This document shows, piece after piece, positions 1-64,000 of a DNA stretch of 64,000 bases. Every line of letters starts with the position of its first letter. The first letter of the stretch is position 1. This DNA comes from an uncultured Arthrobacter sp. (lineage in GTDB: Bacteria; Actinomycetota; Actinomycetes; Actinomycetales; Micrococcaceae). The DNA lies in the NCBI RefSeq assembly GCF_947493765.1, contig NZ_CANLSZ010000001.1, positions 186,001 to 250,000 on the forward strand, written 5' to 3'. A model generated the notes under the pieces. That model did no database searches. It saw nothing but the letters and a program-made list of their open reading frames with translations, and was not told where the DNA came from. The translations under genes were made by a program, and so were the position numbers.

Positions 1-1
1 G

Positions 2-2461
2 CGCGTCCTCAACTACGCGCTGCAGCCCGCCCACATCGACAACGTGCGCGTGGGCGTGGCGGGCCACAACCTGTTCGATCTCGCCTTCGCCTGGCTCCTG
101 GCCGGCGAGCGCGGCGTCCGCCACGGGATCGAGTTCGAGATGCTCCTGGGCATGGCGCAGGGGCAGGCGGAGGCCGTGCGGCGCGACGTCGGCTCCCTCC
201 TGCTGTACACGCCGGTGGTCCACCCGAGCGAGTTCGACGTCGCCATCGCCTATCTGATCCGGCGTCTCGAGGAGGGGGCGAGCCAGGACAACTTCATGTC
301 GGCGGTCTTCGAACTCTCCGACGACGAGACCCTCTTCGACCGCGAGAAGGAGCGCTTCCTGGCCTCGCTCGCGGAACTCGACACCTCGATCCCGCCGCGG
401 AACCGCCACCAGGACCGCTCGGGCACCGCACCCGCGCATGGGCCGAGCGGTTTCGAGAACACCCCCGACACGGATCCCTCCCTCCCGGCGAACCGGGCCT
501 GGGGCAGGGCCATCCTCGATCGCATCCCCACCTCCCGGTTGGGCGAGGACCTCGTGGCATCCGCGACCCTCCGCGGCGCGGACGAGCTCGAGGAGACGAT
601 CGCCGGGGCGGTCGCCGCCGCCGGCTCCTGGGGGTCCATGACCGGCGCCCAGCGTGCCGCCGTCCTGCATCGCGCCGGTGAGGCGCTCGAGGCGCACCGG
701 GCCGATCTCATGGAGGTCATGGGGGCCGAGACGGGCAAGACGCTGGACCAGGCAGACCCCGAGATCTCCGAGGCCGTGGACTTCGCCCACTACTACGCGG
801 AGCGCGCCCGTGAGCTCGACGACGTCGATGGCGCCTCCTACCGCCCCGTGACGTTGACCGTGGTCACGCCGCCCTGGAACTTCCCGGTCGCCATCCCGGC
901 CGGGTCCACCCTCTCCGCGCTGGCTGCCGGATCCGCCGTCATCATCAAGCCCGCCGGCCAGGCGCGCCGCTGCGGGTCCGTCATGGTGAACGCGCTCTGG
1001 GAGGCGGGGGTGCCGCGGGAGGTGCTGCGCCTCGTCCACCTGGAGGAGCGCGACCTGGGCCGCCGGCTCATCTCCGATCCCCGCGTGGACCGCGTGATCC
1101 TCACCGGCGGGTACGAGACCGCCGAGCTGTTCCGGTCGTTCCGCACCGATCTGCCGCTGCTCGCGGAGACCTCCGGCAAGAACGCCGTGATCGTCACCCC
1201 GAGCGCCGACCTGGACCTGGCGGCGAAGGACGTGGCGCAGTCCGCCTTCGGGCACGCGGGGCAGAAGTGCTCCGCGGCGTCGCTCGTGATCCTCGTCGGC
1301 AGTGTCGCGACATCGCAGCGGTTCCGCAACCAGCTCGTCGACGCGGTCTCCTCGCTGAAGGTCGGCTACCCCGAGGACCCGACCACGCAGATGGGTCCCG
1401 TGGTGGAACCGGCCGCGGGCAAGCTCCTCGACGGGCTCACCACGCTCGGCGAGGGCGAGTCCTGGGTGCTCGAACCGCAGCGGCTCGACGACACCGGGCG
1501 GCTGTGGAGCCCGGGCGTCCGCCGGGGCGTGAAGCGCGGCTCCACGTACCACCTCACCGAGTACTTCGGGCCGATCCTGGGCGTCATGACCGCGCGGACG
1601 CTGGAGGAGGCCATCGCCCTGCAGAACGACATCGCCTACGGTCTGACCTCCGGCATCCACTCGCTCGACAGCGCGGAGATCGCCGCCTGGCTCGACGGCG
1701 TGCAGGCGGGCAATCTGTACGTCAATCGGGGCATCACGGGGGCGATCGTCCAGCGGCAGCCGTTCGGGGGCTGGAAGAAGTCCGCCGTCGGCGCCGGGAC
1801 GAAGGCCGGCGGACCCAATTACCTCGTGGGTCTCGGGGCCTGGTCGTCGAGGGAGTCGACGGCGCAGGAGGCTCCCCTCCCCGCCGTCGCGCCCCTGCTG
1901 GAGGCCGCGCGCTCCGCGGGGCTGTCCGCCGCCGACGTCGCGCGCCTGGAGCGTTCCGCCGCGTCCGACGCCGCGGCCTGGAAGGGTGAGTTCGGGCGGG
2001 TGAAGGACGCCTCGGCGCTCTCCGCCGAGCGGAATCTCTTCCGCTACCTGCCGCACCCGGTGACCGTCCGGCTCGCGGCCGGCGCGTCCGTCACCGAGCT
2101 GGTGCGCGTGCTGCTCGCCGCCGGAGCGACCGGCGCCGCCGTCGCCGTCTCGAGCGGGGTGGAGCTCCCGGCTGCCCTCCTGCCCGTCCTGGCGGCGCGG
2201 ACCGAGTCCCTGACCATCGAGGACGACGACGCCTGGCTGGTGCGCGCCGCGACCCTGGACGTGCGCCGGATCAGGCTCATCGGCCAGGACACCGGGCCGC
2301 TCGCCGAGGCGACCGGTGGGCGCCCCGATCTGGCGGTCTACGCCCAGCCGGTCACCGAGTCGGGGCGGGTGGAGCTGCTGCCGTTCCTGCAGGAGCAGGC
2401 CATCAGCATCACGGCGCACCGCTTCGGGACACCGAACCACCTGACGGACGGCATCATCTAG
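2..2461 (+). CDS. putA: Bifunctional proline dehydrogenase / glutamate-semialdehyde dehydrogenase, 5'-truncated
   Basis: The gene enters from the left edge, so its start lies outside the window; the frame is open from base 2. The first roughly 90 residues are the end of a PRODH barrel (EFEMLLGMA, then YTPVVHPSEFDVAIAYLIRRLEE), which oxidises proline to pyrroline-5-carboxylate. An aldehyde dehydrogenase domain follows that oxidises glutamate semialdehyde to glutamate with NAD. It has the general-base glutamate in LLAETSGKNA and the nucleophile cysteine in GHAGQKCSA. About 200 residues after the ALDH core form a C-terminal extension, as in longer PutA proteins. It acts in proline catabolism. 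The domain fusion makes the call secure. Confidence 0.95.
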   Translation, partial: RVLNYALQPAHIDNVRVGVAGHNLFDLAFAWLLAGERGVRHGIEFEMLLGMAQGQAEAVRRDVGSLLLYTPVVHPSEFDVAIAYLIRRLEEGASQDNFMSAVFELSDDETLFDREKERFLASLAELDTSIPPRNRHQDRSGTAPAHGPSGFENTPDTDPSLPANRAWGRAILDRIPTSRLGEDLVASATLRGADELEETIAGAVAAAGSWGSMTGAQRAAVLHRAGEALEAHRADLMEVMGAETGKTLDQADPEISEAVDFAHYYAERARELDDVDGASYRPVTLTVVTPPWNFPVAIPAGSTLSALAAGSAVIIKPAGQARRCGSVMVNALWEAGVPREVLRLVHLEERDLGRRLISDPRVDRVILTGGYETAELFRSFRTDLPLLAETSGKNAVIVTPSADLDLAAKDVAQSAFGHAGQKCSAASLVILVGSVATSQRFRNQLVDAVSSLKVGYPEDPTTQMGPVVEPAAGKLLDGLTTLGEGESWVLEPQRLDDTGRLWSPGVRRGVKRGSTYHLTEYFGPILGVMTARTLEEAIALQNDIAYGLTSGIHSLDSAEIAAWLDGVQAGNLYVNRGITGAIVQRQPFGGWKKSAVGAGTKAGGPNYLVGLGAWSSRESTAQEAPLPAVAPLLEAARSAGLSAADVARLERSAASDAAAWKGEFGRVKDASALSAERNLFRYLPHPVTVRLAAGASVTELVRVLLAAGATGAAVAVSSGVELPAALLPVLAARTESLTIEDDDAWLVRAATLDVRRIRLIGQDTGPLAEATGGRPDLAVYAQPVTESGRVELLPFLQEQAISITAHRFGTPNHLTDGII

Positions 2462-2589
2462 CGCTCGAGATCGCAGGAACGACCGCGCAGGGCGAGCTGC
2501 GGCGGTCGTTTCTGCCATCTCGGCAGGCATGCGGCACGATGGAGGCTGCGCCACTCGCCCGACGGCGGCCGGAAGGATCGACAGCACCC

Positions 2590-3657
2590 ATGAGCAGCAG
2601 CACCACCCCGAGCACCCGGGTCCCCCGACTCCTGCCCTGGGTGCCGGGTCTTCTCGTCATGGCCCTCGGAGTAGCTCTCGCCATGGTGCTCTCCACCGTG
2701 CAGACCCTCCTCGGGGCGCTGGTCCTGGCGCTGGTCCTCGGTATCGTCCTCGGCAACTCCGGGCTGTACACGGCGGCGCTCCGGCCCGGTATCAGCGGCG
2801 GTACCAAGCGGTTGCTGCGGGCCGGCGTGGTGCTGCTGGGACTGCAGCTCGCCCTGCCGGACATCCTGGCGCTCGGCGCGCAGGTGATCCTCCTGATCGT
2901 CGCCAGCGTGGCCGTCAGCTTCACCGCGACGCTGTGGATCGGTCGGCGGTTCGGGCTGAGCCGTGCCGGCGCGCTGCTCATGGCGGCCGGCTTCTCCATC
3001 TGCGGGGCCTCGGCCATCGCCGGGATGCAGGGCATCGTCGACGCGGACGACGACGAGGTGGCCTCCGCCGTGGCCATGGTCACGCTCTACGGCTCGCTGA
3101 TGATCCTCGCGCTGCCGCTGCTGAATCTGCTCGTGGGCCTCGGCGCCGGGGACTTCGGCATCTGGTCCGGCCTCGCCGTCCACGAGGTGGCCCAGGTGGT
3201 CGCCGTCGCCAGCACGGCCGGGACGACGGCGCTGGCCGCAGCCACGGTGGTGAAGCTCGGGCGCGTGCTCATGCTGGCGCCGGTCGCGGCCGTGGCGAGT
3301 ATCGGGGAGCGCCGGCACGCAGCACGGTCCCTGCGCGACGCCCCGCCGCACGCCGCCCAGCACGGGGTCCAGCACGGGGTCCAGGACGTGCGGCGGAACA
3401 CCCCCCTCGTCCCGCTGTTCGTGCTCGGCTTCCTCGCCGCGGTGATCCTGCGGTCCTCCGGCGTCCTGCCGGAGCTGGTCCTCGATGTCGGCAGGACGCT
3501 GACCACCATCCTCCTGGCGGCGGGCATGTTCGGGCTCGGCGCCGGCATCGACATCCGGCGCCTGCTGCACACGGGCGGCCGCTTCGCGGCCGTGGGCGCC
3601 GTCTCCACGGCGCTCCTGGCCGGGATCTCCCTGCTGGGCGTGCTGGCGCTCGCGTAG
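2590..3657 (+). CDS. YeiH/UPF0324-type putative sulfate exporter, membrane protein
   Basis: This 355-residue polytopic membrane protein has about ten hydrophobic segments. It carries the family hallmarks GFSICGASAIAGMQG in the middle and AVHEVAQVVAVAST further on, typical of the UPF0324 (YeiH) family annotated as putative sulfate exporters. The ATG at 2590 is chosen over an in-frame ATG at 2539 because GGAAGG lies upstream and the first membrane segment then begins about 13 residues in. A hydrophilic loop near residue 250 contains a small repeat (HGVQHGVQD). It is a single gene 128 bp after putA, convergent with the ddl operon. The transported substrate is not shown by sequence. Confidence 0.85.
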   Translation: MSSSTTPSTRVPRLLPWVPGLLVMALGVALAMVLSTVQTLLGALVLALVLGIVLGNSGLYTAALRPGISGGTKRLLRAGVVLLGLQLALPDILALGAQVILLIVASVAVSFTATLWIGRRFGLSRAGALLMAAGFSICGASAIAGMQGIVDADDDEVASAVAMVTLYGSLMILALPLLNLLVGLGAGDFGIWSGLAVHEVAQVVAVASTAGTTALAAATVVKLGRVLMLAPVAAVASIGERRHAARSLRDAPPHAAQHGVQHGVQDVRRNTPLVPLFVLGFLAAVILRSSGVLPELVLDVGRTLTTILLAAGMFGLGAGIDIRRLLHTGGRFAAVGAVSTALLAGISLLGVLALA

Positions 3658-3701
3658 CCGGAGCTCCCCCGCTCGGAGGAGGATGCCGCGGTCGGCGGGC
3701 T

Positions 3702-4844
3702 TCAGCGCAGCCCGGTGCCGCGTTCCAGCGCGAGTTCGATCAGTTCGTCGATCAGCTCGGTGTACCCGAGCCCGGACTTGGCCCACATCTGCGGATACAT
3801 GCTGATGGGCGTGAACCCGGGCATGGTGTTGATCTCGTTGATGACCAGGCGTCCGTCGGGCGTGTAGAAGAAATCGACGCGCGCGAGTCCCTCGCCGCCG
3901 ACGGCCTCGAACGCCTCACCCGCCAGGCGTCGCACGAGCTCGATGGCCGGGGCCGGCAGATCCGCCGGGCAGCTGAGCTCGGCGGCGGCGCCGTCCACGT
4001 ACTTGGCCTCGAAGTCGTACCACGCGGCGCCTCCTGGCTGCACGGCGATCTCGCCCGGCAGGGACGTCCGCGGCCCGTCCAGTCCGCGGCCCTGCAACAC
4101 GGCCACCTCGATCTCGCGGCCGTCGATCCCCGCCTCGACCACCACCTTCGGATCGAAGACGCGGGCGGCGTCGACGGCGTCGCGCAGCCCGGCCGGGTCC
4201 TGGACGCGGGTGATCCCCAGCGAGGAGCCCGCCCGGGCAGGCTTCACGAAGAGCGGGAAGACCAGCGCCGCGGCACGCTCCAGGCACGCCTCGGCGTCCG
4301 TGCGCCACTGCCGATCGGTGATCACCTCGTACGGGCCCACCTCGAGCCCGGCGGCCGCGAAGACCACCTTCATGTAGTGCTTGTCCATCCCGACGGCCGA
4401 CGCCAGGACGCCGGAGCCGACGTAGCGCATGTCCGCCAGCTCGAGCATGCCCTGCAGCGTGCCGTCCTCACCGAACGGGCCGTGCAGGAGCGGCAGCACC
4501 ACGTCGACCCCGCCGATGCTCTCGGGCACGGACCCGGGGCTGGCGACGAGCAGTTCCTGGCCCTCGCTGCCGTCCACGGGAGCACCCATGACCACCGTCT
4601 GCCCGTTCGCCGTCACTTCCGGCAGCACGTCGGAGCGCAGGGACCAGGCGGAGGGGTCCCCGGAGACCAGGGACCACTGGCCCGAGCGCGTGATCCCCAC
4701 GGGCACGACCTCGTACCGGGTGCGGTCGATGGCCTGGAGCACACCGGCCGCGGTGACGCAGCTGACGGAGTGCTCGCTCGAGCGCCCGCCGAAGAGGACG
4801 AGCACGCGGGGCTTGCGGGAGCGTGCGGGGACTGCGGTGGTCAC
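3702..4844 (-). CDS. ddl: D-alanine--D-alanine ligase
   Basis: This cytoplasmic ATP-grasp enzyme joins two D-alanines for the peptidoglycan stem peptide. The 380-residue product starts at a GTG that overlaps the gpsA stop (GTGA). An open frame continues further upstream but is only the shadow of gpsA. Near the N-terminus is the family signature LVLFGGRSSEHSVSC. The ATP-grasp core includes LFVKPARAGSSLGI, and the C-terminal metal/ligand region reads EINTMPGFTPISMYPQMW. It is the last gene of the murA-plsC-gpsA-ddl operon, which fits a role in envelope precursor synthesis. Confidence 0.96.
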   Translation of the reverse strand: MTTAVPARSRKPRVLVLFGGRSSEHSVSCVTAAGVLQAIDRTRYEVVPVGITRSGQWSLVSGDPSAWSLRSDVLPEVTANGQTVVMGAPVDGSEGQELLVASPGSVPESIGGVDVVLPLLHGPFGEDGTLQGMLELADMRYVGSGVLASAVGMDKHYMKVVFAAAGLEVGPYEVITDRQWRTDAEACLERAAALVFPLFVKPARAGSSLGITRVQDPAGLRDAVDAARVFDPKVVVEAGIDGREIEVAVLQGRGLDGPRTSLPGEIAVQPGGAAWYDFEAKYVDGAAAELSCPADLPAPAIELVRRLAGEAFEAVGGEGLARVDFFYTPDGRLVINEINTMPGFTPISMYPQMWAKSGLGYTELIDELIELALERGTGLR

Positions 4845-5887
4845 GGTGCAGGGTCGCCTTCCGGCTTGAGATGACGGGCCAGGAGGCGGGCGCCGAGGTC
4901 GTCGACCGCCAGCCGCCCCTGGAGCACGGCCACGACGGCCGCAGTGATGGGCATGTCGACATCGAGTTTCGTGGCGGAGTCCAGGACGGCCTGCGCCGAC
5001 TTGATGCCCTCGGCGGTCTGGTTCATCCGTACCGTCACCTGGTCCAGGGTGAGTCCCTGGCCCAGCAGGCGCCCGGCGGTGTGGTTGCGGGAGAGCGCCG
5101 AGGAGCACGTGGCGATCAGATCTCCCATGCCTGCGAGCCCGGCCATGGTCTCCGGTCTGCCACCGAGGGCCACGGCGAGCCGCGTGGTCTCCGCCAGCCC
5201 CCGGGTGATCACCGAGGCCTTCGTGTTGTCGCCCATGCTGCGGCCCTCGCAGATGCCGACGGCGAGGGCGATCACGTTCTTCACGATCCCGCCGATCTCC
5301 ACCCCGATCACGTCCGTGGAGGTGTAGGGCCGGAAATAGGACGCCGTGCAGGCGGCGGCGATCCACGTGGCCGTCGCGTGGTCCGGGCACGCCACGACGG
5401 ATGCGGTCGGTTCCTCGCGGGCGATCTCCAGGGCCAGGTTGGGGCCGGAGAGGACGGCGATGCGGTGGGACGGGATCCTCAGTTCGTCGGCGATGACCTC
5501 GCTCATGCGGGCGTCGGTGCCCACCTCGAGGCCCTTCATCAGGGAGACCACGACGGCGTCGTCCGGGATGAGCCCGCGCCACGCCGGCAGCTGGCCGCGC
5601 AGGGTCTGGGCGGGCACGGCGAGCACCACCAGCTCACTGCCCGCGAGGACGGCGCCGACGTCGTCGGAGGCCGTGACATTCGCCGGCAGTCGGGTGTCGC
5701 CGAGATAGCGCGAGTTCCGGTGCCGCTCGGTGATCTCGGCGGCCACCTCGGCGCGCCGCGACCAGAGGGCCACCCGGGTGGTGGGTGAGGCGTCGGCCAG
5801 GACCTTGGCGAAGGTGGTGCCCCAGCTCCCCGAACCGAGGACGGCGATCCTCCCCGGTATCTCCCGGACGCCCGACCGCCCGGTCAC
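4841..5887 (-). CDS. gpsA: NAD(P)-dependent glycerol-3-phosphate dehydrogenase
   Basis: The enzyme reduces dihydroxyacetone phosphate to sn-glycerol-3-phosphate, the backbone of phospholipids. The 348-residue protein opens with a Rossmann motif (IAVLGSGSWGTTFAKVLAD) and has the catalytic lysine region EIGGIVKNVIALAVGI and the substrate-binding segment AGMGDLIATC. It starts at a GTG overlapping the plsC stop (GTGA) and its own stop overlaps the ddl start, so translation of the three genes is probably coupled. Pairing with the downstream-acting acyltransferase PlsC places early phospholipid synthesis in one operon. Confidence 0.97.
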   Translation of the reverse strand: MTGRSGVREIPGRIAVLGSGSWGTTFAKVLADASPTTRVALWSRRAEVAAEITERHRNSRYLGDTRLPANVTASDDVGAVLAGSELVVLAVPAQTLRGQLPAWRGLIPDDAVVVSLMKGLEVGTDARMSEVIADELRIPSHRIAVLSGPNLALEIAREEPTASVVACPDHATATWIAAACTASYFRPYTSTDVIGVEIGGIVKNVIALAVGICEGRSMGDNTKASVITRGLAETTRLAVALGGRPETMAGLAGMGDLIATCSSALSRNHTAGRLLGQGLTLDQVTVRMNQTAEGIKSAQAVLDSATKLDVDMPITAAVVAVLQGRLAVDDLGARLLARHLKPEGDPAP

Positions 5888-6672
5888 AGCTGGTCCCCGG
5901 TCACGGGGCCGGCCGGGGTGTCGCCGTCGCCCGGCTCCTCGAAGTGCCGTCCGGTGGGTTTCTGCTGCTTCGCGATCGGGTCCCAGCGCTCCGCCGGGGC
6001 CTCCTCGTCCCGGAGTTCGGCGAGCAGTGCGGTGATGGCATCGAGGATGCGGTTGGTCGCCGTGTCGAGCGTCGCCCTCGTGAGGGGTGCATCCTGCAGA
6101 TCGCTGAGGTCCACCGGCTCACCGACGAGCAGGCGCACCCGCTTGCGCGGGACGGGGTGGAAGCGTGTGGCATAGCGGGGGAAGAGCTCCTGCGCGCCCC
6201 ACTGCGCGAGCGGCACTACGGGCGCGCCGGTCTGCAGGGCCAGGCGCGCCGCGCCCGAACGCCCCTTCATGGGCCACATGTCCGGATCGCGCGTCAGGGT
6301 GCCCTCGGGATAGATGACGATCCCGCCGTTGTCGGCCAGGGCGTCCCGGGCGGCGTCGAGTGACCGGTTGGCTCCCGCGGTGCTGCGTTCCACCGGGATC
6401 TGCTTGATGGTGCGCAGGATCGAGCCGATGACGGGCACGGAGAACAGTGAGGCCTTCGCGAGGAAGTGCGGCATGATCCCCTGGTTGTAGAGGAAGTGGC
6501 CGACGACCACCGGGTCGATCTCGGTGACGTGGTTGGGGCACACGATCATGCCCGTCCCCCGCGGCAGCCTGTCCTGACCGCGCCACTCCTTGCCCAGCAG
6601 CGCGTTCATGGTGGGCCTCACCCAGCACGCGAGGAACGTGAACATGGCGCGCGAGCTCCGCGACTCCCCCAT
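5884..6672 (-). CDS. plsC: 1-acyl-sn-glycerol-3-phosphate acyltransferase (PlsC family)
   Basis: The family acylates lysophosphatidic acid at the membrane to give phosphatidic acid. The 262-residue protein has the catalytic NHxxxxD motif in CPNHVTEIDP and the conserved IYPEGTLTRD motif. An arginine/proline-rich block RKRVRLLVGEPVDL follows. A perfect AGGAGG lies 9 nt before the ATG and supports the start. It lies 12 bp after murA and overlaps gpsA, making it the second gene of the envelope operon. The C-terminal 40 residues are polar and probably disordered. Confidence 0.92.
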   Translation of the reverse strand: MGESRSSRAMFTFLACWVRPTMNALLGKEWRGQDRLPRGTGMIVCPNHVTEIDPVVVGHFLYNQGIMPHFLAKASLFSVPVIGSILRTIKQIPVERSTAGANRSLDAARDALADNGGIVIYPEGTLTRDPDMWPMKGRSGAARLALQTGAPVVPLAQWGAQELFPRYATRFHPVPRKRVRLLVGEPVDLSDLQDAPLTRATLDTATNRILDAITALLAELRDEEAPAERWDPIAKQQKPTGRHFEEPGDGDTPAGPVTGDQL

Positions 6673-6684
6673 GTGCCGAACCTC

Positions 6685-8034
6685 CTAGGGCAGTGCCACG
6701 GCGACAGCCGGGGCGTCCTCCGTGAGATCGAAGTCGGCGCCGAGGCCCTCGAGCTTGTCCTGGAAGCGCTCGTAGCCGCGGTTGATCAGCTCGATGCCCG
6801 TCACGCGGGACACGCCGTCGGCGGCGAGCGCGGCGATGAGGTGGCTGAAGCCGCCCCGCAGGTCGGGGATGTCGATGTCGGTGCCGCGCAGCTCGGTGGG
6901 GCCCGAGATGACGGCGGAGTGCAGGAAGTTCATCTGCCCGAAGCGGCACGGGATGCTGCCGAGACACTCGCGGTGCACCTGGATGCTCGCCCCCATCCGC
7001 ATCAGGGCGTCGGTGAAGCCGAAGCGGTTCTCGTAGACGGTCTCGTGCACGATCGACACCCCGGCGGCCTGCGTCAGCGCGACCACGAGGGGCTGCTGCC
7101 AGTCGGTCATGAAGCCGGGGTGGACGTCGGTCTCGAGGACCAGCGGCGAGAGGGGCCCGCCCGGGTGGTAGAACCGGATGCCGTCGTCGTCGACGTCGAA
7201 CGCCCCACCGATCTTCCGGTAGGTGTTCAGGAACGCCGTGAGATCGAGCTGGCGTGCACCCTCGACGTAGATGTCACCCTTGGTGACCAGGGCGGCGCAG
7301 GCCCAGGACGCCGTCTCGTTGCGGTCGGAGATGGCCTTGTGGTTGTACCCGGAGAGCTCCTCGACGCCCTCGATCCGGATCACGCGGTCCGTCTGCACAG
7401 TGATGATGGCGCCCATCTTCTGCAGGACCGCGATGAGATCCATGATCTCTGGCTCGACGGCGGCGTTGGAGAGCTCGGTGATGCCCTCGGCGCGGATCGC
7501 CGTGAGCAGCACCTGCTCGGTGGCGCCCACGCTCGGGTACGGGAGGGCCACCTTCGCGCCGTGGAGCCCCTTGGGGGCCGAGATGGAGATGCCCCCGGTG
7601 CGCTTCTCGACGACGGCGCCGAAGTTCCGCAGCACCTCGAGGTGGTAGTCGATGGGCCGGTCGCCGATCTTGCAGCCACCGAGGTCGGGGATGAAGGCCT
7701 CACCGATGCTGTGCATGAGGGGGCCGCAGAAGAGGATGGGGATGCGCGAGTCGCCCGCGTGGGCGTCGATGTCCTTGGACTGCGCCATCTTGGCGTTGAG
7801 CGGGTCCATGGTCAGATCGCCGGTGACCGGGTCCTTCGTGACCTCGACGCCGTGCAGCTGCAGCAGGCTCGTGACGACGTCGACGTCCTTGATCTCGGGG
7901 ACGTTGCGGAGCACGGACGGCGTGTTGCCGAGGAGGGAGGCCACCATCGCCTTGGGGACGAGGTTCTTCGCTCCACGGACCGATACCTTGCCCGTCAGCG
8001 GGATGCCGCCGCGGATGGTCAGAACGCTACCCAT
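6685..8034 (-). CDS. murA: UDP-N-acetylglucosamine 1-carboxyvinyltransferase
   Basis: MurA transfers enolpyruvate from PEP to UDP-GlcNAc, the first committed step of peptidoglycan synthesis. The ATG at 8034 gives 449 residues with the family N-terminus; longer frames upstream add only a cysteine-rich non-homologous stretch. Lys23-Asn24 (RGAKNLVPKA) match the conserved substrate-binding pair. The active-site loop GGCKIGDRP has its cysteine at residue 121, the residue that fosfomycin alkylates, so this is a Cys-type rather than a Cys-to-Asp enzyme. It heads a minus-strand operon with plsC, gpsA and ddl. A TATGCT box at 8091-8096 is a plausible -10, giving a leader of about 50 nt. Confidence 0.97.
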   Translation of the reverse strand: MGSVLTIRGGIPLTGKVSVRGAKNLVPKAMVASLLGNTPSVLRNVPEIKDVDVVTSLLQLHGVEVTKDPVTGDLTMDPLNAKMAQSKDIDAHAGDSRIPILFCGPLMHSIGEAFIPDLGGCKIGDRPIDYHLEVLRNFGAVVEKRTGGISISAPKGLHGAKVALPYPSVGATEQVLLTAIRAEGITELSNAAVEPEIMDLIAVLQKMGAIITVQTDRVIRIEGVEELSGYNHKAISDRNETASWACAALVTKGDIYVEGARQLDLTAFLNTYRKIGGAFDVDDDGIRFYHPGGPLSPLVLETDVHPGFMTDWQQPLVVALTQAAGVSIVHETVYENRFGFTDALMRMGASIQVHRECLGSIPCRFGQMNFLHSAVISGPTELRGTDIDIPDLRGGFSHLIAALAADGVSRVTGIELINRGYERFQDKLEGLGADFDLTEDAPAVAVALP

Positions 8035-8146
8035 GAATACCTGATTCCCTCGGATGTGATGTCCGCGCGCACGCGAAATTGCTCGCTCCAAGCATAGGAG
8101 CACCTGCGAGCAGACAGAAATACAAGGGTACTGCGTGACCGTGCCG

Positions 8147-8182
8147 CCCGAGCACAGTCCCGAGCACAGTCCCGAGTACAAT
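8147..8182. repeat. Three tandem 12-bp units between leuD and murA
   Basis: The units CCCGAGCACAGT, CCCGAGCACAGT and CCCGAGTACAAT stand head to tail, followed by a partial fourth (CCCGAG). They lie in the 195-bp gap between the end of leuD and the murA start, upstream of the putative murA promoter. The first two units are identical and the third differs at two positions. No coding potential is obvious. Confidence 0.8.
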
Positions 8183-8229
8183 CCCGAGCCCGCCCGGCCC
8201 ACCCAGTCCATTTGGCCGAGCCGTGACCC

Positions 8230-8829
8230 TCAGGTGCGGACCGGGAGCGTGGTGGGCTTGTGGGCGGGGCGGCGTGCCTCGAACTCGGTGATGTGGGCCT
8301 CCTGCCGGAGCGTCAGGCCGATGTCGTCGAGGCCCTCGAGGAGGCGCCAGCGCGTGTAGTCGTCGAGCTGGAAGGCGGCGCTCACGGACCCGCACTGCAC
8401 GCTGCGGGAGACCAGATCCACCGTGACGGGGGTGCCGGGTTCGTTCTCGAGGACCTTCCAGATGAGCTCGATGTCGTCCTGCGCCACCTGTGCCGCGACC
8501 AGACCCTGCTTGCCGGAGTTGCCCCGGAAGATGTCGGCGAACCGGGACGAGAGCACGGCCCGGAAGCCGTAGTCCTTCAGGGCCCAGACGGCGTGCTCAC
8601 GCGAGGACCCGGTGCCGAAGTCCGGCCCGGCCACGAGGACGGAGCCGCGCGCATAGGGCTCGCGGTTGAGGATGAACGTCTCGTCCTTGCGCCACTCGGC
8701 GAAGAGCGCGTCCTCGAAGCCGGTCCGCGTGATCCGCTTCAGGTACACCGCGGGGATGATCTGGTCGGTGTCGATGTTGCTCTGGCGCAGCGGCACGCCG
8801 ATGCCGGTGTGGGTGGTGATCTTCTCCAT
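8230..8829 (-). CDS. leuD: 3-isopropylmalate dehydratase small subunit
   Basis: LeuD is the swivelling-domain subunit that with LeuC isomerises 2- to 3-isopropylmalate in leucine synthesis. The 199-residue protein begins [33 protein letters not shown], with the classic [10 protein letters not shown] motif, and contains [17 protein letters not shown]. An AGGAG precedes the ATG. It starts 9 bp after the leuC stop and is certainly co-transcribed with leuC. Confidence 0.97.
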
Positions 8830-8838
8830 GGCGGGCTC

Positions 8839-10305
8839 CTACGTGGCGGGGACGGTGGACTCGGCGGCGTGGGCACCCGAGCCGGGCCGGGGGGCCAGAT
8901 CGGACGGTGAGCTGAGGGTGCCGCGCACCGCGGTGGCGGCGGCGACAACGGGTGAGACGAGGTGCGTGCGCCCGCCCTTGCCCTGACGTCCCTCGAAGTT
9001 CCGGTTCGACGTCGAGGCGCACCGCTCCCCCGGCGCCAGCTGGTCGGGATTCATCCCGAGGCACATGGAGCACCCCGCGAAGCGCCACTCGGCACCGAAG
9101 TCCGTGAACACCCGGTCCAGGCCCTCCGCCTCCGCCTCGAGCCGGACCCGCGCGGACCCCGGTACCACCATCATGCGGATCTGCGGGTCCTTCTCCCGAC
9201 CGCGGATGATGTCCGCGGCGAGCCGCAGGTCCTCGATCCGGCTGTTGGTGCAGGACCCGAGGAAGACCGTGTCCACACGGATGTCCTTCATGGGCGTCCC
9301 GGCCTCGAGGGCCATGTAGTCGAGCGCCCGCGTGCAGGCCGCCTTGTCGTTCTCGTCCGGGAAATCCTCCGGTGACGGTACGGCCTGGGAGAGCGACACA
9401 CCCTGGCCCGGGTTGGTCCCCCACGTCACGAACGGCTCCAGCTCGTCGGCGTCGAGGAAGACCTCGGCGTCGAACACGGCGTCGTCGTCGGTGCGCAGTT
9501 CACGCCAGTCGGCGACGGCGGCCTCCCACTCCGCGCCCTGCGGCGCGTGCGGGCGACCCTTCAGGTACTCGAACGTGGTCTCGTCCGGGGCCACCATGCC
9601 CGCGCGTGCGCCGGCCTCGATGGACATGTTGCAGATGGTCATCCGCGCTTCCATCGACAGCGAGCGGATGGCCGAGCCGCGGTACTCCAGCACATAGCCC
9701 TGACCGCCTCCGGTGCCGATCTTCGCGATGATCGCGAGGATGATGTCCTTCGACGTGACGCCCGGCCTGAGGGTGCCCTCCACCGTGATGCCCATGGTCC
9801 TGAAGGGCTTCAGCGAGAGGGTCTGGGTGGCCATGACGTGCTCCACCTCGGACGTGCCGATGCCCATGGCGAGGGCTCCGAAGGCCCCGTGGGTCGATGT
9901 GTGGGAGTCGCCGCAGACCACCGTGAGGCCCGGTTGCGTCAGACCGAGCTGCGGCCCGATGATGTGGACGATCCCCTGCTCCGCGTCGCCGAGGGAGTGC
10001 AGTCGCACCCCGAACTCCCGGCAGTTGGCGCGGAGGGTCTCGATCTGGGTGCGGCTGGTCGGATCGGCGATCGGCTTGTCGATGTTCAGGGTGGGCGTGT
10101 TGTGGTCCTCGGTGGCGATCGTCAGGTCCGGCCGGCGGAGGGGACGACCGGCGAGCCGGAGGCCCTCGAAGGCCTGCGGCGAGGTGACCTCGTGGATCAG
10201 GTGCAGATCGATGTAGAGGAGGTCCGGCTGGGCCTCGGCTCCGACGACCTCGCCCTTGCGGACCACGTGTGCGTCCCAGACCTTCTCGGCCAGTGTCTTG
10301 CCCAT
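8839..10305 (-). CDS. leuC: 3-isopropylmalate dehydratase large subunit
   Basis: This aconitase-family [4Fe-4S] hydro-lyase subunit has 488 residues. It opens [15 protein letters not shown] and contains [32 protein letters not shown]. The cluster cysteines are visible in [14 protein letters not shown] and in [15 protein letters not shown]. It forms the leuCD operon with leuD. Upstream, 148 bp separate it from the divergent IclR-type regulator, and this gap holds a perfect palindrome. A TTGACT at 10380-10385 on the minus strand is a possible -35 box for leuCD, but no clear -10 follows it. Confidence 0.97.
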
Positions 10306-10421
10306 GACGATCGTCCTGTTCTGCTCCGGCGGACCGACCCGGATCAGGAGCGGCCAGCACTGTGGTTTCAGTGGGATCCAGTCAAGCAGCGCGCGATCAC
10401 CGGAGCCACCCGAACTACTTG

Positions 10422-10440
10422 CGTCTCAGATGGTGAGACG
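10422..10440. promoter_or_regulatory. Operator-like palindrome between leuC and the IclR regulator
   Basis: A perfect inverted repeat, CGTCTCA-N5-TGAGACG (spacer GATGG), ends 13 bp before the ATG of the iclR-type gene and about 117 bp upstream of leuC. The same arms and spacing recur at 33012-33030 before ilvB. IclR-family regulators bind short palindromes of this size and commonly regulate themselves, so this is the best candidate for the binding site of the adjacent regulator. For iclR it would cover the -10/-35 region (TATCAT at 10445-10450), which fits autorepression. For leuC it would be upstream of the promoter. Confidence 0.75.
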
Positions 10441-10453
10441 GCAATATCATCCT

Positions 10454-11173
10454 ATGGACAATACTAGCGGGGTCGGCGTGATCGACAAGGCCTCACTCCT
10501 CCTCGATGCGCTCGAGGCCGGACCCACCACGCTCGCGCAGCTCGTCTCCTCGACGGGCCTGGTGCGTCCCACGGTCCACCGGCTGGCCCTCGCCCTCGCC
10601 CATCACCGGCTCGTGGGGCGGGACATCCAGGGTCGCTTCGTCCTCGGCAGTCGCCTCGTCGAGCTCGCCTCCGCGGCGGGCGAGGACCGGCTCATCGCCG
10701 CCGCCGGCCCCGTCCTCCTCGGGCTGCGGGACGCGACGGGCGAGAGCGCCCAGCTGTTCCGCCGACAGGGCGAGTGGCGGGTCTGCGTGGCGTCGGCCGA
10801 ACGGCCCGTGGGGCTGCGGGACACCATCCCCGTGGGGACCCAGCTCTCCATGCGGGCGGGGTCCGCCGCCCAGTGCCTCCTCGCCTGGGAGGATCACGAC
10901 CGTCTGCTGGAGGGACTGCAGCAGGCCCGCTTCACGCCCACGGTACTCGCCGGTGTGCGGCGGCGCGGCTGGGCCCAGAGCCTCGGCGAGCGGGAGGCCG
11001 GCGTGGCCTCCGTGTCCGCGCCGGTCCGCGGTCCGTCCGGGCGGGTCGTCGCCGCCGTCTCCATCTCGGGGCCGATGGAGCGCCTCACCCGCCAGCCCGG
11101 ACGCATCCACGCAGAGGTCGTCGCCGACGCGGCACGACAGCTGACCCTCGCCGTGGCCAAGACCCCCGGCTGA
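10454..11173 (+). CDS. IclR-family transcriptional regulator of leucine / branched-chain genes (LtbR/NdgR type)
   Basis: The 239-residue protein has an N-terminal winged helix (ASLLLDALEAGPTTLAQLVSSTGLVRPTVHRLALAL) and a C-terminal IclR effector domain. The ATG at 10454 lies just after a TATCAT box; a GTG eight codons later is an alternative start. It is divergent from leuCD, the arrangement known for LtbR of Corynebacterium and NdgR of Streptomyces, IclR regulators of leucine and other amino acid genes. The shared palindrome at leuC and ilvB suggests it governs both. Whether it represses or activates cannot be read from the protein. Confidence 0.88.
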   Translation: MDNTSGVGVIDKASLLLDALEAGPTTLAQLVSSTGLVRPTVHRLALALAHHRLVGRDIQGRFVLGSRLVELASAAGEDRLIAAAGPVLLGLRDATGESAQLFRRQGEWRVCVASAERPVGLRDTIPVGTQLSMRAGSAAQCLLAWEDHDRLLEGLQQARFTPTVLAGVRRRGWAQSLGEREAGVASVSAPVRGPSGRVVAAVSISGPMERLTRQPGRIHAEVVADAARQLTLAVAKTPG

Positions 11174-11253
11174 CCCGGCCCCGGCACGAACGCGCCGGCG
11201 GCCCCACCACATGCACTGCGACGTCCGGGCCTGCCGTCCGCGCGGCCCCGCGG

Positions 11254-11398
11254 TGCTTTCCGATCACCGACACCGTCCTCACGCATGACGACTTCGATCA
11301 CGCCCAGCGTGCGCAGCAGCTCAGGACGGTCCTGGGAGCCCCGGTCCGGATCGGCGTGGCCGACGCCGAGATCCTGCACGACGCTGCTGGTCGGCGGC
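11254..11398 (+). pseudogene. Remnant of a metallo-beta-lactamase-fold hydrolase
   Basis: In one plus-strand frame this otherwise empty gap reads ITDTVLTHDDFDHAQRA, then LRTVLGAPVRIGVADAEIL. This resembles the metal-binding HxHxDH segment and following helix of MBL-fold hydrolases (here H-D-D-F-D-H). No start codon or N-terminal strand pair precedes it, and the frame runs on into the antisense of the neighbouring gene. I read it as a decayed or truncated gene. It could be chance similarity, because the match is only about 45 residues. Confidence 0.4.
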
Positions 11399-11410
11399 GC
11401 CCGGAGCGGG

Positions 11411-13276
11411 TCAGCGGTCCGCCACCGACAGCACGGCGTCGCGGAAGTCGTTGCAGCGCCGCACCTCGGCCAGGACAGGGCGCAGCACGACGTCGTCGGC
11501 CACCCGGGCGCACGCGTCGAGCAGACGCCGCCGCACGCGCGCCGCCCGGCGTCGTGCCCCCCAGCGCGCCAGCACCGCAGCGGCGACGCCGAGCAGGATC
11601 CCCGCACCGAGGCCCCCGAGAATGAGCAGCGTGGGGACGGGGAACCCCTCCACGCGCGGCACCTCGGGTACGGGCAGCTGCAGGAACGCGAGGACCGCCA
11701 GGACGCCGAGCCACCCCACTCCGCCCACGAGCGCCGCGAGGGCGACCCACTGGAGGACGCCGAAGAGCCCCCACCACCGCCGTCTGCCCGTCTCCAGATC
11801 GGTCCCCGTGACAGCCGAGTCGAGGGCGTCCGCGAGATCGTCCGTGGTGCTGCGCGCGGCGTCCCGGACGGAGGTCCGCCAGGGCTCGACGACGTCGCCG
11901 CTCGCCGCCGTGCCGAAGATGCGCAGGGCGTGGTCCACGGTGGCACGCTGCGCCGGCTGGGCCCGTGCGATCGAGGACCGCCGGACCTCGGGGAGCACCT
12001 CCTGCCGCCGCAGGTTGAGCCGGCGGAGAGGATCCGGCCGGAAGCCGGCCAGCCAGCGGGTGACCGGCCAGCCCATGGCTGCGTGGGCATCGCGCCGGTA
12101 GCTGCTCCGCACGGCGTCCGCGACGACCGGCACCCCTGCAGCCTGGGCGAGTTCGTCCGCCAGCACCGCCCGCGCATCGCCCGACGGTGCGGCCACCACG
12201 CCGTCCGCGACGAACGGCAGCAGGTCCGCTGCCGCGCGGGCGGCGTCGGCCCTGATCCGCAGTGTCGCCGCCGACCGTCCCTGCGCGAAGTCCCGGATGA
12301 TGCCGGCGAGCGCCTCGATGCCCTGTCCGGTCTGCGCCGAGACAGGGACCACCGGTACCCCCTGCAGTCCCCCGTCCGCGAGGATCCCGGTCAGGGAGGC
12401 CAGGACGGCCTCGAGATCGGCCTGGTCTAGCCGGTCCGCCTGGTTGAGGGCCACCACGGTGACGGCCTGGTGCGTCGCGAGATCCCGCAGGAAGCCGTGG
12501 TGCAGTGCGGCGTCGGCGTACTTCTGCGGATCCACCACCCAGACCAGCACGTCCACCTGGCCCGCGAGCCGCAGCACCACGTCCCGGTGGGCCTGCGTGG
12601 TGGAGTCGAAGTCGGGCAGATCGAGAAGGATCAGGCCCGCGCCGCGGATGTCCGCGCCCTGCGTGCCCGCCGATGTGGTCGGCTCGCCCGACGGTTCCTG
12701 TGGACCGGACACCGCCGCGTCACGCCGCCTGCGGCCCAGGATGCCGCGCAGGCCCCCCGCGCGCCGCGGGGTCGGCGTCCCGGGGTCCTTCCCCGGGCGG
12801 CACTCGGCCGCAGGGTGCGACCGGGGCGCGTCACCGGAGGTCCCGTCGGTGCTGCCGGTGCTGCCGGGGGTGGCGTCGGCAGCACCGGCGACGAGCGGGG
12901 CGCCGTCGGGCAGCTCGACACGCGAGCCGACCCCGAGCCAGTCGAGCAGCTCCCCGCTGCCCTCCCGGCCCCAGACCATTGCGAGGGGTTCGGAGGTCGT
13001 GGGCCGCCTGGCAGCGACACGCGCCGCGGTGGTGCCGCTGAGGGCGTTGCCGAGCGAGGACTTGCCGCTGCCGGTGGGTCCGAACAGTCCCACGACCGTG
13101 TGCTCGGCGGACAGTGACCGGCGGCCCGCCGCATGATCCAGCACGATGCGCAGGCGATCGAGGACGTCCTCCGGCACGCGGTCCTGGCCGAGCTCCCGGG
13201 CCCGGTGCAGTCCGCCGAGCACATCGGTGAGCTGCGTCGCCGGCGTCACCTCGTGGCGGCGCGTCGTCCCGCTCAC
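11411..13276 (-). CDS. Dynamin-like / YfjP-type membrane GTPase, second of pair
   Basis: This 621-residue protein has a GTPase domain. G1 is GPTGSGKSSLGNAL, G3 DLPDFDS and G4 NQADRLDQ. Between G1 and G3 is an insert of roughly 90 residues rich in Gly, Ser, Thr and Pro. The C-terminal third holds two strongly hydrophobic segments (WVALAALVGGVGWLGVLAVLAF and LLILGGLGAGILLGVAAAVLA), then a basic helical tail. It starts at a GTG overlapping the stop of the preceding GTPase gene (GTGA). Tandem large GTPases with paired membrane segments resemble bacterial dynamin-like proteins, but the biological role is unknown. Confidence 0.8.
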   Translation of the reverse strand: MSGTTRRHEVTPATQLTDVLGGLHRARELGQDRVPEDVLDRLRIVLDHAAGRRSLSAEHTVVGLFGPTGSGKSSLGNALSGTTAARVAARRPTTSEPLAMVWGREGSGELLDWLGVGSRVELPDGAPLVAGAADATPGSTGSTDGTSGDAPRSHPAAECRPGKDPGTPTPRRAGGLRGILGRRRRDAAVSGPQEPSGEPTTSAGTQGADIRGAGLILLDLPDFDSTTQAHRDVVLRLAGQVDVLVWVVDPQKYADAALHHGFLRDLATHQAVTVVALNQADRLDQADLEAVLASLTGILADGGLQGVPVVPVSAQTGQGIEALAGIIRDFAQGRSAATLRIRADAARAAADLLPFVADGVVAAPSGDARAVLADELAQAAGVPVVADAVRSSYRRDAHAAMGWPVTRWLAGFRPDPLRRLNLRRQEVLPEVRRSSIARAQPAQRATVDHALRIFGTAASGDVVEPWRTSVRDAARSTTDDLADALDSAVTGTDLETGRRRWWGLFGVLQWVALAALVGGVGWLGVLAVLAFLQLPVPEVPRVEGFPVPTLLILGGLGAGILLGVAAAVLARWGARRRAARVRRRLLDACARVADDVVLRPVLAEVRRCNDFRDAVLSVADR

Positions 13277-15036
13277 GCCTCCGCCCCGACGGCGCCGCCC
13301 TGGGCGGGCAGGAGCGTGCGCAGCCGCCGCGCCAGGACCCGGAGGGTCTCCGCCGGGGTCTGCCGGGCGAGGGGCTCCAGCGCGCAGTCGAAGTCCGCGC
13401 GCTCGCGCTCGAGGAGTCCCTCCACGCGACGGGAGAGATTGCGCCGGGCCACGACGGCGAGGCGGCGGACGGCGTCGTCACCGAAGATCGCCTCGAGGAG
13501 CTTCTGGCCGGCGACGGCGGACACGCCGGCCACCCCGATCTCGCCCCCGGTCAGTCCGCCGGTCGAGGCGAAGACCACCACCATGAGGGACACCGCGATC
13601 CCGTTGACGCCGAAGGAGAGCATCCGGGCGGTGAAGCGCTTGCCCGCACCCTCGGCCTGCACGAGCTCGAGGAGGTCCTGCTGCCACGCCCGGATCTCCC
13701 GGGCCACCTCGGCGGGAAACGTCTCGGAGCGCCAGGCCGGTACTTCGGCGAGCAGGGCTGCTCCGGCCTGCTCCGCCCGCCACCGGCGACGCGCCGTCTC
13801 GTCGGCGCGGGCGGCCTGTTCCACGATGACGCTCTGCAGTCCACTGCCGATGGCGTCGGCGACGGTGGCGGCCGGGGCGGGGCGCCCCGTGAAGAACCCC
13901 GTGATCCGCTCGCGTACGCGACCCACCCTCGTTTCGAGGGCGCGCATGAACTCCCCCGTGCCGACGAAGTCCTGCCAGCGGGCCAGCACCTCACCGCGCA
14001 GCAGCCGGCCGTCCTCCGTCGCGGCGAGGACACCCGCCAGCGCATCCCGGTAGGCGCCGTCGACCGCTGCGCGCAGCGCGTCGCCCACGGTCTGCTCCTG
14101 CTCGGCGGCGGCAGCGATGCCCTCGATCCGGGTGGCCAGCGCGTTCATGGCTCCGCGGACCGTGCGTCGCGCGATCTCGCGGCGCCCGTCGGCGTCCGCT
14201 GCCAGCGCCCGCAGCCAGCGTGTCATGGGCTCCACGAGCTCGTGCGGCAGCATGCGGTCGGCTCCGAGCGCCACCTCGGGCAGCACGAAGATGGGGGCGT
14301 GTCCGAGGTTCTCGGCGGAGAGCAGGGTCAGCAGGTCGCTCCTGATCTCCTCCTCGACCCCGGGTGGCACCCGGTCGAGGACGACGGCGACCAGCACGTC
14401 GCGTCGTCCTGCCTCGGCCAGGAGCTTCCACGGGACGGCATCGGCGTAGCGGTTGGCGGTGGTGACGAAGATCCACAGATCGGCGGCCGCGAGCAACTGG
14501 GCGGCGAGTCGCCGGTTCTCGTCGGCGATCGAGTCGACGTCGGGAGCGTCGAGGAGGGCCAGGCCCGGCGGGAGGGAGGGCTCCGGACGCAGCAGCAGGG
14601 TGTCGCCCGGCGACGTCGGCGCCTGGTGCGCACGGCTCCCGTCATCGTCGCTGAGCCGCACCCGGCTGAGGGACGGGAGGATGCGTGCGTCCTCGAACCA
14701 GCCGGCGTCGTCGGGGTGATGGAGCAGGAGGGGCTGCCGGGTGGTGGGGCGGACCGCCCCGGTGACGGAGACCGGGCGCCCGGCGAGGGCGTTCACCAGT
14801 GTGGACTTCCCCGCGCCGGTCGACCCGCCCACCACGGCCACGAGCGGCGCATCCACACTGGCCAGTCGCGGCAGGATGTAGTCGTCGAGTTGCGCTCGGG
14901 CGCCGGCTGCGGCGTCGCGGCCCGCGGCGGAGCTGGCGAGCTCCAGGGGAAAGACCAGATCACCGAGCGCAGCACCGACCTCACGCAGCGCGAGGGAGAT
15001 CCCGCGGGCATCGCCCACGGGCGGAGGTGTGCTCAT
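13273..15036 (-). CDS. Dynamin-like / YfjP-type membrane GTPase, first of pair
   Basis: The 587-residue product has a P-loop GGSTGAGKSTLVNALAG around residues 70-86, a G3-like DAPDVDS and a probable G4 in VLDRV. A long helical, charged middle follows, with a hydrophobic hairpin near residues 470-515 (GIAVSLMVVVFASTGGLTGGEIGVAGVSAVAG). The ATG at 15036 is preferred because residues upstream of it are unrelated low-complexity sequence. Its stop overlaps the start of the next GTPase gene, so the two are translated together and probably act as a pair at the membrane. The family is broadly related to dynamin-like proteins; its cargo is unknown. Confidence 0.8.
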   Translation of the reverse strand: MSTPPPVGDARGISLALREVGAALGDLVFPLELASSAAGRDAAAGARAQLDDYILPRLASVDAPLVAVVGGSTGAGKSTLVNALAGRPVSVTGAVRPTTRQPLLLHHPDDAGWFEDARILPSLSRVRLSDDDGSRAHQAPTSPGDTLLLRPEPSLPPGLALLDAPDVDSIADENRRLAAQLLAAADLWIFVTTANRYADAVPWKLLAEAGRRDVLVAVVLDRVPPGVEEEIRSDLLTLLSAENLGHAPIFVLPEVALGADRMLPHELVEPMTRWLRALAADADGRREIARRTVRGAMNALATRIEGIAAAAEQEQTVGDALRAAVDGAYRDALAGVLAATEDGRLLRGEVLARWQDFVGTGEFMRALETRVGRVRERITGFFTGRPAPAATVADAIGSGLQSVIVEQAARADETARRRWRAEQAGAALLAEVPAWRSETFPAEVAREIRAWQQDLLELVQAEGAGKRFTARMLSFGVNGIAVSLMVVVFASTGGLTGGEIGVAGVSAVAGQKLLEAIFGDDAVRRLAVVARRNLSRRVEGLLERERADFDCALEPLARQTPAETLRVLARRLRTLLPAQGGAVGAEA

Positions 15037-15129
15037 CGCTCCATCATGCCAGCCGCCCGGTGGACGGCCGGGACCTCCGCCCGAGGCCGTGCGACCCGCC
15101 CCGGAGGCGCACTGTTCCACCCGGAACGA

Positions 15130-15165
15130 GGAAAGTCCCGGACACCGTGGTGTCCGGGACTTTCC
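15130..15165 (-). terminator. Perfect 17-bp inverted repeat after the tRNA genes
   Basis: Arms GGAAAGTCCCGGACACC and GGTGTCCGGGACTTTCC are separated by 2 bp, so the real hairpin has a slightly shorter stem and a small loop. The A- and T-rich stem ends give a bidirectional terminator look. It lies 23 bp beyond the 3' end of tRNA-Glu and before the GTPase start, so it probably ends the tRNA transcript. Confidence 0.8.
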
Positions 15166-15188
15166 TTCCGTGTCCTTCCGGACAACTG

Positions 15189-15261
15189 TGACCCCAGCGG
15201 GATTCGAACCCGCGTTACCGCCGTGAGAGGGCAGCGTACTAGGCCGCTATACGATGGGGCC
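15189..15261 (-). tRNA. tRNA-Glu (anticodon CTC)
   Basis: Reading the minus strand, the acceptor arms GGCCCCA/TGGGGTC pair over seven bases, the T loop reads GGTTCGAATCC and the anticodon loop CCCTCTCAC places CTC at 34-36. No CCA is encoded. It is 67 bp downstream of tRNA-Gln on the same strand. Confidence 0.95.
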
Positions 15262-15328
15262 AGTACTGTTCCATGCTACTACTGCTGTTGCACTGCTTGT
15301 GCCATCCGATCCTGCGGATCGAAGTGCG

Positions 15329-15400
15329 CTGGGGTACCAGGACTCGAACCTAGAATGTTGGTACCAGAAACCAGTGTGTTGCCAATTACACCATACCCCA
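15329..15400 (-). tRNA. tRNA-Gln (anticodon CTG)
   Basis: The minus strand shows acceptor arms TGGGGTA/TACCCCA, T loop GGTTCGAGTCC and anticodon loop TTCTGGT with CTG at positions 34-36. The 3' CCA is not encoded. In lineages without a glutaminyl-tRNA synthetase this tRNA is first charged with glutamate by GltX, whose gene lies 0.8 kb away. Confidence 0.93.
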
Positions 15401-15469
15401 CAGGCGTGATCCGGCCCCCCGGGCGTACCGGGCTACCGCTGCGTTTCCGCTCCGCGCCGAGAAACAACG

Positions 15470-16237
15470 TTACCGGACCGGAGGCAGGAACTGCAAAACG
15501 CCGGAGAGCGAGCCGATGCGCGGCATGCTCTCGTCGACCGACGCCGCGGTGCCAGGTGAGGCCGCCTCCCCCCTGCCTGCGCGGTCGAGCCAGACGCCCA
15601 CCAGGCCCGCCTCCGTGGCCCCGATGGCGTCCAGGAGCAGATTGTCCCCCACGTACAGCGTCCGCTCCGGCTTCGTCCCGATGAGCCGTGCCCCCTCGAG
15701 GTAGATGGCGGGATCTGGCTTGGCAGCGCCCACGGTGTCGATGCCCACGAGTACCTCGATCCGTGACAGTCCCGAGCGATCCAGCTTTGCCCGCTGATAG
15801 TCGTGCACGTTGTTGCTCACGGCCCCGAAGGGGATTCCCCGCGCGTCGAGAGCGTCGAGCAGGGAGTCCACGTCGTCGTACGCGCGGAAATGCAGCGGGA
15901 GTGTCTGCTCGTAGGAGCGCTCCCAGGCCTCCACCGCGACACCGAGGAAGGGCTCCGCCGTCAGGCCGGCCCGCGCGTGGCGGACCCGATGGATCCGCTG
16001 CTCGCGGAAGCTCACCTCGCCCGCGAGGAAGCGGTCGTAGTGCCGCTCCGGATCGGCGGTGAACAGCGCCTTGTACTGCGCCCAGCCGTCGTCGTCGAGA
16101 TGGTCGAGGGCGCGGTCGGGGATGGACTGCAGCGTGTGCCCCATCGCCTGCTCCAGGTCGACGAGGGTGTCGTCGATGTCGAACAGCACCCCCTCCACGT
16201 CGAGTGCGGGCAGTGAGGCGGATCCGGACTGCTGCAC
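15470..16237 (-). CDS. HAD-superfamily hydrolase (phosphatase)
   Basis: The 255-residue cytoplasmic protein carries HAD motif I FDIDDTLVD near residue 19, motif II AVSNNV, motif III lysine in GAAKPDPAIY and motif IV VGDNLLLDAIGA. A helical cap between motifs I and II is typical of subfamily I, which hydrolyses small phosphoesters; the substrate cannot be told. The GTG start follows the gltX stop by 3 bp, so it is the last gene of a gltX transcript. An internal GTG just before the DIDDT motif is a possible alternative start. Confidence 0.85.
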   Translation of the reverse strand: MQQSGSASLPALDVEGVLFDIDDTLVDLEQAMGHTLQSIPDRALDHLDDDGWAQYKALFTADPERHYDRFLAGEVSFREQRIHRVRHARAGLTAEPFLGVAVEAWERSYEQTLPLHFRAYDDVDSLLDALDARGIPFGAVSNNVHDYQRAKLDRSGLSRIEVLVGIDTVGAAKPDPAIYLEGARLIGTKPERTLYVGDNLLLDAIGATEAGLVGVWLDRAGRGEAASPGTAASVDESMPRIGSLSGVLQFLPPVR

Positions 16238-16240
16238 CGG

Positions 16241-17749
16241 TCAGGCCGCCGTCGCGCGCAGTGCGCGTACCCGCGCGAGCGAGGATTCCCGGCCGAGGAT
16301 CACCATCGACTCGAAGAGCGGGGGCGAGACCTTGCGCCCGGAGATGGCCGTGCGGACGGGGCCGAAGGCGAGCCTCGGCTTCAGTCCGAGCCCCTCGACG
16401 AGCGCGCTCCGGAGTGCGGCCTGCAGTGACTCGGCATCCCAGGCCCCGACGCCGTCGAGTGCTGTCAGCGCGGCGTCGAGCACCTCGCCGGCATTCTCCG
16501 GCAGGCCCTTCCGGGCGTCGTCCGCGATGTCGACGGCGTCGTCGGCCTTGAAGAGGAAGCCGAGCATCTCGGGGGCCTCCCCGAGCAGGGTGATGCGCTC
16601 CTGGATGAGCGGCGCCGCCTCAGCGATGGTCCTGAGCTCGGCCTCGCCGGGCTCGGGGCCGATGATGCCGGCCGCCGCGAGATAGGGCAGGAGTCTGCTG
16701 CGGAACTCGGCGGGATCCAGCAGGCGCACATGGGTGCCGTTGATCGCCTCGGCCTTCTTGAGATCGAAACGCGCCGGGTTGGCGAGCACGTCGCGGACGT
16801 CGAAGGCCTCCACCAGCTGCTCCACCGTGAAGATGTCCTCGTCCGCCGACAGGCTCCAGCCGAGCAGGGAGAGATAGTTCAAGAGCCCCTCGCGGATGAA
16901 GCCGCGCTCGCGATGCAGGAACAGGTTGGATTCGGGATCGCGCTTGGACAGCTTCTTGTTGCCCTGGCCCATCACGTAGGGCAGGTGGCCGAACAACGGC
17001 ATGTAGCGGGCTACGCCGATGTCGATCAACGCCCGGTAGAGGGCCACCTGCCGCGGGGTGGACGAGAGCAGGTCCTCGCCCCGGAGGATGTGCGTGATGC
17101 CCATGAGGGCGTCGTCGACCGGGTTGACGAGGGTGTAGAGGGGGGCACCGTTGGCGCGCACGACGGCGAAGTCGGGCACGCTCCCGGCGCGGAACGTGAT
17201 CTCGCCGCGGACGAGATCGTGGAAGGTGATGTCTTCCTCCGGCATCCGCAGTCGCAGCACCGGATCACGGCCCTCGTCGCGGAAGGCCTGCTTCTCCTCC
17301 TCACCGAGGGTGCGGTCGTGGTTGTCGTAGCCGAGCTTCACGTCGCGTCCCGCCGCCCGATGCCGCGCCTCGACCTCCTCGGGGGTGGAGAAGGACTCGT
17401 AGAGGTGACCGGCCTCGACCAGCCGCTCGATCACGTCCCGGTAGAGCTCACCGCGCTCCGACTGGCGGTACGGCGCGTGGGGACCCCCCACCTCGACGCC
17501 CTCGTCCCAGTCGATGCCCAGCCAGGTCATGGCCTCCAGCAACTGCTGGTAGCTCTCCTCGCTGTCGCGGGCGGCGTCGGTGTCCTCGATGCGGAAGACG
17601 AGCTTCCCCCCGGTGTGGCGCGCGTAGGCCCAGTTGAAGAGCGCCGTCCTGATCAGTCCCACGTGCGGGGTGCCCGTGGGCGACGGGCAGAATCGGACCC
17701 TGACGGGCGTGGCATCGGAGACGGTCGGTACGTCGGCGGCAATAGTCAT
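16241..17749 (-). CDS. gltX: Glutamyl-tRNA synthetase
   Basis: This class I synthetase of 502 residues has the HIGH-type motif [10 protein letters not shown] at about residues 22-31 and the KMSKS-type motif [10 protein letters not shown] around the middle. [30 protein letters not shown] is the standard N-terminal catalytic fold. A C-terminal helical anticodon-binding domain follows. It charges tRNA-Glu and, in actinobacteria lacking GlnRS, also tRNA-Gln (known of the group, not shown here). Both cognate tRNAs are encoded just downstream on the same strand. The ATG start lies 76 bp from the FAH-family gene. Confidence 0.97.
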
Positions 17750-17824
17750 GATGGCCCCAGTCTAGAGGGGACCCTCACGACCCGTCGCGCCTCCGGGGCC
17801 CGCTCGTCGTGGCCGGCGGGGCGC

Positions 17825-18598
17825 TCAGCGCCGGGCGGTGTTGGACAGGCGTCCGATGCCCTCGATGTCGACGTCGTACCGCTGGCCGTCGGTGATGAGC
17901 CCCACGCCCGCGGGTGTCCCGGTGAGGATGAGGTCACCCGGAAGGAGGGTGAAGGCCTGCGAGACGTATGCCACGAGCTCGCGGGCCCCCCAGATCATGT
18001 CGCTGGTGGATCCTTCCTGCCGCACCTCGCCGTCGAGCGATCCCGTGATGGTCAGGTTCTCCGGGTCGAGATCCGTCTCGATCCACGGGCCGATCGGGCA
18101 GGACGTGTCGAAGCCCTTGGCCCGTGCCCACTGGTCGTCGGTCCGCTGGACGTCCCGCGCCGTGAAGTCGTTGGCACACGTGTAGCCGAAGACGACGTCG
18201 TCGACGCGTTCCAGCGGGACGTCCTTGCAGATCCGTCCTATGACGATGGCGAGCTCGGCCTCGTAGGAGATCTGGTCCGAGAAGGACGGGAGCATGACGG
18301 GGTCCCCGGGGCCGACGACCGAGGTGTTCGGCTTGAGGAACAGGAGGGGAGCGGGAGGGGCCTCTCCCCCCATCTCCTGGATGTGGTCGGCATAGTTCCG
18401 CCCCACGCCCACCACCTTGCTCCGGGGGATCACCGGGGCGAGGAGCCTGACATCCTCCAGAGCGTGGCGGGCGCCCGTGAGTTCCACCCCGTTGTAGAAG
18501 GGATCGCCCTGCATGACGGCGATCTCCTCACTCCCGGTGGCACCCTCGACCACTCCGAACATTGGGTCATCCTGAACGACAAAACGTGCGATTCGCAT
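17825..18598 (-). CDS. Fumarylacetoacetate hydrolase family protein
   Basis: The 257-residue protein has a small N-terminal domain and the FAH C-terminal fold: KVVGVGRNYADHIQEMG, the metal-ligand segment ISYEAELAIVIG, GYTCANDFTARDVQ and the ending LPGDLILTGTPAGVG. Members cleave C-C bonds in acylpyruvates or act as oxaloacetate decarboxylases or isomerases, using a divalent metal. The substrate cannot be inferred. The gene stands alone upstream of gltX. Confidence 0.9.
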   Translation of the reverse strand: MRIARFVVQDDPMFGVVEGATGSEEIAVMQGDPFYNGVELTGARHALEDVRLLAPVIPRSKVVGVGRNYADHIQEMGGEAPPAPLLFLKPNTSVVGPGDPVMLPSFSDQISYEAELAIVIGRICKDVPLERVDDVVFGYTCANDFTARDVQRTDDQWARAKGFDTSCPIGPWIETDLDPENLTITGSLDGEVRQEGSTSDMIWGARELVAYVSQAFTLLPGDLILTGTPAGVGLITDGQRYDVDIEGIGRLSNTARR

Positions 18599-18680
18599 GA
18601 CGCCCAGCCTAGCGCTCGGCCTGGCCGGGCCCGCACTCTGCGTCGGGCGACGGCGAGCATCCTTCCGGGACGCCCGGCGG

Positions 18681-18702
18681 CTGATCGGCGGCTGATCGGC
18701 GG
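18681..18702. repeat. Tandem duplication of an 11-bp unit
   Basis: CTGATCGGCGG occurs twice in direct succession at the edge of the AT-richer island, immediately left of the hairpin that ends the small-peptide transcript. It could be a replication-slippage scar. No function is apparent. Confidence 0.6.
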
Positions 18703-18710
18703 TTAAACAG

Positions 18711-18753
18711 ATACCGCGGACACTCCCTCCCCAGTGGAGGGTGCCCGCGGTAT
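18711..18753 (-). terminator. Terminator hairpin of the small-peptide gene
   Basis: Outer arms ATACCGCGG and CCGCGGTAT pair perfectly, and inner CTCCC/GGAGGG tracts extend the stem. On the minus strand the hairpin is followed by CTGTTT. It lies 64 bp beyond the stop of the 46-residue peptide gene, so that gene looks like an independent monocistronic unit. Confidence 0.75.
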
Positions 18754-18817
18754 ATGTCTGCTCAGGCCAAGCGAATGGCCCGATGCCTTACAAGTGGCCC
18801 CTTACGGCCGAGAGTAC

Positions 18818-18958
18818 TCAGAAGGGCCAGTAGCCAACCCGGTCCGTAGAGGAGACGGGCGCCGTGACGCCCGACTTGGAAGGTGCAGCGTTGGCAGCCG
18901 CCGCGCTTCCAGTTACCAGCAGCGCTGCGAGGAGGAGGGAGGACGTGATGCGCTTCAT
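18818..18958 (-). CDS. Small secreted peptide precursor (46 aa), candidate signalling peptide
   Basis: The ATG is preceded by AAGGAAG at ideal distance (AAGGAAGTCTC-ATG). The product starts MKRITSSLLLAALLVTG, a basic N-terminus and hydrophobic core. A type I signal peptidase site follows (ANA then A, after residue 24). A short mature peptide of about 22 residues ends STDRVGYWPF. It has no lipobox or cysteine. Its own terminator lies downstream. The gene is divergent from a TPR-protein gene, 197 bp away, in an AT-richer island. The layout (secreted pro-peptide beside a TPR receptor-like protein) recalls Phr/Rap systems. The function is inferred; I recognise no homologue. Confidence 0.7.
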   Translation of the reverse strand: MKRITSSLLLAALLVTGSAAAANAAPSKSGVTAPVSSTDRVGYWPF

Positions 18959-19135
18959 GAGACTTCCTTTTCTAAATGGTCCAGATGGCAAGGTCCCTTA
19001 TAACAGCTCGGAACCTACAAGTACTGTAAGCCACACCAGTCACTTTGGTAACATTGGTGGTCATCTTTTTTCAGTGCCGGTCGCAGCTAGCAGAAACCCT
19101 CGCCAAGCCGAATACTGGAGGCGGAAGGGATCACG

Positions 19136-19159
19136 ATGCCGAGACTGAAGGTGCGATGA
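19136..19159 (+). CDS. Seven-codon leader ORF overlapping the TPR gene start
   Basis: An ATG at 19136 is preceded by a strong purine-rich site (GGAGGCGGAAGGG). It encodes MPRLKVR and stops at a TGA that overlaps the ATG of the TPR gene (ATGA at 19156-19159). This may be a translational coupler or regulatory mini-ORF. It may also be fortuitous, since the TPR gene has its own GAAGGT 3 nt before its ATG. Confidence 0.35.
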   Translation: MPRLKVR

Positions 19160-20199
19160 CGTATAGGGAAGCCTCGGGACAGCGACTCCTACTCGAGCTT
19201 CAGGCTCGAGATGCATGGAATCACCGGGACTATGGCGAGGCCCGGCGATTCGCTGAGCAGCTTGCGGCCATGGTGTACGAGGAGGCCGAGAGCGAGGCGT
19301 GGTGGAACGCGAAGTTCCTGATAGCTGAATGCCTCCGCAAACAGGGACACATGGCCGAGTCCCGAGACGTGGCAACCGAACTTGGACGACACCCGCTGAC
19401 TGTGTCGTCTGAAGCGCTCAGTGCTCGCGTTGCAACGCTCGCAGCGTTCGCTCTGCAGGGCAGCGGCCATCTTGCTGACGCAATCCAGTCAGCTCGCCAA
19501 GCCGTCGAGACGGCGGCATCCCAGCCGGATCATGCCAACATCGCAATCGAAGCGCGAAATGCTCTGATCGCTGCGCTCGCCGAGAGTGGACAGCTCGAGG
19601 AGGCATGGGATCAGAGCGTCAAACTCGTCGAGCTTTTGGAACGTGAGCCCTACAGCACCTACGCCGGCCAGTCGTATTGGGCTATCGGAAACGTCGCATT
19701 CCTCCTCAAGCGAATCGATGACGGCGTTACCTACCATCAACTTGCGGCAGATAGCTTGTCCCCAACCAACGATCTCGATCTCTGGGCTCGGTTTAACCGA
19801 GGATCAGCTCAGTTCAGACTGTCGGCCGGGCTTTCAGGACCTGAGACTCTTGCCTGCATCGAGCGGGCCGAGCTAGCGAGCTCGATCGTCGGAGGAACAG
19901 CGCGCGATCAACTTGAATTGAGACTGAATCGCGCTCAGTGGATGGTACTTATCGGACAAAGCCAGGGCGCTGTAGCCCAACTCAAGAGCATTGTGGAACA
20001 GCGGCAGCTTTTAGCTCCTCAGATTGCCGCTCAGGCATACCTTCTGCTCGGCGAAGCTATTGCGCTCAGCGGACTCGGCGACAAGGCAGAAGCCACCACG
20101 AATCTCGAACTCAGTGAGGAGCTCTTCCTCCAGTCCGGGGCCGAGGACCGGGCAGCAGCTGCCCGGGAGTTGATCGAGAGCCTCCGACGTCCGGAGTAA
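19156..20199 (+). CDS. TPR-repeat protein, Rap-like candidate receptor for the adjacent peptide
   Basis: The 347-residue, fully helical protein is built from tetratricopeptide-like pairs throughout, for example AWNHRDYGEARRFAEQLAAM, YWAIGNVAFLLKRIDDGVTY and AYLLLGEAIALSGLGDKAEA. There is no helix-turn-helix, signal peptide or membrane segment, so it is a cytoplasmic all-TPR protein. The ATG at 19156 has GAAGGT upstream; a longer frame back to a TTG at 19045 adds no recognisable domain. Base composition and codon use are clearly less GC-biased than in flanking genes, suggesting transfer. It is divergent from the secreted-peptide gene. Rap, PlcR, NprR and AimR bind secreted peptides through TPRs; this role is inferred here. 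Confidence 0.75.
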   Translation: MTYREASGQRLLLELQARDAWNHRDYGEARRFAEQLAAMVYEEAESEAWWNAKFLIAECLRKQGHMAESRDVATELGRHPLTVSSEALSARVATLAAFALQGSGHLADAIQSARQAVETAASQPDHANIAIEARNALIAALAESGQLEEAWDQSVKLVELLEREPYSTYAGQSYWAIGNVAFLLKRIDDGVTYHQLAADSLSPTNDLDLWARFNRGSAQFRLSAGLSGPETLACIERAELASSIVGGTARDQLELRLNRAQWMVLIGQSQGAVAQLKSIVEQRQLLAPQIAAQAYLLLGEAIALSGLGDKAEATTNLELSEELFLQSGAEDRAAAARELIESLRRPE

Positions 20200-20205
20200 C
20201 GGGGG

Positions 20206-20230
20206 CGGGCCCCTCCCCACGGCGGGCCCG
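20206..20230 (+). terminator. Hairpin directly after the TPR gene
   Basis: CGGGCCC and GGGCCCG pair across an 11-nt loop, starting 7 bp after the stop codon. There is no U-tract. A second, longer hairpin follows at 20252-20304. Confidence 0.55.
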
Positions 20231-20251
20231 AATGCCCTAGAGTAGTCGTCG

Positions 20252-20304
20252 GACCCTGACCGGTCTGGGCGATGTCCCCCATTTCTCCCAGACCGGTCGG
20301 GGTC
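20252..20304 (+). terminator. Long 18-bp stem-loop between the TPR gene and the GGDEF-EAL gene
   Basis: GACCCTGACCGGTCTGGG pairs with CCCAGACCGGTCGGGGTC (one T-G wobble) around a 17-nt loop and is followed by TTCTCAT. It most likely ends transcription from the TPR gene and insulates the downstream GGDEF-EAL gene. Confidence 0.75.
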
Positions 20305-20409
20305 TTCTCATGCACTCCACTTCCGGCCAGCACGACGCCGATACGCAGTTTCTGCGCGGCGAATGATCATGCAGCCGCTCGGCGTTTTCCTGGAGGTAGG
20401 CTCAATCCG

Positions 20410-21981
20410 ATGAGTGCAGACAAGGATCCTCGGCTCGCGATGCTGGTCGACAGCATCGTGCGGCTCTCCAAGGGAGAGCTCAGCAGTCGCCTTGAGCCCT
20501 CCAGCGCCCGGGACGAGGTGGATGCCGTCATCGCCGGTGTGAACCTCCTCGCCGAGGAACTCCAGCAGGTGTACGAGCAGTTCGAGAAGCGGGTGGAAAG
20601 CCGCACGGCCATGCTCCGCCAGGCCCACCTGGACATGATGAAGATGGCCATGTCCGACGCCCTCACCGGCGTCGCCAACCGGGTGGCCCTGATGGACGGC
20701 ATCGAGGAGGCCCTGGGGCAGGCGGTCGACGGAGCGCCGCCACCGGCTCTCCTGCTCCTGGATCTCGACAGTTTCAAGAACGTCAACGACCGCTTCGGTC
20801 ACGATGCGGGCGATCGGGTACTGCAGGAAGTGGCGCGGCGCCTGGCCGGAGTGGTGCGCGAGAGCGACATCGTGGCGCGACTCGGAGGGGACGAATTCGC
20901 CATCCTCCTTCCCGGAGCGACCATGGATCTGGCCCTTCAGGTGGCCCGGCGCGCCGTGGAGGCCCTCGGCCAGCAGATCCGGCTCGAAGCCGTCGACATC
21001 CACTGCCGGGCCAGTATCGGCGTGCGTCTGGGCACGCCGAACCAGAGCGCCGAGGAGCTGCTGCTCGACGCCGACACGGCCATGTACGCGGCCAAGCGCG
21101 AGGGCCGCAGCATCATCAAGATCTTCCAGCCGGTCATGCTCTACTCGCGCCAGCTCCGCAGCCAGATGGCCACCGAGCTGCGCGATGCCATCAGGTCCGA
21201 CGAACTGGTGCTGCACTACCAGCCGGTGGTGGAGCTCGCGACCAACCGGATCCTCGGTGTGGAGGTCCTCGTCCGCTGGCAGCACCCGATCCGCGGACTG
21301 ATCCCGCCCGACACGTTCATCCCGCTCGCCGAGGAGATCGGGGTCATCCATGACCTCGACCGGTGGGTGATGTCCACCTCCCTGCGCGAGCTTGCTCGGT
21401 GGAGGCGGGAGCTCGGGCTCGACGACGACTTCCAGCTCCGGGTCAATCTCTCCGCCGTCGAGCTCAAGCAGCTCGACCTCGTGGACTACGTGCGCGCCCT
21501 GCTGCGCGAACTCGAGGTGCCGGCCCGCAGTCTGGTCGTCGAGATCACCGAGACCGCGATCGTCACGCGCGGGGAAGTGGAGATGTATTCGCTCCTGAGC
21601 CTGCAGCAGCTCGGGGTGGGGATCGAGATCGACGACTTCGGAACGGGATACTCGTCGATCAGCTATCTCCGCGAGCTGCCGGTCAGCATGGTCAAGGTGG
21701 ATCGGTCCCTGCTCGCCGAGCTCAACACTCGACCAGGACAGCTCCAGTTCGTCGCGGCGATCCTGCAACTCATCCGGGCCGCCGGGCTCGAGGCGGTCTT
21801 CGAGGGGATCGAGACGCAGGAACAGGCCGATCAGCTGAGGGCGCTCGGCTGCAACAGCGGTCAGGGATTCTTCTTCTGCCATCCCATGGCCGCCGACGAG
21901 ACGGCCGCGCTCCTCGCGGGTACCCGGTATCTCGGGCTCGGCGAGGCGATCGACGACCCGGAGATCACCGTCTCCCACTGA
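20410..21981 (+). CDS. GGDEF-EAL protein (cyclic di-GMP turnover)
   Basis: The 523-residue protein starts at ATG 20410 behind GGAGG. An N-terminal helical region resembles a HAMP/coiled-coil linker (LVDSIVRLSKGELSSRLEP). Then comes a GGDEF domain with intact RLGGDEFAILLPG, and an EAL domain. In the latter the signature reads GVEVLVRWQHP, that is EVL instead of EAL. Other catalytic elements remain: NLSAVELKQ, EITETAI, IDDFGTGYSSISYL, MVKVDRSLL and EGIETQEQ. Neither a sensory domain nor a membrane span is present. It may make or degrade c-di-GMP; the direction cannot be predicted. Confidence 0.93.
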   Translation: MSADKDPRLAMLVDSIVRLSKGELSSRLEPSSARDEVDAVIAGVNLLAEELQQVYEQFEKRVESRTAMLRQAHLDMMKMAMSDALTGVANRVALMDGIEEALGQAVDGAPPPALLLLDLDSFKNVNDRFGHDAGDRVLQEVARRLAGVVRESDIVARLGGDEFAILLPGATMDLALQVARRAVEALGQQIRLEAVDIHCRASIGVRLGTPNQSAEELLLDADTAMYAAKREGRSIIKIFQPVMLYSRQLRSQMATELRDAIRSDELVLHYQPVVELATNRILGVEVLVRWQHPIRGLIPPDTFIPLAEEIGVIHDLDRWVMSTSLRELARWRRELGLDDDFQLRVNLSAVELKQLDLVDYVRALLRELEVPARSLVVEITETAIVTRGEVEMYSLLSLQQLGVGIEIDDFGTGYSSISYLRELPVSMVKVDRSLLAELNTRPGQLQFVAAILQLIRAAGLEAVFEGIETQEQADQLRALGCNSGQGFFFCHPMAADETAALLAGTRYLGLGEAIDDPEITVSH

Positions 21982-21994
21982 ACCGGTGGGAGAC
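21970..21994. terminator. Bidirectional terminator between the GGDEF-EAL gene and ilvE
   Basis: GTCTCCCAC and GTGGGAGAC form a 9-bp stem with a 7-nt loop. The TGA of the plus-strand gene is inside the structure and the ilvE stop is 17 bp beyond it. The symmetric placement suits termination of both converging transcripts. Confidence 0.7.
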
Positions 21995-22011
21995 AGTGAC
22001 CCCGAGGCGGC

Positions 22012-23118
22012 TCAGACCAGGCGCGTGAGCCAGCCGTGGGGGTCCTCGAGGAGCCCTGCCTGGATGCCGAGGAGCTGGCTGCGGATCGACATGGTCACCT
22101 CACCGGTCGGGGCATCGGCGGCGCCGATCATCTCGTCGCCGTCGCGCAGTCGCCCGATCGGCGTGATCACCGCAGCCGTGCCGCAGGCGAACACCTCGGT
22201 GATGTCCCCGGAGGCGACGCCGTCGCGCCACTCGTCCAGCGTGATGGTGCGCTCGCTGACCTCGAGACCGCGGTCGCGTCCGAGCTGGATCACGGAGGAG
22301 CGCGTGATGCCCTCGAGGATGGTGCCCGAGAGCGCCGGGGTCACGAGCGACCCGTCGCGGAACACGAAGAACACGTTCATGCCGCCGAGTTCCTCGACCG
22401 CATTGTCGTTGAACTGGTCGAGGAAGAGGACCTGCTTGCAGCCGTGCGCCTCCGCCTCGAGCTGCGCGATCAGGGACGAGGCGTAGTTCCCGCCGGCCTT
22501 GGCGGCCCCGGTACCGCCACGCCCGGCCCGTGCGTAGGTGCGCGAGACCCAGATGTCGACCGGCTTCACCTCGCCACCGAAGTAGTTGCCCGCCGGGGAG
22601 GCGATCACGCGGAAGGACACCTCGCGGGCAGGACGGACGCCGAGGAACGCCTCGGTGGCGATCATGAACGGCCGCAGATACAGACTGTCGCCCTCCCGCG
22701 TGGGCACCCAGTCCTGGTCGGCGGTGACCAGTTGCCGCAGGGACTCCAGGAAGAGCTCCTCCGGCAACTCCGGAAGGGCGAGCCGCCGGGCCGAGCGGTT
22801 CAGCCGCGCGGCGTTGGCGTCGGGGCGGAAGGTCCAGATGGAGCCGTCCTCGTGCCGGTAGGCCTTCATCCCCTCGAAGATCTCCTGCCCGTAGTGCAGG
22901 ACGCCGGCCGCAGGATCGAGCGCGATGGGACCGTAGGGCTCCACCCGTGCATCGTGCCAGGAGCCCGCACCGGAGGCGTCCGCGCTGAAATCGACGATCG
23001 CGGTGTGGTCGGTGAAGTGGTTCCCGAAGCCCGGGTCGGCGAGGATCGCCTCCCGCTCCGTCGCCGGGACCCGCTGCGTCGACAGGTGCTGGGCAAAGTG
23101 GGTATCGGTGGCTACCAT
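22012..23118 (-). CDS. ilvE: Branched-chain amino acid aminotransferase
   Basis: This PLP-dependent fold-type IV transaminase makes the last step to Val, Leu and Ile. The 368-residue protein has LHYGQEIFEGMKAYRHEDGSIWTFRP, the lysine region in GAAKAGGNYASSLIAQLEAEAHGCKQVLFLD, and EVFACGTAAVITPIG. GGAGG lies 5 nt before the ATG at 23118, which gives the familiar actinobacterial N-terminus. It is 93 bp after leuB on the same strand, so leucine synthesis (leuB) and final transamination may be co-transcribed. Confidence 0.96.
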   Translation of the reverse strand: MVATDTHFAQHLSTQRVPATEREAILADPGFGNHFTDHTAIVDFSADASGAGSWHDARVEPYGPIALDPAAGVLHYGQEIFEGMKAYRHEDGSIWTFRPDANAARLNRSARRLALPELPEELFLESLRQLVTADQDWVPTREGDSLYLRPFMIATEAFLGVRPAREVSFRVIASPAGNYFGGEVKPVDIWVSRTYARAGRGGTGAAKAGGNYASSLIAQLEAEAHGCKQVLFLDQFNDNAVEELGGMNVFFVFRDGSLVTPALSGTILEGITRSSVIQLGRDRGLEVSERTITLDEWRDGVASGDITEVFACGTAAVITPIGRLRDGDEMIGAADAPTGEVTMSIRSQLLGIQAGLLEDPHGWLTRLV

Positions 23119-23211
23119 GATTCCTCCGCTGGAACGAACGGTTCGCGGCACGGCCGCCGTCGCCCGTCGATGATCAGTGCCGAGGCACTGCGTTAATGAT
23201 GTGTAACCACT

Positions 23212-24264
23212 TTAGGACACCATGGCGGCGATCGCATCGCCGATGGCCGCTGTGCTGCGGGGGCCGGATCGCACGGCGATGTCCTCCTCGACGGCGCGCT
23301 CGATGCGCGCGGCGGGATCCGGCAGGCCGACGTGCCGCAGCAGGAGCGCCGCCGAGAGGATGGAGGCCGTCGGGTCGGCCAGCTGCTGACCCGCGATATC
23401 GGGGGCGGACCCGTGGACCGGCTCGAACATGGACGGCGCCGTGCGATCCATGTTGAGATTCGCCGAGGCCGCGAGCCCGATACCACCTGTGACCGCCGCC
23501 GCGAGGTCCGTGACGATGTCGCCGAACAGATTGTCGGTGACGATCACATCGAAGCGGGAGGGATCCGTGACGAGGAAGATCATGGCCGCGTCCACGTGCA
23601 GGTAGTCGTGCGCGACCTCGGGGAACTCCGCGGCGACCGCCTCGACCGTGCGCTTCCACAGATGCCCCGCGTACACGAGGACGTTGTGCTTGTGCACCAG
23701 GGTGAGCCTGCCGTGCCGCGCCGCCGCCCGTGCGAAGGCGTCCCGTACCACACGCTCCACGCCGTGAGCGGTGTTCAGCGAGACCTCGGTGGCCACCTCG
23801 TGTGGTGTGCCGCCGCGCAGCGTCCCCCCGTTGCCGGTGTACGGGCCCTCCGTCCCCTCGCGCACCACCACGAAGTCGATGTTCCCGGGAGCTGCCAGCG
23901 GGCTCGGGACCCCGCTGTAGAGGCGGGAGGGCCGCAGATTTACGAAGTGGTCGAGGGAGAAGCGGAGCTTGAGGAGGAACTCGCGTTCGATCAGGCCGGA
24001 GGGGATGCGTGGGTCACCCGGGGCTGCGCCCACCGCGCCGAAGAGGATGGCATCGTGACCCCGCAACTGCTCGAGCGTCGCATCGGGCAGGGTCTCCCCC
24101 GTGACCAGCCAGTGGTCCGCGCCCAGCGCGTAGTCGGTCAGGGTGAGCTCCACGTCGTCGCCGGTGACGGCGCGCAGCACCTTCACCGCCTCCCTCGTGA
24201 CTTCCGGGCCGATCCCGTCTCCGGGGATGACGGCGATGTCGAGGTGGGCCGGGGCAGCAGTCAT
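23212..24264 (-). CDS. leuB: 3-isopropylmalate dehydrogenase
   Basis: The enzyme oxidatively decarboxylates 3-isopropylmalate in leucine synthesis. The 350-residue protein begins with [21 protein letters not shown] and contains [44 protein letters not shown] and [20 protein letters not shown], typical of the decarboxylating dehydrogenase family. The ATG at 24264 is used; the longer open frame upstream is unrelated. About 50 bp upstream of the start is a half-site CGTCTCA (24314-24320, minus strand) matching one arm of the palindrome found at leuC and ilvB. Confidence 0.96.
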
Positions 24265-24313
24265 GGATCCAGCGTAGGAAAGCCCCGGGGCACGCGATAA
24301 TCGGTCCGCTGGG

Positions 24314-24320
24314 TGAGACG
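24314..24320 (-). promoter_or_regulatory. Half-site of the leuC/ilvB palindrome upstream of leuB
   Basis: The plus strand reads TGAGACG (minus: CGTCTCA), identical to one arm of the perfect repeats at 10422-10440 and 33012-33030. The expected second arm at the right spacing matches at only 3 of 7 bases. Its place 50 bp before leuB makes it a candidate low-affinity site for the same regulator. Confidence 0.4.
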
Positions 24321-24411
24321 CAGGACTCAACCGGGGCCGGGAGGAGGGGCCCGGTTCCGTCCACGGTTCCGGCTGTCCTAGGGTGAAGCGGACACCAACG
24401 GAAGGAACCCC

Positions 24412-24951
24412 ATGACGCCGGACGCGGCTCGGACGCCGGTGCGCCGGCTGGACCCCTCGACGCTCCACCCCTACCTGGACCTGCATCTGGTCGGCGCCAC
24501 GAACGGTGTGCGCCTGTTCGACGCGGCGCACACCTCGTGGGCCGGGACGCCGTACGAGGAGGAGTTCGCCCGGCTGCGGATGAACGTCCGCGAGGAACGG
24601 TCGACCCTCGAACGGATGATCAGGGCACTGGGGCACCGGCCGAGCCTGCTCAAGCAGACCCTGGCGCGCGGCCTGGCTCTTGTCTCGGCGCACAATCCGT
24701 TGAACCCCCGCCGCCGGACGGCGAGCGCCGGAGCGCAGCTCGAGCTCGAGGCCCTGCTGTCCCTGCTCAAGGTCAAGGAGTGCATGTGGGACACCCTGCT
24801 GGCCCTGCCGGCCGGGGTCCTGACGTCGGAGGGTGCCCAGGCGCTCGACCGGGCCGCGCTCGAGCAGCTGCGGACGGACGCCCGAGCGCAGCAGGAGACG
24901 GTGGCGGGCGTCATGACCGCGACCGCCGCCGACCGCTTCCTCCAGCGCTGA
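24412..24951 (+). CDS. Conserved-looking hypothetical protein, helical
   Basis: An AAGGAA precedes the ATG. The 179-residue protein is rich in helix-forming residues ([48 protein letters not shown]) and has no signal peptide or membrane segment. A histidine/glutamate pattern in the N-terminal half could suggest a ferritin-like four-helix bundle, but I see no clear diiron motif. It is a single gene between leuB (divergent) and metG (convergent, 15 bp). I do not recognise the family. Confidence 0.75.
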
Positions 24952-24966
24952 CGCGACGGCCGGGGC

Positions 24967-26541
24967 TCAGGCCCCCGCAGGCTCCTCGTACTTCGGGAAG
25001 ACCGGGCTCGGCGCGGGCAGCGGTGTCCCCGGTACGATGCGCTGGTCCAGGGCGATGAAGCTCCGACGCGCGTCGTCGTCGCCTGTTCCCTGGCCCAGCG
25101 CGGTGAGGACCCGGCCGGAGCTCGTGGGCATCACCGGCTGCGTGAGGATCGCCACGACCCGGAGCACCTCCAGCGTCACGTAGAGCACGGTGGCCATGCG
25201 CTCGGGGTCGGTCTTGCGCAGCACCCAGGGCTGCTGCTCGGCGAAGTAGCCGTTGGTGTCCCCCAGCACGAGCCAGACGGCCTCCAGCGCCCGGGAGAAC
25301 TCCTGCCGTTCGTAGGCGGCGCGGCTCGAGTCCAGCAGCGCGTGGGCCTGGTCGAGGATGCCCGTGTCGGCCGACGTCAGCTCCCCCGGGACGGGCACGG
25401 CGCCGTTGCAGTTCTTGGCGACCATCGACAGCGAGCGCTGCGCGAGATTGCCGAAGTTGTTCGCCAGATCGGCATTCATCCGGCTGACGATCGCCTCGTG
25501 GCTGTAGGAGCCGTCCGCTCCGAACGGCACCTCGCGCAGCAGGAAGAAGCGCACCTGGTCCAGGCCGTACTGCTCCACCCAGTCCGCGGGTGCCACGGTG
25601 TTGCCGAGCGACTTGGACATCTTCACGCCGCGATTGTGCAGGAAGCCGTGGATCATGACGCGCCTGGGCACCTCGAGCCCGGCCGACATGAGGAAAGCGG
25701 GCCAGTAGATGGCATGGAACCGGGAGATGTCCTTGCCGATCACGTGCACGTCGGCCGGCCAGAACCGGCGGAACGACTCCGACCCGGTGTCGGGGAAACC
25801 GACGCCGGTCAGGTAATTCGTCAGCGCGTCCACCCAGACGTACATGACATGGCGCTCGTCGCCCGGGACGGGGACGCCCCAGTCGAACGTGGTGCGGCTG
25901 ATGGACAGGTCCTCGAGTCCCCGCGCCACGAAGGAGATGACCTCGTTGAAGCGGGACTGCGGTGCGCCGAAGTCCGGTTGCGCCGCATAGAGGTCCAGCA
26001 GTTTCTGCTGGTAGGCCGAGAGCCGGAAGAAGTAGCTCTCCTCCTCGGTCCAGGTGACCTCGGTGTCGGTCTCCCTGGCGTACCGGACGCCGTCCTCGCG
26101 TACCTCCGTCTCGTCCTCGCCCCAGAACGCCTCGTCGCGCACCGAGTACCAGCCGGCGTAGGTGTCGAGGTAGATGTCCCCGTTGGCCTCCATGCGCCGC
26201 CAGATCTCGGACGCCGCAGCGTAGTGGTCCTCGTCCGTGGTGCGGATGAAGCGGTCGTAGGACGTACCGACGGCGTCGTTCATGGCGCGGAACGCGAGCG
26301 CGTTGCGGGTGGCCAGCTCCCGGACCGGGACGCCCTCGCGGTCGGCGGCCTGCTGCATCTTCAGGCCGTGCTCGTCCGTGCCCGTCAGGTACCTGACGTC
26401 GAACCCGTCGAGGCGCTTGAAGCGGGCCATCGCGTCGACGGCGATCGTCTCGTAGGCGTGCCCGATGTGGGGCTCCCCGTTGGGATAGGAGATGGCCGTG
26501 GTGATGTAGTAGGACGGCGTGGCGTCGGCGGCGGGAGTCAC
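24967..26541 (-). CDS. metG: Methionyl-tRNA synthetase
   Basis: This class I synthetase has 524 residues. The HIGH motif is in [13 protein letters not shown] at about residues 19-31 and the KMSKS motif in [17 protein letters not shown]. The anticodon-binding helical domain follows, and there is no C-terminal tRNA-binding appendage, as in short bacterial MetRS. The start is a GTG only 1 bp after the stop of the preceding acetamidase-like gene, suggesting co-transcription and translational coupling. It charges initiator and elongator tRNA-Met. Confidence 0.96.
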
Positions 26542-26542
26542 C

Positions 26543-27511
26543 CTATGAAATTACCCCGCCCGGTCCGGATTCGCCCAAGCGCGGTCCCACCGCTCCGACG
26601 GCGTCGAGCCCCAGGACGGCGTGGACACCCCACGTCCGGTTGGCGATCTGCGTGACCCGCAGGTCCACCACCGAGCTCGCCAGGGCCAGTGCGGTGGTCC
26701 GCTCCAGCCCGTGGAGCTGCTGCATCCAGGTCAGCATCGCACCGAGGGCCTCCGCCGTGGCCCGGTTCAGGTCGGCGTCGAACCCGAAGGTGATGCGATC
26801 GGTCGGCGTGACCGCGTGGATGCTCTGAACCGGAGCATCCCGGACGACGTCGACCGTCACGGTGGTGGTCATCCCGCACTCGATCGCCGTGCCACCGACC
26901 TCGCCGTCACCCTGGGCGGCGTGTCCGTCCCCGAGGTGCAGCAGCGCGCCGGGCACCGTGACCGGAAGATACAGGGTGGAGCCTGCCGTGAGCTCGCGGC
27001 AGTCGATGTTGCCGCCTCCTGCGGCGCGCGGCGGCGTGGTGGAGTGCTCCCCCGCCTCCGCCGGCGGCAGACCCACCACCCCGAGGAACGGGGCCAGGAG
27101 CACGGTGTGCCCGAACTGGTTCGTTCCCGTGCCGGCCACGCCGTCGAGCTCCCAGAGCAGCCAGGCGGGATCCGCCCCGTCGACACCCAGGGCGCGCAGG
27201 AGGTTCTCGTCGCGCCGGCTCGTGGTCCAGCCCCACGCGTCCGGTTCGAGCGATTCGAAGCGGACGGCCAGGACGTCTCCCGGTACCGTCCCTGCCACCT
27301 CGATCGGTCCGGTCAGGGCGTGCCCCCGGCGATCGGGGAAGCGGTACGGGGTCGGCGCTCCGGGCGTCGCCTGCCGTTCGAGATGGCCCCAGGCGTCGAG
27401 GGACCCGACCACGATGCGGTCGCCGGGGTCCACCCGGAGCACGGCCGGGGTGTCCCGGGAGAGGACCTGGGTCGCCGTCGCCTCGGTGGCGGGCAAATGG
27501 TGCGTGGTCAT
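26543..27511 (-). CDS. Acetamidase/formamidase family protein
   Basis: The 322-residue protein has features of the FmdA/AmdA family: [35 protein letters not shown] and the C-terminal helix [30 protein letters not shown]. The [11 protein letters not shown] segment carries conserved metal-coordinating residues. Such enzymes hydrolyse small amides to ammonia and acid, but many members have other or unknown substrates. GAGGAC lies before the ATG. It is immediately upstream of metG and 16 bp after serA. No ammonia-handling partner lies nearby. Confidence 0.85.
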
Positions 27512-27527
27512 GGTGTCCTCACGATCG

Positions 27528-29120
27528 TCAGTCCTGCAGGTCCACTTCGCGCGCCACGCTCGCCCCGATCGCGGTCCTGATGGCGTCCAGGACGTCCTGC
27601 GGCACGGAGCTGTCCACGGTGAGCAGGGACAGCGCCTGCCCGCCCTCCTGGCTGCGCGCCACCTGCATCCCGGCGATATTGACACCGTGCTCCCCGAGGA
27701 GCCGGCCGAGCGTGCCGATGACGCCGGGGCGGTCCGCGTAGAGCAGCACCACGAGGTGGTCGCTGATGGGGATCTCCAGATCGTAGCCGTTCACGCCCAC
27801 GAGCTTCTCCACCTGCTTGGGTCCGGTGAGGGTACCGGCCACCGAGATCTGCGACCCGTCCGAGAGCGCACCCCTCAGCACGAGCACGTTGCGGTACTCC
27901 TCGGACTCGGCGGTGGTGATGAGCCGGACGGCGACGCCGCGCTGCTCCGCCAGCACCGGGGCGTTGACGTAGGAGACCTGCTCGGAGACGACGTCGGTGA
28001 AGACACCCTTGAGCGCCGCGAGTTCGAGTGCCTTCACGTCGAGGGATGCGATCTCCCCTGCCACCTCGATGTCGATCTGGGTCAGGGAGTCGTGCGTGAG
28101 TGCGGTGAAGATGCGGCCGAGCTTCTCCATGAGCGGGATCCCCGGCCGGACGGCAGGATCGATCACACCGCCGGCCACGTTGACGGCGTCGGGCACGAGT
28201 TCCCCGGCCAGGGCGAGCCGCACGGAGCGGGCCACCGAGACGCCGGCCTTCTCCTGCGCCTCGTCGGTGGACGCTCCGAGGTGCGGGGTCACCACCACCC
28301 GTTCATGGGCGAAGAACGGCAGCTCGGTGCTGGGCTCCTGCACGAACACGTCGATCCCGGCGCCCGCGATGAGGCCCTGCTCGAGGGCGTCGTGGAGGGC
28401 CTCCTCGTCCACGAGGCCGCCGCGCGCCACGTTGATCACGTACGCGGTGTCCTTCATCGCGGCGAAGGCGTCGGCGCCGAGCATGCCGATGGTCTCCGGG
28501 GTCTTCGGCATGTGGATGGTCACGAAATCCGCGGCGCGCAGCAGCTCCTCGAGGGACACGAGCTGCACCCCGAGCTGGGCCGCCCGCGCGGAGGTGACGT
28601 AGGGGTCGTAGGCGAGGATCTGCGTCCCGAAGCCCTGCAGGCGCTCCGCGACGAGCGCCCCGATGCGTCCCAGGCCGATGATGCCGATGGTCTTCTCGTA
28701 GAGCTCGCTCCCCGAGTACAGCGAGCGCTTCCACTGGCCCGCCTTGAGCGCTGCGCTGGCCTGCGGGATGTGCCGGGCGAGGCTGAGGATGTGGCCCACG
28801 GTGAGTTCCGCCGCGGAGATGATGTTCGACGTCGGGGCGTTGACCACCATCACGCCGGCCTGCGTGGCCGCCCTGATGTCCACGTTGTCCAGGCCCACGC
28901 CGGCGCGGGCGATGACCTTGAGCTTCGGGGCCGCGGCGATGGCCTCGGCGTCGAGCTGCGTGGCGGAGCGGATGAGGACGGCGTCGACGTCGGCCAGCGC
29001 CGCGAGCAGCAGACCGCGATCGGCCCCGTCGGTGCTGCGGATCTCGAAGTCGGGTCCCAGTGCCTCGACGGTGGCGGGAGAGAGTTCTTCGGCGAGCAGG
29101 ACGACGGGTCTGGAGGTCAC
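27528..29120 (-). CDS. serA: D-3-phosphoglycerate dehydrogenase
   Basis: SerA starts serine synthesis by oxidising 3-phosphoglycerate. The 530-residue product is the long actinobacterial form. It has a substrate domain, a Rossmann domain with IGIIGLGRIGALVAERL, catalytic arginine and histidine regions (INVARGGLVDEEAL, VVTPHLGASTDEAQ), an intervening domain and a C-terminal ACT domain (LYADRPGVIGTLGRLLGEHGVNIAG) that binds serine for feedback inhibition. The GTG start at 29120 has GAAGGAA upstream. It follows the ilvBNC operon, separated by a terminator hairpin. Confidence 0.96.
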   Translation of the reverse strand: MTSRPVVLLAEELSPATVEALGPDFEIRSTDGADRGLLLAALADVDAVLIRSATQLDAEAIAAAPKLKVIARAGVGLDNVDIRAATQAGVMVVNAPTSNIISAAELTVGHILSLARHIPQASAALKAGQWKRSLYSGSELYEKTIGIIGLGRIGALVAERLQGFGTQILAYDPYVTSARAAQLGVQLVSLEELLRAADFVTIHMPKTPETIGMLGADAFAAMKDTAYVINVARGGLVDEEALHDALEQGLIAGAGIDVFVQEPSTELPFFAHERVVVTPHLGASTDEAQEKAGVSVARSVRLALAGELVPDAVNVAGGVIDPAVRPGIPLMEKLGRIFTALTHDSLTQIDIEVAGEIASLDVKALELAALKGVFTDVVSEQVSYVNAPVLAEQRGVAVRLITTAESEEYRNVLVLRGALSDGSQISVAGTLTGPKQVEKLVGVNGYDLEIPISDHLVVLLYADRPGVIGTLGRLLGEHGVNIAGMQVARSQEGGQALSLLTVDSSVPQDVLDAIRTAIGASVAREVDLQD

Positions 29121-29201
29121 AGGGGTTCCTTCGGGCTGGATCAGCGGGCGGAGCAGGAGGGACGGGCCGGGAGGACGGAGATCAGGGCCCGGACACAGGG
29201 A

Positions 29202-29241
29202 CGGCAGGACACGGGCTCGACGTCGAGCACGTGTCCTGCCG
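29202..29241 (-). terminator. Terminator at the end of the ilvBNC operon
   Basis: CGGCAGGACACG and CGTGTCCTGCCG form a perfect 12-bp stem. The 16-nt loop itself can pair (GCTCGA with TCGAGC). It begins 16 bp past the ilvC stop and precedes the serA start by about 80 bp. No strong U-run follows, as is common in this group. Confidence 0.7.
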
Positions 29242-29256
29242 GAAGGGGTGAAGCCG

Positions 29257-30848
<1,592 letters not shown>

Positions 30849-30850
30849 GG

Positions 30851-32749
30851 TCAGTCCTCCTCTTCCCAGGTGGGGGTCATGCCGCGGGCGATCTGGATGA
30901 GATCGTTGCTGACGCCCGAGGGGACCATGGGCCACACCATCGAGTCGCGGCTCACCACGAAGTCGATGACCACGGGGCGGTCGTTGATGGCCAGTGCCTG
31001 CTGGATGGTCGCGTCGATGTCCTCGTCGCGTTCGCAGCGCAGGCCCACGCACCCGTAGGCGTCCGCGAGCTTCACGAAGTCGGGCACCCGCCTCGTGTCG
31101 TGCCCGGTGTTCAGATCCGTGTTGGAGTACCGCCCCTCGTAGAAGAGGGTCTGCCACTGGCGCACCATGCCCAGGGACGAGTTGTTGATCACCGCCACCT
31201 TGATGGGGATGTTGTTGATCACGCAGGTGGCGAGCTCCTGGTTGGTCATCTGGAAGCAGCCGTCGCCGTCGATGGCCCAGACCACGCGGTCCGGGTCGCC
31301 CACCTTTGCCCCCATCGCCGCGGGGACGGAGTACCCCATGGTGCCCAGGCCCCCGGAGTTGAGCCACGAGTGCGGGCGCTCGTACTGGATGAACTGCGCG
31401 GCCCACATCTGGTGCTGGCCCACCCCGGAGACGAAGACGCCCTCCGGTCCGGTGAGCTCGCCGATGCGCTTGATGACCTGCTGCGGTGCCGACAGGCCGT
31501 CCTCGGGCTGCGTGAAGCCGACCGGGTAGGTGGCCTGCAGGCGGGAGATGGTCTTCCACCACGCGGAGATGTCGGGACGTCCCTGGGTATCGAAGGCACT
31601 GCGCACCGCCCCGGTCAGCTCGGGGATGATCTCCTTGACGGAGCCGACGATCGGCACGTCGGCGAGGCGGTTCTTGGAGATCTCCGCGGGATCGATGTCC
31701 GCGTGGATCACCTTCGCGTGCGGGGCGAAGCTGGAGAGCACACCGGTGACGCGGTCGTCGAAGCGCGCGCCCAGGGTGATCAGCAGATCCGACTGCTGGA
31801 GTGCCGTGACGGCGGAGACCGAGCCGTGCATGCCGGGCATCCCCACGTGCTGCTCGTGCGAGTCCGGGAACACGCCGCGCGCCATCAGCGTGGTCACCAC
31901 GGGGGCACCGACGAGTTCGGCCAGTTCCAGCAGCTCTGCCGAGGCGTGCGCCTTGAGGCAGCCGCCACCCACGTAGAGCACGGGGCGCTGGGCCTCTGCG
32001 ATGAGCCGGGCGGCCTCACGGACCTGCTTGGCATGGCCGCGGAGCACCGGACGGTAGCCGGGGAGCTCGATCTTGGGCGGCCACGAGAAGCTCATATGGG
32101 CCTGCTGGGCGTCCTTGGCGATGTCGACGAGCACGGGTCCGGGACGCCCCGTGGTGGCGATGTGGAAGGCTTCGGCGAGCACCCGGGGGATGTCCCGCGC
32201 ATCGGTCACCAGGTAGGAATGCTTGGTGATCGGCATGGTGATGCCGACGATGTCCGCCTCCTGGAAGGCGTCGGAGCCGATGAACGCGCTGGAGACCTGC
32301 CCGGTGATGGCCACCATGGGGACGGAGTCCATGTGGGCGTCCGCCAGGGCCGTCACCAGGTTCGTGGCGCCCGGGCCGGAGGTCACGATGCACACGCCCG
32401 GACGGCCCGTGACCATGGCATAGCCCTGCGCCGCGTGACCGGCGCCCTGTTCGTGCCGCACGAGGATGTGGCGCAGCTTGGTCGAGGCCAGGAGCGGATC
32501 GTACGTGGGAAGGATGGCTCCCCCCGGGAGACCGAAGACGTCGTCGACGCCGAGTTCCTCGAGGGACCTCACGATCGCCGCCGATCCGAGCATCGGGGTG
32601 GGGGCGACGACGGTGTTGGGGCCACGGACGGCGCCGGCCGGCGCGACCTGCGCCGTGTCCCGCACCGGGGCTGCATCCCGTGCGGGCGCTGCCGGAGGTG
32701 CTGGCCGTGCTGCCAGCAGTGCTGGGCTGATGGGCGATCCCTTGGACAT
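30851..32749 (-). CDS. ilvB: Acetolactate synthase large (catalytic) subunit
   Basis: This ThDP-dependent enzyme condenses pyruvate with pyruvate or 2-oxobutyrate. The 632-residue product has [16 protein letters not shown], the ThDP-activating glutamate in [15 protein letters not shown], the FAD domain, and the ThDP/magnesium motif [22 protein letters not shown]. The ATG at 32749 is preceded by AAGGAAG; the first 45 residues are a variable Ala/Pro-rich extension. It heads ilvBNC. Transcription must first pass the attenuator at 32843-32881, so expression should fall when charged branched-chain tRNAs are plentiful. Confidence 0.97.
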
Positions 32750-32842
32750 CTGGAACTTCCTTCGGAAAGGGTGCTGCCTTGCTACTGCTCTGACTGCGGA
32801 CGTACATCCACGCGATGGGGTCTGCCGACAGGTCATGTCAAC

Positions 32843-32881
32843 AAAAAAACCCCTCGGCCCGGTGGGGCTTGGTGAGGGGTT
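32843..32881 (-). terminator. ilvB attenuator terminator
   Basis: On the minus strand AACCCCTC pairs with GAGGGGTT, an inner GCCC/GGGC can also pair, and the hairpin is followed at once by seven U residues (plus-strand A run 32843-32849). It lies between the leader peptide and ilvB, 94 nt before the ilvB start. This is the strongest intrinsic terminator in the window, which fits a regulatory, premature-termination role. Confidence 0.92.
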
Positions 32882-32913
32882 GCGCGCGGCTCGAGTCGTC
32901 TACCGGACGGGTC

Positions 32914-32961
32914 TCAGACCACGCGCTGGGTAAGAATGACGACTACGGGTACGAGCTGCAT
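32914..32961 (-). CDS. ilvB leader peptide (15 aa), attenuation
   Basis: The short frame encodes MQLVPVVVILTQRVV. Nine of 15 residues are Leu, Ile or Val, including a run of Val-Val-Val-Ile-Leu. It ends 33 nt before the attenuator hairpin. Ribosome stalling at these codons when Leu-, Ile- or Val-tRNA is short would let the nascent RNA avoid the terminator. A TTGACA at 32992-32997 and GACACT at 32968-32973 (18-bp spacing) would put the transcript start at or next to the A of this ATG, making the leader mRNA leaderless. This matches attenuation known for ilv operons of other bacteria. Confidence 0.88.
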   Translation of the reverse strand: MQLVPVVVILTQRVV

Positions 32962-32967
32962 ATCTGT

Positions 32968-32997
32968 AGTGTCCCCGCCCGCGGAAAACAGTGTCAA
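32968..32997 (-). promoter_or_regulatory. Putative promoter of the ilvBNC operon
   Basis: A consensus -35 (TTGACA, 32992-32997) and a weaker -10 (GACACT, 32968-32973) are 18 bp apart on the minus strand. The predicted start site falls about 6-7 nt downstream, at the leader-peptide ATG. The palindrome at 33012-33030 lies 15 bp upstream of the -35 box. Confidence 0.65.
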
Positions 32998-33011
32998 CCG
33001 CCACCCCTGCT

Positions 33012-33030
33012 CGTCTCACGATGTGAGACG
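33012..33030. promoter_or_regulatory. Operator-like palindrome upstream of ilvB
   Basis: This is CGTCTCA-N5-TGAGACG (spacer CGATG), arms and spacing identical to the element between leuC and the IclR gene. It is centred about 60 bp upstream of the predicted ilvB transcription start, just above the -35 box, a position more usual for an activator than a repressor. Confidence 0.75.
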
Positions 33031-33036
33031 GATCAG

Positions 33037-33060
33037 TCCGGTTAGTGGACACTAACCGGA
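33037..33060 (-). terminator. Hairpin downstream of ilvD
   Basis: TCCGGTTAGT and ACTAACCGGA form a perfect 10-bp stem with a 4-nt loop starting 8 bp beyond the ilvD stop. No U-tract follows. It separates ilvD transcription from the ilvB control region. Confidence 0.65.
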
Positions 33061-33067
33061 CTACCCG

Positions 33068-34771
33068 CTACCCCGTGTAGGCGCCCGTCGATGCCGAGTG
33101 CACCAGCTTGGCGTACTTGCCGAGCACTCCCCTCGTGTAGCGCGCGGGCAGGGGCTCCCAGCCCACCCTGCGCTGCTCGAGCTCGGCCTCGTCGACCAGC
33201 AGGTCGAAGCTCTTGGCGGCGATGTCGACGCGGATGCGGTCGCCGTCGCGCACGAAGGCGATGGGGCCGCCGTCCACCGCCTCCGGCGCCACGTGTCCGA
33301 TGCACAGGCCCGTGGTCCCTCCCGAGAAGCGGCCGTCGGTGAGCAGGAGGACGTCCTTGCCGAGGCCGGCGCCCTTGATGGCACCGGTGATGGCGAGCAT
33401 CTCGCGCATGCCGGGACCGCCCTTGGGCCCCTCGTAGCGGATCACGACGACGTCCCCGGCACGGATGCCACCGGCGTCGAGTGCGTCGAGGGCACCCTGC
33501 TCGCGCTCGAACACGCGGGCGGTCCCCTCGAAGACGTCGGCGTCGAAGCCGGCGCTCTTGACCACGGCGCCCTCCGGCGCGAGAGAGCCGTGCAGGATGG
33601 TGATCCCGCCGGTCTTGTGCAGCGGGTTGTCGAGGGCCCGCAGGATCTTGCCGTCGAGATCCGGCGGATCGATCTCCGCGAGGTTCTCCGCGACCGTCTT
33701 CCCGGTGACGGTGAGGCAGTCGCCGTGGATCAGGCCGGCGTCGAGCAGTGCCTTCATGATCACCGGGACGCCTCCCACCTTGTCGACGTCGAACATCACG
33801 TAGCGGCCGAAGGGCTTCAGGTCGCCGAGGTGCGGGATGCGATCCCCGATGCGGGTGAAGTCGTCGAGGGTGAGCTCCACCTCGGCCTCGCGGGCGATGG
33901 CGAGCAGGTGCAGGACGGCGTTCGTGGAGCCGCCGAACGCCATGGTGACGGCGATGGCGTTCTCGAACGCCTTCTTGGTCATGATGTCGCGGGCCGTGAT
34001 CCCGAGGCGCAGCAGATTGACGACCGCCTCACCGGACCTGCGGGCGAACAGGTCGCGACGGCGATCGGCCGAGGGCGGCGCCGCCGATCCGGGCAGGGAC
34101 ATGCCGAGGGCCTCGCCGATGCAGGCCATGGTGTTCGCGGTGTACATGCCGCCGCAGGCTCCCTCGCCGGGGCAGATGGCGCGCTCGATGCTGTCGAGGT
34201 CCTTCAGGCTCATCGTGCCGGCAGCACACGCACCGACCGCCTCGAAGGCATCGATCAGCGTGACCTCCTTCTCCGTGCCGTCCTCGAGCTTGGCGAAGCC
34301 GGGCATGATGGTCCCGGCGTAGAGGAACACGGAGGCCAGATCGAGGCGCGCGGCGGCCATGAGCATGCCCGGCAGCGACTTGTCGCATCCCGCGAGGAGC
34401 ACGGAGCCGTCGATCCGCTCGGCCTCCATGACGGTCTCCACCGAATCGGCGATGACCTCCCGGGAGACGAGGGAGAAGTGCATGCCCTCGTGTCCCATGG
34501 AGATGCCGTCGGAGACCGAGATGGTGCCGAACTGCATGGGGAAGCCTCCCCCGGCATGCACGCCCTCCTTGGCACCCTGGGCCAGCCGGTTCAGCGAGAG
34601 ATTGCAGGGCGTGATCTCGTTCCAGGAACTCGCCACACCGACCTGCGGCTTCGCGAAGTCGTCGTCGCCCATACCCACCGCCCGGAACATGCCGCGGGCG
34701 GGGGCCGCGTGGATACCGTCCGTGACGGTGCGGCTTCTGGGCTTGATGTCCGGGGTCGTCTCCACACTCAT
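33068..34771 (-). CDS. ilvD: Dihydroxy-acid dehydratase
   Basis: This iron-sulfur dehydratase makes the 2-oxo acid precursors of Val, Ile and Leu. The 567-residue product has [21 protein letters not shown], the cluster cysteine motif [45 protein letters not shown] and the C-terminal [22 protein letters not shown]. Choosing ATG 34771 gives the expected N-terminus. A TAGACT box ends exactly 7 nt before this ATG, so the mRNA is probably leaderless. The gene lies upstream of ilvB but is separated from it by a hairpin and the ilvB promoter. Confidence 0.97.
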
Positions 34772-34778
34772 GAGGGAG

Positions 34779-34784
34779 AGTCTA
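34779..34784 (-). promoter_or_regulatory. Putative -10 box of ilvD (leaderless start)
   Basis: TAGACT lies 7 nt before the ilvD ATG, so transcription would begin at or beside the start codon. No good ribosome-binding site is present, consistent with a leaderless message. No convincing -35 element is seen. Confidence 0.45.
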
Positions 34785-34824
34785 GGCCGTTGCCGCAGGC
34801 CCCTTTTGCTCTGTGACCCTCCTG

Positions 34825-34852
34825 TTACAGCCGGTGCACCCTCCGGTACAGT
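34825..34852 (+). promoter_or_regulatory. Putative promoter of the 154-residue hypothetical gene
   Basis: TTACAG (34825-34830) and TACAGT (34847-34852) are 16 bp apart. The predicted leader is about 90 nt and contains a small hairpin (CGGTTCC/GGAACCG, 34900-34919) of unknown significance. Confidence 0.4.
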
Positions 34853-34950
34853 GTGGATCTCGCGGGCTTTCCCCACCCGCCTGCCGGACGTAGCGCGATC
34901 GGTTCCCCTTCCGGAACCGGACCGACAGCCTCCTAGCGAAGCGGCGTGAT

Positions 34951-35415
34951 ATGACTTCCGAACACCCCGATGGACCCGCGCGACCGCCCGAGGGCGGACA
35001 GGAACTGAAGGACGCCTTCCGACTCGTGTTCGACGGCCAGATCCCCAATTACGGCGATTACAACCTCGTGGTCGCGTCCTGCCACGATGGCATCGCCGAC
35101 GGGTCGGGACCCGGGAGGGCCTTCGTGGTGGGCTACCGCTGGAAGCCCGCCGAACTCATGATCGCTCCCACCCACCTCTCCGGGATCACGGGGGCCGGTG
35201 TCCCCGCGGAGGTGAACATGACCAATCTGGCGCACGCACTCCAGTGGGAGGACGGGAGCTACGAGGTGGGCACGAGCGTGGGGCGCATCTTCCGGTTCGG
35301 CCTGGAACCGGAACCGGTGCTCGAGATCGGGCCCGGAGCTCCCCTGCGGCTGGACCAGGCCGACGACGTCGTCGACTTCGCGGCCTTCATGACGGCCTTC
35401 ATCGCTATGGCCTGA
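34951..35415 (+). CDS. Hypothetical protein, 154 aa
   Basis: The acidic, soluble protein has no signal peptide, membrane span or recognised motif. A beta-rich middle ([33 protein letters not shown]) looks like a compact alpha/beta domain. Coding is supported by a plausible promoter upstream, uniform GC-biased third positions and the clean ATG. The ribosome-binding site is weak. Its 3' end overlaps the convergent 2-hydroxyacid dehydrogenase gene by 11 bp. I cannot assign a function. Confidence 0.7.
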
Positions 35416-36433
35416 GCGTCCCGTCGGACGCGCGCCGACCCCAGGGGCCCCGCTGCACCAGGTTGACCGGTTCCCCGCCCTCCCCGAGCGTGCCGATCTG
35501 GCGGCGGAGCAGCGCGAGGATGCGGGGTGGGAACGCTGCCGTGTTCCCACCGTTGTGCGGCGTGATGATGGCCCCGTGAGCACTCCACAGCGGGTGGCCC
35601 TCCGGAAGGGGTTCCGGGTCGACGACGTCGAGGGCGGCCCGCAGGCGCCCGGAGACCACCTCGCGGGTCAATGCCTCGGTGTCGACGACCGCTCCGCGGG
35701 CCACATTGACCACGAGGGCGCCGTCGGGCAGCGCGGCGAGGACCTCCCGCCCGACGAGTCCGTGCGTCGACTCCGTCAGCGGCGTGATGACGATCACGAC
35801 GTCGTGGTGCGGTGCGAGATCGACCAGTTCGTCGCTCGCGTGGACATGGCCCTGGTCGTCGTCGCGGGCAGTGCTGCCCACCCGGGTGAGCACGGTGTCG
35901 AAGGTCTCGAGCCGCCGCCCGATCTCGGCGCCGATGCCCCCCACTCCCACGAGCAGCACCCGCCGGTCCGCCAGGCCCGGATAGCGCGCGCTGCGCCAGA
36001 CGCCGTCGGCCTGCTGCCGCACGGCGTCGTCGATCCCCCGCAGCGAGGCCAGTGCCAGCCCCACGGCCAGCTCCGCCGTCGCAGCGGCATGAACCCCTGC
36101 GGCCGTGGCGATCGCGACGTCCGGCCCCACGAGATCGACGACCCCGTCATAGCCGGTCGACTGCGTGTGGACCAGCTTCAGCCCGGTCGCCGTCGCGAAC
36201 GCTCCGGCCAGATCGGGCTGGGCCGTGAAGGGCGGGACGACGGCGTCTCCCGCGTAGGGCAGGACGGCGGCGTCGAGATCGGCGTGATCCACGCCGTCGG
36301 GCGCGTCCCGGAAGTCCCACAGCACCACGTCGACGTTCGGCGAAGCGTCGGCGAGGGCGTCCCTGAGTTCGGTGGTCGGGACGCTGAGGGTGCGTACTGG
36401 TCGGTGCTCGGCGGCCGGCTCTGGAGGCGTCAT
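35405..36433 (-). CDS. D-isomer-specific 2-hydroxyacid dehydrogenase
   Basis: This 342-residue NAD(P)-dependent reductase has the Rossmann motif VLLVGVGGIGAEIGRRLETF, the catalytic arginine region VVNVARGAVVDTEAL, the glutamate in DVVDPEPLPEGHPLW and the histidine in ITPHNGGN. It resembles phosphoglycerate-dehydrogenase-like or hydroxypyruvate/glyoxylate reductases; the exact substrate is not visible. It lacks the ACT domain of SerA. It is a single gene upstream of tRNA-Lys on the other strand. Confidence 0.9.
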   Translation of the reverse strand: MTPPEPAAEHRPVRTLSVPTTELRDALADASPNVDVVLWDFRDAPDGVDHADLDAAVLPYAGDAVVPPFTAQPDLAGAFATATGLKLVHTQSTGYDGVVDLVGPDVAIATAAGVHAAATAELAVGLALASLRGIDDAVRQQADGVWRSARYPGLADRRVLLVGVGGIGAEIGRRLETFDTVLTRVGSTARDDDQGHVHASDELVDLAPHHDVVIVITPLTESTHGLVGREVLAALPDGALVVNVARGAVVDTEALTREVVSGRLRAALDVVDPEPLPEGHPLWSAHGAIITPHNGGNTAAFPPRILALLRRQIGTLGEGGEPVNLVQRGPWGRRASDGTLRP

Positions 36434-36603
36434 GCCGTCAGCCTAGTGCGCCCGTCCCCGGCGACGTCCAGGTGCGGCGCCCCGGTCCCGGGCCGGTGCG
36501 CCGCTCGGCGCCGCAGCGGGTTTCATGATTCGGCGCAGGTGCTGGTAATGTTCAGTGCTGTTGCGGGTTGCCGACCGGGTGAAATCGGGAGGGAAAACGC
36601 TAC

Positions 36604-36676
36604 GCACCTCTAGCTCAATTGGCAGAGCAATTGACTCTTAATCAATGGGTTTCGGGTTCAAGTCCCGAGGGGTGCA
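36604..36676 (+). tRNA. tRNA-Lys (anticodon CTT)
   Basis: The 73-nt sequence has acceptor arms GCACCTC and GGGGTGC, D loop AGCTCAATTGGCAGAGC, anticodon loop GACTCTTAATC with CTT, and T loop GGTTCAAGTCC. No CCA is encoded. It stands alone. Confidence 0.96.
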
Positions 36677-36775
36677 CTTCGATTCCCCGTTCGCCAGGTC
36701 TCGCCGCCTGACGGACGGGGTTTCGTTTTGTCCGGGAACCTCCGCGTCGGCAGCACCGGTGCCTACGATGGAGCT

Positions 36776-36912
36776 GTGAGCGGCAGGCCGCGTACCGCAG
36801 GGCGCGCCGCGAGCTCGACGGACTGATCGTGCTCCCCGACGCCACGATCGACCCCCTCGAACAGAGCGTCGCCGGAGCCCTCGATTCAGGACGGGGCGCG
36901 TCGCCGGCCTGA
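36776..36912 (+). pseudogene. Possible frameshifted small leaderless gene
   Basis: A TACGAT box at 36764-36769 is placed 6 nt before a GTG at 36776, the leaderless pattern of this genome. The GTG frame stops after 16 sense codons. A different frame from 36778 encodes about 44 residues with protein-like composition (ERQAAYRRARRELDGLIVLP, then DATIDPLEQSVAGALDSG). A 1-base insertion just after the second codon would join them. It is either a decayed gene, a sequencing error or coincidence. Confidence 0.3.
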
Positions 36913-36935
36913 CGGCGGTGCCTGGAGGTGCCGCG

Positions 36936-38372
36936 TCAATCCGGTGGATCCGCCGTGTCGCGCACGAGGACGAACGCTGTGGTGGCGCTGAGCAGCGCGA
37001 GTCCCGCACCGACCCAGGCCGCGGCGGCAAAGCCTGCCAGGAGATCGTCGGCCGAACCGATGAGGACGAGTCCGAGGAAGGCCGTGGCCACGAGGCCCGC
37101 GATGCGCGAGATGGCATTGTTCACTCCCGAGGCCACCCCGGTGTAGCGCTGCCCCACGCTGTTGAGCACGGCCGTCGTCAGGGGAGCCACGGAGGTGGCC
37201 ATTCCGAGGGCGAGGACGACGAGCCCGGGGAAGATGTGCAGCCAGTAGTCGACGTCCGCCGAGGGGACGGCCGAGAACAGCAGGAAGCCTCCGGCGACCA
37301 GACCGGATCCGACCGTCAGCAGGCTCCTCGTGCCGAACCGGTCGGACAGGGTGCCGCCGGCGAAGCGTGAGAGAAGGAACATCAGGAGCGGGAAGGGCAG
37401 GATCGCCGCTCCGGCCTGCGTGGCGGAGTAGCCCACCTCCTCGATCAGGACGTAGGGCAGGAGCACCAGGAGCCCACCGAGGGCGGCGTAGAGGAAGAAC
37501 GTCAGGATCGACAGGCCCGAGAAGGTAGGCCTGGTGAACAGCACGAGCGGGGTCATCGCCGCGTCCCCCAGGCGGTGTTCGACGACGAGGAACGCCGCGA
37601 GGAGGAGAAGCCCGGACACCAGCGCGAACCAGACCAGGCCGGTCATGCCGCGGTCCGGGAGGGCGATCAGCGCCCAGATCACCGCGAAGAGACCCACTCC
37701 GGACAGGATTGCACCGGTCCAGTCCAGGGACGAGGTCTCCTCGGCGTCCGCCCGGCTCTCGCGCACCGACCGGTACGCCACGACCAGAGCGATCAGCGAG
37801 AGCGGCACCATCAGGACGAACGCCCACCGCCATCCGGCGACGTCGACGATCACCCCGCCGAGGAGCGGTGCCACGGCTCCGGCTGCTGCGCCGGCGGCCG
37901 CCCAGGTGCCGATGGCGGCACCTCGTGCCCGTCCCGAGAAGGCGTCGGCGAGGATCGCCAGGGACGTCGGTGCCAGCATCGCGGCGCCGACGCCCTCCAG
38001 GACCCGTCCGAGCAGCAGCACCGGGAAGCTCCACGCCACCGCGCAGAGGATGCAGGCGACGGCGAAGATCACCAGCCCCGCCAGGAAGATCCGTCGTCGC
38101 CCGTACTTGTCACCCAGGGCACCACCGATGAGCACCAGCGCACCGAGCGGCAACAGGTAGGCATTGACCACCCATTGCACGCCGGTGACCCCGGCGCCGA
38201 AGTCCTGCTGGATCTGCGGCAGGGCCACGTTGATGATCGATCCGACGACGAATGCCAGGCTCGACCCCAGGATCGTGGCGATCAGGGTTCCCCGCTTGTT
38301 CAGGCCGTCCGGCTGCTGCACCTCGGCTGCGACGGCGCCCCCGGTGCACGGGAGGGGAAGCGTGTTGCTCAT
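36936..38372 (-). CDS. MFS multidrug-type exporter (DHA2 family, 14 TM)
   Basis: The 478-residue protein has about fourteen hydrophobic segments. Motif A reads GGALGDKYGRRRIFLAGLVIF. The motif C-like stretch near TM5 is GAAAGAVAPLLGGVIVDVAGWRWAFVL, and it begins the fold with VGSIINVALPQIQQDFGAGVTGVQWVVNAYLLPLGAL. These are DHA2 drug:H+ antiporter hallmarks. The ATG at 38372 places the first membrane segment at residue 30; the longer frame upstream is noise. GGAG precedes it. No regulator gene is adjacent, and the substrates are unknown. Confidence 0.92.
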   Translation of the reverse strand: MSNTLPLPCTGGAVAAEVQQPDGLNKRGTLIATILGSSLAFVVGSIINVALPQIQQDFGAGVTGVQWVVNAYLLPLGALVLIGGALGDKYGRRRIFLAGLVIFAVACILCAVAWSFPVLLLGRVLEGVGAAMLAPTSLAILADAFSGRARGAAIGTWAAAGAAAGAVAPLLGGVIVDVAGWRWAFVLMVPLSLIALVVAYRSVRESRADAEETSSLDWTGAILSGVGLFAVIWALIALPDRGMTGLVWFALVSGLLLLAAFLVVEHRLGDAAMTPLVLFTRPTFSGLSILTFFLYAALGGLLVLLPYVLIEEVGYSATQAGAAILPFPLLMFLLSRFAGGTLSDRFGTRSLLTVGSGLVAGGFLLFSAVPSADVDYWLHIFPGLVVLALGMATSVAPLTTAVLNSVGQRYTGVASGVNNAISRIAGLVATAFLGLVLIGSADDLLAGFAAAAWVGAGLALLSATTAFVLVRDTADPPD

Positions 38373-38691
38373 GGCCGGCTCCACGCGGTGTGGCTGTCGT
38401 CCGGAGTCGATCCCGAGCTTGCTGCGGGCCGTCCAGCTGTCATCCCCGCGCCGGCTCCTCGTAGCGGCGAGACCTGTGAACTCGTACGCGTTTCCACCGC
38501 ACAACCCTTCCGCCTCCGACGACCGTCGTGGAGGGACGAGGGCCGATGCCGCACCGCATGATCGGTCGGCTCGGGGATCCCCGTCGGTTCCCAGTATCAT
38601 CCGCCGTCATTCCGACCACAACGCGACGGCGGCGCTGTGCACCGCTGACGTGGCCGGGTCGGCTGCTCCCTGGATCCTCCCGACGAAGGCG
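38373..38691. other. Intergenic stretch with no visible gene
   Basis: About 320 bp lie between the exporter start and the terminator of the DUF2795 gene. I find no start codon with a ribosome site leading to a credible protein and no RNA gene. It presumably holds the exporter promoter. Confidence 0.5.
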
Positions 38692-38733
38692 CACTGACGG
38701 TGGCGGTCCTCGGCCGGACCACCACCGTCAGTG
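38692..38733 (-). terminator. Terminator of the DUF2795 gene
   Basis: CACTGACGGTGG pairs with CCACCGTCAGTG (12 bp), and inner GGTCC/GGACC lengthen the stem. It starts 10 bp after the gene's stop codon. No U-run is evident. Confidence 0.75.
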
Positions 38734-38743
38734 GGAAGAACTC

Positions 38744-38932
38744 CTAGTTCGAGGCGTCCTTGTTCACGTCCGCCGGTGAGTCGAACTGGCGGTCGGGAAG
38801 CCCCTGGAGGGTCTCCATGACCGACGGGTCCGCGCCGTTGTCCTTGGCGTGCTTCACGAGATCGTCCTTGGACGCCGGGTACTCCATGCCGCCCAGCGCC
38901 TTCTGCAGGTCGATCGGGCTCGGATCTGCCAT
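38744..38932 (-). CDS. DUF2795 family small protein
   Basis: The 62-residue, acidic protein reads SPIDLQKALGGMEYPASKDDLVKHAKDNGAD then VMETLQGLPDRQFDSPADVN. This matches DUF2795, a small helical family common in actinobacteria, where KALxGxxYPAxKxDLVxxA is the hallmark. AAGGAG stands 7 nt before the ATG. Its biological role is not known. It is flanked by a terminator on one side and the GT2 gene 60 bp upstream. Confidence 0.88.
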   Translation of the reverse strand: MADPSPIDLQKALGGMEYPASKDDLVKHAKDNGADPSVMETLQGLPDRQFDSPADVNKDASN

Positions 38933-38992
38933 GTGGTGCTCCTTCGTGTCGGTTCCATCTCCTGCAGGTGCTCCCGGGCGGGAGCACCTTCT

Positions 38993-39856
38993 TCACTGAC
39001 CCAGGATCACCCGGGCAGCGTCTGTGCCACGGTCCGTCACCGTGGTGGGCGCCTCGAGATGCACGGCACCCGACGGGATGATGCCGGCGCCGCCGAAGCG
39101 CTCCATGACGCGCCACTGCACGGCGACGTCCTCCCCCGCATGCTCGGTCGGCAACCGGTCCCAGAAGTCGAACCCGCCGACGTCGAGCAGGGCCTGCCGG
39201 TCGAACAGGACGCAGCCGCCCACCCAGGCCACGCGGTAGAGCCGCCACTCGCCCGGAGGGATGGCGAGCTCCACGGCGGCATGGGCAAGATTCGCGGCGT
39301 TGTGCAGCGGCCAGCGCTCGAAGCCCTCGGTGCCCTCACGGATCCGCTCCGGGGTCACCACGTCGTCGGGCCACAGACTCAGCGTGGTCCGCTCGTCGGG
39401 CCGGCTGTCGTGAAGATAGGACAGTCCCTGGACGGCGGAGCCGATGAAACCGCAGCCGGCCCGGCGCAGCGCCCGGCTCATCCGCTCCAGCGATCCCGGC
39501 TCCAGCCAGACGTCGTTGTCGAGGAAGAGGACGGACGGCGCACGCGCCAGGGAGAGGAGGAAACTGCGCTGCTCGGCCAGTCCGCGACGGGGCAGATGCC
39601 TCTCGAGCTGCACGGTGCGGCCCTGGGCCCGCAGGACCCGGACCATGGCCCGTACCGCCGACTGGTCGAGGGGCAGGTCATCGCCCTCGCTCTGGTCGCT
39701 CACGACGACGCGGAAGGGCACGCCCTCCTGGGCCGCGAGCCCGGACAGGGTGACGGCCAGTTCCCCGGGCCGCCCGTAGGACGGGATCAGCACGTCGACG
39801 AGCGGTTCGCGCCCCGGCTCCCCGGAGGCCCACTGGCCGGACGGGCGGGGCGTCAC
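38993..39856 (-). CDS. Glycosyltransferase family 2 (GT-A)
   Basis: The 287-residue cytosolic-facing enzyme starts with VDVLIPSYGRPGELAVTLSGLA, has the DxD-type motif LFLDNDVWLEPGSLERM and a C-terminal acceptor region GGCVLFDRQALLDVGGFDFWDRLPTEHAGEDVAVQWRV. This is a canonical GT2 layout for transfer of a sugar from a nucleotide donor. The GTG start overlaps the stop of the HldE gene before it (GTGA), so it is the third gene of an ALDH-hldE-GT2 operon. The donor could be ADP-heptose given the context (inference). Confidence 0.9.
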   Translation of the reverse strand: MTPRPSGQWASGEPGREPLVDVLIPSYGRPGELAVTLSGLAAQEGVPFRVVVSDQSEGDDLPLDQSAVRAMVRVLRAQGRTVQLERHLPRRGLAEQRSFLLSLARAPSVLFLDNDVWLEPGSLERMSRALRRAGCGFIGSAVQGLSYLHDSRPDERTTLSLWPDDVVTPERIREGTEGFERWPLHNAANLAHAAVELAIPPGEWRLYRVAWVGGCVLFDRQALLDVGGFDFWDRLPTEHAGEDVAVQWRVMERFGGAGIIPSGAVHLEAPTTVTDRGTDAARVILGQ

Positions 39857-41436
39857 GGGGCATCATCGATCGTGGGCAGAGGGACGGGCAGTGACCGGAT
39901 CCGGTGCACGACAGCAGCGGTGGAGCGCTCGGGCACATAGTCGAGGATGCTCACCCGACCGCCATTGGCCTCCACGGCGGGTGTCTCCTCCAGCATCTGC
40001 GCGGTGTAGTCGCCGCCCTTGGCGTAGACGTCCGGCTTCAACAGGTCGATGAGCGGCACGAGGGTGTCGGTGCTGAACGCGCTGACGTAGTCCACGCAGC
40101 TCAGGGACGCGATGATCCCGGCGCGGTCGGCGATGGGGTTGATGGGCCGGTCCGGACCCTTGAGCCGGCGCACGCCGTCGTCGTCGTTCAGCGCCACCAC
40201 GAGGACGTCGCCGAGCTGCTTCGCCTGGTTGAGATAGCGCGTGTGGCCGCGGTGCAGCACGTCGAAGCAGCCGTTGGTGAGCACGATCCGCTTGCCGTCG
40301 GCGCGGTCCTCCTCGACCCTGCGCACCAGTTCCGCGGTGGTGAGCGCCGAGTCCGCGAACGACTGCAGATGCCGCGTCAGATCCGCCGTCGTGCACACGG
40401 AGGTGCCGGGCCGGTGCACGACGACGTCGGCGGCGGCCTGCGCCAGGTCGAGGCTCGTGGACAGGGGCAGACCCGCGGCACGGGCCACGGTGAGGCCGGC
40501 GACGAAGGTGTCCCCCGCACCGGAGGCCTGCTTCTCGTCGGCCGGTCTGGCCCAGGTCCGGTGGTCCTCGCCGTCCCGGCCGAGCAGGACGGTGCCGTCA
40601 CGATCGAGGGTCACGACGACGGCGCCCGCTCCGGTGGCAGCCAACAGCTCGTCGCGCCGCGCCACCACGCGGGCTGCACGGTCGGACCGGGGATCGAGGC
40701 GCAGGTCGAGGACGGCCGCCGCCTCCTGAGCGTTGGGCGTGACGATGTCCGGCCGGAGCGCCGACCAGGCGGCGGTGTCGTGCGCGTCGACCACCACCAG
40801 CAGATCCGGGTCGCGCGTCGTCACGCCGCTGAGCGCCTCGCGGACCGTGGCGTCGAGGAGTCCCGTGCCGTAGTCGCAGACGACGACGACGGCGGAGCCC
40901 GCCACCGCTGCGGGGATCCTGTGCGCCAGCAGGTCGACGGCCGCCGTCGGAGGCCCCTCGTGCGTGTCGTCGATCCGGAGCATCACCTGGCCGGCGCCGA
41001 CGATCCGGTACTTGGTGGTGGTGGCGACCCGCTCGTCCTGCATCAGGTCCGCGGTGCTCACCCCGGCCTCCTCGAGGATCGCCCGGAGCCGGTCCCCGGC
41101 GTCGTCCGCCCCGATCACCCCGCACATGCGCACCCTCGCCCCGAGGGCTGCGAGATTCATGGCGGTGTTGGCTGCGCCACCCGCGGCGTAGTCGCGCCGC
41201 CGGATGTCGACCACGGGCGCCGGTGCCTCCCGGCACAGGCGCTCGATCGTACCGCTCCACCAGCCGTCGAGGATCGCATCGCCGACCACGGTCACGAGCG
41301 GCGCCTCGGCGGCGATCGCCGCCGGGACCCAGACGGCCGGACCGCGCACCTCCGAGAGATCACCGGACAGGTCACCGGACAGGCCTTCGGACGGAGTGCC
41401 CGCCGGTGAACCCGTGCCGCCCTGCGCGCCTGACAT
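39853..41436 (-). CDS. hldE: Bifunctional heptose-7-phosphate kinase / heptose-1-phosphate adenylyltransferase (copy 1)
   Basis: The 527-residue fusion has an N-terminal PfkB sugar kinase (VTVVGDAILDGWWSG, DYAAGGAANTAMNLAALGARV, catalytic ASGAGDTFVAGL). The C-terminal cytidylyltransferase-like domain has TNGCFDVLHRGHTRYLNQAKQLGDVLVVALNDD, with the HxGH motif. It phosphorylates D-glycero-D-manno-heptose 7-phosphate at C1 and later adenylylates the 1-phosphate. The ATG overlaps the ALDH stop by 1 bp (TGATG). An extra N-terminal Gly/Ser-rich 40 residues are present. A second, diverged copy lies at 44951-46318. Confidence 0.92.
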   Translation of the reverse strand: MSGAQGGTGSPAGTPSEGLSGDLSGDLSEVRGPAVWVPAAIAAEAPLVTVVGDAILDGWWSGTIERLCREAPAPVVDIRRRDYAAGGAANTAMNLAALGARVRMCGVIGADDAGDRLRAILEEAGVSTADLMQDERVATTTKYRIVGAGQVMLRIDDTHEGPPTAAVDLLAHRIPAAVAGSAVVVVCDYGTGLLDATVREALSGVTTRDPDLLVVVDAHDTAAWSALRPDIVTPNAQEAAAVLDLRLDPRSDRAARVVARRDELLAATGAGAVVVTLDRDGTVLLGRDGEDHRTWARPADEKQASGAGDTFVAGLTVARAAGLPLSTSLDLAQAAADVVVHRPGTSVCTTADLTRHLQSFADSALTTAELVRRVEEDRADGKRIVLTNGCFDVLHRGHTRYLNQAKQLGDVLVVALNDDDGVRRLKGPDRPINPIADRAGIIASLSCVDYVSAFSTDTLVPLIDLLKPDVYAKGGDYTAQMLEETPAVEANGGRVSILDYVPERSTAAVVHRIRSLPVPLPTIDDAP

Positions 41437-42845
41437 CAGGCGCCCTGCTGCGGGGAGCTGATGTGGACCACCTTCACGAGGGCGAACTCGTCGAGCAGCT
41501 CCGGTCCGTAGCCGAAGCCTGCGCCGCTGATCCCCCGCGGCTGGGCGGAGCCTCCGGGAGCGCCGCCGAACACGGCGTTCACCTTGACGGTGCCGACCGC
41601 GAGCGCGGCGATGGCCTGCTGGGCGTGGGCGATGCTTCCCGTCAGGACGGAGGCCGTCAGACCGTAGGGGCCGGCGGAGGCCAGCCGGAGCCCCTCCTCG
41701 AAGCTGTCGACGACGGTCACCGGGGCCACGGGGCCGAAGGTCTCCTCGGTCATGACCATCATGGTGTCGGTGCATCCCGTGAGGACGGTGGGCGGGTAGT
41801 GGGAGCCGGGGCCCGTCGGTGTGGCACCACCGGCGAGGCACTGCGCTCCCTGCCGGATGGCGTCGCCGACGTGCGCCTCGACGGCGTCGCGCATGCGGCC
41901 GTCGACGAGGGGCGGGAAGGTACCGCCGGCGCTGCGGCTTTGCGCCTCGTCGGCGAGGGCGGTGAGGAAGGGTTCGGCGATGTCCCTGTGCACGTAGATG
42001 CGCTCCACGGAGGTGCAGATCTGCCCGGCATTGGCGAAGGCGCCGAGTGCCGCCTGTGCCGCGGCCCAGGCGGGATCGACGTCGGCGTCGACGACGAGCG
42101 GATCGTTGCCGCCGTTCTCGCGGATCACGTGCGCGCCGGTGACGGAGGCGGCGCGGGCGATACCGGCACCGGCAGCGCTCGAGCCCACGTGCGCGATGAC
42201 GTCCACGCCGGGCTGCCCGGTGAGCATGCGGCCCACGGCTGCAGCACCGGTGAGTGTGGTGAGCACACCGTCGGGGAAGGAGGACTGCAGGAGCCGTCCG
42301 AGGAGTTCGCCCACGTGGGGGCAGCGTTCGCTGGGCTTGTGGATCACGGTGTTCCCCGTGACGAGGGCTGCCCCGATCAGACCGGCGGCGACGGCCACCG
42401 GATCGTTCCACGGGGTCAGGAGGACGGCGACCCCCCGCGCCTCCGCGACGGTGTAGTCGGTGGCGGTGACCGCCCCGCGCAGGCTGAGCCCGCGGTGCAC
42501 CGGGCCGAGCTCGGCATACTGCTCGAACGTCGAGATCGCCGCCTCTATCCCGCCGAGCGAGTCGCCGAGCGGCTTGCCGGTCTCGCGGGTGTTCAGTTCG
42601 GCCAGTTCCCTGGCTCCCCCGCGCACCGCGTCGGCCGCACGGCGCAACGCGGCCCCGCGGTCGGCCGGAGGGGTGGCGGCCCAGGAGGGCTGCGCCGCGC
42701 GCGCCGCCCCGAGGGCCGCAGCGACCTCGTCCTGCGTCGCACAGCGAAGACTGCCCACCTCGCTGCCGTCGGCCGGGTTCCGGATGTCGATGGACTCCTC
42801 GTCCTGCTCGGCTCGTGGCGTGTGCACCTGGGCGTCGATGGACAT
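41436..42845 (-). CDS. Aldehyde dehydrogenase family protein
   Basis: The 469-residue protein has the ALDH fold: LLTPWNDPVAVAAGLIGAALVTGNTVIHKPSE, general base in VIRENGGNDPLVV, nucleophile cysteine in FANAGQICTSVERIYV and TEETFGPVAPV. The glutamate motif is ENGGND rather than the usual ELGG. It resembles succinate-semialdehyde-type enzymes, but the substrate is unknown. GAGGAG precedes the ATG. It is the first gene of the unit leading to hldE and GT2, an unusual partner; it might oxidise a sugar-derived aldehyde, though this is speculation. Confidence 0.88.
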   Translation of the reverse strand: MSIDAQVHTPRAEQDEESIDIRNPADGSEVGSLRCATQDEVAAALGAARAAQPSWAATPPADRGAALRRAADAVRGGARELAELNTRETGKPLGDSLGGIEAAISTFEQYAELGPVHRGLSLRGAVTATDYTVAEARGVAVLLTPWNDPVAVAAGLIGAALVTGNTVIHKPSERCPHVGELLGRLLQSSFPDGVLTTLTGAAAVGRMLTGQPGVDVIAHVGSSAAGAGIARAASVTGAHVIRENGGNDPLVVDADVDPAWAAAQAALGAFANAGQICTSVERIYVHRDIAEPFLTALADEAQSRSAGGTFPPLVDGRMRDAVEAHVGDAIRQGAQCLAGGATPTGPGSHYPPTVLTGCTDTMMVMTEETFGPVAPVTVVDSFEEGLRLASAGPYGLTASVLTGSIAHAQQAIAALAVGTVKVNAVFGGAPGGSAQPRGISGAGFGYGPELLDEFALVKVVHISSPQQGA

Positions 42846-42980
42846 TGTGCTCCTCGGGGATCGATCCGTCCTGCAGCGGCCGCATCGCCCTGCACGTCTA
42901 CTGGTCCCGTACCCAGCCTCGGCCGGTTCACACAGCCTCGTCCCCGATATTCGGAGGCGTCCCGACTCCTCCGGCGCACC

Positions 42981-42986
42981 TAGCAT
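42981..42986 (+). promoter_or_regulatory. Putative -10 box for the GT9 gene
   Basis: TAGCAT lies in the 216-bp divergent gap between the ALDH and GT9 genes. A start about 7 nt downstream would leave a leader of roughly 70 nt before the ATG at 43062. No clear -35 box is seen. Confidence 0.35.
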
Positions 42987-43061
42987 GGGAAGCATGGGAG
43001 CGGGAGGCCCGGCCTCCCGACACCGCTACCAGCACCAGCACCAGGAACGGGGACGCACGGC

Positions 43062-44216
43062 ATGCAGCACCCAGAGACCACGGCGGAGTTCGGCGGGCGC
43101 CAGGACACCGCGAGGGCCGTGGGCCCGCTGCTCGCCCCGTTCGAGGACGTCCGCAGGATCGCGGTACTGCGCGGCGGGGGGCTGGGGGACCTCATGTTCG
43201 CCCTTCCGGCCATCACCGCGCTCCACGCCCGCTACCCGGAGGCATCGATCACCCTCCTCGGGATGCCCGCCCATGCGGCCCTGCTGGACGGCAGGCCCGG
43301 CCCCGTCGCCGAGGTGCTGGAGCTGCCGGTCCACGAGGGTGTGCGGCCCGGCGAGGCGGATCCTGCCGCCGTGGACCGGTTCTTCGCGGGGGTTCGCGGG
43401 TCCTTCGATCTGGCGGTGCAGCTGCACGGGGGCGGGAGGAACTCCAATCCCTTCCTCCTGCGCCTCGACGCGCCCCACACCGTCGGCACGCGTACCCCGG
43501 ATGCCGCGGCGCTGGAGCGGACCATCCCGTACGCCTACTACCAGCACGAGGTGTTCCGTGCCCTCGAGGTCGTGGGCCTGGCCGGCGCGGCGCCCGTGGA
43601 CCTGGAGGCCCGGCTGCAGCTCACCCCGGACGACGCCGAACGGGCGAGGCGGCTCGTGGGACCGGGGCCGGTGATCGCACTGCACCCGGGGGCCACCGAT
43701 CCCAGGCGCCGCTGGCCGTCGTCGTCGTTCGCGGAGGTGGCCGTGCGGGCGGCGGCCGACGGCTGCGAGGTGGTGGTGGTCGGTGACGCCACGGATGTGC
43801 CGGCCGCCGAGGAGATCGTCCGGCAGGCCCTCGGGGCGGCACCGGCGGCGTCGGTCCGCTCCCTGGCGGGCGAGCTGGAGCTCGGCGAACTGCTGGGCGT
43901 CCTGGAGGCCAGCGCCGTCGTGGTCGGCAACGACAGCGGGCCCAGGCACCTGGCGCAGGCCCTGGGCACACCGACGGTGGGCGTCTTCTGGATCGGGAAC
44001 ATGATCAACGCCGGCCCGGTGGGCCGCACGCTGCACCGTGTGCACTTCTCCTGGGTGACGCACTGCGCCACGTGCGGCGCCGATCTGCGCCAGGTGGGCT
44101 GGACGGCGGAGCGCTGCGAGCACGACGACCCGCTCGTCGCCTCCGTCCAGCCCGACGCCGTCTACGCGGACGTGGCGGAACTCAGGGCCACGAGCCTTCT
44201 TCTGCGTGGGCGATGA
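43062..44216 (+). CDS. Glycosyltransferase family 9 (heptosyltransferase-like), 1
   Basis: The 384-residue GT-B protein begins RRIAVLRGGGLGDLMFALPAITALHARYP, the classic GT9 N-terminus, and has VIALHPGATDPRRRWP plus GNDSGPRHLAQALGTPTVGVFW. A C-terminal cysteine cluster (HCATCGADLRQVGW, then ERCEHDD) is typical of a subgroup. GT9 enzymes use ADP-heptose. The gene is divergent from the ALDH-hldE-GT2 operon, and its 3' end overlaps the convergent SDR gene by 35 bp. Confidence 0.9.
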   Translation: MQHPETTAEFGGRQDTARAVGPLLAPFEDVRRIAVLRGGGLGDLMFALPAITALHARYPEASITLLGMPAHAALLDGRPGPVAEVLELPVHEGVRPGEADPAAVDRFFAGVRGSFDLAVQLHGGGRNSNPFLLRLDAPHTVGTRTPDAAALERTIPYAYYQHEVFRALEVVGLAGAAPVDLEARLQLTPDDAERARRLVGPGPVIALHPGATDPRRRWPSSSFAEVAVRAAADGCEVVVVGDATDVPAAEEIVRQALGAAPAASVRSLAGELELGELLGVLEASAVVVGNDSGPRHLAQALGTPTVGVFWIGNMINAGPVGRTLHRVHFSWVTHCATCGADLRQVGWTAERCEHDDPLVASVQPDAVYADVAELRATSLLLRGR

Positions 44217-44895
44217 CCATCTCGCGGATCTCGCAGCTCTTCGGCTGCGAGAGGGCGAACAGGATGGCCTCGGCGACGCGCTCCGGATCGTTGAGGCGCG
44301 AGTCGTCCTGCGGCTTGTACTGCTCGTCCCGGTCGTCGAAGAACCGGGTCTTCATGCCGCCGGGGATGATGGTCGTCACGCCCATCTCGCCCGCCGTCTC
44401 CGCCGCGAGTGCCTGGGAGAAACCCATGACGCCGAACTTCGAGGCGCAGTAGGCCGTCGCGTCGCCGACGGCCTTGATACCCAGGGTCGAGGCGATCGTG
44501 ACGACGCGGCCGTGGGACTGCTTCAGGTACGGCAGTGCGGCGCGTGCCGTCGAGGCGGTGCCCAGGAGATTGACGCCGATCACCTTCTCCCACTCGTCGG
44601 CCGCCACGGTGTCCAGGGCCCCGCAGCGGTCGATCCCCGCGGCGGTCACCACGGCGTCGAGCCCGTCGAGCATCTCGGCGGCCGCGGTGACCGCCGCCTC
44701 GACGGCCGCGCGGTCGGCGACGTCGACCTCGAAGGCCTTCACGCCGCTGACGCGGCTGATGTCGCGGTCGAGCACGACGGCGGTCCCGCCGGCGGCGACG
44801 ACGCCCTGGACGATCGCGGCGCCGAGGCCGGAGCCTCCGCCGGTCACCAGGACGCGCCCGGGGTTGAAGCTGGTGGCAGGGGTGTTCTCTGTCAT
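44182..44895 (-). CDS. Short-chain dehydrogenase/reductase
   Basis: The 237-residue classical SDR has the nucleotide motif VLVTGGGSGLGAAIVQG, the NAG-equivalent VVTAAGIDRCG, and the catalytic YxxxK in TAYCASKFGVMGF with serine in TIAST. Length and motifs are those of classical SDRs, not of the extended-SDR epimerase HldD. The ATG at 44895 follows the HldE gene by 55 bp, so it is probably the last gene of the heptose operon. Its substrate may be a sugar intermediate (inference). Confidence 0.88.
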   Translation of the reverse strand: MTENTPATSFNPGRVLVTGGGSGLGAAIVQGVVAAGGTAVVLDRDISRVSGVKAFEVDVADRAAVEAAVTAAAEMLDGLDAVVTAAGIDRCGALDTVAADEWEKVIGVNLLGTASTARAALPYLKQSHGRVVTIASTLGIKAVGDATAYCASKFGVMGFSQALAAETAGEMGVTTIIPGGMKTRFFDDRDEQYKPQDDSRLNDPERVAEAILFALSQPKSCEIREMVIAHAEEGSWP

Positions 44896-44950
44896 GGTGT
44901 TCCCTTCGTTGAGTGTGCCCGGACGGACCGGACGAGGATCTGCAGCCGGC

Positions 44951-46318
44951 TCAGCCCACGCGGGCGAGAGCAGCGGCAAGTTTCGTGGTGGAGCGCGCCG
45001 GGATGTAGGGCACGGTGACGGTCCTGCCGCCCCAGCTGCTCATCAGGGCTGCCTCCGGGAGGTCCTCCGCGGCATAGTCGCCGCCCTTGACCCAGATGTC
45101 CGGCTGCAGCCGGGCGATCGCGTTCTCCGGCGTCGACTCCGTGAACACGAGCACGGCGTCGACACACTCGAGCGCGGTGAGCAGCTCGGCGCGGTCGTCC
45201 TGCCGGATGATGGGCCGGTGCTCCCCCTTCAGTCCGCGCACGGAGTCGTCGGAGTTCAGGCACACGACGAGGCAGTCGCCGAGCTGCCGTGCCGCGGCGA
45301 GTGTGCGGGCGTGCCCCGCGTGCAGGAGATCGAAGCAGCCGCCGGTCGCCACCACGGTCCCGCCCGCCGCACGCGTCCGTCGGACCACCTCCAGGGCGTC
45401 GAGACCCTCCACCGGCAGCTGCAGCGGCGCCGCTCCCTGCCCGGTGCCGAGCGAGGCGAGACCGCCGAGCCCGAGGAAGTACGCCGCGGCCTCGGTGGCC
45501 TGCCGGGCCGCGGCGTCGACCGCCGCCCCCTCGGCGAGCCCGACGGCGAGCGCGACGGCGAAGCGGTCACCGGCGCCGCACGGATCCGCTGCATCCACGC
45601 GCGGTGCGGGGATCACCTGGGGCAGCAGTCCCGGCGCGGCGACCAGGGCGCCGTGATCGCCCATCGTGACGATCACGGCTCGGCTCCCCCAGGTCTCCAG
45701 GAGGACGTCGGCCGCCGCCGCGGCTGCCGAGGTCCCGGACCCGCGGACCCCGGCGAAACGCAGGGCCTCCCCGAGATTCGGGGTCACGGCTGCCACGCCC
45801 GGCACGGGCTCGGCACCGAGCGGGTGCGGATCCCAGATGACAGGGGTGGATCCGGCCACCGCCGCGAGGTGTGCCCGCAACTCGGCATTGGCCAGGACGC
45901 CGCGACCGTAGTCCGCCGCGATGATCGCGTCGGCCCCGGTCAGCGCTGCGAGCATCCCGTCGGTGCACTCCGGCGCCGGTGGCGGCGCGCAGCCCTCGTC
46001 GAACCGCACCACCGCCTGGCCCGACGCACGGATCCGCGTCTTCACGGGGGTCGGGGCTTGCGAGGGGCCCGCGACGACGTCGATGCCGTCGAGCTCGGCG
46101 CGCAGGAGCCCCGCGGCGTCGTCGTCCCCGAGGACCGTCACGAGGACGGCCTCGTGCCCCTCGCCCCGGACCATGCGCGCCACGAGGCCCGCGCCGCCCG
46201 GGCGCCGCCGCACGGCGTCGACCTCGACCACGGGCACGGGCGCATCCGGTGACAGTCGCCCCGCTCCCCCGGAGAGATCCGTGTCGAGCAGCACGTCCCC
46301 CACCACCACGATCCTCAT
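44951..46318 (-). CDS. hldE: Bifunctional heptose-7-phosphate kinase / heptose-1-phosphate adenylyltransferase (copy 2)
   Basis: The 455-residue fusion again joins a PfkB kinase domain (IVVVGDVLLDTDLSG, RRRPGGAGLVARM, catalytic DPCGAGDRFAVAL) to a nucleotidyltransferase domain (TGGCFDLLHAGHARTLAAARQLGDCLVVCLNSDD). It is shorter and quite diverged from copy 1, with an Ala/Gly-rich kinase domain. Its ATG overlaps the gmhA stop (ATGA). Both catalytic centres look intact, so it may be the main pathway enzyme of the gmhB-to-SDR operon. Confidence 0.9.
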   Translation of the reverse strand: MRIVVVGDVLLDTDLSGGAGRLSPDAPVPVVEVDAVRRRPGGAGLVARMVRGEGHEAVLVTVLGDDDAAGLLRAELDGIDVVAGPSQAPTPVKTRIRASGQAVVRFDEGCAPPPAPECTDGMLAALTGADAIIAADYGRGVLANAELRAHLAAVAGSTPVIWDPHPLGAEPVPGVAAVTPNLGEALRFAGVRGSGTSAAAAAADVLLETWGSRAVIVTMGDHGALVAAPGLLPQVIPAPRVDAADPCGAGDRFAVALAVGLAEGAAVDAAARQATEAAAYFLGLGGLASLGTGQGAAPLQLPVEGLDALEVVRRTRAAGGTVVATGGCFDLLHAGHARTLAAARQLGDCLVVCLNSDDSVRGLKGEHRPIIRQDDRAELLTALECVDAVLVFTESTPENAIARLQPDIWVKGGDYAAEDLPEAALMSSWGGRTVTVPYIPARSTTKLAAALARVG

Positions 46319-47145
46319 CGCTGCTCCTCCCTACCCGACCGGCTCTCCCCGGACCGCCGGTTCTCCCCGGACGGCTGGTTCTCCTCACACTGCTGTTCCT
46401 CCCGACGGCGCAGCACCGCCGCGTCGAAGGCACGGCAGACGGCGTGCAGGGCGATCAGGTGCCCCTCCTGGGCGCTGGCCGAGACGGCATCGATCGCCAC
46501 GGAGGAGTCCACGCACTCGGTGAGCGGGTTGGGGCCGGCACCCGTCAGCGCCCACGTGGTGATGCCGGCCGCCCGGGCCGTCTCCGCCGCGCGCAGCAGA
46601 TTGGGGCTCCTGCCGCTGGTGCTGAAGAGCATCAGGATGTCCCCCTCACGGCCGTGCGCGCGTACCTGGCGGGCGAACAGCTGCTCGAAGCCGTAGTCGT
46701 TGGCGATCGCGGTGACCGCCGAGCTCTCGGCGTGCAGCGAGATGGCCGAGAACGGCTCCCGCTCCCCGTCGAAGCGACCCACCAGCTCCGCCGTCAGATG
46801 CTGCGCCTCGGCCGCCGAGCCGCCATTGCCGGCGGCGAGCAGTCGCTGACCGCCCATGAGGCGGGTGGCCAGTTCGCGTCCCCACTCCGCGAGCGTCCCG
46901 GCATTCCGGGACAGCGATTCCAGGGCCGGCGTGAGGGCCCGCAGATGCTCCAGGACCAGGCGCTCCGAGTCCTCGAGCGAGGCGTCGAGGGTCCCGACGG
47001 GGTGCGGCAGGCCGTTCCGCGGACGTGCGTCCGTGTCCGACAGTCCCGTGTCCGACAAATTCGTGTCCGACAGATCCGTAGTCCTCAGTTCCGTGTCCGA
47101 CAGTCCCGTGGTCCTCAGTTCCGTGGTCCTCAAATCCGTGGTCAC
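46315..47145 (-). CDS. gmhA: Sedoheptulose-7-phosphate isomerase (GmhA type) with repeat-rich ends
   Basis: The SIS-domain enzyme converts sedoheptulose 7-phosphate to D-glycero-D-manno-heptose 7-phosphate. The core has [42 protein letters not shown] and the C-terminal histidine helix [15 protein letters not shown]. The GTG start overlaps the preceding glycosyltransferase stop (GTGA). Unusual are seven 5-residue units at residues 3-37 ([15 protein letters not shown] and the like) and a repeated Ser/Gly/Glu/Arg-rich tail after the catalytic domain. The 276-residue length exceeds the usual ~195 because of these ends. Confidence 0.9.
47035..47139 (-). repeat. Seven 15-bp coding repeats at the gmhA 5' end
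   Basis: The repeats encode T[DEGN]L[RS][TD], close to the pentapeptide-repeat consensus A[DN]LXX with Thr for Ala. At DNA level the units are variants of TCCGTGTCCGACAGT. Being multiples of 3, expansion or contraction would keep the reading frame. Confidence 0.8.
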
Positions 47146-48431
47146 AGTGCCCGGCCTCCCGTGCTCTCGAGTGGGCGCGCGGTGGTGTGCTGCGCCGTGG
47201 TCGGTGGTGGCGCCGTCGTGCCCAGTGCGGCGAGATACGCCGTCTCGGTGTCGGCGGCGATCCTGTCCCAGGAGTAGCGCGCCAGCACCCGCCGGTGGCC
47301 GTTCTCGCCGAGCTCGCGGGCCCGGGCCGGATCGGCGAGGAGGGAGCCGATCGCCGCGGCGATGGCGGGCGGATCCTGCGGCGGTGCGTGGAGTCCGGTG
47401 GTGCCGTCGACGACGGTGTCCACCAGGCCGCCCACGGCCGCGGCGACGACGGGTACGCCGCATGCCATGGCCTCGAGCGGGACGATCCCGAAGGGTTCGT
47501 ACCAGGGCGCGCAGACGACGGCGTCGGCGCTCCGGAGGACCGCCGGCATCTCCGCCCGGGACACCTGGCCGCGCAGCACCACGCGGTCAGCGACGCCGAG
47601 GTCCGCCGCCAGGGTCAGCAGGCGCTGCGCCTCGGGATCGTCCTGCAGTCCGGCCGAGTTGCCCGCGCCGCCCACGATCACGAGTTCGACGTCGCTGCGC
47701 CCGAGGTCGGTGAGCTCACGCAGCGCACGGATGGCCAGGTCCATGCCCTTGCGCGGCACGAGCCGGCCCACGCTGACGATCCGGTGTGCCCGGTTCCGCT
47801 CCTCCACGGGGCCGCGGGGGGTGAAGAGGTCCAGATCGACGCCGCAGGGGGCGATGGAGACCCTGCCGTCCGGCACGCCCATCGCCGCGAGCTCGAACAC
47901 CTCGTCCGAGCAGGTGGCCACCACGTGGTCCGCGCTGCGGCCCACCATCGCCTCGAGGGAGATCCGCTCGGCCGGACTGGTGTCCTCGACGCCCTGGTGG
48001 CGCCGCTTGACCGTCCCGAGCGCGTGGAAGGTCTGGACGACCCGCACCGGTCGGCCCGCGCCTGCGCTGCGGCGCGCTGCATCCAGCGCCGCGAGGCCGG
48101 ACATCCAGAAGTGGCCGTGCACGATGTCGGGTGCGTCCTGGCCCCAGTCCGCGACGATGCCGTCCGCGAGCGCCCCCATGTACGGCAGGAGGAGGTCCTT
48201 GGCGACGGCGCCGGCCGGGCCGGCGTCCACGTGCACCACCTCGAGTCCCGGCTCCGAGCGGACGCGGGCGGGCAGGTCCGGATCGTCGCGGCGCGTGTAG
48301 ACGGTGACGTCGTGTCCCCGGCGCGCGAGGGCCAGGGACAGCTCGGCGACATGGACGTTCTGGCCACCGGCGTCGACGCCTCCGAGTGCCGCGAGCGGGC
48401 TCGCATGTTCGGACACCATGGAAATCCTCAC
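47142..48431 (-). CDS. Glycosyltransferase family 4 (GT-B)
   Basis: The 429-residue protein has N-terminal [43 protein letters not shown] and the C-terminal donor-site [36 protein letters not shown], with the ExxxxxxxE motif of retaining GT4 enzymes. It is similar in style to MshA and sucrose-phosphate-synthase-type GT4 proteins. The GTG start overlaps the preceding gene's stop. The C-terminal 25 residues are Thr/Pro-rich and low complexity. It acts in the cytoplasm, probably on a growing glycan. Confidence 0.9.
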
Positions 48432-49429
48432 GGCGCTCTCCTCTCGGTGACGAGCTGTCCTCGCAGCCGGGACGCCTCCTCGTCGAGGACCGCGTCCCAG
48501 TCGGACAGGAAGCGGGCGAGTCCGTACCGGGCGAGGGCGGCCTCGCGTGCCACGAGGCCGCGCGTGCGGGCCTCGTCAGGGTCCTCGATCAGCCGGGCCG
48601 CAGCACGCAGGAGGTCCTCGACGCTCGTCGAGACGGCGCCGGCGCCTGCGGGTACGGCCCGGGCGGCCTCGGTGGTGGCGAGCACCAGGACCGGCAGACC
48701 CACGTGCATGGCCTCCAGGAGGGACAGTCCCAGCGAGGTCCAGCGCAGCGGGTGGACGTAGGCCCGCGAGCGTCCCAGCCTCGCGTGGAGCTGCTTGGTC
48801 GGGAGGTCCCCGCCGATGCGCAGCTCGCCCGGTCCCAGATCCAGGGCGTCCGCGAGGGTGCCGGTGCCCATGCCGAAGACCTCGAGGGGTGCGACGCCGG
48901 CGAAGCGAGGCAGCAGGTCGGTGCCGGTGATGCGGCCCCGCCGGACCGGCTCGTTGATCACGAGCGCGAGCTGCTGCAGGTCCCCGGAGTAGAGATAGCC
49001 GGGATCCACGATGCCGTGCTCGATCACCGTGGTCCGGGCACGGCCGCTGTCCCAGAAGAGGTCGTTGAAGTGCGTGACGTGGACGATCGGGATGTCCGTC
49101 CGGTCCGCCAGCGGGTGCACGGTGCCCACGATGTCGCGGCGCGGTGTGTTGTGCTCCACGAACACCGCCGGCAGGTCCCGCCCGGGGGTGCGTCCGAGGA
49201 GCCGCTCGCACGCGGCGATCTCCTCCGCGCGCTGGAGGACGACGACGTCGATGTCGGCGTCCGCGAGGTCCCCGGGAGCGACCTCGACCACGCTGTCCGG
49301 CCAGTCGCGACCGGCCCGGCCGAGTCCCCACGGACCGCCGTCGGGCTCGGTGGGAAGCACACAGGTGTGCCGCCCCCTGACGAAGGCGTCGGTCCACCCT
49401 CCGTGGACGTGCCAGAGCAGGATCCTCAT
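48428..49429 (-). CDS. Glycosyltransferase, GT-B, GT1/GT4-like
   Basis: The 333-residue protein starts [26 protein letters not shown]. It has a middle linker region with VIEHGIVDP and a donor-site segment [46 protein letters not shown], an EAM-type motif. It is shorter than usual GT4 enzymes. The ATG overlaps the downstream end of the GT9 gene (ATGA) and its own stop overlaps the next GT, so it belongs to the coupled heptose operon. Confidence 0.85.
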
Positions 49430-50538
49430 TGCTTTCCCCTCGTCTGTCTGCGGCCGTCGGTGCGGCCGATGCTGCGGCGCGAGCCGAGTGATGAGATACC
49501 GGAACTGAGCCGGAGGACGGCGTCGACCACGTCCTCCGGCGAGACGTTCGACAGGCACGGGTGGCCCTGGACGGGGCAGATGCGGGCCCGGGTGAGCGCA
49601 CAGGCGGCGTCCTGGTCCCCGAGCAGCTCCACGGGGACCCTGTACGGCGCCCAACGGACGGCGGGGACCACGGGTGAGAACAGGCACACCACGGGGGTGC
49701 CCACGGCAGCGGCCAGGTGGGCCGGTCCGGTGTTGCCCGTGATGACCACCGTGGCCCCCGCCAGCACGGTCCCCAGGGTGTCCAGATCCGTCCTGCCGCC
49801 GAGGTCCAGGCCCTCAGGACCCGCCACGGTGGAGGTCAGGCCGGTCTCGCCCGGGCCCCCCGTGACCACCACGCGGAAGCCCGCGGCGGTGAGCAGCTCC
49901 ACGGCGGCGGCGTGGTGCAGGGGCGGCCAGGCGCGGGCGGGGACGGCGGCGCCGGGGTGCACCACCACGTAGGGCCCCTCCCCCACGAGCTCCTCCACCT
50001 CCGCGGGGTCCGGGCGGGGGGTGACCTGCAGCCGCCCGTCGTCGCCGTCCGGCAGGGCGTAGCCCGCGGCCTCGGCGATCCTCAGGGCCCGCTCGGCCTC
50101 CGGCTGGTCCTCGGGGAAGTCCTCCCCCGGCCTGATGCGCACGTCCAGGAGGGATCCGGCGTAGTCCACGGACGCGCCGGCGATGCGCCGGACCCCCGTG
50201 AGGCGCAGCAGGAGGGCGAGCGGCAGCGGCGACTGGTGGAAGGAGGTCAGGATCACGGCCTCGTCCACCTCCAGCGCCTCCACGGCGTCCTGCAGCTCGG
50301 CGATCAGCTCGGGCGTCGGATCGGGTGCGGGGTCCACGATCCAGGGGGCGGACCAGATCACGACGTCGGCCACACCGGGTAGCAGCCGACCCGCGGCGGC
50401 GCCCTGCGGTCCGCACAGGAGCACGACGTCGTTGGGCGAATCCCCGTGGTCCCCCGCCGCGATGGCCCGCACGGCCGGTCCGGCGAGCAGCACGTCGCCG
50501 GCGCTGTCGAGGCGTGCGACCAGCACGCGGCGCCTCAT
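49426..50538 (-). CDS. Glycosyltransferase family 9 (heptosyltransferase-like), 2
   Basis: The 370-residue GT-B protein has RRRVLVARLDSAGDVLLAGPAVRAIA at the N-terminus, VVVHPGAAVPARAWP, and the GT9 signature ITGNTGPAHLAAAVGTPVVCLFSPVVPAVRWAPY. Cysteines in CALTRARICPVQGHPCLSNVSPEDV resemble those of heptosyltransferases. ATG 50538 is selected since it overlaps the gmhB stop (ATGA); five extra residues are possible. It is the second gene of the operon. Confidence 0.9.
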   Translation of the reverse strand: MRRRVLVARLDSAGDVLLAGPAVRAIAAGDHGDSPNDVVLLCGPQGAAAGRLLPGVADVVIWSAPWIVDPAPDPTPELIAELQDAVEALEVDEAVILTSFHQSPLPLALLLRLTGVRRIAGASVDYAGSLLDVRIRPGEDFPEDQPEAERALRIAEAAGYALPDGDDGRLQVTPRPDPAEVEELVGEGPYVVVHPGAAVPARAWPPLHHAAAVELLTAAGFRVVVTGGPGETGLTSTVAGPEGLDLGGRTDLDTLGTVLAGATVVITGNTGPAHLAAAVGTPVVCLFSPVVPAVRWAPYRVPVELLGDQDAACALTRARICPVQGHPCLSNVSPEDVVDAVLRLSSGISSLGSRRSIGRTDGRRQTRGKQ

Positions 50539-51083
50539 GGGGCCCCCTCCCACAGGAGGGCCACGGCCTCGGCGAGGCTCCCCGCGACGGCGGGCGCCGA
50601 GCGGATCTCGTCCTCGAGGGTCACCACGGTGGGGACGAGCACTGCTCGTGCCCCGGCGGCGGCAGCAGCGCCCATGTCGGCGCCGATGTCACCGATGACG
50701 GCGACGTCGGACGGGTCCAGGTCGAGTCGCCCGCTCGCGGACAGGACCATGCCCGGGCCGGGTTTGCGGCACCGGCAGCCGTCCCCCGGTCCGTGGGGGC
50801 AGACCTCCCAGAGGTCGAACGGGCCGAGCAGCTCCTCGACCCTCGCGTTGACGGCGTCGACCTGCTCCCGCGTGACGATGCCGCGGGCGATCCCGGACTG
50901 GTTGGTGACGACGCCGAGGCGCACGCCGTCGGCGCGCAACCGATCGAGGACGTCCCGGGCACCGGGCATGGGCTCCACCAGCGAGGGGTCCCCGTTGTAC
51001 GGGACGTCCTCGACGATGGTCCCGTCCCGATCGAACAGGACGGCCCGTGGGGCGGTCCGCGGGGGTCCGGGTGAGAAGGCCAT
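50535..51083 (-). CDS. gmhB: D-glycero-beta-D-manno-heptose-1,7-bisphosphate 7-phosphatase
   Basis: This HAD-IIIA phosphatase removes the 7-phosphate in ADP-heptose synthesis. The 182-residue protein has the HAD motif AVLFDRDGTIVEDVPYNGDP at about residues 14-33, GVVTNQSGIARG, the zinc-loop CPHGPGDGCRCRKPGPGM and VIGDIGADMGAA. The zinc cysteines and FDRDGT are the GmhB hallmarks. It is the first gene of the seven-gene minus-strand operon, divergent from the third GT9 gene. Confidence 0.92.
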   Translation of the reverse strand: MAFSPGPPRTAPRAVLFDRDGTIVEDVPYNGDPSLVEPMPGARDVLDRLRADGVRLGVVTNQSGIARGIVTREQVDAVNARVEELLGPFDLWEVCPHGPGDGCRCRKPGPGMVLSASGRLDLDPSDVAVIGDIGADMGAAAAAGARAVLVPTVVTLEDEIRSAPAVAGSLAEAVALLWEGAP

Positions 51084-51210
51084 ACAGGCTTAGTGCCCGG
51101 GAAGGAGCAGGACTAAACACTTCGGGCCGAACTTCTTCCGTCCCCCACCGCTGCCGCCGCCCGGCCACGCGGCCACGCGGCCACTGCCATCCTCCCGGAC
51201 CTCTGGCAGG

Positions 51211-52251
51211 ATGAACCGCATGAGCTCCGACGGCACCGCCGCGACCACCCCGGACCGTGCCCCGTCCGCCCCGGGCAGCGGGGCCCCGGACGACCGTCCG
51301 GTGCCGTCGTCGACCCCCGCACGCGACGGTCGCCCGGAACTCCTCGTTCTCCGCGCCCTGAAGCTCGGCGACCTCCTCGTGGCCGTCCCGGCGCTCCGGG
51401 GACTGCGCCGCGCCTTCCCTGAGCACCGGATCCTGTACGCGGCCCAGGAGTGGCTGCGCCCCGTCGTCGGCCTCGTCGACGCGATCGACGACCTGCTGCC
51501 CACCCACGGACTGGACGCCCCCCTCCCGGTGGAGCACGGGCGGATCGACATCGCCGTGAATCTGCACGGCAACGGCGTCGAGAGCCGGGGTCGGCTCGGG
51601 GAGATCGGAGCGCACCGGCGCCTGGGCCACCGCTCGCACGGCTGGGACGGTCCGGACTGGCCCGACGGCGTCCACGAGCGGGAGCGCTGGGCGTCCCTGG
51701 TGTCGTGGCACGGAGCACCGGCGGACCCGCTGGACTGCCGCCTCGGTCCGCCCAGCGTGGCGAGCTCCGCCCCGGGCGCCGTCGTCGTGCACGTGGGAGC
51801 CGCCTACGGCAGCAGACTGTGGCCCGTCGAACGCTTCGCGGCCGTCGCCCGTCGTCTTGCAGCCGCGGGCCACCGGGTCCTGTTCACCGGCAGCGACGCC
51901 GAACGCGCGCGGGCCCTCGCCGTCGCCGCTGCCGCCGGCCTGCCCGAGGACGCCGTCGCTGCCGGGACGCTGCCGCTCGACCGGTTCGCCGCGCTCATCG
52001 CGGGTGCGGCATTGGTGATCTCGGCCGACACGGGTGCCGCTCACCTCGCCTCGGCGTACGGCCGGCCGTCGGTCGTCCTGTTCGGACCGGCGCCCGCGGC
52101 CGAGTGGGGTCCTCCACCGGGCCCCCACACCGTCCTGACCGATGCCTCGGTGCGCCTCGGTGACACCTTCTCCCCCACGCCCGATCCGGCCCTGCTGGCC
52201 GTCACCGTGGAGCAGGTACTGGCCGCTGCCGCGGCTCACGGCATGGCGTAG
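51211..52251 (+). CDS. Glycosyltransferase family 9 (heptosyltransferase-like), 3
   Basis: The 346-residue protein has a disordered 40-residue N-terminus, then ELLVLRALKLGDLLVAVPALRGLRRAFPEHRI, HVGAAYGSRLWPVERFAAVARRLAAAGH and SADTGAAHLASAYGRPSVVLFGPAPAAEWGPP. These are GT9 elements. Two ATGs fit, 51211 and 51220; CAGGAT at 51207-51212 would make the second a leaderless start. It is divergent from gmhB and so flanks the heptose operon. Its end is 28 bp from the convergent sigma factor gene. Confidence 0.88.
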   Translation: MNRMSSDGTAATTPDRAPSAPGSGAPDDRPVPSSTPARDGRPELLVLRALKLGDLLVAVPALRGLRRAFPEHRILYAAQEWLRPVVGLVDAIDDLLPTHGLDAPLPVEHGRIDIAVNLHGNGVESRGRLGEIGAHRRLGHRSHGWDGPDWPDGVHERERWASLVSWHGAPADPLDCRLGPPSVASSAPGAVVVHVGAAYGSRLWPVERFAAVARRLAAAGHRVLFTGSDAERARALAVAAAAGLPEDAVAAGTLPLDRFAALIAGAALVISADTGAAHLASAYGRPSVVLFGPAPAAEWGPPPGPHTVLTDASVRLGDTFSPTPDPALLAVTVEQVLAAAAAHGMA

Positions 52252-52279
52252 CCGCGCCTGCCTCCGGGCACGGGGCGCT

Positions 52280-53161
52280 TCACCCCGTCCGGCCCGGCGC
52301 CCGGGACGGCGCTGCGGCCGGACGGGCCTGGGCGGGCGAGCCGAGCAGGGTTTTCTGCAGTCTGACGAGGATCCGTGAGAGGGCGCGGGACACCTGCATC
52401 TGCGACATCCCCAGTGCGTCCGCGATCACCTGCTGGGTCTGCTCCATGAAGTACCGGCGGTAGAGCAGTTCCTTCTCGCCCGGTCCGAGGTCGTTGACCG
52501 CACCGCGCAGCGAGATCATGTCGTCGCTGCGATCCGTGCCGCTCGCCTCGACGGCCAGCGTCTCCGCCCAGCCCGGGCCCTCGGCGTCGAGCGACTCCGG
52601 GCGGAGGCTGGAGTGGGCGGCCTGCGCCTCGAGGATCCTCGCCTCCGGGTGGCCCAGTTCCAGGCCCAGTTCCCGGGCCGTCGCCTCACGACCGAAGCGC
52701 TGCGCCAGGGCCGGTGCGGCACGGGCGATCTCGGTGCGCAGGTCCTGGATCTCCCGCGGTGGGCGGATCACCCAGCACGAGTCCCGGAGGTACCTCTTGA
52801 TCTCACCGTTGATCGTCGGGACGGCGAAGGACGCGAACGGGACGCCGCGCGCGGGATCGAAGCGCTGCACGGCCTTGATGAGACCCAGGTACGCCACCTG
52901 GCGGATGTCGGAGGCCTCCGGGCCCGACGACGCGAAGGACCGCGCCACGGACTCGGCGATGTCCAGGTGCCGCAGTGCGATGTCGTCCTGCAGCGCCGCG
53001 GTCAGCCGCGCTCCCGGGCGGGCGGCAGCACGCGAGACCGGCACCTGGCCCGCCCCGTCCTTGCCGGACGTGCCACCGGGGGCCCTGTCGGGTGACCCGC
53101 CCTGCACCCGGGGTGCGGCGGAACTCTGCGTGCGACGCTGCGTCGGCGGAAGAACACTCAC
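52280..53161 (-). CDS. SigB/SigF-family alternative RNA polymerase sigma factor
   Basis: The 293-residue sigma-70 protein has region 2 (HLDIAESVARSFASSGPEASDIRQVAYLGLIKAVQRFDPARGVPFASFAVPTINGEIKRYLRDSCWVIRPPREIQDLR), region 3, and region 4 with the helix-turn-helix TQQVIADALGMSQMQVSRALSRILVRLQ. This is characteristic of general-stress SigB/SigF-type factors. A GTG start with GGGAGC upstream is used. An 80-residue Ala/Gly/Pro-rich extension precedes region 2. No anti-sigma or anti-anti-sigma gene adjoins it, unlike typical sigB loci. Confidence 0.92.
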   Translation of the reverse strand: MSVLPPTQRRTQSSAAPRVQGGSPDRAPGGTSGKDGAGQVPVSRAAARPGARLTAALQDDIALRHLDIAESVARSFASSGPEASDIRQVAYLGLIKAVQRFDPARGVPFASFAVPTINGEIKRYLRDSCWVIRPPREIQDLRTEIARAAPALAQRFGREATARELGLELGHPEARILEAQAAHSSLRPESLDAEGPGWAETLAVEASGTDRSDDMISLRGAVNDLGPGEKELLYRRYFMEQTQQVIADALGMSQMQVSRALSRILVRLQKTLLGSPAQARPAAAPSRAPGRTG

Positions 53162-53299
53162 GCTCCCAAGAAAACAGCAGACCGGTCCACGCGCAACCGT
53201 GGGGTCCTGCGGAGCCGGGTTCCTGCACGGGCTTCCTTTTCGCGCCCGGGCACGCTACGGCGACGGACCGCGACCCGTCGCCCCGGTTCCGAACGGGTG

Positions 53300-53827
53300 T
53301 CAGCAGGGGACGGCTGCAGGGCCCGTGGGGCCCGCGGGGCCCTCGGGCGCCGTGGGGCCCTCGGGGGCCGTGCCCGGGTCCGGCGCGGTGCCGGGGACAA
53401 TCCGCTTCCAGCGGGAGGCGCCGAGCTCACTGATGATGGCCTGCAGATGTCCCCGCAGTTCCTCGGACACCAGGGCGCCGCCGCTCACGAGGGTCTGCTC
53501 GATGTCCTCGGCGGCGTCGAGCACCTGCCGCCCCGTGGCGGAGAGGGACACCGAGTGCGAGCGCCGGTCGAGGTCGTCCGGCACGCGTAGCACGCATCCC
53601 CTGGACTCCAGGTGGGAGAGGGTCCTGCCCATGGTCTGGGCCTGCACCCGGACGCTCTGGGCGAGAGTGGCCTGGGTCATGGCGCCCTGCTCCGCGAGCA
53701 CCCCCAGCGCGATCACGCCGGCATGGGTCACCCCGAGGTGGTTCAACCGCTCCATCCATGCGTGTTCCACCAGACGGGCTGCCGTGGTCAGGAGCCGGCC
53801 CGTGGTCCACTGATCCAGATTGCGCAT
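53300..53827 (-). CDS. MarR-family transcriptional regulator with Gly/Pro-rich tail
   Basis: The 175-residue protein has the winged-helix core GVIALGVLAEQGAMTQATLAQSVRVQAQTMGRTLSHLESRGCVLRVPDDLDRRSHSVSLS. ATG 53827 has GAGGAAGG 6 nt upstream and is preferred to a TTG two codons earlier. The last 30 residues are built of Gly-Pro-Thr/Ala-type repeats (EGPTAPEGPAGPTGP), encoded by GGGCCC-rich tandem DNA. It is divergent from a peroxiredoxin gene, so redox or toxicant control of that gene is plausible but unproven. Confidence 0.9.
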   Translation of the reverse strand: MRNLDQWTTGRLLTTAARLVEHAWMERLNHLGVTHAGVIALGVLAEQGAMTQATLAQSVRVQAQTMGRTLSHLESRGCVLRVPDDLDRRSHSVSLSATGRQVLDAAEDIEQTLVSGGALVSEELRGHLQAIISELGASRWKRIVPGTAPDPGTAPEGPTAPEGPAGPTGPAAVPC

Positions 53828-53979
53828 GGCCAACCTTCCTCTTGCTCACAGACCTGCAGCTCGGGCACCGGATCTGAGGTCCATGATAGCTAGGCTGTAC
53901 CCTCTGATTGCCGACCACTTCCTCTCCGCCCGGACGAGGAGCCCCAGCGCCGGCGAACCATCGATCCTCAGGAGCAGGC

Positions 53980-54453
53980 ATGACGCAGCAACTGGACCAG
54001 GGTGCCGCCGCACCCGATTTCACGCTCCCCGACGCGCAGGGCACCGACGTGACGCTGTCCTCCTTCCGGGGCGGCGACGTCATCGTGTACTTCTACCCCG
54101 CGGCCGCCACCCCCGGGTGCACCACGCAGGCCTGCGATTTCCGCGACAACCTCGCCTCGCTCGGCGCAGCCGGCTTCACCGTCCTCGGGATCTCGCCCGA
54201 CCCGGTGGACAGGCTCGCCGCCTTCGTCGAACAGGAGGCCCTGACCTTCCCGCTGCTCTCGGACGAGGACCACGAGGTGGCCGCGGCCTACGGTGCGTGG
54301 GGGGAGAAGAAGAACTACGGCAAGACCTACGAGGGCCTCATCCGGTCCACCGTGGTGGTCGACGCCGAAGGGAAGGTCTCGCTGGCCCAGTACAACGTGC
54401 GGGCCACCGGTCATGTGGCGAAGCTCCGCCGTGACCTCGGGATCGACGGGTAG
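53980..54453 (+). CDS. bcp: Thiol peroxidase / peroxiredoxin (Bcp/PrxQ type)
   Basis: The 157-residue cytoplasmic peroxiredoxin has VYFYPAAATPGCTTQACDFRDNL, with the peroxidatic cysteine in PGCTTQAC and the resolving cysteine five residues later, typical of PrxQ/Bcp. KYGVWGEKK-type AYGAWGEKKNYGKTYEGLIRST closes the fold. AGGAG precedes the ATG at 53980. It reduces hydroperoxides with thioredoxin-type reductants. The neighbouring MarR regulator is divergent. Confidence 0.95.
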   Translation: MTQQLDQGAAAPDFTLPDAQGTDVTLSSFRGGDVIVYFYPAAATPGCTTQACDFRDNLASLGAAGFTVLGISPDPVDRLAAFVEQEALTFPLLSDEDHEVAAAYGAWGEKKNYGKTYEGLIRSTVVVDAEGKVSLAQYNVRATGHVAKLRRDLGIDG

Positions 54454-54522
54454 CCGTCGGGGCGCCGCCGCGGTGGCGCTAGAGTGGTACCAGGACGATG
54501 CCCCTGGTCTCCAGGCATCGAG

Positions 54523-54607
<85 letters not shown>

Positions 54608-54802
54608 CAGGACCAGCCGGCCGGAGTCCCCGTGTGGATCCGGCGCCGGCACCGGGCGAACGCTTTCTTCGATTTCCCGACCTGCCTACCCATCCGCCTC
54701 CCCGGTTCGAGCGAATGACCTGTGAGACATCGACACGATGTGTTCCACCCCACGGCACCGACCGCAGGCACCCGCCCGGTCACATCTACGGAGGATATTC
54801 CC

Positions 54803-55507
54803 ATGGCAGTCATCCAGCGCAGGAACCTTTCGATCCTCGGGATCGCAGCAGTATCCATGTTCGGTCTCGCAGCCTGCGGGGGCGGCGACGAGGCGTCGTC
54901 CGAGCCCAGCGAGAGCAGCATGGCCAGTGAGAGCAGCATGGCGAGCGAGAGCGCCGAGGCCAGCATGGCGCCGTCGGCCTCCAGCGACGCGATGATGGAC
55001 CCCGCCGCGAACCTCGTGGGCCCCGGGTGCGAGGACTACGCGGCCGAGGTGCCCGACGGCGACGGCTCGGTTGCCGGCATGGCGCTGGATCCGGTGGCCA
55101 CCGCCGCCTCGAACAACCCCATCCTGACGCAGCTCACGGCGGCCGTCTCCGGCGGCATCAACCCTGATGTCGACCTGGTCGACACGCTCAACAGCGGCGA
55201 GTACACCGTGTTCGCCCCGGTCGACGAGGCGTTCGAGGCACTGCCCGCCGAGACCGTCGAGGGACTCAAGACGGACACCGAGGGACTCACCAGCATCCTC
55301 ACCTACCACGTGGTCGAGGGCAAGATGCAGCCCGCCGACATCGAGGGCACCACCCAGACCTCGCTCCAGGGCGGCGAGCTCGAGATCAGCGGCTCCGGCG
55401 ACGAGCTCATGGTCAACGACGCCAACGTCATCTGCGGCGGCGTCCAGACGGCCAACGCCGTCGTGTACCTGATCGACACGGTGCTCTCGGTTCCCGCCGA
55501 GCAGTAG
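54803..55507 (+). CDS. Fasciclin (FAS1) domain lipoprotein
   Basis: The 234-residue precursor has a lipoprotein signal with the lipobox cysteine at residue 25 (FGLAAC). A Ser/Glu/Met/Ala linker ([13 protein letters not shown] repeats) follows, then one FAS1 domain ([71 protein letters not shown]). It resembles mycobacterial MPT70/MPB83-like surface antigens. FAS1 domains mediate adhesion. GGAGG is upstream of the ATG, and a strong terminator follows the gene. Confidence 0.93.
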
Positions 55508-55552
55508 CACGCACCGCCCTGGTCCGGCCCTCCAGGGCGGTCCAGGGCTCCG

Positions 55553-55591
55553 GGACAGGCCCCCTCACCCCCGCGGTGAGGGGGCCTGTCC
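55553..55591 (+). terminator. Strong terminator after the fasciclin gene
   Basis: A perfect 16-bp stem, GGACAGGCCCCCTCAC with GTGAGGGGGCCTGTCC, encloses a 7-nt loop and is followed by TGTGTCC. It begins 45 bp beyond the stop codon. Confidence 0.85.
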
Positions 55592-55683
55592 TGTGTCCGG
55601 CGAGCGACGCGCCGTCGGGGAACGGACAGCTCGATCACTTACACTTGGGGCTTCACCCACCCGGCCCATCGGAGATCCCGCCT

Positions 55684-57399
55684 GTGAACACTGCCGCCGC
55701 GCGCCGCCCCGGTCGCCGGAGCACCGCCGGAGCCCGCTCCCTCGCCGCCGCGCTGGCAGCCTCCCTCACCCTGGTCTCCTGCACCGCGCCGGAGGAGGTA
55801 CCGCAGCCGGTCAAGAGCAGCACGGTGGTGGAGAACGACCCGGGCACGTTCCGCTTCGGGACGGCCGCCGATCCGCGGACCCTCGACCCGGCGCTCGCCG
55901 TCGACACCGAGTCCTACCGCGTGACCCGCCAGCTGATGCAGGGACTGGTGGGTGTCGATCCCCTCACCTCCGAGCCCGTTCCCCTCCTCGCGGAGTCCTG
56001 GACGGAGCAGGACAGCGGCCGCGCCTACGACTTCACCCTGCGCGAGGACGTCCTCTTCCACGACGGACGGCCGTTCGACGCCGCCGCAGTGTGTGCCAAC
56101 TTCGAGCGCTGGTACACGATGCCTGCCTCCGACGGGCTCGACCGGTCGCGCCTGCCGTTCAAGGACGTCTTCAGGGCCTTCTCGGACCAGCCCGAGCTGA
56201 GCCTGTACGAGGGGTGCACGGCGACGTCGGAGTACACCCTGACGCTGCAGCTCGCCCGGCAGATCACGTCGCTGATCCCCGCGCTGGCGGCCCCGGGCTT
56301 CGCCCTCGGTTCGCCCGCGGCCCTCGCCTCCGATCAAGCCAACGAACTCAGCCACAGCAGGGGCGGGACGCTCATCTCCAGGTTCGGGGCTGCGCCCGTG
56401 GGCACCGGACCGTTCGAACTCGTGCGCTGGGAGGCCGGCGAGGTGGAGCTGAAGTCCTTCGCCGACTACTGGGGCGACTCCGGGGACGTGGACCGTGTCA
56501 TCCTCACCACCATCACCGACGCGGGAGCACGCGCACGGGCGCTCACCTCGGGGCGCATCGACGGGTACGACTTCGTCTCGGTCGACAGCGCGGTGGATCT
56601 CGCCCGCAACGGCGTCCAGTTCCTGCAGCGCGACCCCTACTCCGTGCTCTACCTCGGTCTGAACCAGGACTTCCCCGGCGTGGACGACGTCCTCTTCCGG
56701 CGGGCCGTGGCCCACGCGATCGACAAGCGCGCGCTGATCGACGGCCGGTTCCTCGACGGGACCAAGCCGGCCCGCTCCTTCCTGCCCGAGAAGCTCGGGA
56801 TCAGCACGGAGGACGTCACGAACTACGGGTACAATCCCGCCCGCGCCAGGGACCTCCTGGAGCAGGCCGGCTACGACGGGGAGGAGCTCCCCTTCTACTA
56901 CCCGCGCTCCGTCTCCCGTCCGTATCTCCCCGCGCCGGAGAAGGCGTACGCCGAGCTGAGCCGCCAACTCGTGGAGGCCGGCTTCAACATCAGGCCGGTG
57001 CCGATCGAGTGGGGCGAGGGCTACGTCGACGCCGTCCAGCGGCCGGGCGACCGGGCCTTCCACCTCCTGGGCTGGAGCGGCACCTACCAGGATCCGGCCA
57101 ACTTCGTCGGCGCCCTCTTCGGCAGCTCCAGCGCCGAGTTCGCCTACGACGACTCCCAGCTGGAGAGCAAGATCACCCGGGCAGGCAGCCTCCCTGTCGG
57201 GCAGGAGCGATCCGATGCCTACGCGGACATCAGCGCGCAGCTCTCGGAGCGGATCCCCGCCGTGCCGCTGGTGCTGCCCATCTCCGCCCTCGCCATGAGC
57301 CCGCGCGTGGTGAGCTATCCCGTCAGTCCGGTGATGAACGAGGTCTTCAACAGGATCGACCTGGCCGACGTGGAGGCCGACAGCAGCCGCCCGGGCTGA
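55684..57399 (+). CDS. ABC transporter substrate-binding lipoprotein, family 5 (peptide/opine type)
   Basis: The 571-residue precursor starts at a GTG with GGAGAT upstream. Its signal ends in a lipobox (TLVSC, cysteine at residue 33). The mature protein is SBP_bac_5: FGTAADPRTLDPALAVDTESYRVTRQLMQGL, AESWTEQDSGRAYDFTLREDVLFHDGRPFDA, and VGTGPFELVRWEAGEVELKSFADYWG. It would capture oligopeptides or related solutes for an ABC importer. No permease or ATPase gene is adjacent, so it is an orphan binding protein. Confidence 0.92.
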   Translation: MNTAAARRPGRRSTAGARSLAAALAASLTLVSCTAPEEVPQPVKSSTVVENDPGTFRFGTAADPRTLDPALAVDTESYRVTRQLMQGLVGVDPLTSEPVPLLAESWTEQDSGRAYDFTLREDVLFHDGRPFDAAAVCANFERWYTMPASDGLDRSRLPFKDVFRAFSDQPELSLYEGCTATSEYTLTLQLARQITSLIPALAAPGFALGSPAALASDQANELSHSRGGTLISRFGAAPVGTGPFELVRWEAGEVELKSFADYWGDSGDVDRVILTTITDAGARARALTSGRIDGYDFVSVDSAVDLARNGVQFLQRDPYSVLYLGLNQDFPGVDDVLFRRAVAHAIDKRALIDGRFLDGTKPARSFLPEKLGISTEDVTNYGYNPARARDLLEQAGYDGEELPFYYPRSVSRPYLPAPEKAYAELSRQLVEAGFNIRPVPIEWGEGYVDAVQRPGDRAFHLLGWSGTYQDPANFVGALFGSSSAEFAYDDSQLESKITRAGSLPVGQERSDAYADISAQLSERIPAVPLVLPISALAMSPRVVSYPVSPVMNEVFNRIDLADVEADSSRPG

Positions 57400-57441
57400 C
57401 CCCGGCTCGGCGGTCCCACGACCCTCCGCAGGAATTTATAG

Positions 57442-57460
57442 AACGTCACCAGCAGACGTT
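57442..57460. promoter_or_regulatory. Inverted repeat over the putative mqo promoter
   Basis: AACGTC and GACGTT are separated by 7 bp. The right arm abuts a TAGGCT -10-like box at 57460-57465, about 35 bp before the mqo start. It could be an operator. Confidence 0.4.
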
Positions 57461-57498
57461 AGGCTGTGGCTGCTAGCACCACGTGACTGGAGACTCCG

Positions 57499-58992
57499 TT
57501 GATCAAGAACACGCAGGGCACACCCGCCAGGACCACCGACGTCGTCCTGATCGGCGGCGGGATCATGAGCGCGACGCTCGGATCCTTCCTCCGGCAGCTC
57601 CAGCCCGACTGGGACATCTCGCTGTTCGAACGGCTCGACGTCGTGGGCCTCGAGAGCTCCGACCCGTGGAACAACGCCGGCACCGGCCACTCGGCGCTGT
57701 GCGAGCTGAACTACTCGCCCGCCGGTCCGGACGGTTCCGTGGACCCGGCCAAGGCCGTCGCCATCAACGAGCAGTTCCAGGTCTCGCGTCAGTTCTGGAC
57801 CCACATGGTGTCCGAGGGACACGTGGGCGATCCGCGCACCTTCATCAACCAGGTGCCCCACATGAGCTTCGTCTGGGGTCAGGCCAACGCCGCCTACCTG
57901 CGCAGGCGTCACGAGGCCCTCAAGCCGCAGCCGCTCTTCGACTCCATGGAGTTCAGCGAGGACCAGGACACCATCGCCGGCTGGACGCCGCTGCTGATGA
58001 AGGGGCGCAACCCGTCCCAGCCGGTCGCCGCATCGCGCGTCGAGGGGGGCACCGACGTCGACTTCGGGTCGCTCACGCGCCAGCTCACCGCATATCTGGA
58101 GGGCACGGGCGTGGACCTCCACTTCGGTTTCGACGTACTCGACGTGGAGCGCGCCTCCGACGGCCGCTGGGACGTCAAGGTCAAGGACAGGGCCTCCGGG
58201 GAGGTCAGCACCGTCACCACGAAGTTCGTCTTCATCGGTGCCGGAGGCGGCGCCCTGCACCTGCTCCAGCGCAGCGGCATCCCGGAGGGCCGGGGCTTCG
58301 CCGGTTTCCCGGTCTCGGGCCAGTTCCTGCGCTGCACCGATCCCGCGATCGTCGACCAGCACGACGCGAAGGTCTACGGGCAGGCGTCGGTCGGCGCTCC
58401 TCCCATGTCCGTCCCGCACCTGGACACCCGCTTCGTCAAGGGTGAGCGCTCGCTCCTCTTCGGGCCCTACGCCGGCTTCTCCACGAAGTTCCTCAAGCAG
58501 GGCTCCTACCTCGATCTCCCGGCGTCGATCCGTCCGTCCAATCTCGTCCCGATGCTCGCCGTGGCCAAGGACAACATGTCCCTGACCAAGTACCTCGTCA
58601 CCGAGGTCCTGAAGAACCGGGAGGCGAAGAACGAGGCACTCAACGCGTTCCTCCCCTCCGCGGACGGCGACCAGTGGGAACTGATCTCCGCCGGTCAGCG
58701 TGTACAGGTCATCAAGAAGGCCCCGAAGAAGGGCGGTGTGCTGCAGTTCGGCACCGAGGTGATCACCTCCTCCGACGGAACGGTGGGAGCCCTCCTCGGC
58801 GCCTCCCCCGGAGCATCCACGGCCGCCCCGATCATGGTGGAGCTGCTCAAGCGCTGCTTCCCCGGCAACATGTCCGGGTGGGAGCCCAAGCTCAAGGAGA
58901 TGCTCCCGGGCTACGGGGTCAAGCTCAACGAGAACCCGGGTCTCGCCTCCGAGGTCCAGTCGCTCACCGACTCGGTCCTGAAACTCAAGTAA
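57499..58992 (+). CDS. mqo: Malate:quinone oxidoreductase
   Basis: This FAD-dependent membrane-associated enzyme oxidises malate to oxaloacetate and passes electrons to quinone. The 497-residue product begins with the FAD motif [24 protein letters not shown] and has [40 protein letters not shown] and the C-terminal [28 protein letters not shown] start is inferred because no ATG precedes the dinucleotide fold and GGAG lies 9 nt upstream of it. It stands alone, 50 bp before an RND pump gene. Confidence 0.96.
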
Positions 58993-59042
58993 TCCGCAGC
59001 GGAGCCGGCCAGGCCACCGTCAGCACCTAAGGCAGGTTCCCC

Positions 59043-62000
59043 TTGTTCCGTCTGGCCCGGCTCTCCCTAGCCAATCGCGCCCTCATAGCGCTCATCACGG
59101 TCCTGGCATCCGTCTTCGGCGTCATCACGCTCGGGTCCCTGAAGCAGGAGCTCATCCCGTCCCTCGAGTTCCCGCAGATCACCGTGCTCTCCACGGTGAC
59201 CGGCGCGTCTCCCGAGTACCTCGACCGGCAGGTCAGCGAGCCCCTCGAGGCTGCCCTGAGCGGCGTGGAGGGCCTCGAGTCGTCGTCGTCGACCTCCCGC
59301 ACCAGCGTCTCCACCATCAGTCTGGTCTTCACCTACGGGACCGATCTGGACCGCGCCCGCGCACAGGTGGACCGGGCCATCTCCGCCGTCCGGCCGGCCC
59401 TGCCGGACGGCGTCGAACCCCAGTCGCTGGCGGGCAGCGTGAGCGATCTGCCGATCGTCTTCATGGCGGTGTCCTCCGACGAGTCCCTCAGCGAGCTCAA
59501 CGGGGATCTGCGGCGCCTGACCGTGCCCCGCCTGCAGAAGATCGAGGGGGTGCGGACCGCGGACATCTCGGGCGGGACCACGCAGCACGTCGCCATCCTG
59601 CCGCGGGACGGGGCCCTCGAGGACGCAGGGCTCACGGTCGCCGACCTCACCAGCACGCTCGAGGACAACGGGGCGCTGTTCCCGGTGGGCACCCTCGAGG
59701 ACGACCCCCGCTCGCTGACGATCCAGGCCGGCAGCCGGATCGGCTCGCTCGAGGACATCGAGGCGCTGCCCGTCCTCCCTGCCGCCTCCGACACGCCCTC
59801 GGGCGACGGCGGGTCGCAGGCCCCGGACGCACCGTCCCTGCCCGGGGCCCCGGGCACCGCGACACCCCCGCCGCCCGTGCTCCCCGATCCACCGGCACCG
59901 GCCGCGGGTCCGGTGGCGACCATCGGGTCCGTCGCGGACGTCTCGCTCACGGACGACGCCCCCACCTCCGTGACGCGCACGAACGGCGTCGAGACACTCG
60001 CCCTGACGGTCACGAAGGTGCCCGACGGCGACACCGTGGAGATCTCCCAGCAGATCACCGAGCTCGTGCCCGAGCTGGAGACCGAACTCGGCAACGCGGC
60101 CGACATCACGGTGGTCTTCGACCAGGCCCCCTTCATCGAGAAGAGCATCGACGATCTCACCACCGAGGGCATCCTCGGCCTCGGCTTCGCCGTCCTGATC
60201 ATCCTCGTCTTCCTGCTCTCGGTACGCTCCACGCTCGTCACCGCGATCTCGATCCCGCTGTCGCTGCTCGTCACCTTCATCGGCCTCTACGCCGCCGGGT
60301 ACTCGCTGAACCTCCTGACCCTCGGCGCACTGACCATCGCCATCGGGCGCGTGGTCGACGACTCGATCGTGGTGATCGAGAACATCAAGCGACACCTGGG
60401 CTACGGCGAGGAGAAGCGGGAGGCGATCCTCACGGCGGTGCGGGAGGTGGCCGGTGCCATCACGGCGTCGACCCTGACCACGGTGGCCGTCTTCGCCCCG
60501 ATCGGTTTCGTGGGCGGCCTGGCCGGCGAGCTGTTCCGGCCCTTCGCGGTCACCACGGGCATCGCACTGCTCGCGTCGCTGGCCGTGTCCCTGACCATCA
60601 TCCCGGTGCTGGCCTTCTGGATCCTGCCGTGGAAGGCGGCGGCCCGGAAGGACGCTCCGTCCGCGGCGAGCGCCGTCGTCCCGGCGTCGCACCACACGGC
60701 ACGCCATGCGGCAGGCACGCCGGAGGACGACTCGCGCACGGAGACGTCGCCCGAGCGCCCGTCCCTGCTCCAGCGCGGCTATCTGCCCATCCTGACCGTG
60801 ACACAGCGCCACCCCGTGGTCACCCTCATCAGCGGGCTGATCGTGCTCGGGGCGACGGCGGCGATGGTCCCGTTCCTGCCCACCAACCTCCTCGGCGGGT
60901 CGGGGCAGAACAGCTTCTCCATCACCCAGACCCTGCCGGCGGGGTCGAGCCTGACGACGACGACGGACGCCGCGAGCCGGACGGAGCAGATCCTGGCGGA
61001 CACGTCGGAGGTCCAGGACGTCCAGTTGACGGTCGGGAACGCCCAGGGCGGTTTCGCCGCCCAGTTCTCGAGCGGGTCCTCCGTGGCGTCCTTCACCGTC
61101 ATCACCGACGAGGACGCCGACCAGGAACTGCTGCAGCAGTCGGTCCGCCGGGAACTCGACGACCTCGAGGGTGCCGGTGAGTTCTCCCTGTCCGGGCAGC
61201 AGGGCGGGCTGGGGACCTCGAGCACCATCGACGTCGACATCACCGCGTCCGAGCGCGACGATCTCGACGCCGCGAACGCCGCGGTGCTCGAGGGCATGCA
61301 GGGGCTCGACGGTGCAGGCGATGTGACGAGCAATCTCTCGGCAGCCCAGCCGCAGGTGCAGATCGACGTGGACCGCGCGTCGGCCGTGGAGGCCGGACTG
61401 ACCGAGGGGCAGATCGCCGGGCTCCTCGGCGGGAGCATCAGCCCGATCCCGGCAGGCTCGGTCCGCTTCGATGCCAACGACTTCCCCGTCCTGGTGGGTG
61501 AGGGCACCGAGATCACGAGCCTGGAGCAGCTCCGCTCCCTCCAGCTCCCCACGGCCCGGGGCCCCGTCCCGCTGACAGATGTCGCCACGGTCGAGGAGCT
61601 GCAGGTACCACTGTCCATCACCAGCTCGAACGGTGAACGCACGGCCCGCGTCTCGATCACACCCGCGGACGACGACCTCGGGACCCTCACGACGGCGGTG
61701 AACGAGCGGCTCGCCGGTATCGACCTGCCGGCCGGTGCGAGCGCCACCGTCGGAGGTGCCTCGACCCAGCAGGCGGAGTCCTTCGACCAGTTGTTCCTGG
61801 CGCTGTGGGCCGCCGTCGCGATCGTCTATGTGATCATGGTCGCGACCTTCAAGAGCCTCGTGCAGCCGCTGATCCTCCTGGTGTCCATCCCGTTCGCCGC
61901 CACCGGGGCGATCGCGCTGCTGCTCGTCACCGGGATCCCGCTCGGGCTGCCCTCGCTGATCGGCATGCTGATGCTCGTGGGCATCGTCGTGACGAACGCC

Positions 62001-62372
62001 ATCGTGCTGATCGACCTCATCAACCAGTACCGGCTCCCGCGGGACGGCCTCCCGGGCCTGCCGGTGGCCGACGCCATCCGCGAGGGTGCCCGGCGCCGCC
62101 TGCGCCCCATCCTCATGACGGCGCTCGCCACCATCTTCGCGCTGATCCCCATGGCACTCGGGCTGACGGGCGAGGGCGGCTTCATCTCCCGCCCCCTGGC
62201 CGTCGTCGTCATCGGAGGACTCGTCTCCTCCACGGCACTCACCCTGATCCTCGTGCCGGTGCTGTACCGCCTCGTGGAGGGGCGGCGGGAGACGCGCGCA
62301 CTGCGACGGAGGGACGGCGAGCGGCATCCGGTCACGGCAGGAGGGGAAGCCCATGGCAGCACAGGGAGGTGA
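59043..62372 (+). CDS. RND (AcrB/HAE1-like) efflux transporter
   Basis: The 1109-residue protein has the RND architecture of 12 membrane segments with two large extracytoplasmic loops. Membrane signature IGRVVDDSIVVIENIKRHLG contains the proton-relay Asp pair, and ANRALIALITVLASVFGVITLGSLKQELIPSLEFPQITV matches the HAE1 N-terminus. A Pro-rich insert (PDAPSLPGAPGTATPPPP and more) lies in the first loop. Such SwrC/YerP-like pumps in Gram-positive bacteria act without an outer membrane channel. A TTG start with AGGCAGG upstream is used. The MarR gene at the 3' end overlaps it by 20 bp. Confidence 0.9.
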   Translation: MFRLARLSLANRALIALITVLASVFGVITLGSLKQELIPSLEFPQITVLSTVTGASPEYLDRQVSEPLEAALSGVEGLESSSSTSRTSVSTISLVFTYGTDLDRARAQVDRAISAVRPALPDGVEPQSLAGSVSDLPIVFMAVSSDESLSELNGDLRRLTVPRLQKIEGVRTADISGGTTQHVAILPRDGALEDAGLTVADLTSTLEDNGALFPVGTLEDDPRSLTIQAGSRIGSLEDIEALPVLPAASDTPSGDGGSQAPDAPSLPGAPGTATPPPPVLPDPPAPAAGPVATIGSVADVSLTDDAPTSVTRTNGVETLALTVTKVPDGDTVEISQQITELVPELETELGNAADITVVFDQAPFIEKSIDDLTTEGILGLGFAVLIILVFLLSVRSTLVTAISIPLSLLVTFIGLYAAGYSLNLLTLGALTIAIGRVVDDSIVVIENIKRHLGYGEEKREAILTAVREVAGAITASTLTTVAVFAPIGFVGGLAGELFRPFAVTTGIALLASLAVSLTIIPVLAFWILPWKAAARKDAPSAASAVVPASHHTARHAAGTPEDDSRTETSPERPSLLQRGYLPILTVTQRHPVVTLISGLIVLGATAAMVPFLPTNLLGGSGQNSFSITQTLPAGSSLTTTTDAASRTEQILADTSEVQDVQLTVGNAQGGFAAQFSSGSSVASFTVITDEDADQELLQQSVRRELDDLEGAGEFSLSGQQGGLGTSSTIDVDITASERDDLDAANAAVLEGMQGLDGAGDVTSNLSAAQPQVQIDVDRASAVEAGLTEGQIAGLLGGSISPIPAGSVRFDANDFPVLVGEGTEITSLEQLRSLQLPTARGPVPLTDVATVEELQVPLSITSSNGERTARVSITPADDDLGTLTTAVNERLAGIDLPAGASATVGGASTQQAESFDQLFLALWAAVAIVYVIMVATFKSLVQPLILLVSIPFAATGAIALLLVTGIPLGLPSLIGMLMLVGIVVTNAIVLIDLINQYRLPRDGLPGLPVADAIREGARRRLRPILMTALATIFALIPMALGLTGEGGFISRPLAVVVIGGLVSSTALTLILVPVLYRLVEGRRETRALRRRDGERHPVTAGGEAHGSTGR

Positions 62373-62829
62373 CGACGTGACGGAGGGTACACCCACCGTG
62401 CGGCAGTCGGCGGAGACGTGGGAGTCGCTCTTCCGCGCGCAGGTCTCGCTCATGCGCCGCATCCGGCAGGATCCGGCCTTCGCGGAACTGCCGATCGCCG
62501 AATACGACGTCCTGTTCAACCTGAGCCGCCGGCCCACCGGCTGGACCCGCCTCAACGAGCTCAACGACCACCTGCTGATCAGCCAGCCCAGCCTCAGCAG
62601 GATGGTGGACCGGCTCGAGGCGAAGAAGCTGCTGACCAAGCGGCCGGCGCAGAGCGACCACCGCGGAGTCGAGCTCGCCCTGACCGATGCCGGACGGGCC
62701 CTGCAGCGGAGGATCGGCTCGGCGCACGTGCACCGCATCCAGGACGTGCTGGCTCCCCTCCTGGACCCTGCCGAGATGGAGCAGCTGAAATCGCTCACCG
62801 ACCGGATCAGTGCACGCCTGGGCCGGTGA
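62353..62829 (+). CDS. MarR-family transcriptional regulator of the RND pump
   Basis: The 158-residue protein has a winged helix, DVLFNLSRRPTGWTRLNELNDHLLISQPSLSRMVDRLEAKKLLTKRPAQSDHRGVELALTDAGR. The ATG at 62353 lies inside the pump gene's end and has GGAGGGG upstream; a GTG eight codons later is an alternative. Overlap with the pump gene suggests co-transcription and local control of efflux, with derepression by a pump substrate (inference from MarR biology). Confidence 0.9.
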   Translation: MAAQGGDDVTEGTPTVRQSAETWESLFRAQVSLMRRIRQDPAFAELPIAEYDVLFNLSRRPTGWTRLNELNDHLLISQPSLSRMVDRLEAKKLLTKRPAQSDHRGVELALTDAGRALQRRIGSAHVHRIQDVLAPLLDPAEMEQLKSLTDRISARLGR

Positions 62830-62974
62830 GCACGGCCGCCGGATCTTCCGCGAAGACGCTCGCGAGGGCGCCCGCACACTGCCGTACCGGTCCCTATGCT
62901 GGTACGGGCGGCGCTCCTCGACGTCGGTCGGACAAGGTCCCGTCCGGGCAGGGCGGACTGCACGAAAGGGAATC

Positions 62975-63895
62975 ATGAGCGACTTCACAGCGGATGCCAT
63001 CGGCGATCTGACGGGCCGGCGGGTGGTGATCACCGGCGCCAACAGCGGGCTGGGCCTGCAGACCGCCATCGGACTCGGGCGCGCCGGCGCGGAGGTGATC
63101 CTCGCCTGCCGCGATAAACAGCGCGGGCGCGACGCCGAGAGGCGGGTCCGCGCGGAGACCGGGAGCGACCACATCGAGATGCGCATCCTCGACCTCGCGA
63201 GCCTCACCTCGGTCCGCGACTTCGCCGCCACCTTCAGCGGCCCGCTGGACCTCCTCGTGAACAACGCCGGCGTCATGGCGACGCCCCGGGCCACGACCGC
63301 CGACGGCTTCGAGCTCCAGTTCGGCACGAACCATCTCGGGCACTTCGCCCTGACCGGTCTGCTGCTCGAGCACCTGCGGGAGGCCGGAGCAGCCCGCGTC
63401 GTGACCCTCTCGAGCCTGGCCCACAAGCGCGGGCGGATCGATTTCGACGACCTGCAGTCGGAACGCAGGTACCGGCGCTGGAAGGCCTACGGTCAGAGCA
63501 AGATCGCCAATCTCTACTTCATGGTGGAACTCGACCGGCGCGCACGGGCCGCAGGGTGGGAGCTGACCAGTGTCGCCGCCCACCCCGGCATGGCCAACAC
63601 GAATCTGACGGCCGGCATGAACATCCCCGCCGCGCTCGATGTGTTCGACGTCTTCTTCCGGCTCGTGACGCAGTCCGACGCCGCCGGCGCCCTGCCCACC
63701 CTGTACGCGGCCACTTCCGACGAGGTCCGCGGCGGGGACTACTACGGGCCCTCCGGCCCCGGGGAGACCCGGGGCGCGCCGCGCCTGGTGGCACCGGAGG
63801 CACGCGTCCTCGACCGCGACGTGGCCGTCCGGCTCTGGAACCGCAGCGTCGAGGCGACCGGCGTCGACTACGCGGCGCTGCAGCCCGCCGTGTGA
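62975..63895 (+). CDS. Short-chain dehydrogenase (retinol-dehydrogenase-like)
   Basis: The 306-residue SDR has RRVVITGANSGLGLQTAIGLGRAGAEVILACRD, LDLLVNNAGVMATPRATTADGFELQFGTNHLGHFALTGLLL, catalytic serine in TLSSLAHK and YGQSKIANL as the YxxxK motif. It resembles protochlorophyllide/retinol-type SDRs annotated only by family in actinobacteria. AAAGG precedes the ATG at 62975. A hairpin at 63926-63950 probably ends it. The substrate is unknown. Confidence 0.9.
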   Translation: MSDFTADAIGDLTGRRVVITGANSGLGLQTAIGLGRAGAEVILACRDKQRGRDAERRVRAETGSDHIEMRILDLASLTSVRDFAATFSGPLDLLVNNAGVMATPRATTADGFELQFGTNHLGHFALTGLLLEHLREAGAARVVTLSSLAHKRGRIDFDDLQSERRYRRWKAYGQSKIANLYFMVELDRRARAAGWELTSVAAHPGMANTNLTAGMNIPAALDVFDVFFRLVTQSDAAGALPTLYAATSDEVRGGDYYGPSGPGETRGAPRLVAPEARVLDRDVAVRLWNRSVEATGVDYAALQPAV

Positions 63896-63925
63896 CCGGC
63901 GGCGTGCCGCGGCCCGTGGGGACGT

Positions 63926-63950
63926 CGTAGGGCGCGCTCCGCGCCCTACG
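63926..63950 (+). terminator. Terminator after the SDR gene
   Basis: CGTAGGGCGC pairs with GCGCCCTACG over a 5-nt loop. The right arm contains the start of the TACGAT box of the next gene, so termination and the new promoter overlap. Confidence 0.7.
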
Positions 63951-63952
63951 AT
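63947..63952 (+). promoter_or_regulatory. Putative -10 box for the last, partial gene
   Basis: TACGAT is followed by six bases and then ATG at 63959. This is the leaderless spacing also proposed for ilvD and the ilvB leader. Confidence 0.5.
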
Positions 63953-63958
63953 GAATCC

Positions 63959-64000
63959 ATGGATCATCACGCCCTGCATGCTGTCGAGGGGGACGACCCC
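63959..64000 (+). CDS. Start of an unidentified gene, 3'-truncated
   Basis: Fourteen codons are visible (MDHHALHAVEGDDP) before the window ends. The leaderless promoter pattern just upstream supports a real start. Too little is present to identify the product. Confidence 0.55.
   Translation, partial: MDHHALHAVEGDDP

Follow-up and report, generated by a model that had tools for sequence, protein, structure and literature searches.

A secreted peptide of 46 residues and an all-TPR protein, divergently encoded in an uncultured Arthrobacter sp., probably act together as a peptide pheromone and its receptor, in the manner of the RRNPP systems of Firmicutes, with c-di-GMP as the likely output of the branch, lacking an HTH, to which this receptor belongs. 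The proposed pairing of peptide and receptor rests on comparative genomics. The locus lies within a 64,000-nucleotide stretch of DNA, analyzed as a whole and called the window below; its features are collected in Table 1.

Table 1. Features of the peptide-receptor locus and of a candidate importer in the window
Feature	Position	Strand	Remarks
Strong hairpin 3' of peptide gene	18705..18763	-	-37.3 kcal/mol, z -6.5; terminator-like
Pro-peptide gene, 46 aa	18818..18958	-	Predicted Sec-type signal peptide, residues 1-24; mature end STDRVGYWPF
Codons of C-terminal core DRVGYWPF, residues 39-46	18821..18844	-	Candidate pheromone region
Ribosome-binding site of peptide gene, AAGGAA	18964..18969	-	AAGGA-like sites in relatives
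Conserved intergenic element GTAAGCCACACCAGTCACTTTGGTAACA, 28 bp	19026..19053	+	Before peptide gene
All-TPR receptor, 347 aa, without HTH	19156..20199	+	ATG 19156 matches starts of relatives
Strong hairpin between receptor and GGDEF-EAL gene	20251..20305	+	-42.9 kcal/mol, z -7.4
HAMP-GGDEF-EAL protein, 523 aa	20410..21981	+	Longer start 20272 possible; proposed output partner
Oligopeptide-binding domain SBP_bac_5	55972..57132	+	One of six in genome; candidate importer

Divergent genes for a secreted peptide and an all-TPR protein

A first-pass annotation of this locus had described a small secreted peptide gene with its own ribosome site, facing away from an all-TPR gene, and our analysis bears out that description. 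The pro-peptide (MKRITSSLLLAALLVTGSAAAANAAPSKSGVTAPVSSTDRVGYWPF, the translation of the minus-strand ORF) has a basic N-region and a hydrophobic core followed by an ANA-A site, and its start is 197 bp from that of the receptor. Across 16 peptides of equal length the mean pN was 0.172 and the mean pS 0.512, an uncorrected ratio of 0.34, indicating that this is a real coding gene constrained by purifying selection. Thirteen public proteins match the window peptide, and all of the named ones are called 'hypothetical'. The receptor ORF has longer in-frame starts besides the ATG in Table 1. A Pfam search of the receptor gave weak TPR matches (best E 0.007, below the cut-off) and neither a DNA-binding domain nor any other recognized domain, and no signal or membrane segment was seen by eye. 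Its AlphaFold model is an all-helical solenoid of 18 helices (pLDDT 92, pTM 0.84), in keeping with the earlier description of a TPR protein that does not bind DNA.

The stretch covered by the first-pass annotation is indeed less GC-rich than its surroundings (59.4% versus 70.7% for the window, within the lowest 0.1% of equal-size windows), and strong hairpins do follow the peptide gene and the receptor gene. The claim that the peptide gene has its own terminator is partly confirmed, in that the hairpin 3' of the gene is strong, but a scan of 18600-20450 called no T-tailed terminator; nor did it call a sigma-70-type promoter. What the analysis rejects is the reading of the locus as an island acquired as a unit. 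The same neighbors follow it across the genus, which named relatives identify as the Arthrobacter agilis/echini group: a FAA hydrolase gene accompanies it in 30 of 33 genus regions and a GGDEF-EAL gene in 31 of 33, and receptor GC is lower than that of the flanks in 28 of the 34 genus receptors tested.

The intergenic element before the peptide gene reads, on the minus strand, TTACCA-N17-TACGAT in relatives and TTACCA-N17-TACAGT in the window, with an unusually conserved spacer. Judged by sequence it resembles a promoter whose spacer is constrained, although the sigma-70 scan made no call there, and it suggests that some factor controls the peptide gene locally. The element is a single site in the whole window genome at up to 3 mismatches, so it gives no access to a regulon. 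Only in the clade with DRV/DRI cores is the element strong, and elsewhere it fades. An Rfam search returned nothing.

Conservation of the pair and its cores within the genus

The receptor was found in all 35 genus genomes, window genome included, and in 0 of 22 genomes from other families (E ≤ 0.001 in both cases). The genus regions contain 43 receptor genes or pieces, three of them cut by contig ends and 40 with enough upstream DNA, and 39 of these 40 face a divergent secreted small ORF with Trp-Pro, the peptide start lying 197-249 bp from the receptor start; the lone exception is the first receptor of genome G028. When the same ORF finder was applied to ORFs of at least 250 aa in the window and genus regions, 40 of 222 had a divergent secreted small ORF; 33 of these 40 were receptors facing a Trp-Pro peptide, one of them counted twice, and seven were others.

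The cores vary about a fixed Trp-Pro, as in DRVGYWPF, DRVGSWPF, DRVNNWPG, DRINNWPY and TDVNRWPH. The window clade follows the pattern DR[VI][GN]xWP[FYG], and KxGNWPD repeats occur in other clades; in one genus branch the core is present 2-4 times per precursor, for example in AAKVGNWPDGSTTTKVGNWPDGSTTTKVGNWPDTYSTNVGNWPD (G021) and SSITKIGDWPNKIGDWPNIGDWPN (G008). The first-pass annotation had proposed to look for a conserved C-terminal pentapeptide; the Trp-Pro core is retained, and in relatives it is often repeated.

Seven genus genomes carry two full receptors in tandem, and in five of them (G002, G004, G017, G021 and G034) both peptides are readable. Opposite the upstream receptor the peptide ends in [LM]ID[DN]WP[HN], and opposite the downstream one it has KxGNWP[DG] repeats. 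Given that the two kinds of tandem receptor fall in two clades of the receptor tree, peptide type tracks receptor clade and not genome. To judge from the sequences, such clade-matched peptide types are what ligand-receptor pairs would show.

The family beyond the genus

Scanning named-genome contigs with the single receptor protein gave no match, and scanning them with a receptor alignment gave 224 related stretches. From the best 80 of these 224 we obtained 53 loci (L115-L167, of which L117 repeats a genus locus) in Paenarthrobacter, Pseudarthrobacter, Arthrobacter, Sinomonas and an unclassified Micrococcaceae bacterium. In every one of the 53 loci from these best 80 matches, a secreted product with a WP core is encoded divergently from the receptor. 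All-TPR receptors mostly stand opposite precursors with IGWWP[ND] once or twice, and receptors with an N-terminal XRE-HTH mostly opposite 2-4 copies of (I/V)GNWPDPM or a close variant. Trp-Pro copies in relatives, 2-4 in many, include KVGNWPD, IGWWPN and IGNWPDPM. At least two WP after residue 20 occur in 28 of the 67 precursors that accompany rows labelled all-TPR and in 39 of the 41 that accompany HTH-TPR rows, a count that leaves out L170, whose precursor has one WP. The palindrome ACGAGTCGGATTCGT precedes the peptide in 15 of the 31 HTH loci among L116-L167; allowing ≤1 mismatch, the window genome has no copy of it and two matches to the reversed control pattern. Relatives with an HTH probably regulate transcription, each at the promoter of its own peptide gene.

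Further from the window, in another family of the order, L183 encodes MIAKATRAIAVLTLAAFALVPTVGGSWPTSQDPTVGGSWPTSQDPTVGGSWPTVLDAS, with three copies of PTVGGSWP, beside an HTH-TPR gene, and the peptide of L185 ends in RMSDTWPA. An HTH-TPR profile matched in 42 of 386 order genomes and 61 of 296 class-sample genomes at E ≤ 1e-12, some of these matches covering the HTH alone. At E ≤ 1e-8 an all-TPR profile matched in 18 of 297 order genomes and 3 of 296 phylum-sample genomes, and its relatives in the phylum sample are confined to the order. From the better HTH-TPR matches we fetched 31 distant loci (L228-L258) and examined 30, skipping L247, for small ORFs with a signal-like N-terminus and a ribosome site within 800 bp. 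Such an ORF lies upstream in 23 of the 30 and downstream in four. All 23 have at least one upstream ORF with Trp-Pro, Trp-Asn or Cys-Cys after residue 25 (examples are PDWPGMCC, LNWPKCC, TLDWPWI and GATGCCRMAV), and two of the four downstream ORFs end in VWCC; these motif classes were picked after inspection, so the unbiased contrast is 23 versus 4. Loci without an upstream ORF are L236, L238-L242 and L245. No peptide was recognized at L181, L182, L184, L191, L193 and L197, nor at the distant loci L236, L238-L240 and L245; L209 and L218 have none by a stricter finder, which also missed the one present at L210. The distant HTH-TPR protein of L250 has an NsdA-family match in NCBIfam below the cut-off, and a search of open PubMed Central papers found none joining NsdA with tetratricopeptide.

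HTH-TPR relatives are also present on Streptomyces plasmids. On a plasmid of Streptomyces sp. NBC_01006, WP_331742133.1, with three DIGWP copies, is divergent from the HTH-TPR gene WP_331742130.1, and on plasmid SGLP1 of S. globisporus C-1027, WP_158514079.1, with DVEWP and EVEWP, is one gene away from the HTH-TPR gene WP_010056305.1; one plasmid search matched the HTH alone. Relatives of the window receptor were not found in viral contigs, plasmids or phages, two pattern matches not being confirmed. No full-length phage relative was found either, one phage record matching over the HTH only and a further search giving none.

The window genome itself (G000, contig 10) and its relatives encode an orphan HTH-TPR paralogue, which we considered as a partner and which stays a lead; none of its 20 loci has an adjacent Trp-Pro peptide. 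The intergenic element has no match better than 12 mismatches in the orphan-paralogue regions. At L075 a small downstream ORF with an internal WP lies near the paralogue and looks spurious.

Receptors without an HTH and their GGDEF-EAL neighbor

In a tree of 116 receptors, those without an HTH group together in a single clade of 71, next to one of HTH receptors, and the HTH is missing throughout the clade that includes the window receptor. Distant HTH receptors fall outside both clades under midpoint rooting. If that rooting is right, these sequences indicate that the window branch lost its HTH. A single further row, L191, was labelled HTH-less by pattern, in error, since the HTH-TPR model matches its gene from position 1.

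Absence of the HTH goes together with a particular neighbor. On the same strand, 69 of 73 rows labelled all-TPR have a GGDEF-EAL gene downstream of the receptor, versus 0 of 44 HTH-TPR rows. These counts are to be read with two facts in mind: rows are not independent, since the paired receptors of seven genomes share a single enzyme and some loci are near-copies, and for HTH loci the sequence read downstream mostly covered about 1.1-2 kb. The gene lies upstream of the receptor in L190 and L192, and none was seen in reach of L126 or for L191. It is also absent from four 14-kb HTH-receptor regions and from 20 orphan-paralogue regions. L260 and L264 have both receptor and GGDEF-EAL gene and none of the window's other tested neighbors; L260 has a GAF histidine kinase as neighbor.

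The spacing between receptor and GGDEF-EAL gene varies. It is 2-23 bp in 18 Paenarthrobacter-type loci and 95-525 bp in 18 genomes of the window clade, and in others about 0.4-0.7 kb, often with a small gene between (DUF7793 in L264 and L060). In the window it is 210 bp including the strong hairpin, so the two genes may be transcribed separately there. The spacing exceeds 1.1 kb in 18 rows, and in all four such loci inspected two larger genes occupy the gap. Pfam identified these in two long-gap loci as a CBM5/12 protein, which in one locus has a GH18 match just below the cut-off, and a family-2 glycosyltransferase; elsewhere in the window genome there is a homologue 78% identical to the glycosyltransferase. 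The HAMP-GGDEF-EAL protein of the window shows no membrane segment by eye, and its GGDEF, EVL and DDFG motifs are present, so that activity in either direction would be possible.

Structural matches and known systems

In VIA-align comparisons, 50 matches were listed for the window receptor, and the natural proteins among them that come from bacteria, phages or plasmids are Rap proteins and NprR, in line with the likeness to Rap that the first-pass annotation had drawn; eukaryotic LGN scores higher than Rap, and the TPR fold is generic. The HTH-TPR model aligns with Rap, NprR and AimR across nearly its whole length, and is matched with higher scores than Rap by APPBP2, APC/C and MalT. By sequence, the all-TPR profile matched no solved protein. 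The HTH-TPR profile matched PlcR and ComR chains over the HTH alone (PlcR residues 6-60; the ComR chains are HTH-only constructs) and also synthetic TPR/PPR proteins.

The system described here differs from Rap-Phr of Bacillus in being actinobacterial, in its divergent genes (rap and phr are usually co-directional), in its Trp-Pro core and in its link to GGDEF-EAL, where Rap proteins dephosphorylate or block a response regulator. No sequence similarity of the all-TPR receptors to solved Rap was detected, and an N-terminal HTH belongs to the DNA-binding RRNPP subfamilies and not to Rap; the window receptor has no such HTH, and relatives outside its clade carry one. Compared with PlcR-PapR, NprR-NprX, Rgg, ComR and AimR, the system belongs to a different phylum, the HTH alone is recognizable by sequence, and precursors are mostly multi-copy. 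Precursors with several pheromone copies have been described for phages phi3T and phi105 of Bacillus subtilis, whose Phr pro-peptides are tandemly duplicated (PMC11343458); the multi-copy arrangement is common to both, here with up to four copies and in actinobacterial genomes.

A survey with RRNPP_detector gives as its criteria a TPR receptor of 250-500 aa and an adjacent secreted pro-peptide of 10-100 aa (PMC10075063). These describe the window pair, with its 347-aa receptor; the reference spacing given there is -50 to 191 bp, versus 197 bp here. The scope stated in that survey is Firmicutes and viruses, and signals of Actinomycetota are said there to be typically small molecules (PMC10075063). 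Among the papers listed by searches of open PubMed Central, which lacks preprints and most subscription papers, there was no earlier report of such actinobacterial pairs. In Vibrio vulnificus, RcbA/RcbB are a described case in which a GGDEF protein is controlled by a TPR protein encoded beside it (PMC12282931). The TPR protein and adjacent GGDEF partner are common to both systems; there the cyclase itself carries a TPR domain, and the abstract of that report makes no mention of a secreted peptide (PMC12282931).

Alternative explanations

Secretion, the Trp content and the variable linker would also suit a peptide that acts outside the cell, at the surface, as an antimicrobial or between species, with the TPR protein as a mere regulator or protector of the producer and neither re-import nor direct binding. 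We consider this unlikely: peptide type pairs with receptor clade even in the tandem pairs, such peptides recur beside HTH-TPR genes with a core that is short and often repeated, and, of the annotated neighbors, those conserved across the genus are metabolic, tRNA-synthetase, dynamin-like and GGDEF-EAL genes. Quite improbable, in our view, is a role of the precursors as RiPP substrates, whose Trp-Pro or Cys-Cys core would be enzymatically modified while the TPR protein regulates or recognizes the product. ATP-grasp genes do flank the pair on both sides in Streptomyces sp. NBC_01006, and on SGLP1 of S. globisporus peptide and receptor are separated by an acyl-carrier-protein gene, but no modifying enzyme is found among the annotated neighbors in the window, L058, L060, L260 and L264, and RiPP leaders do not usually carry a Sec signal peptide.

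The tightness of the GGDEF-EAL linkage, which nearly equals that of the peptide, could instead mean that the all-TPR protein serves the enzyme as scaffold or regulator, with the secreted peptide as an independent neighbor, and Vibrio RcbAB is a known case of a TPR protein controlling a diguanylate cyclase (PMC12282931). Against this, peptide and receptor stay paired while other neighbors vary between genera, and HTH-TPR homologues retain the peptide with no GGDEF-EAL gene in reach; such independence is very improbable. The preferred reading remains a peptide-signaling pair, as first proposed for this locus, which is supported at the sequence level by conservation of the pairing and by the match of peptide type to receptor clade. 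The loss of the small ORF beside homologous TPR genes, which the first-pass annotation had counted as evidence against a pair, is not what is seen within the genus or in the 53 further loci.

Proposed mechanism and significance

In the mechanism that we propose for the pheromone pair, the precursor would leave the cell through Sec, as its signal peptide predicts, and a C-terminal Trp-Pro segment, DRVGYWPF or shorter, would be released outside. An oligopeptide permease, for which the SBP_bac_5 protein of Table 1 is a candidate component, may re-import the released peptide, which would then bind the concave groove of the cytoplasmic TPR protein. The bound receptor may modulate the GGDEF-EAL partner or another target. 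As the window branch has no HTH and is linked to a neighboring GGDEF-EAL gene, its likely output is c-di-GMP control; taken as a claim by itself, we give this output about an even chance. The signal could then reach exopolysaccharide or biofilm.

Intracellular peptide quorum sensing has been treated as a Firmicutes trait and actinobacterial signaling as typically small-molecule signaling (PMC10075063). Our broader proposal, which we see as evenly balanced between right and wrong, is that actinobacteria have a widespread pheromone family of their own, with secreted precursors whose Trp-Pro or Cys-Cys cores are frequently multi-copy and with neighboring HTH-TPR receptors, and that one Micrococcaceae branch lost the HTH and was re-wired to GGDEF-EAL, so that re-imported peptide sets c-di-GMP and exopolysaccharide. 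Loss of the HTH together with a fixed GGDEF-EAL neighbor would tie a pheromone receptor straight to second-messenger turnover. Across the class, the short, repeated cores offer ready-made synthetic ligands for testing, and the Streptomyces plasmid pairs, being near ATP-grasp or acyl-carrier genes, may be handles on biosynthetic clusters.

Genes between the receptor and the GGDEF-EAL gene

The gap between the all-TPR receptor gene and the GGDEF-EAL gene holds further genes at several related loci, listed below with two neighbors from the window. The CBM5/12 protein of L058 has a GH18-like match that falls below the cut-off, and the CBM5/12 and glycosyltransferase genes of L058 and L060 could possibly form an exopolysaccharide module. 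At L190 and L192, the GGDEF-EAL gene is instead upstream of the receptor on the same strand, with the peptide gene between the two.

Neighboring and intervening genes (DUF7793, SpoIIAA/STAS-like)
Feature	Locus and coordinates	Strand	Assignment
Dynamin-family GTPase	window 13273-15120	-	
621-aa ORF directly downstream of the GTPase	window 11411-13276		
Small DUF7793 gene in gap	L264:6151-6579		Pfam
Small DUF7793 gene in gap	L060:11607-11993		Pfam
Small DUF7793 gene in each of six gaps	L119, L127, L134, L170, L178, L179		by eye only
CBM5/12 protein and family-2 glycosyltransferase in gap	L058:8532-12653		
CBM5/12 protein and family-2 glycosyltransferase in gap	L060:7307-11567		

Receptors with a DNA-binding domain, and a probably mislabeled record

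A palindrome, ACGAGTCGGATTCGT, lies directly 5' of the peptide gene at 15 of the 31 HTH-type loci among L116-L167, where it is a possible operator for autoregulation. The Arthrobacter-type locus (receptor identity 59%) occurs in WNZI01000017.1 (L095 / L043), which bears the title Vibrio cholerae strain 35D but looks mislabeled. Some distant HTH-TPR genes (among L228-L258) are adjoined by secreted small ORFs with Cys-Cys at or near the C-terminal end (for example, ...PDWPGMCC, ...SSDCC and ...VWCC), possibly a second pheromone type. The genus of the window also carries an orphan XRE-HTH+TPR paralog of the receptor (L068-L087, including L086 on contig 10 of the window genome), with no adjacent Trp-Pro peptide at any of these 20 loci; this paralog may respond to the same peptide as the receptor.
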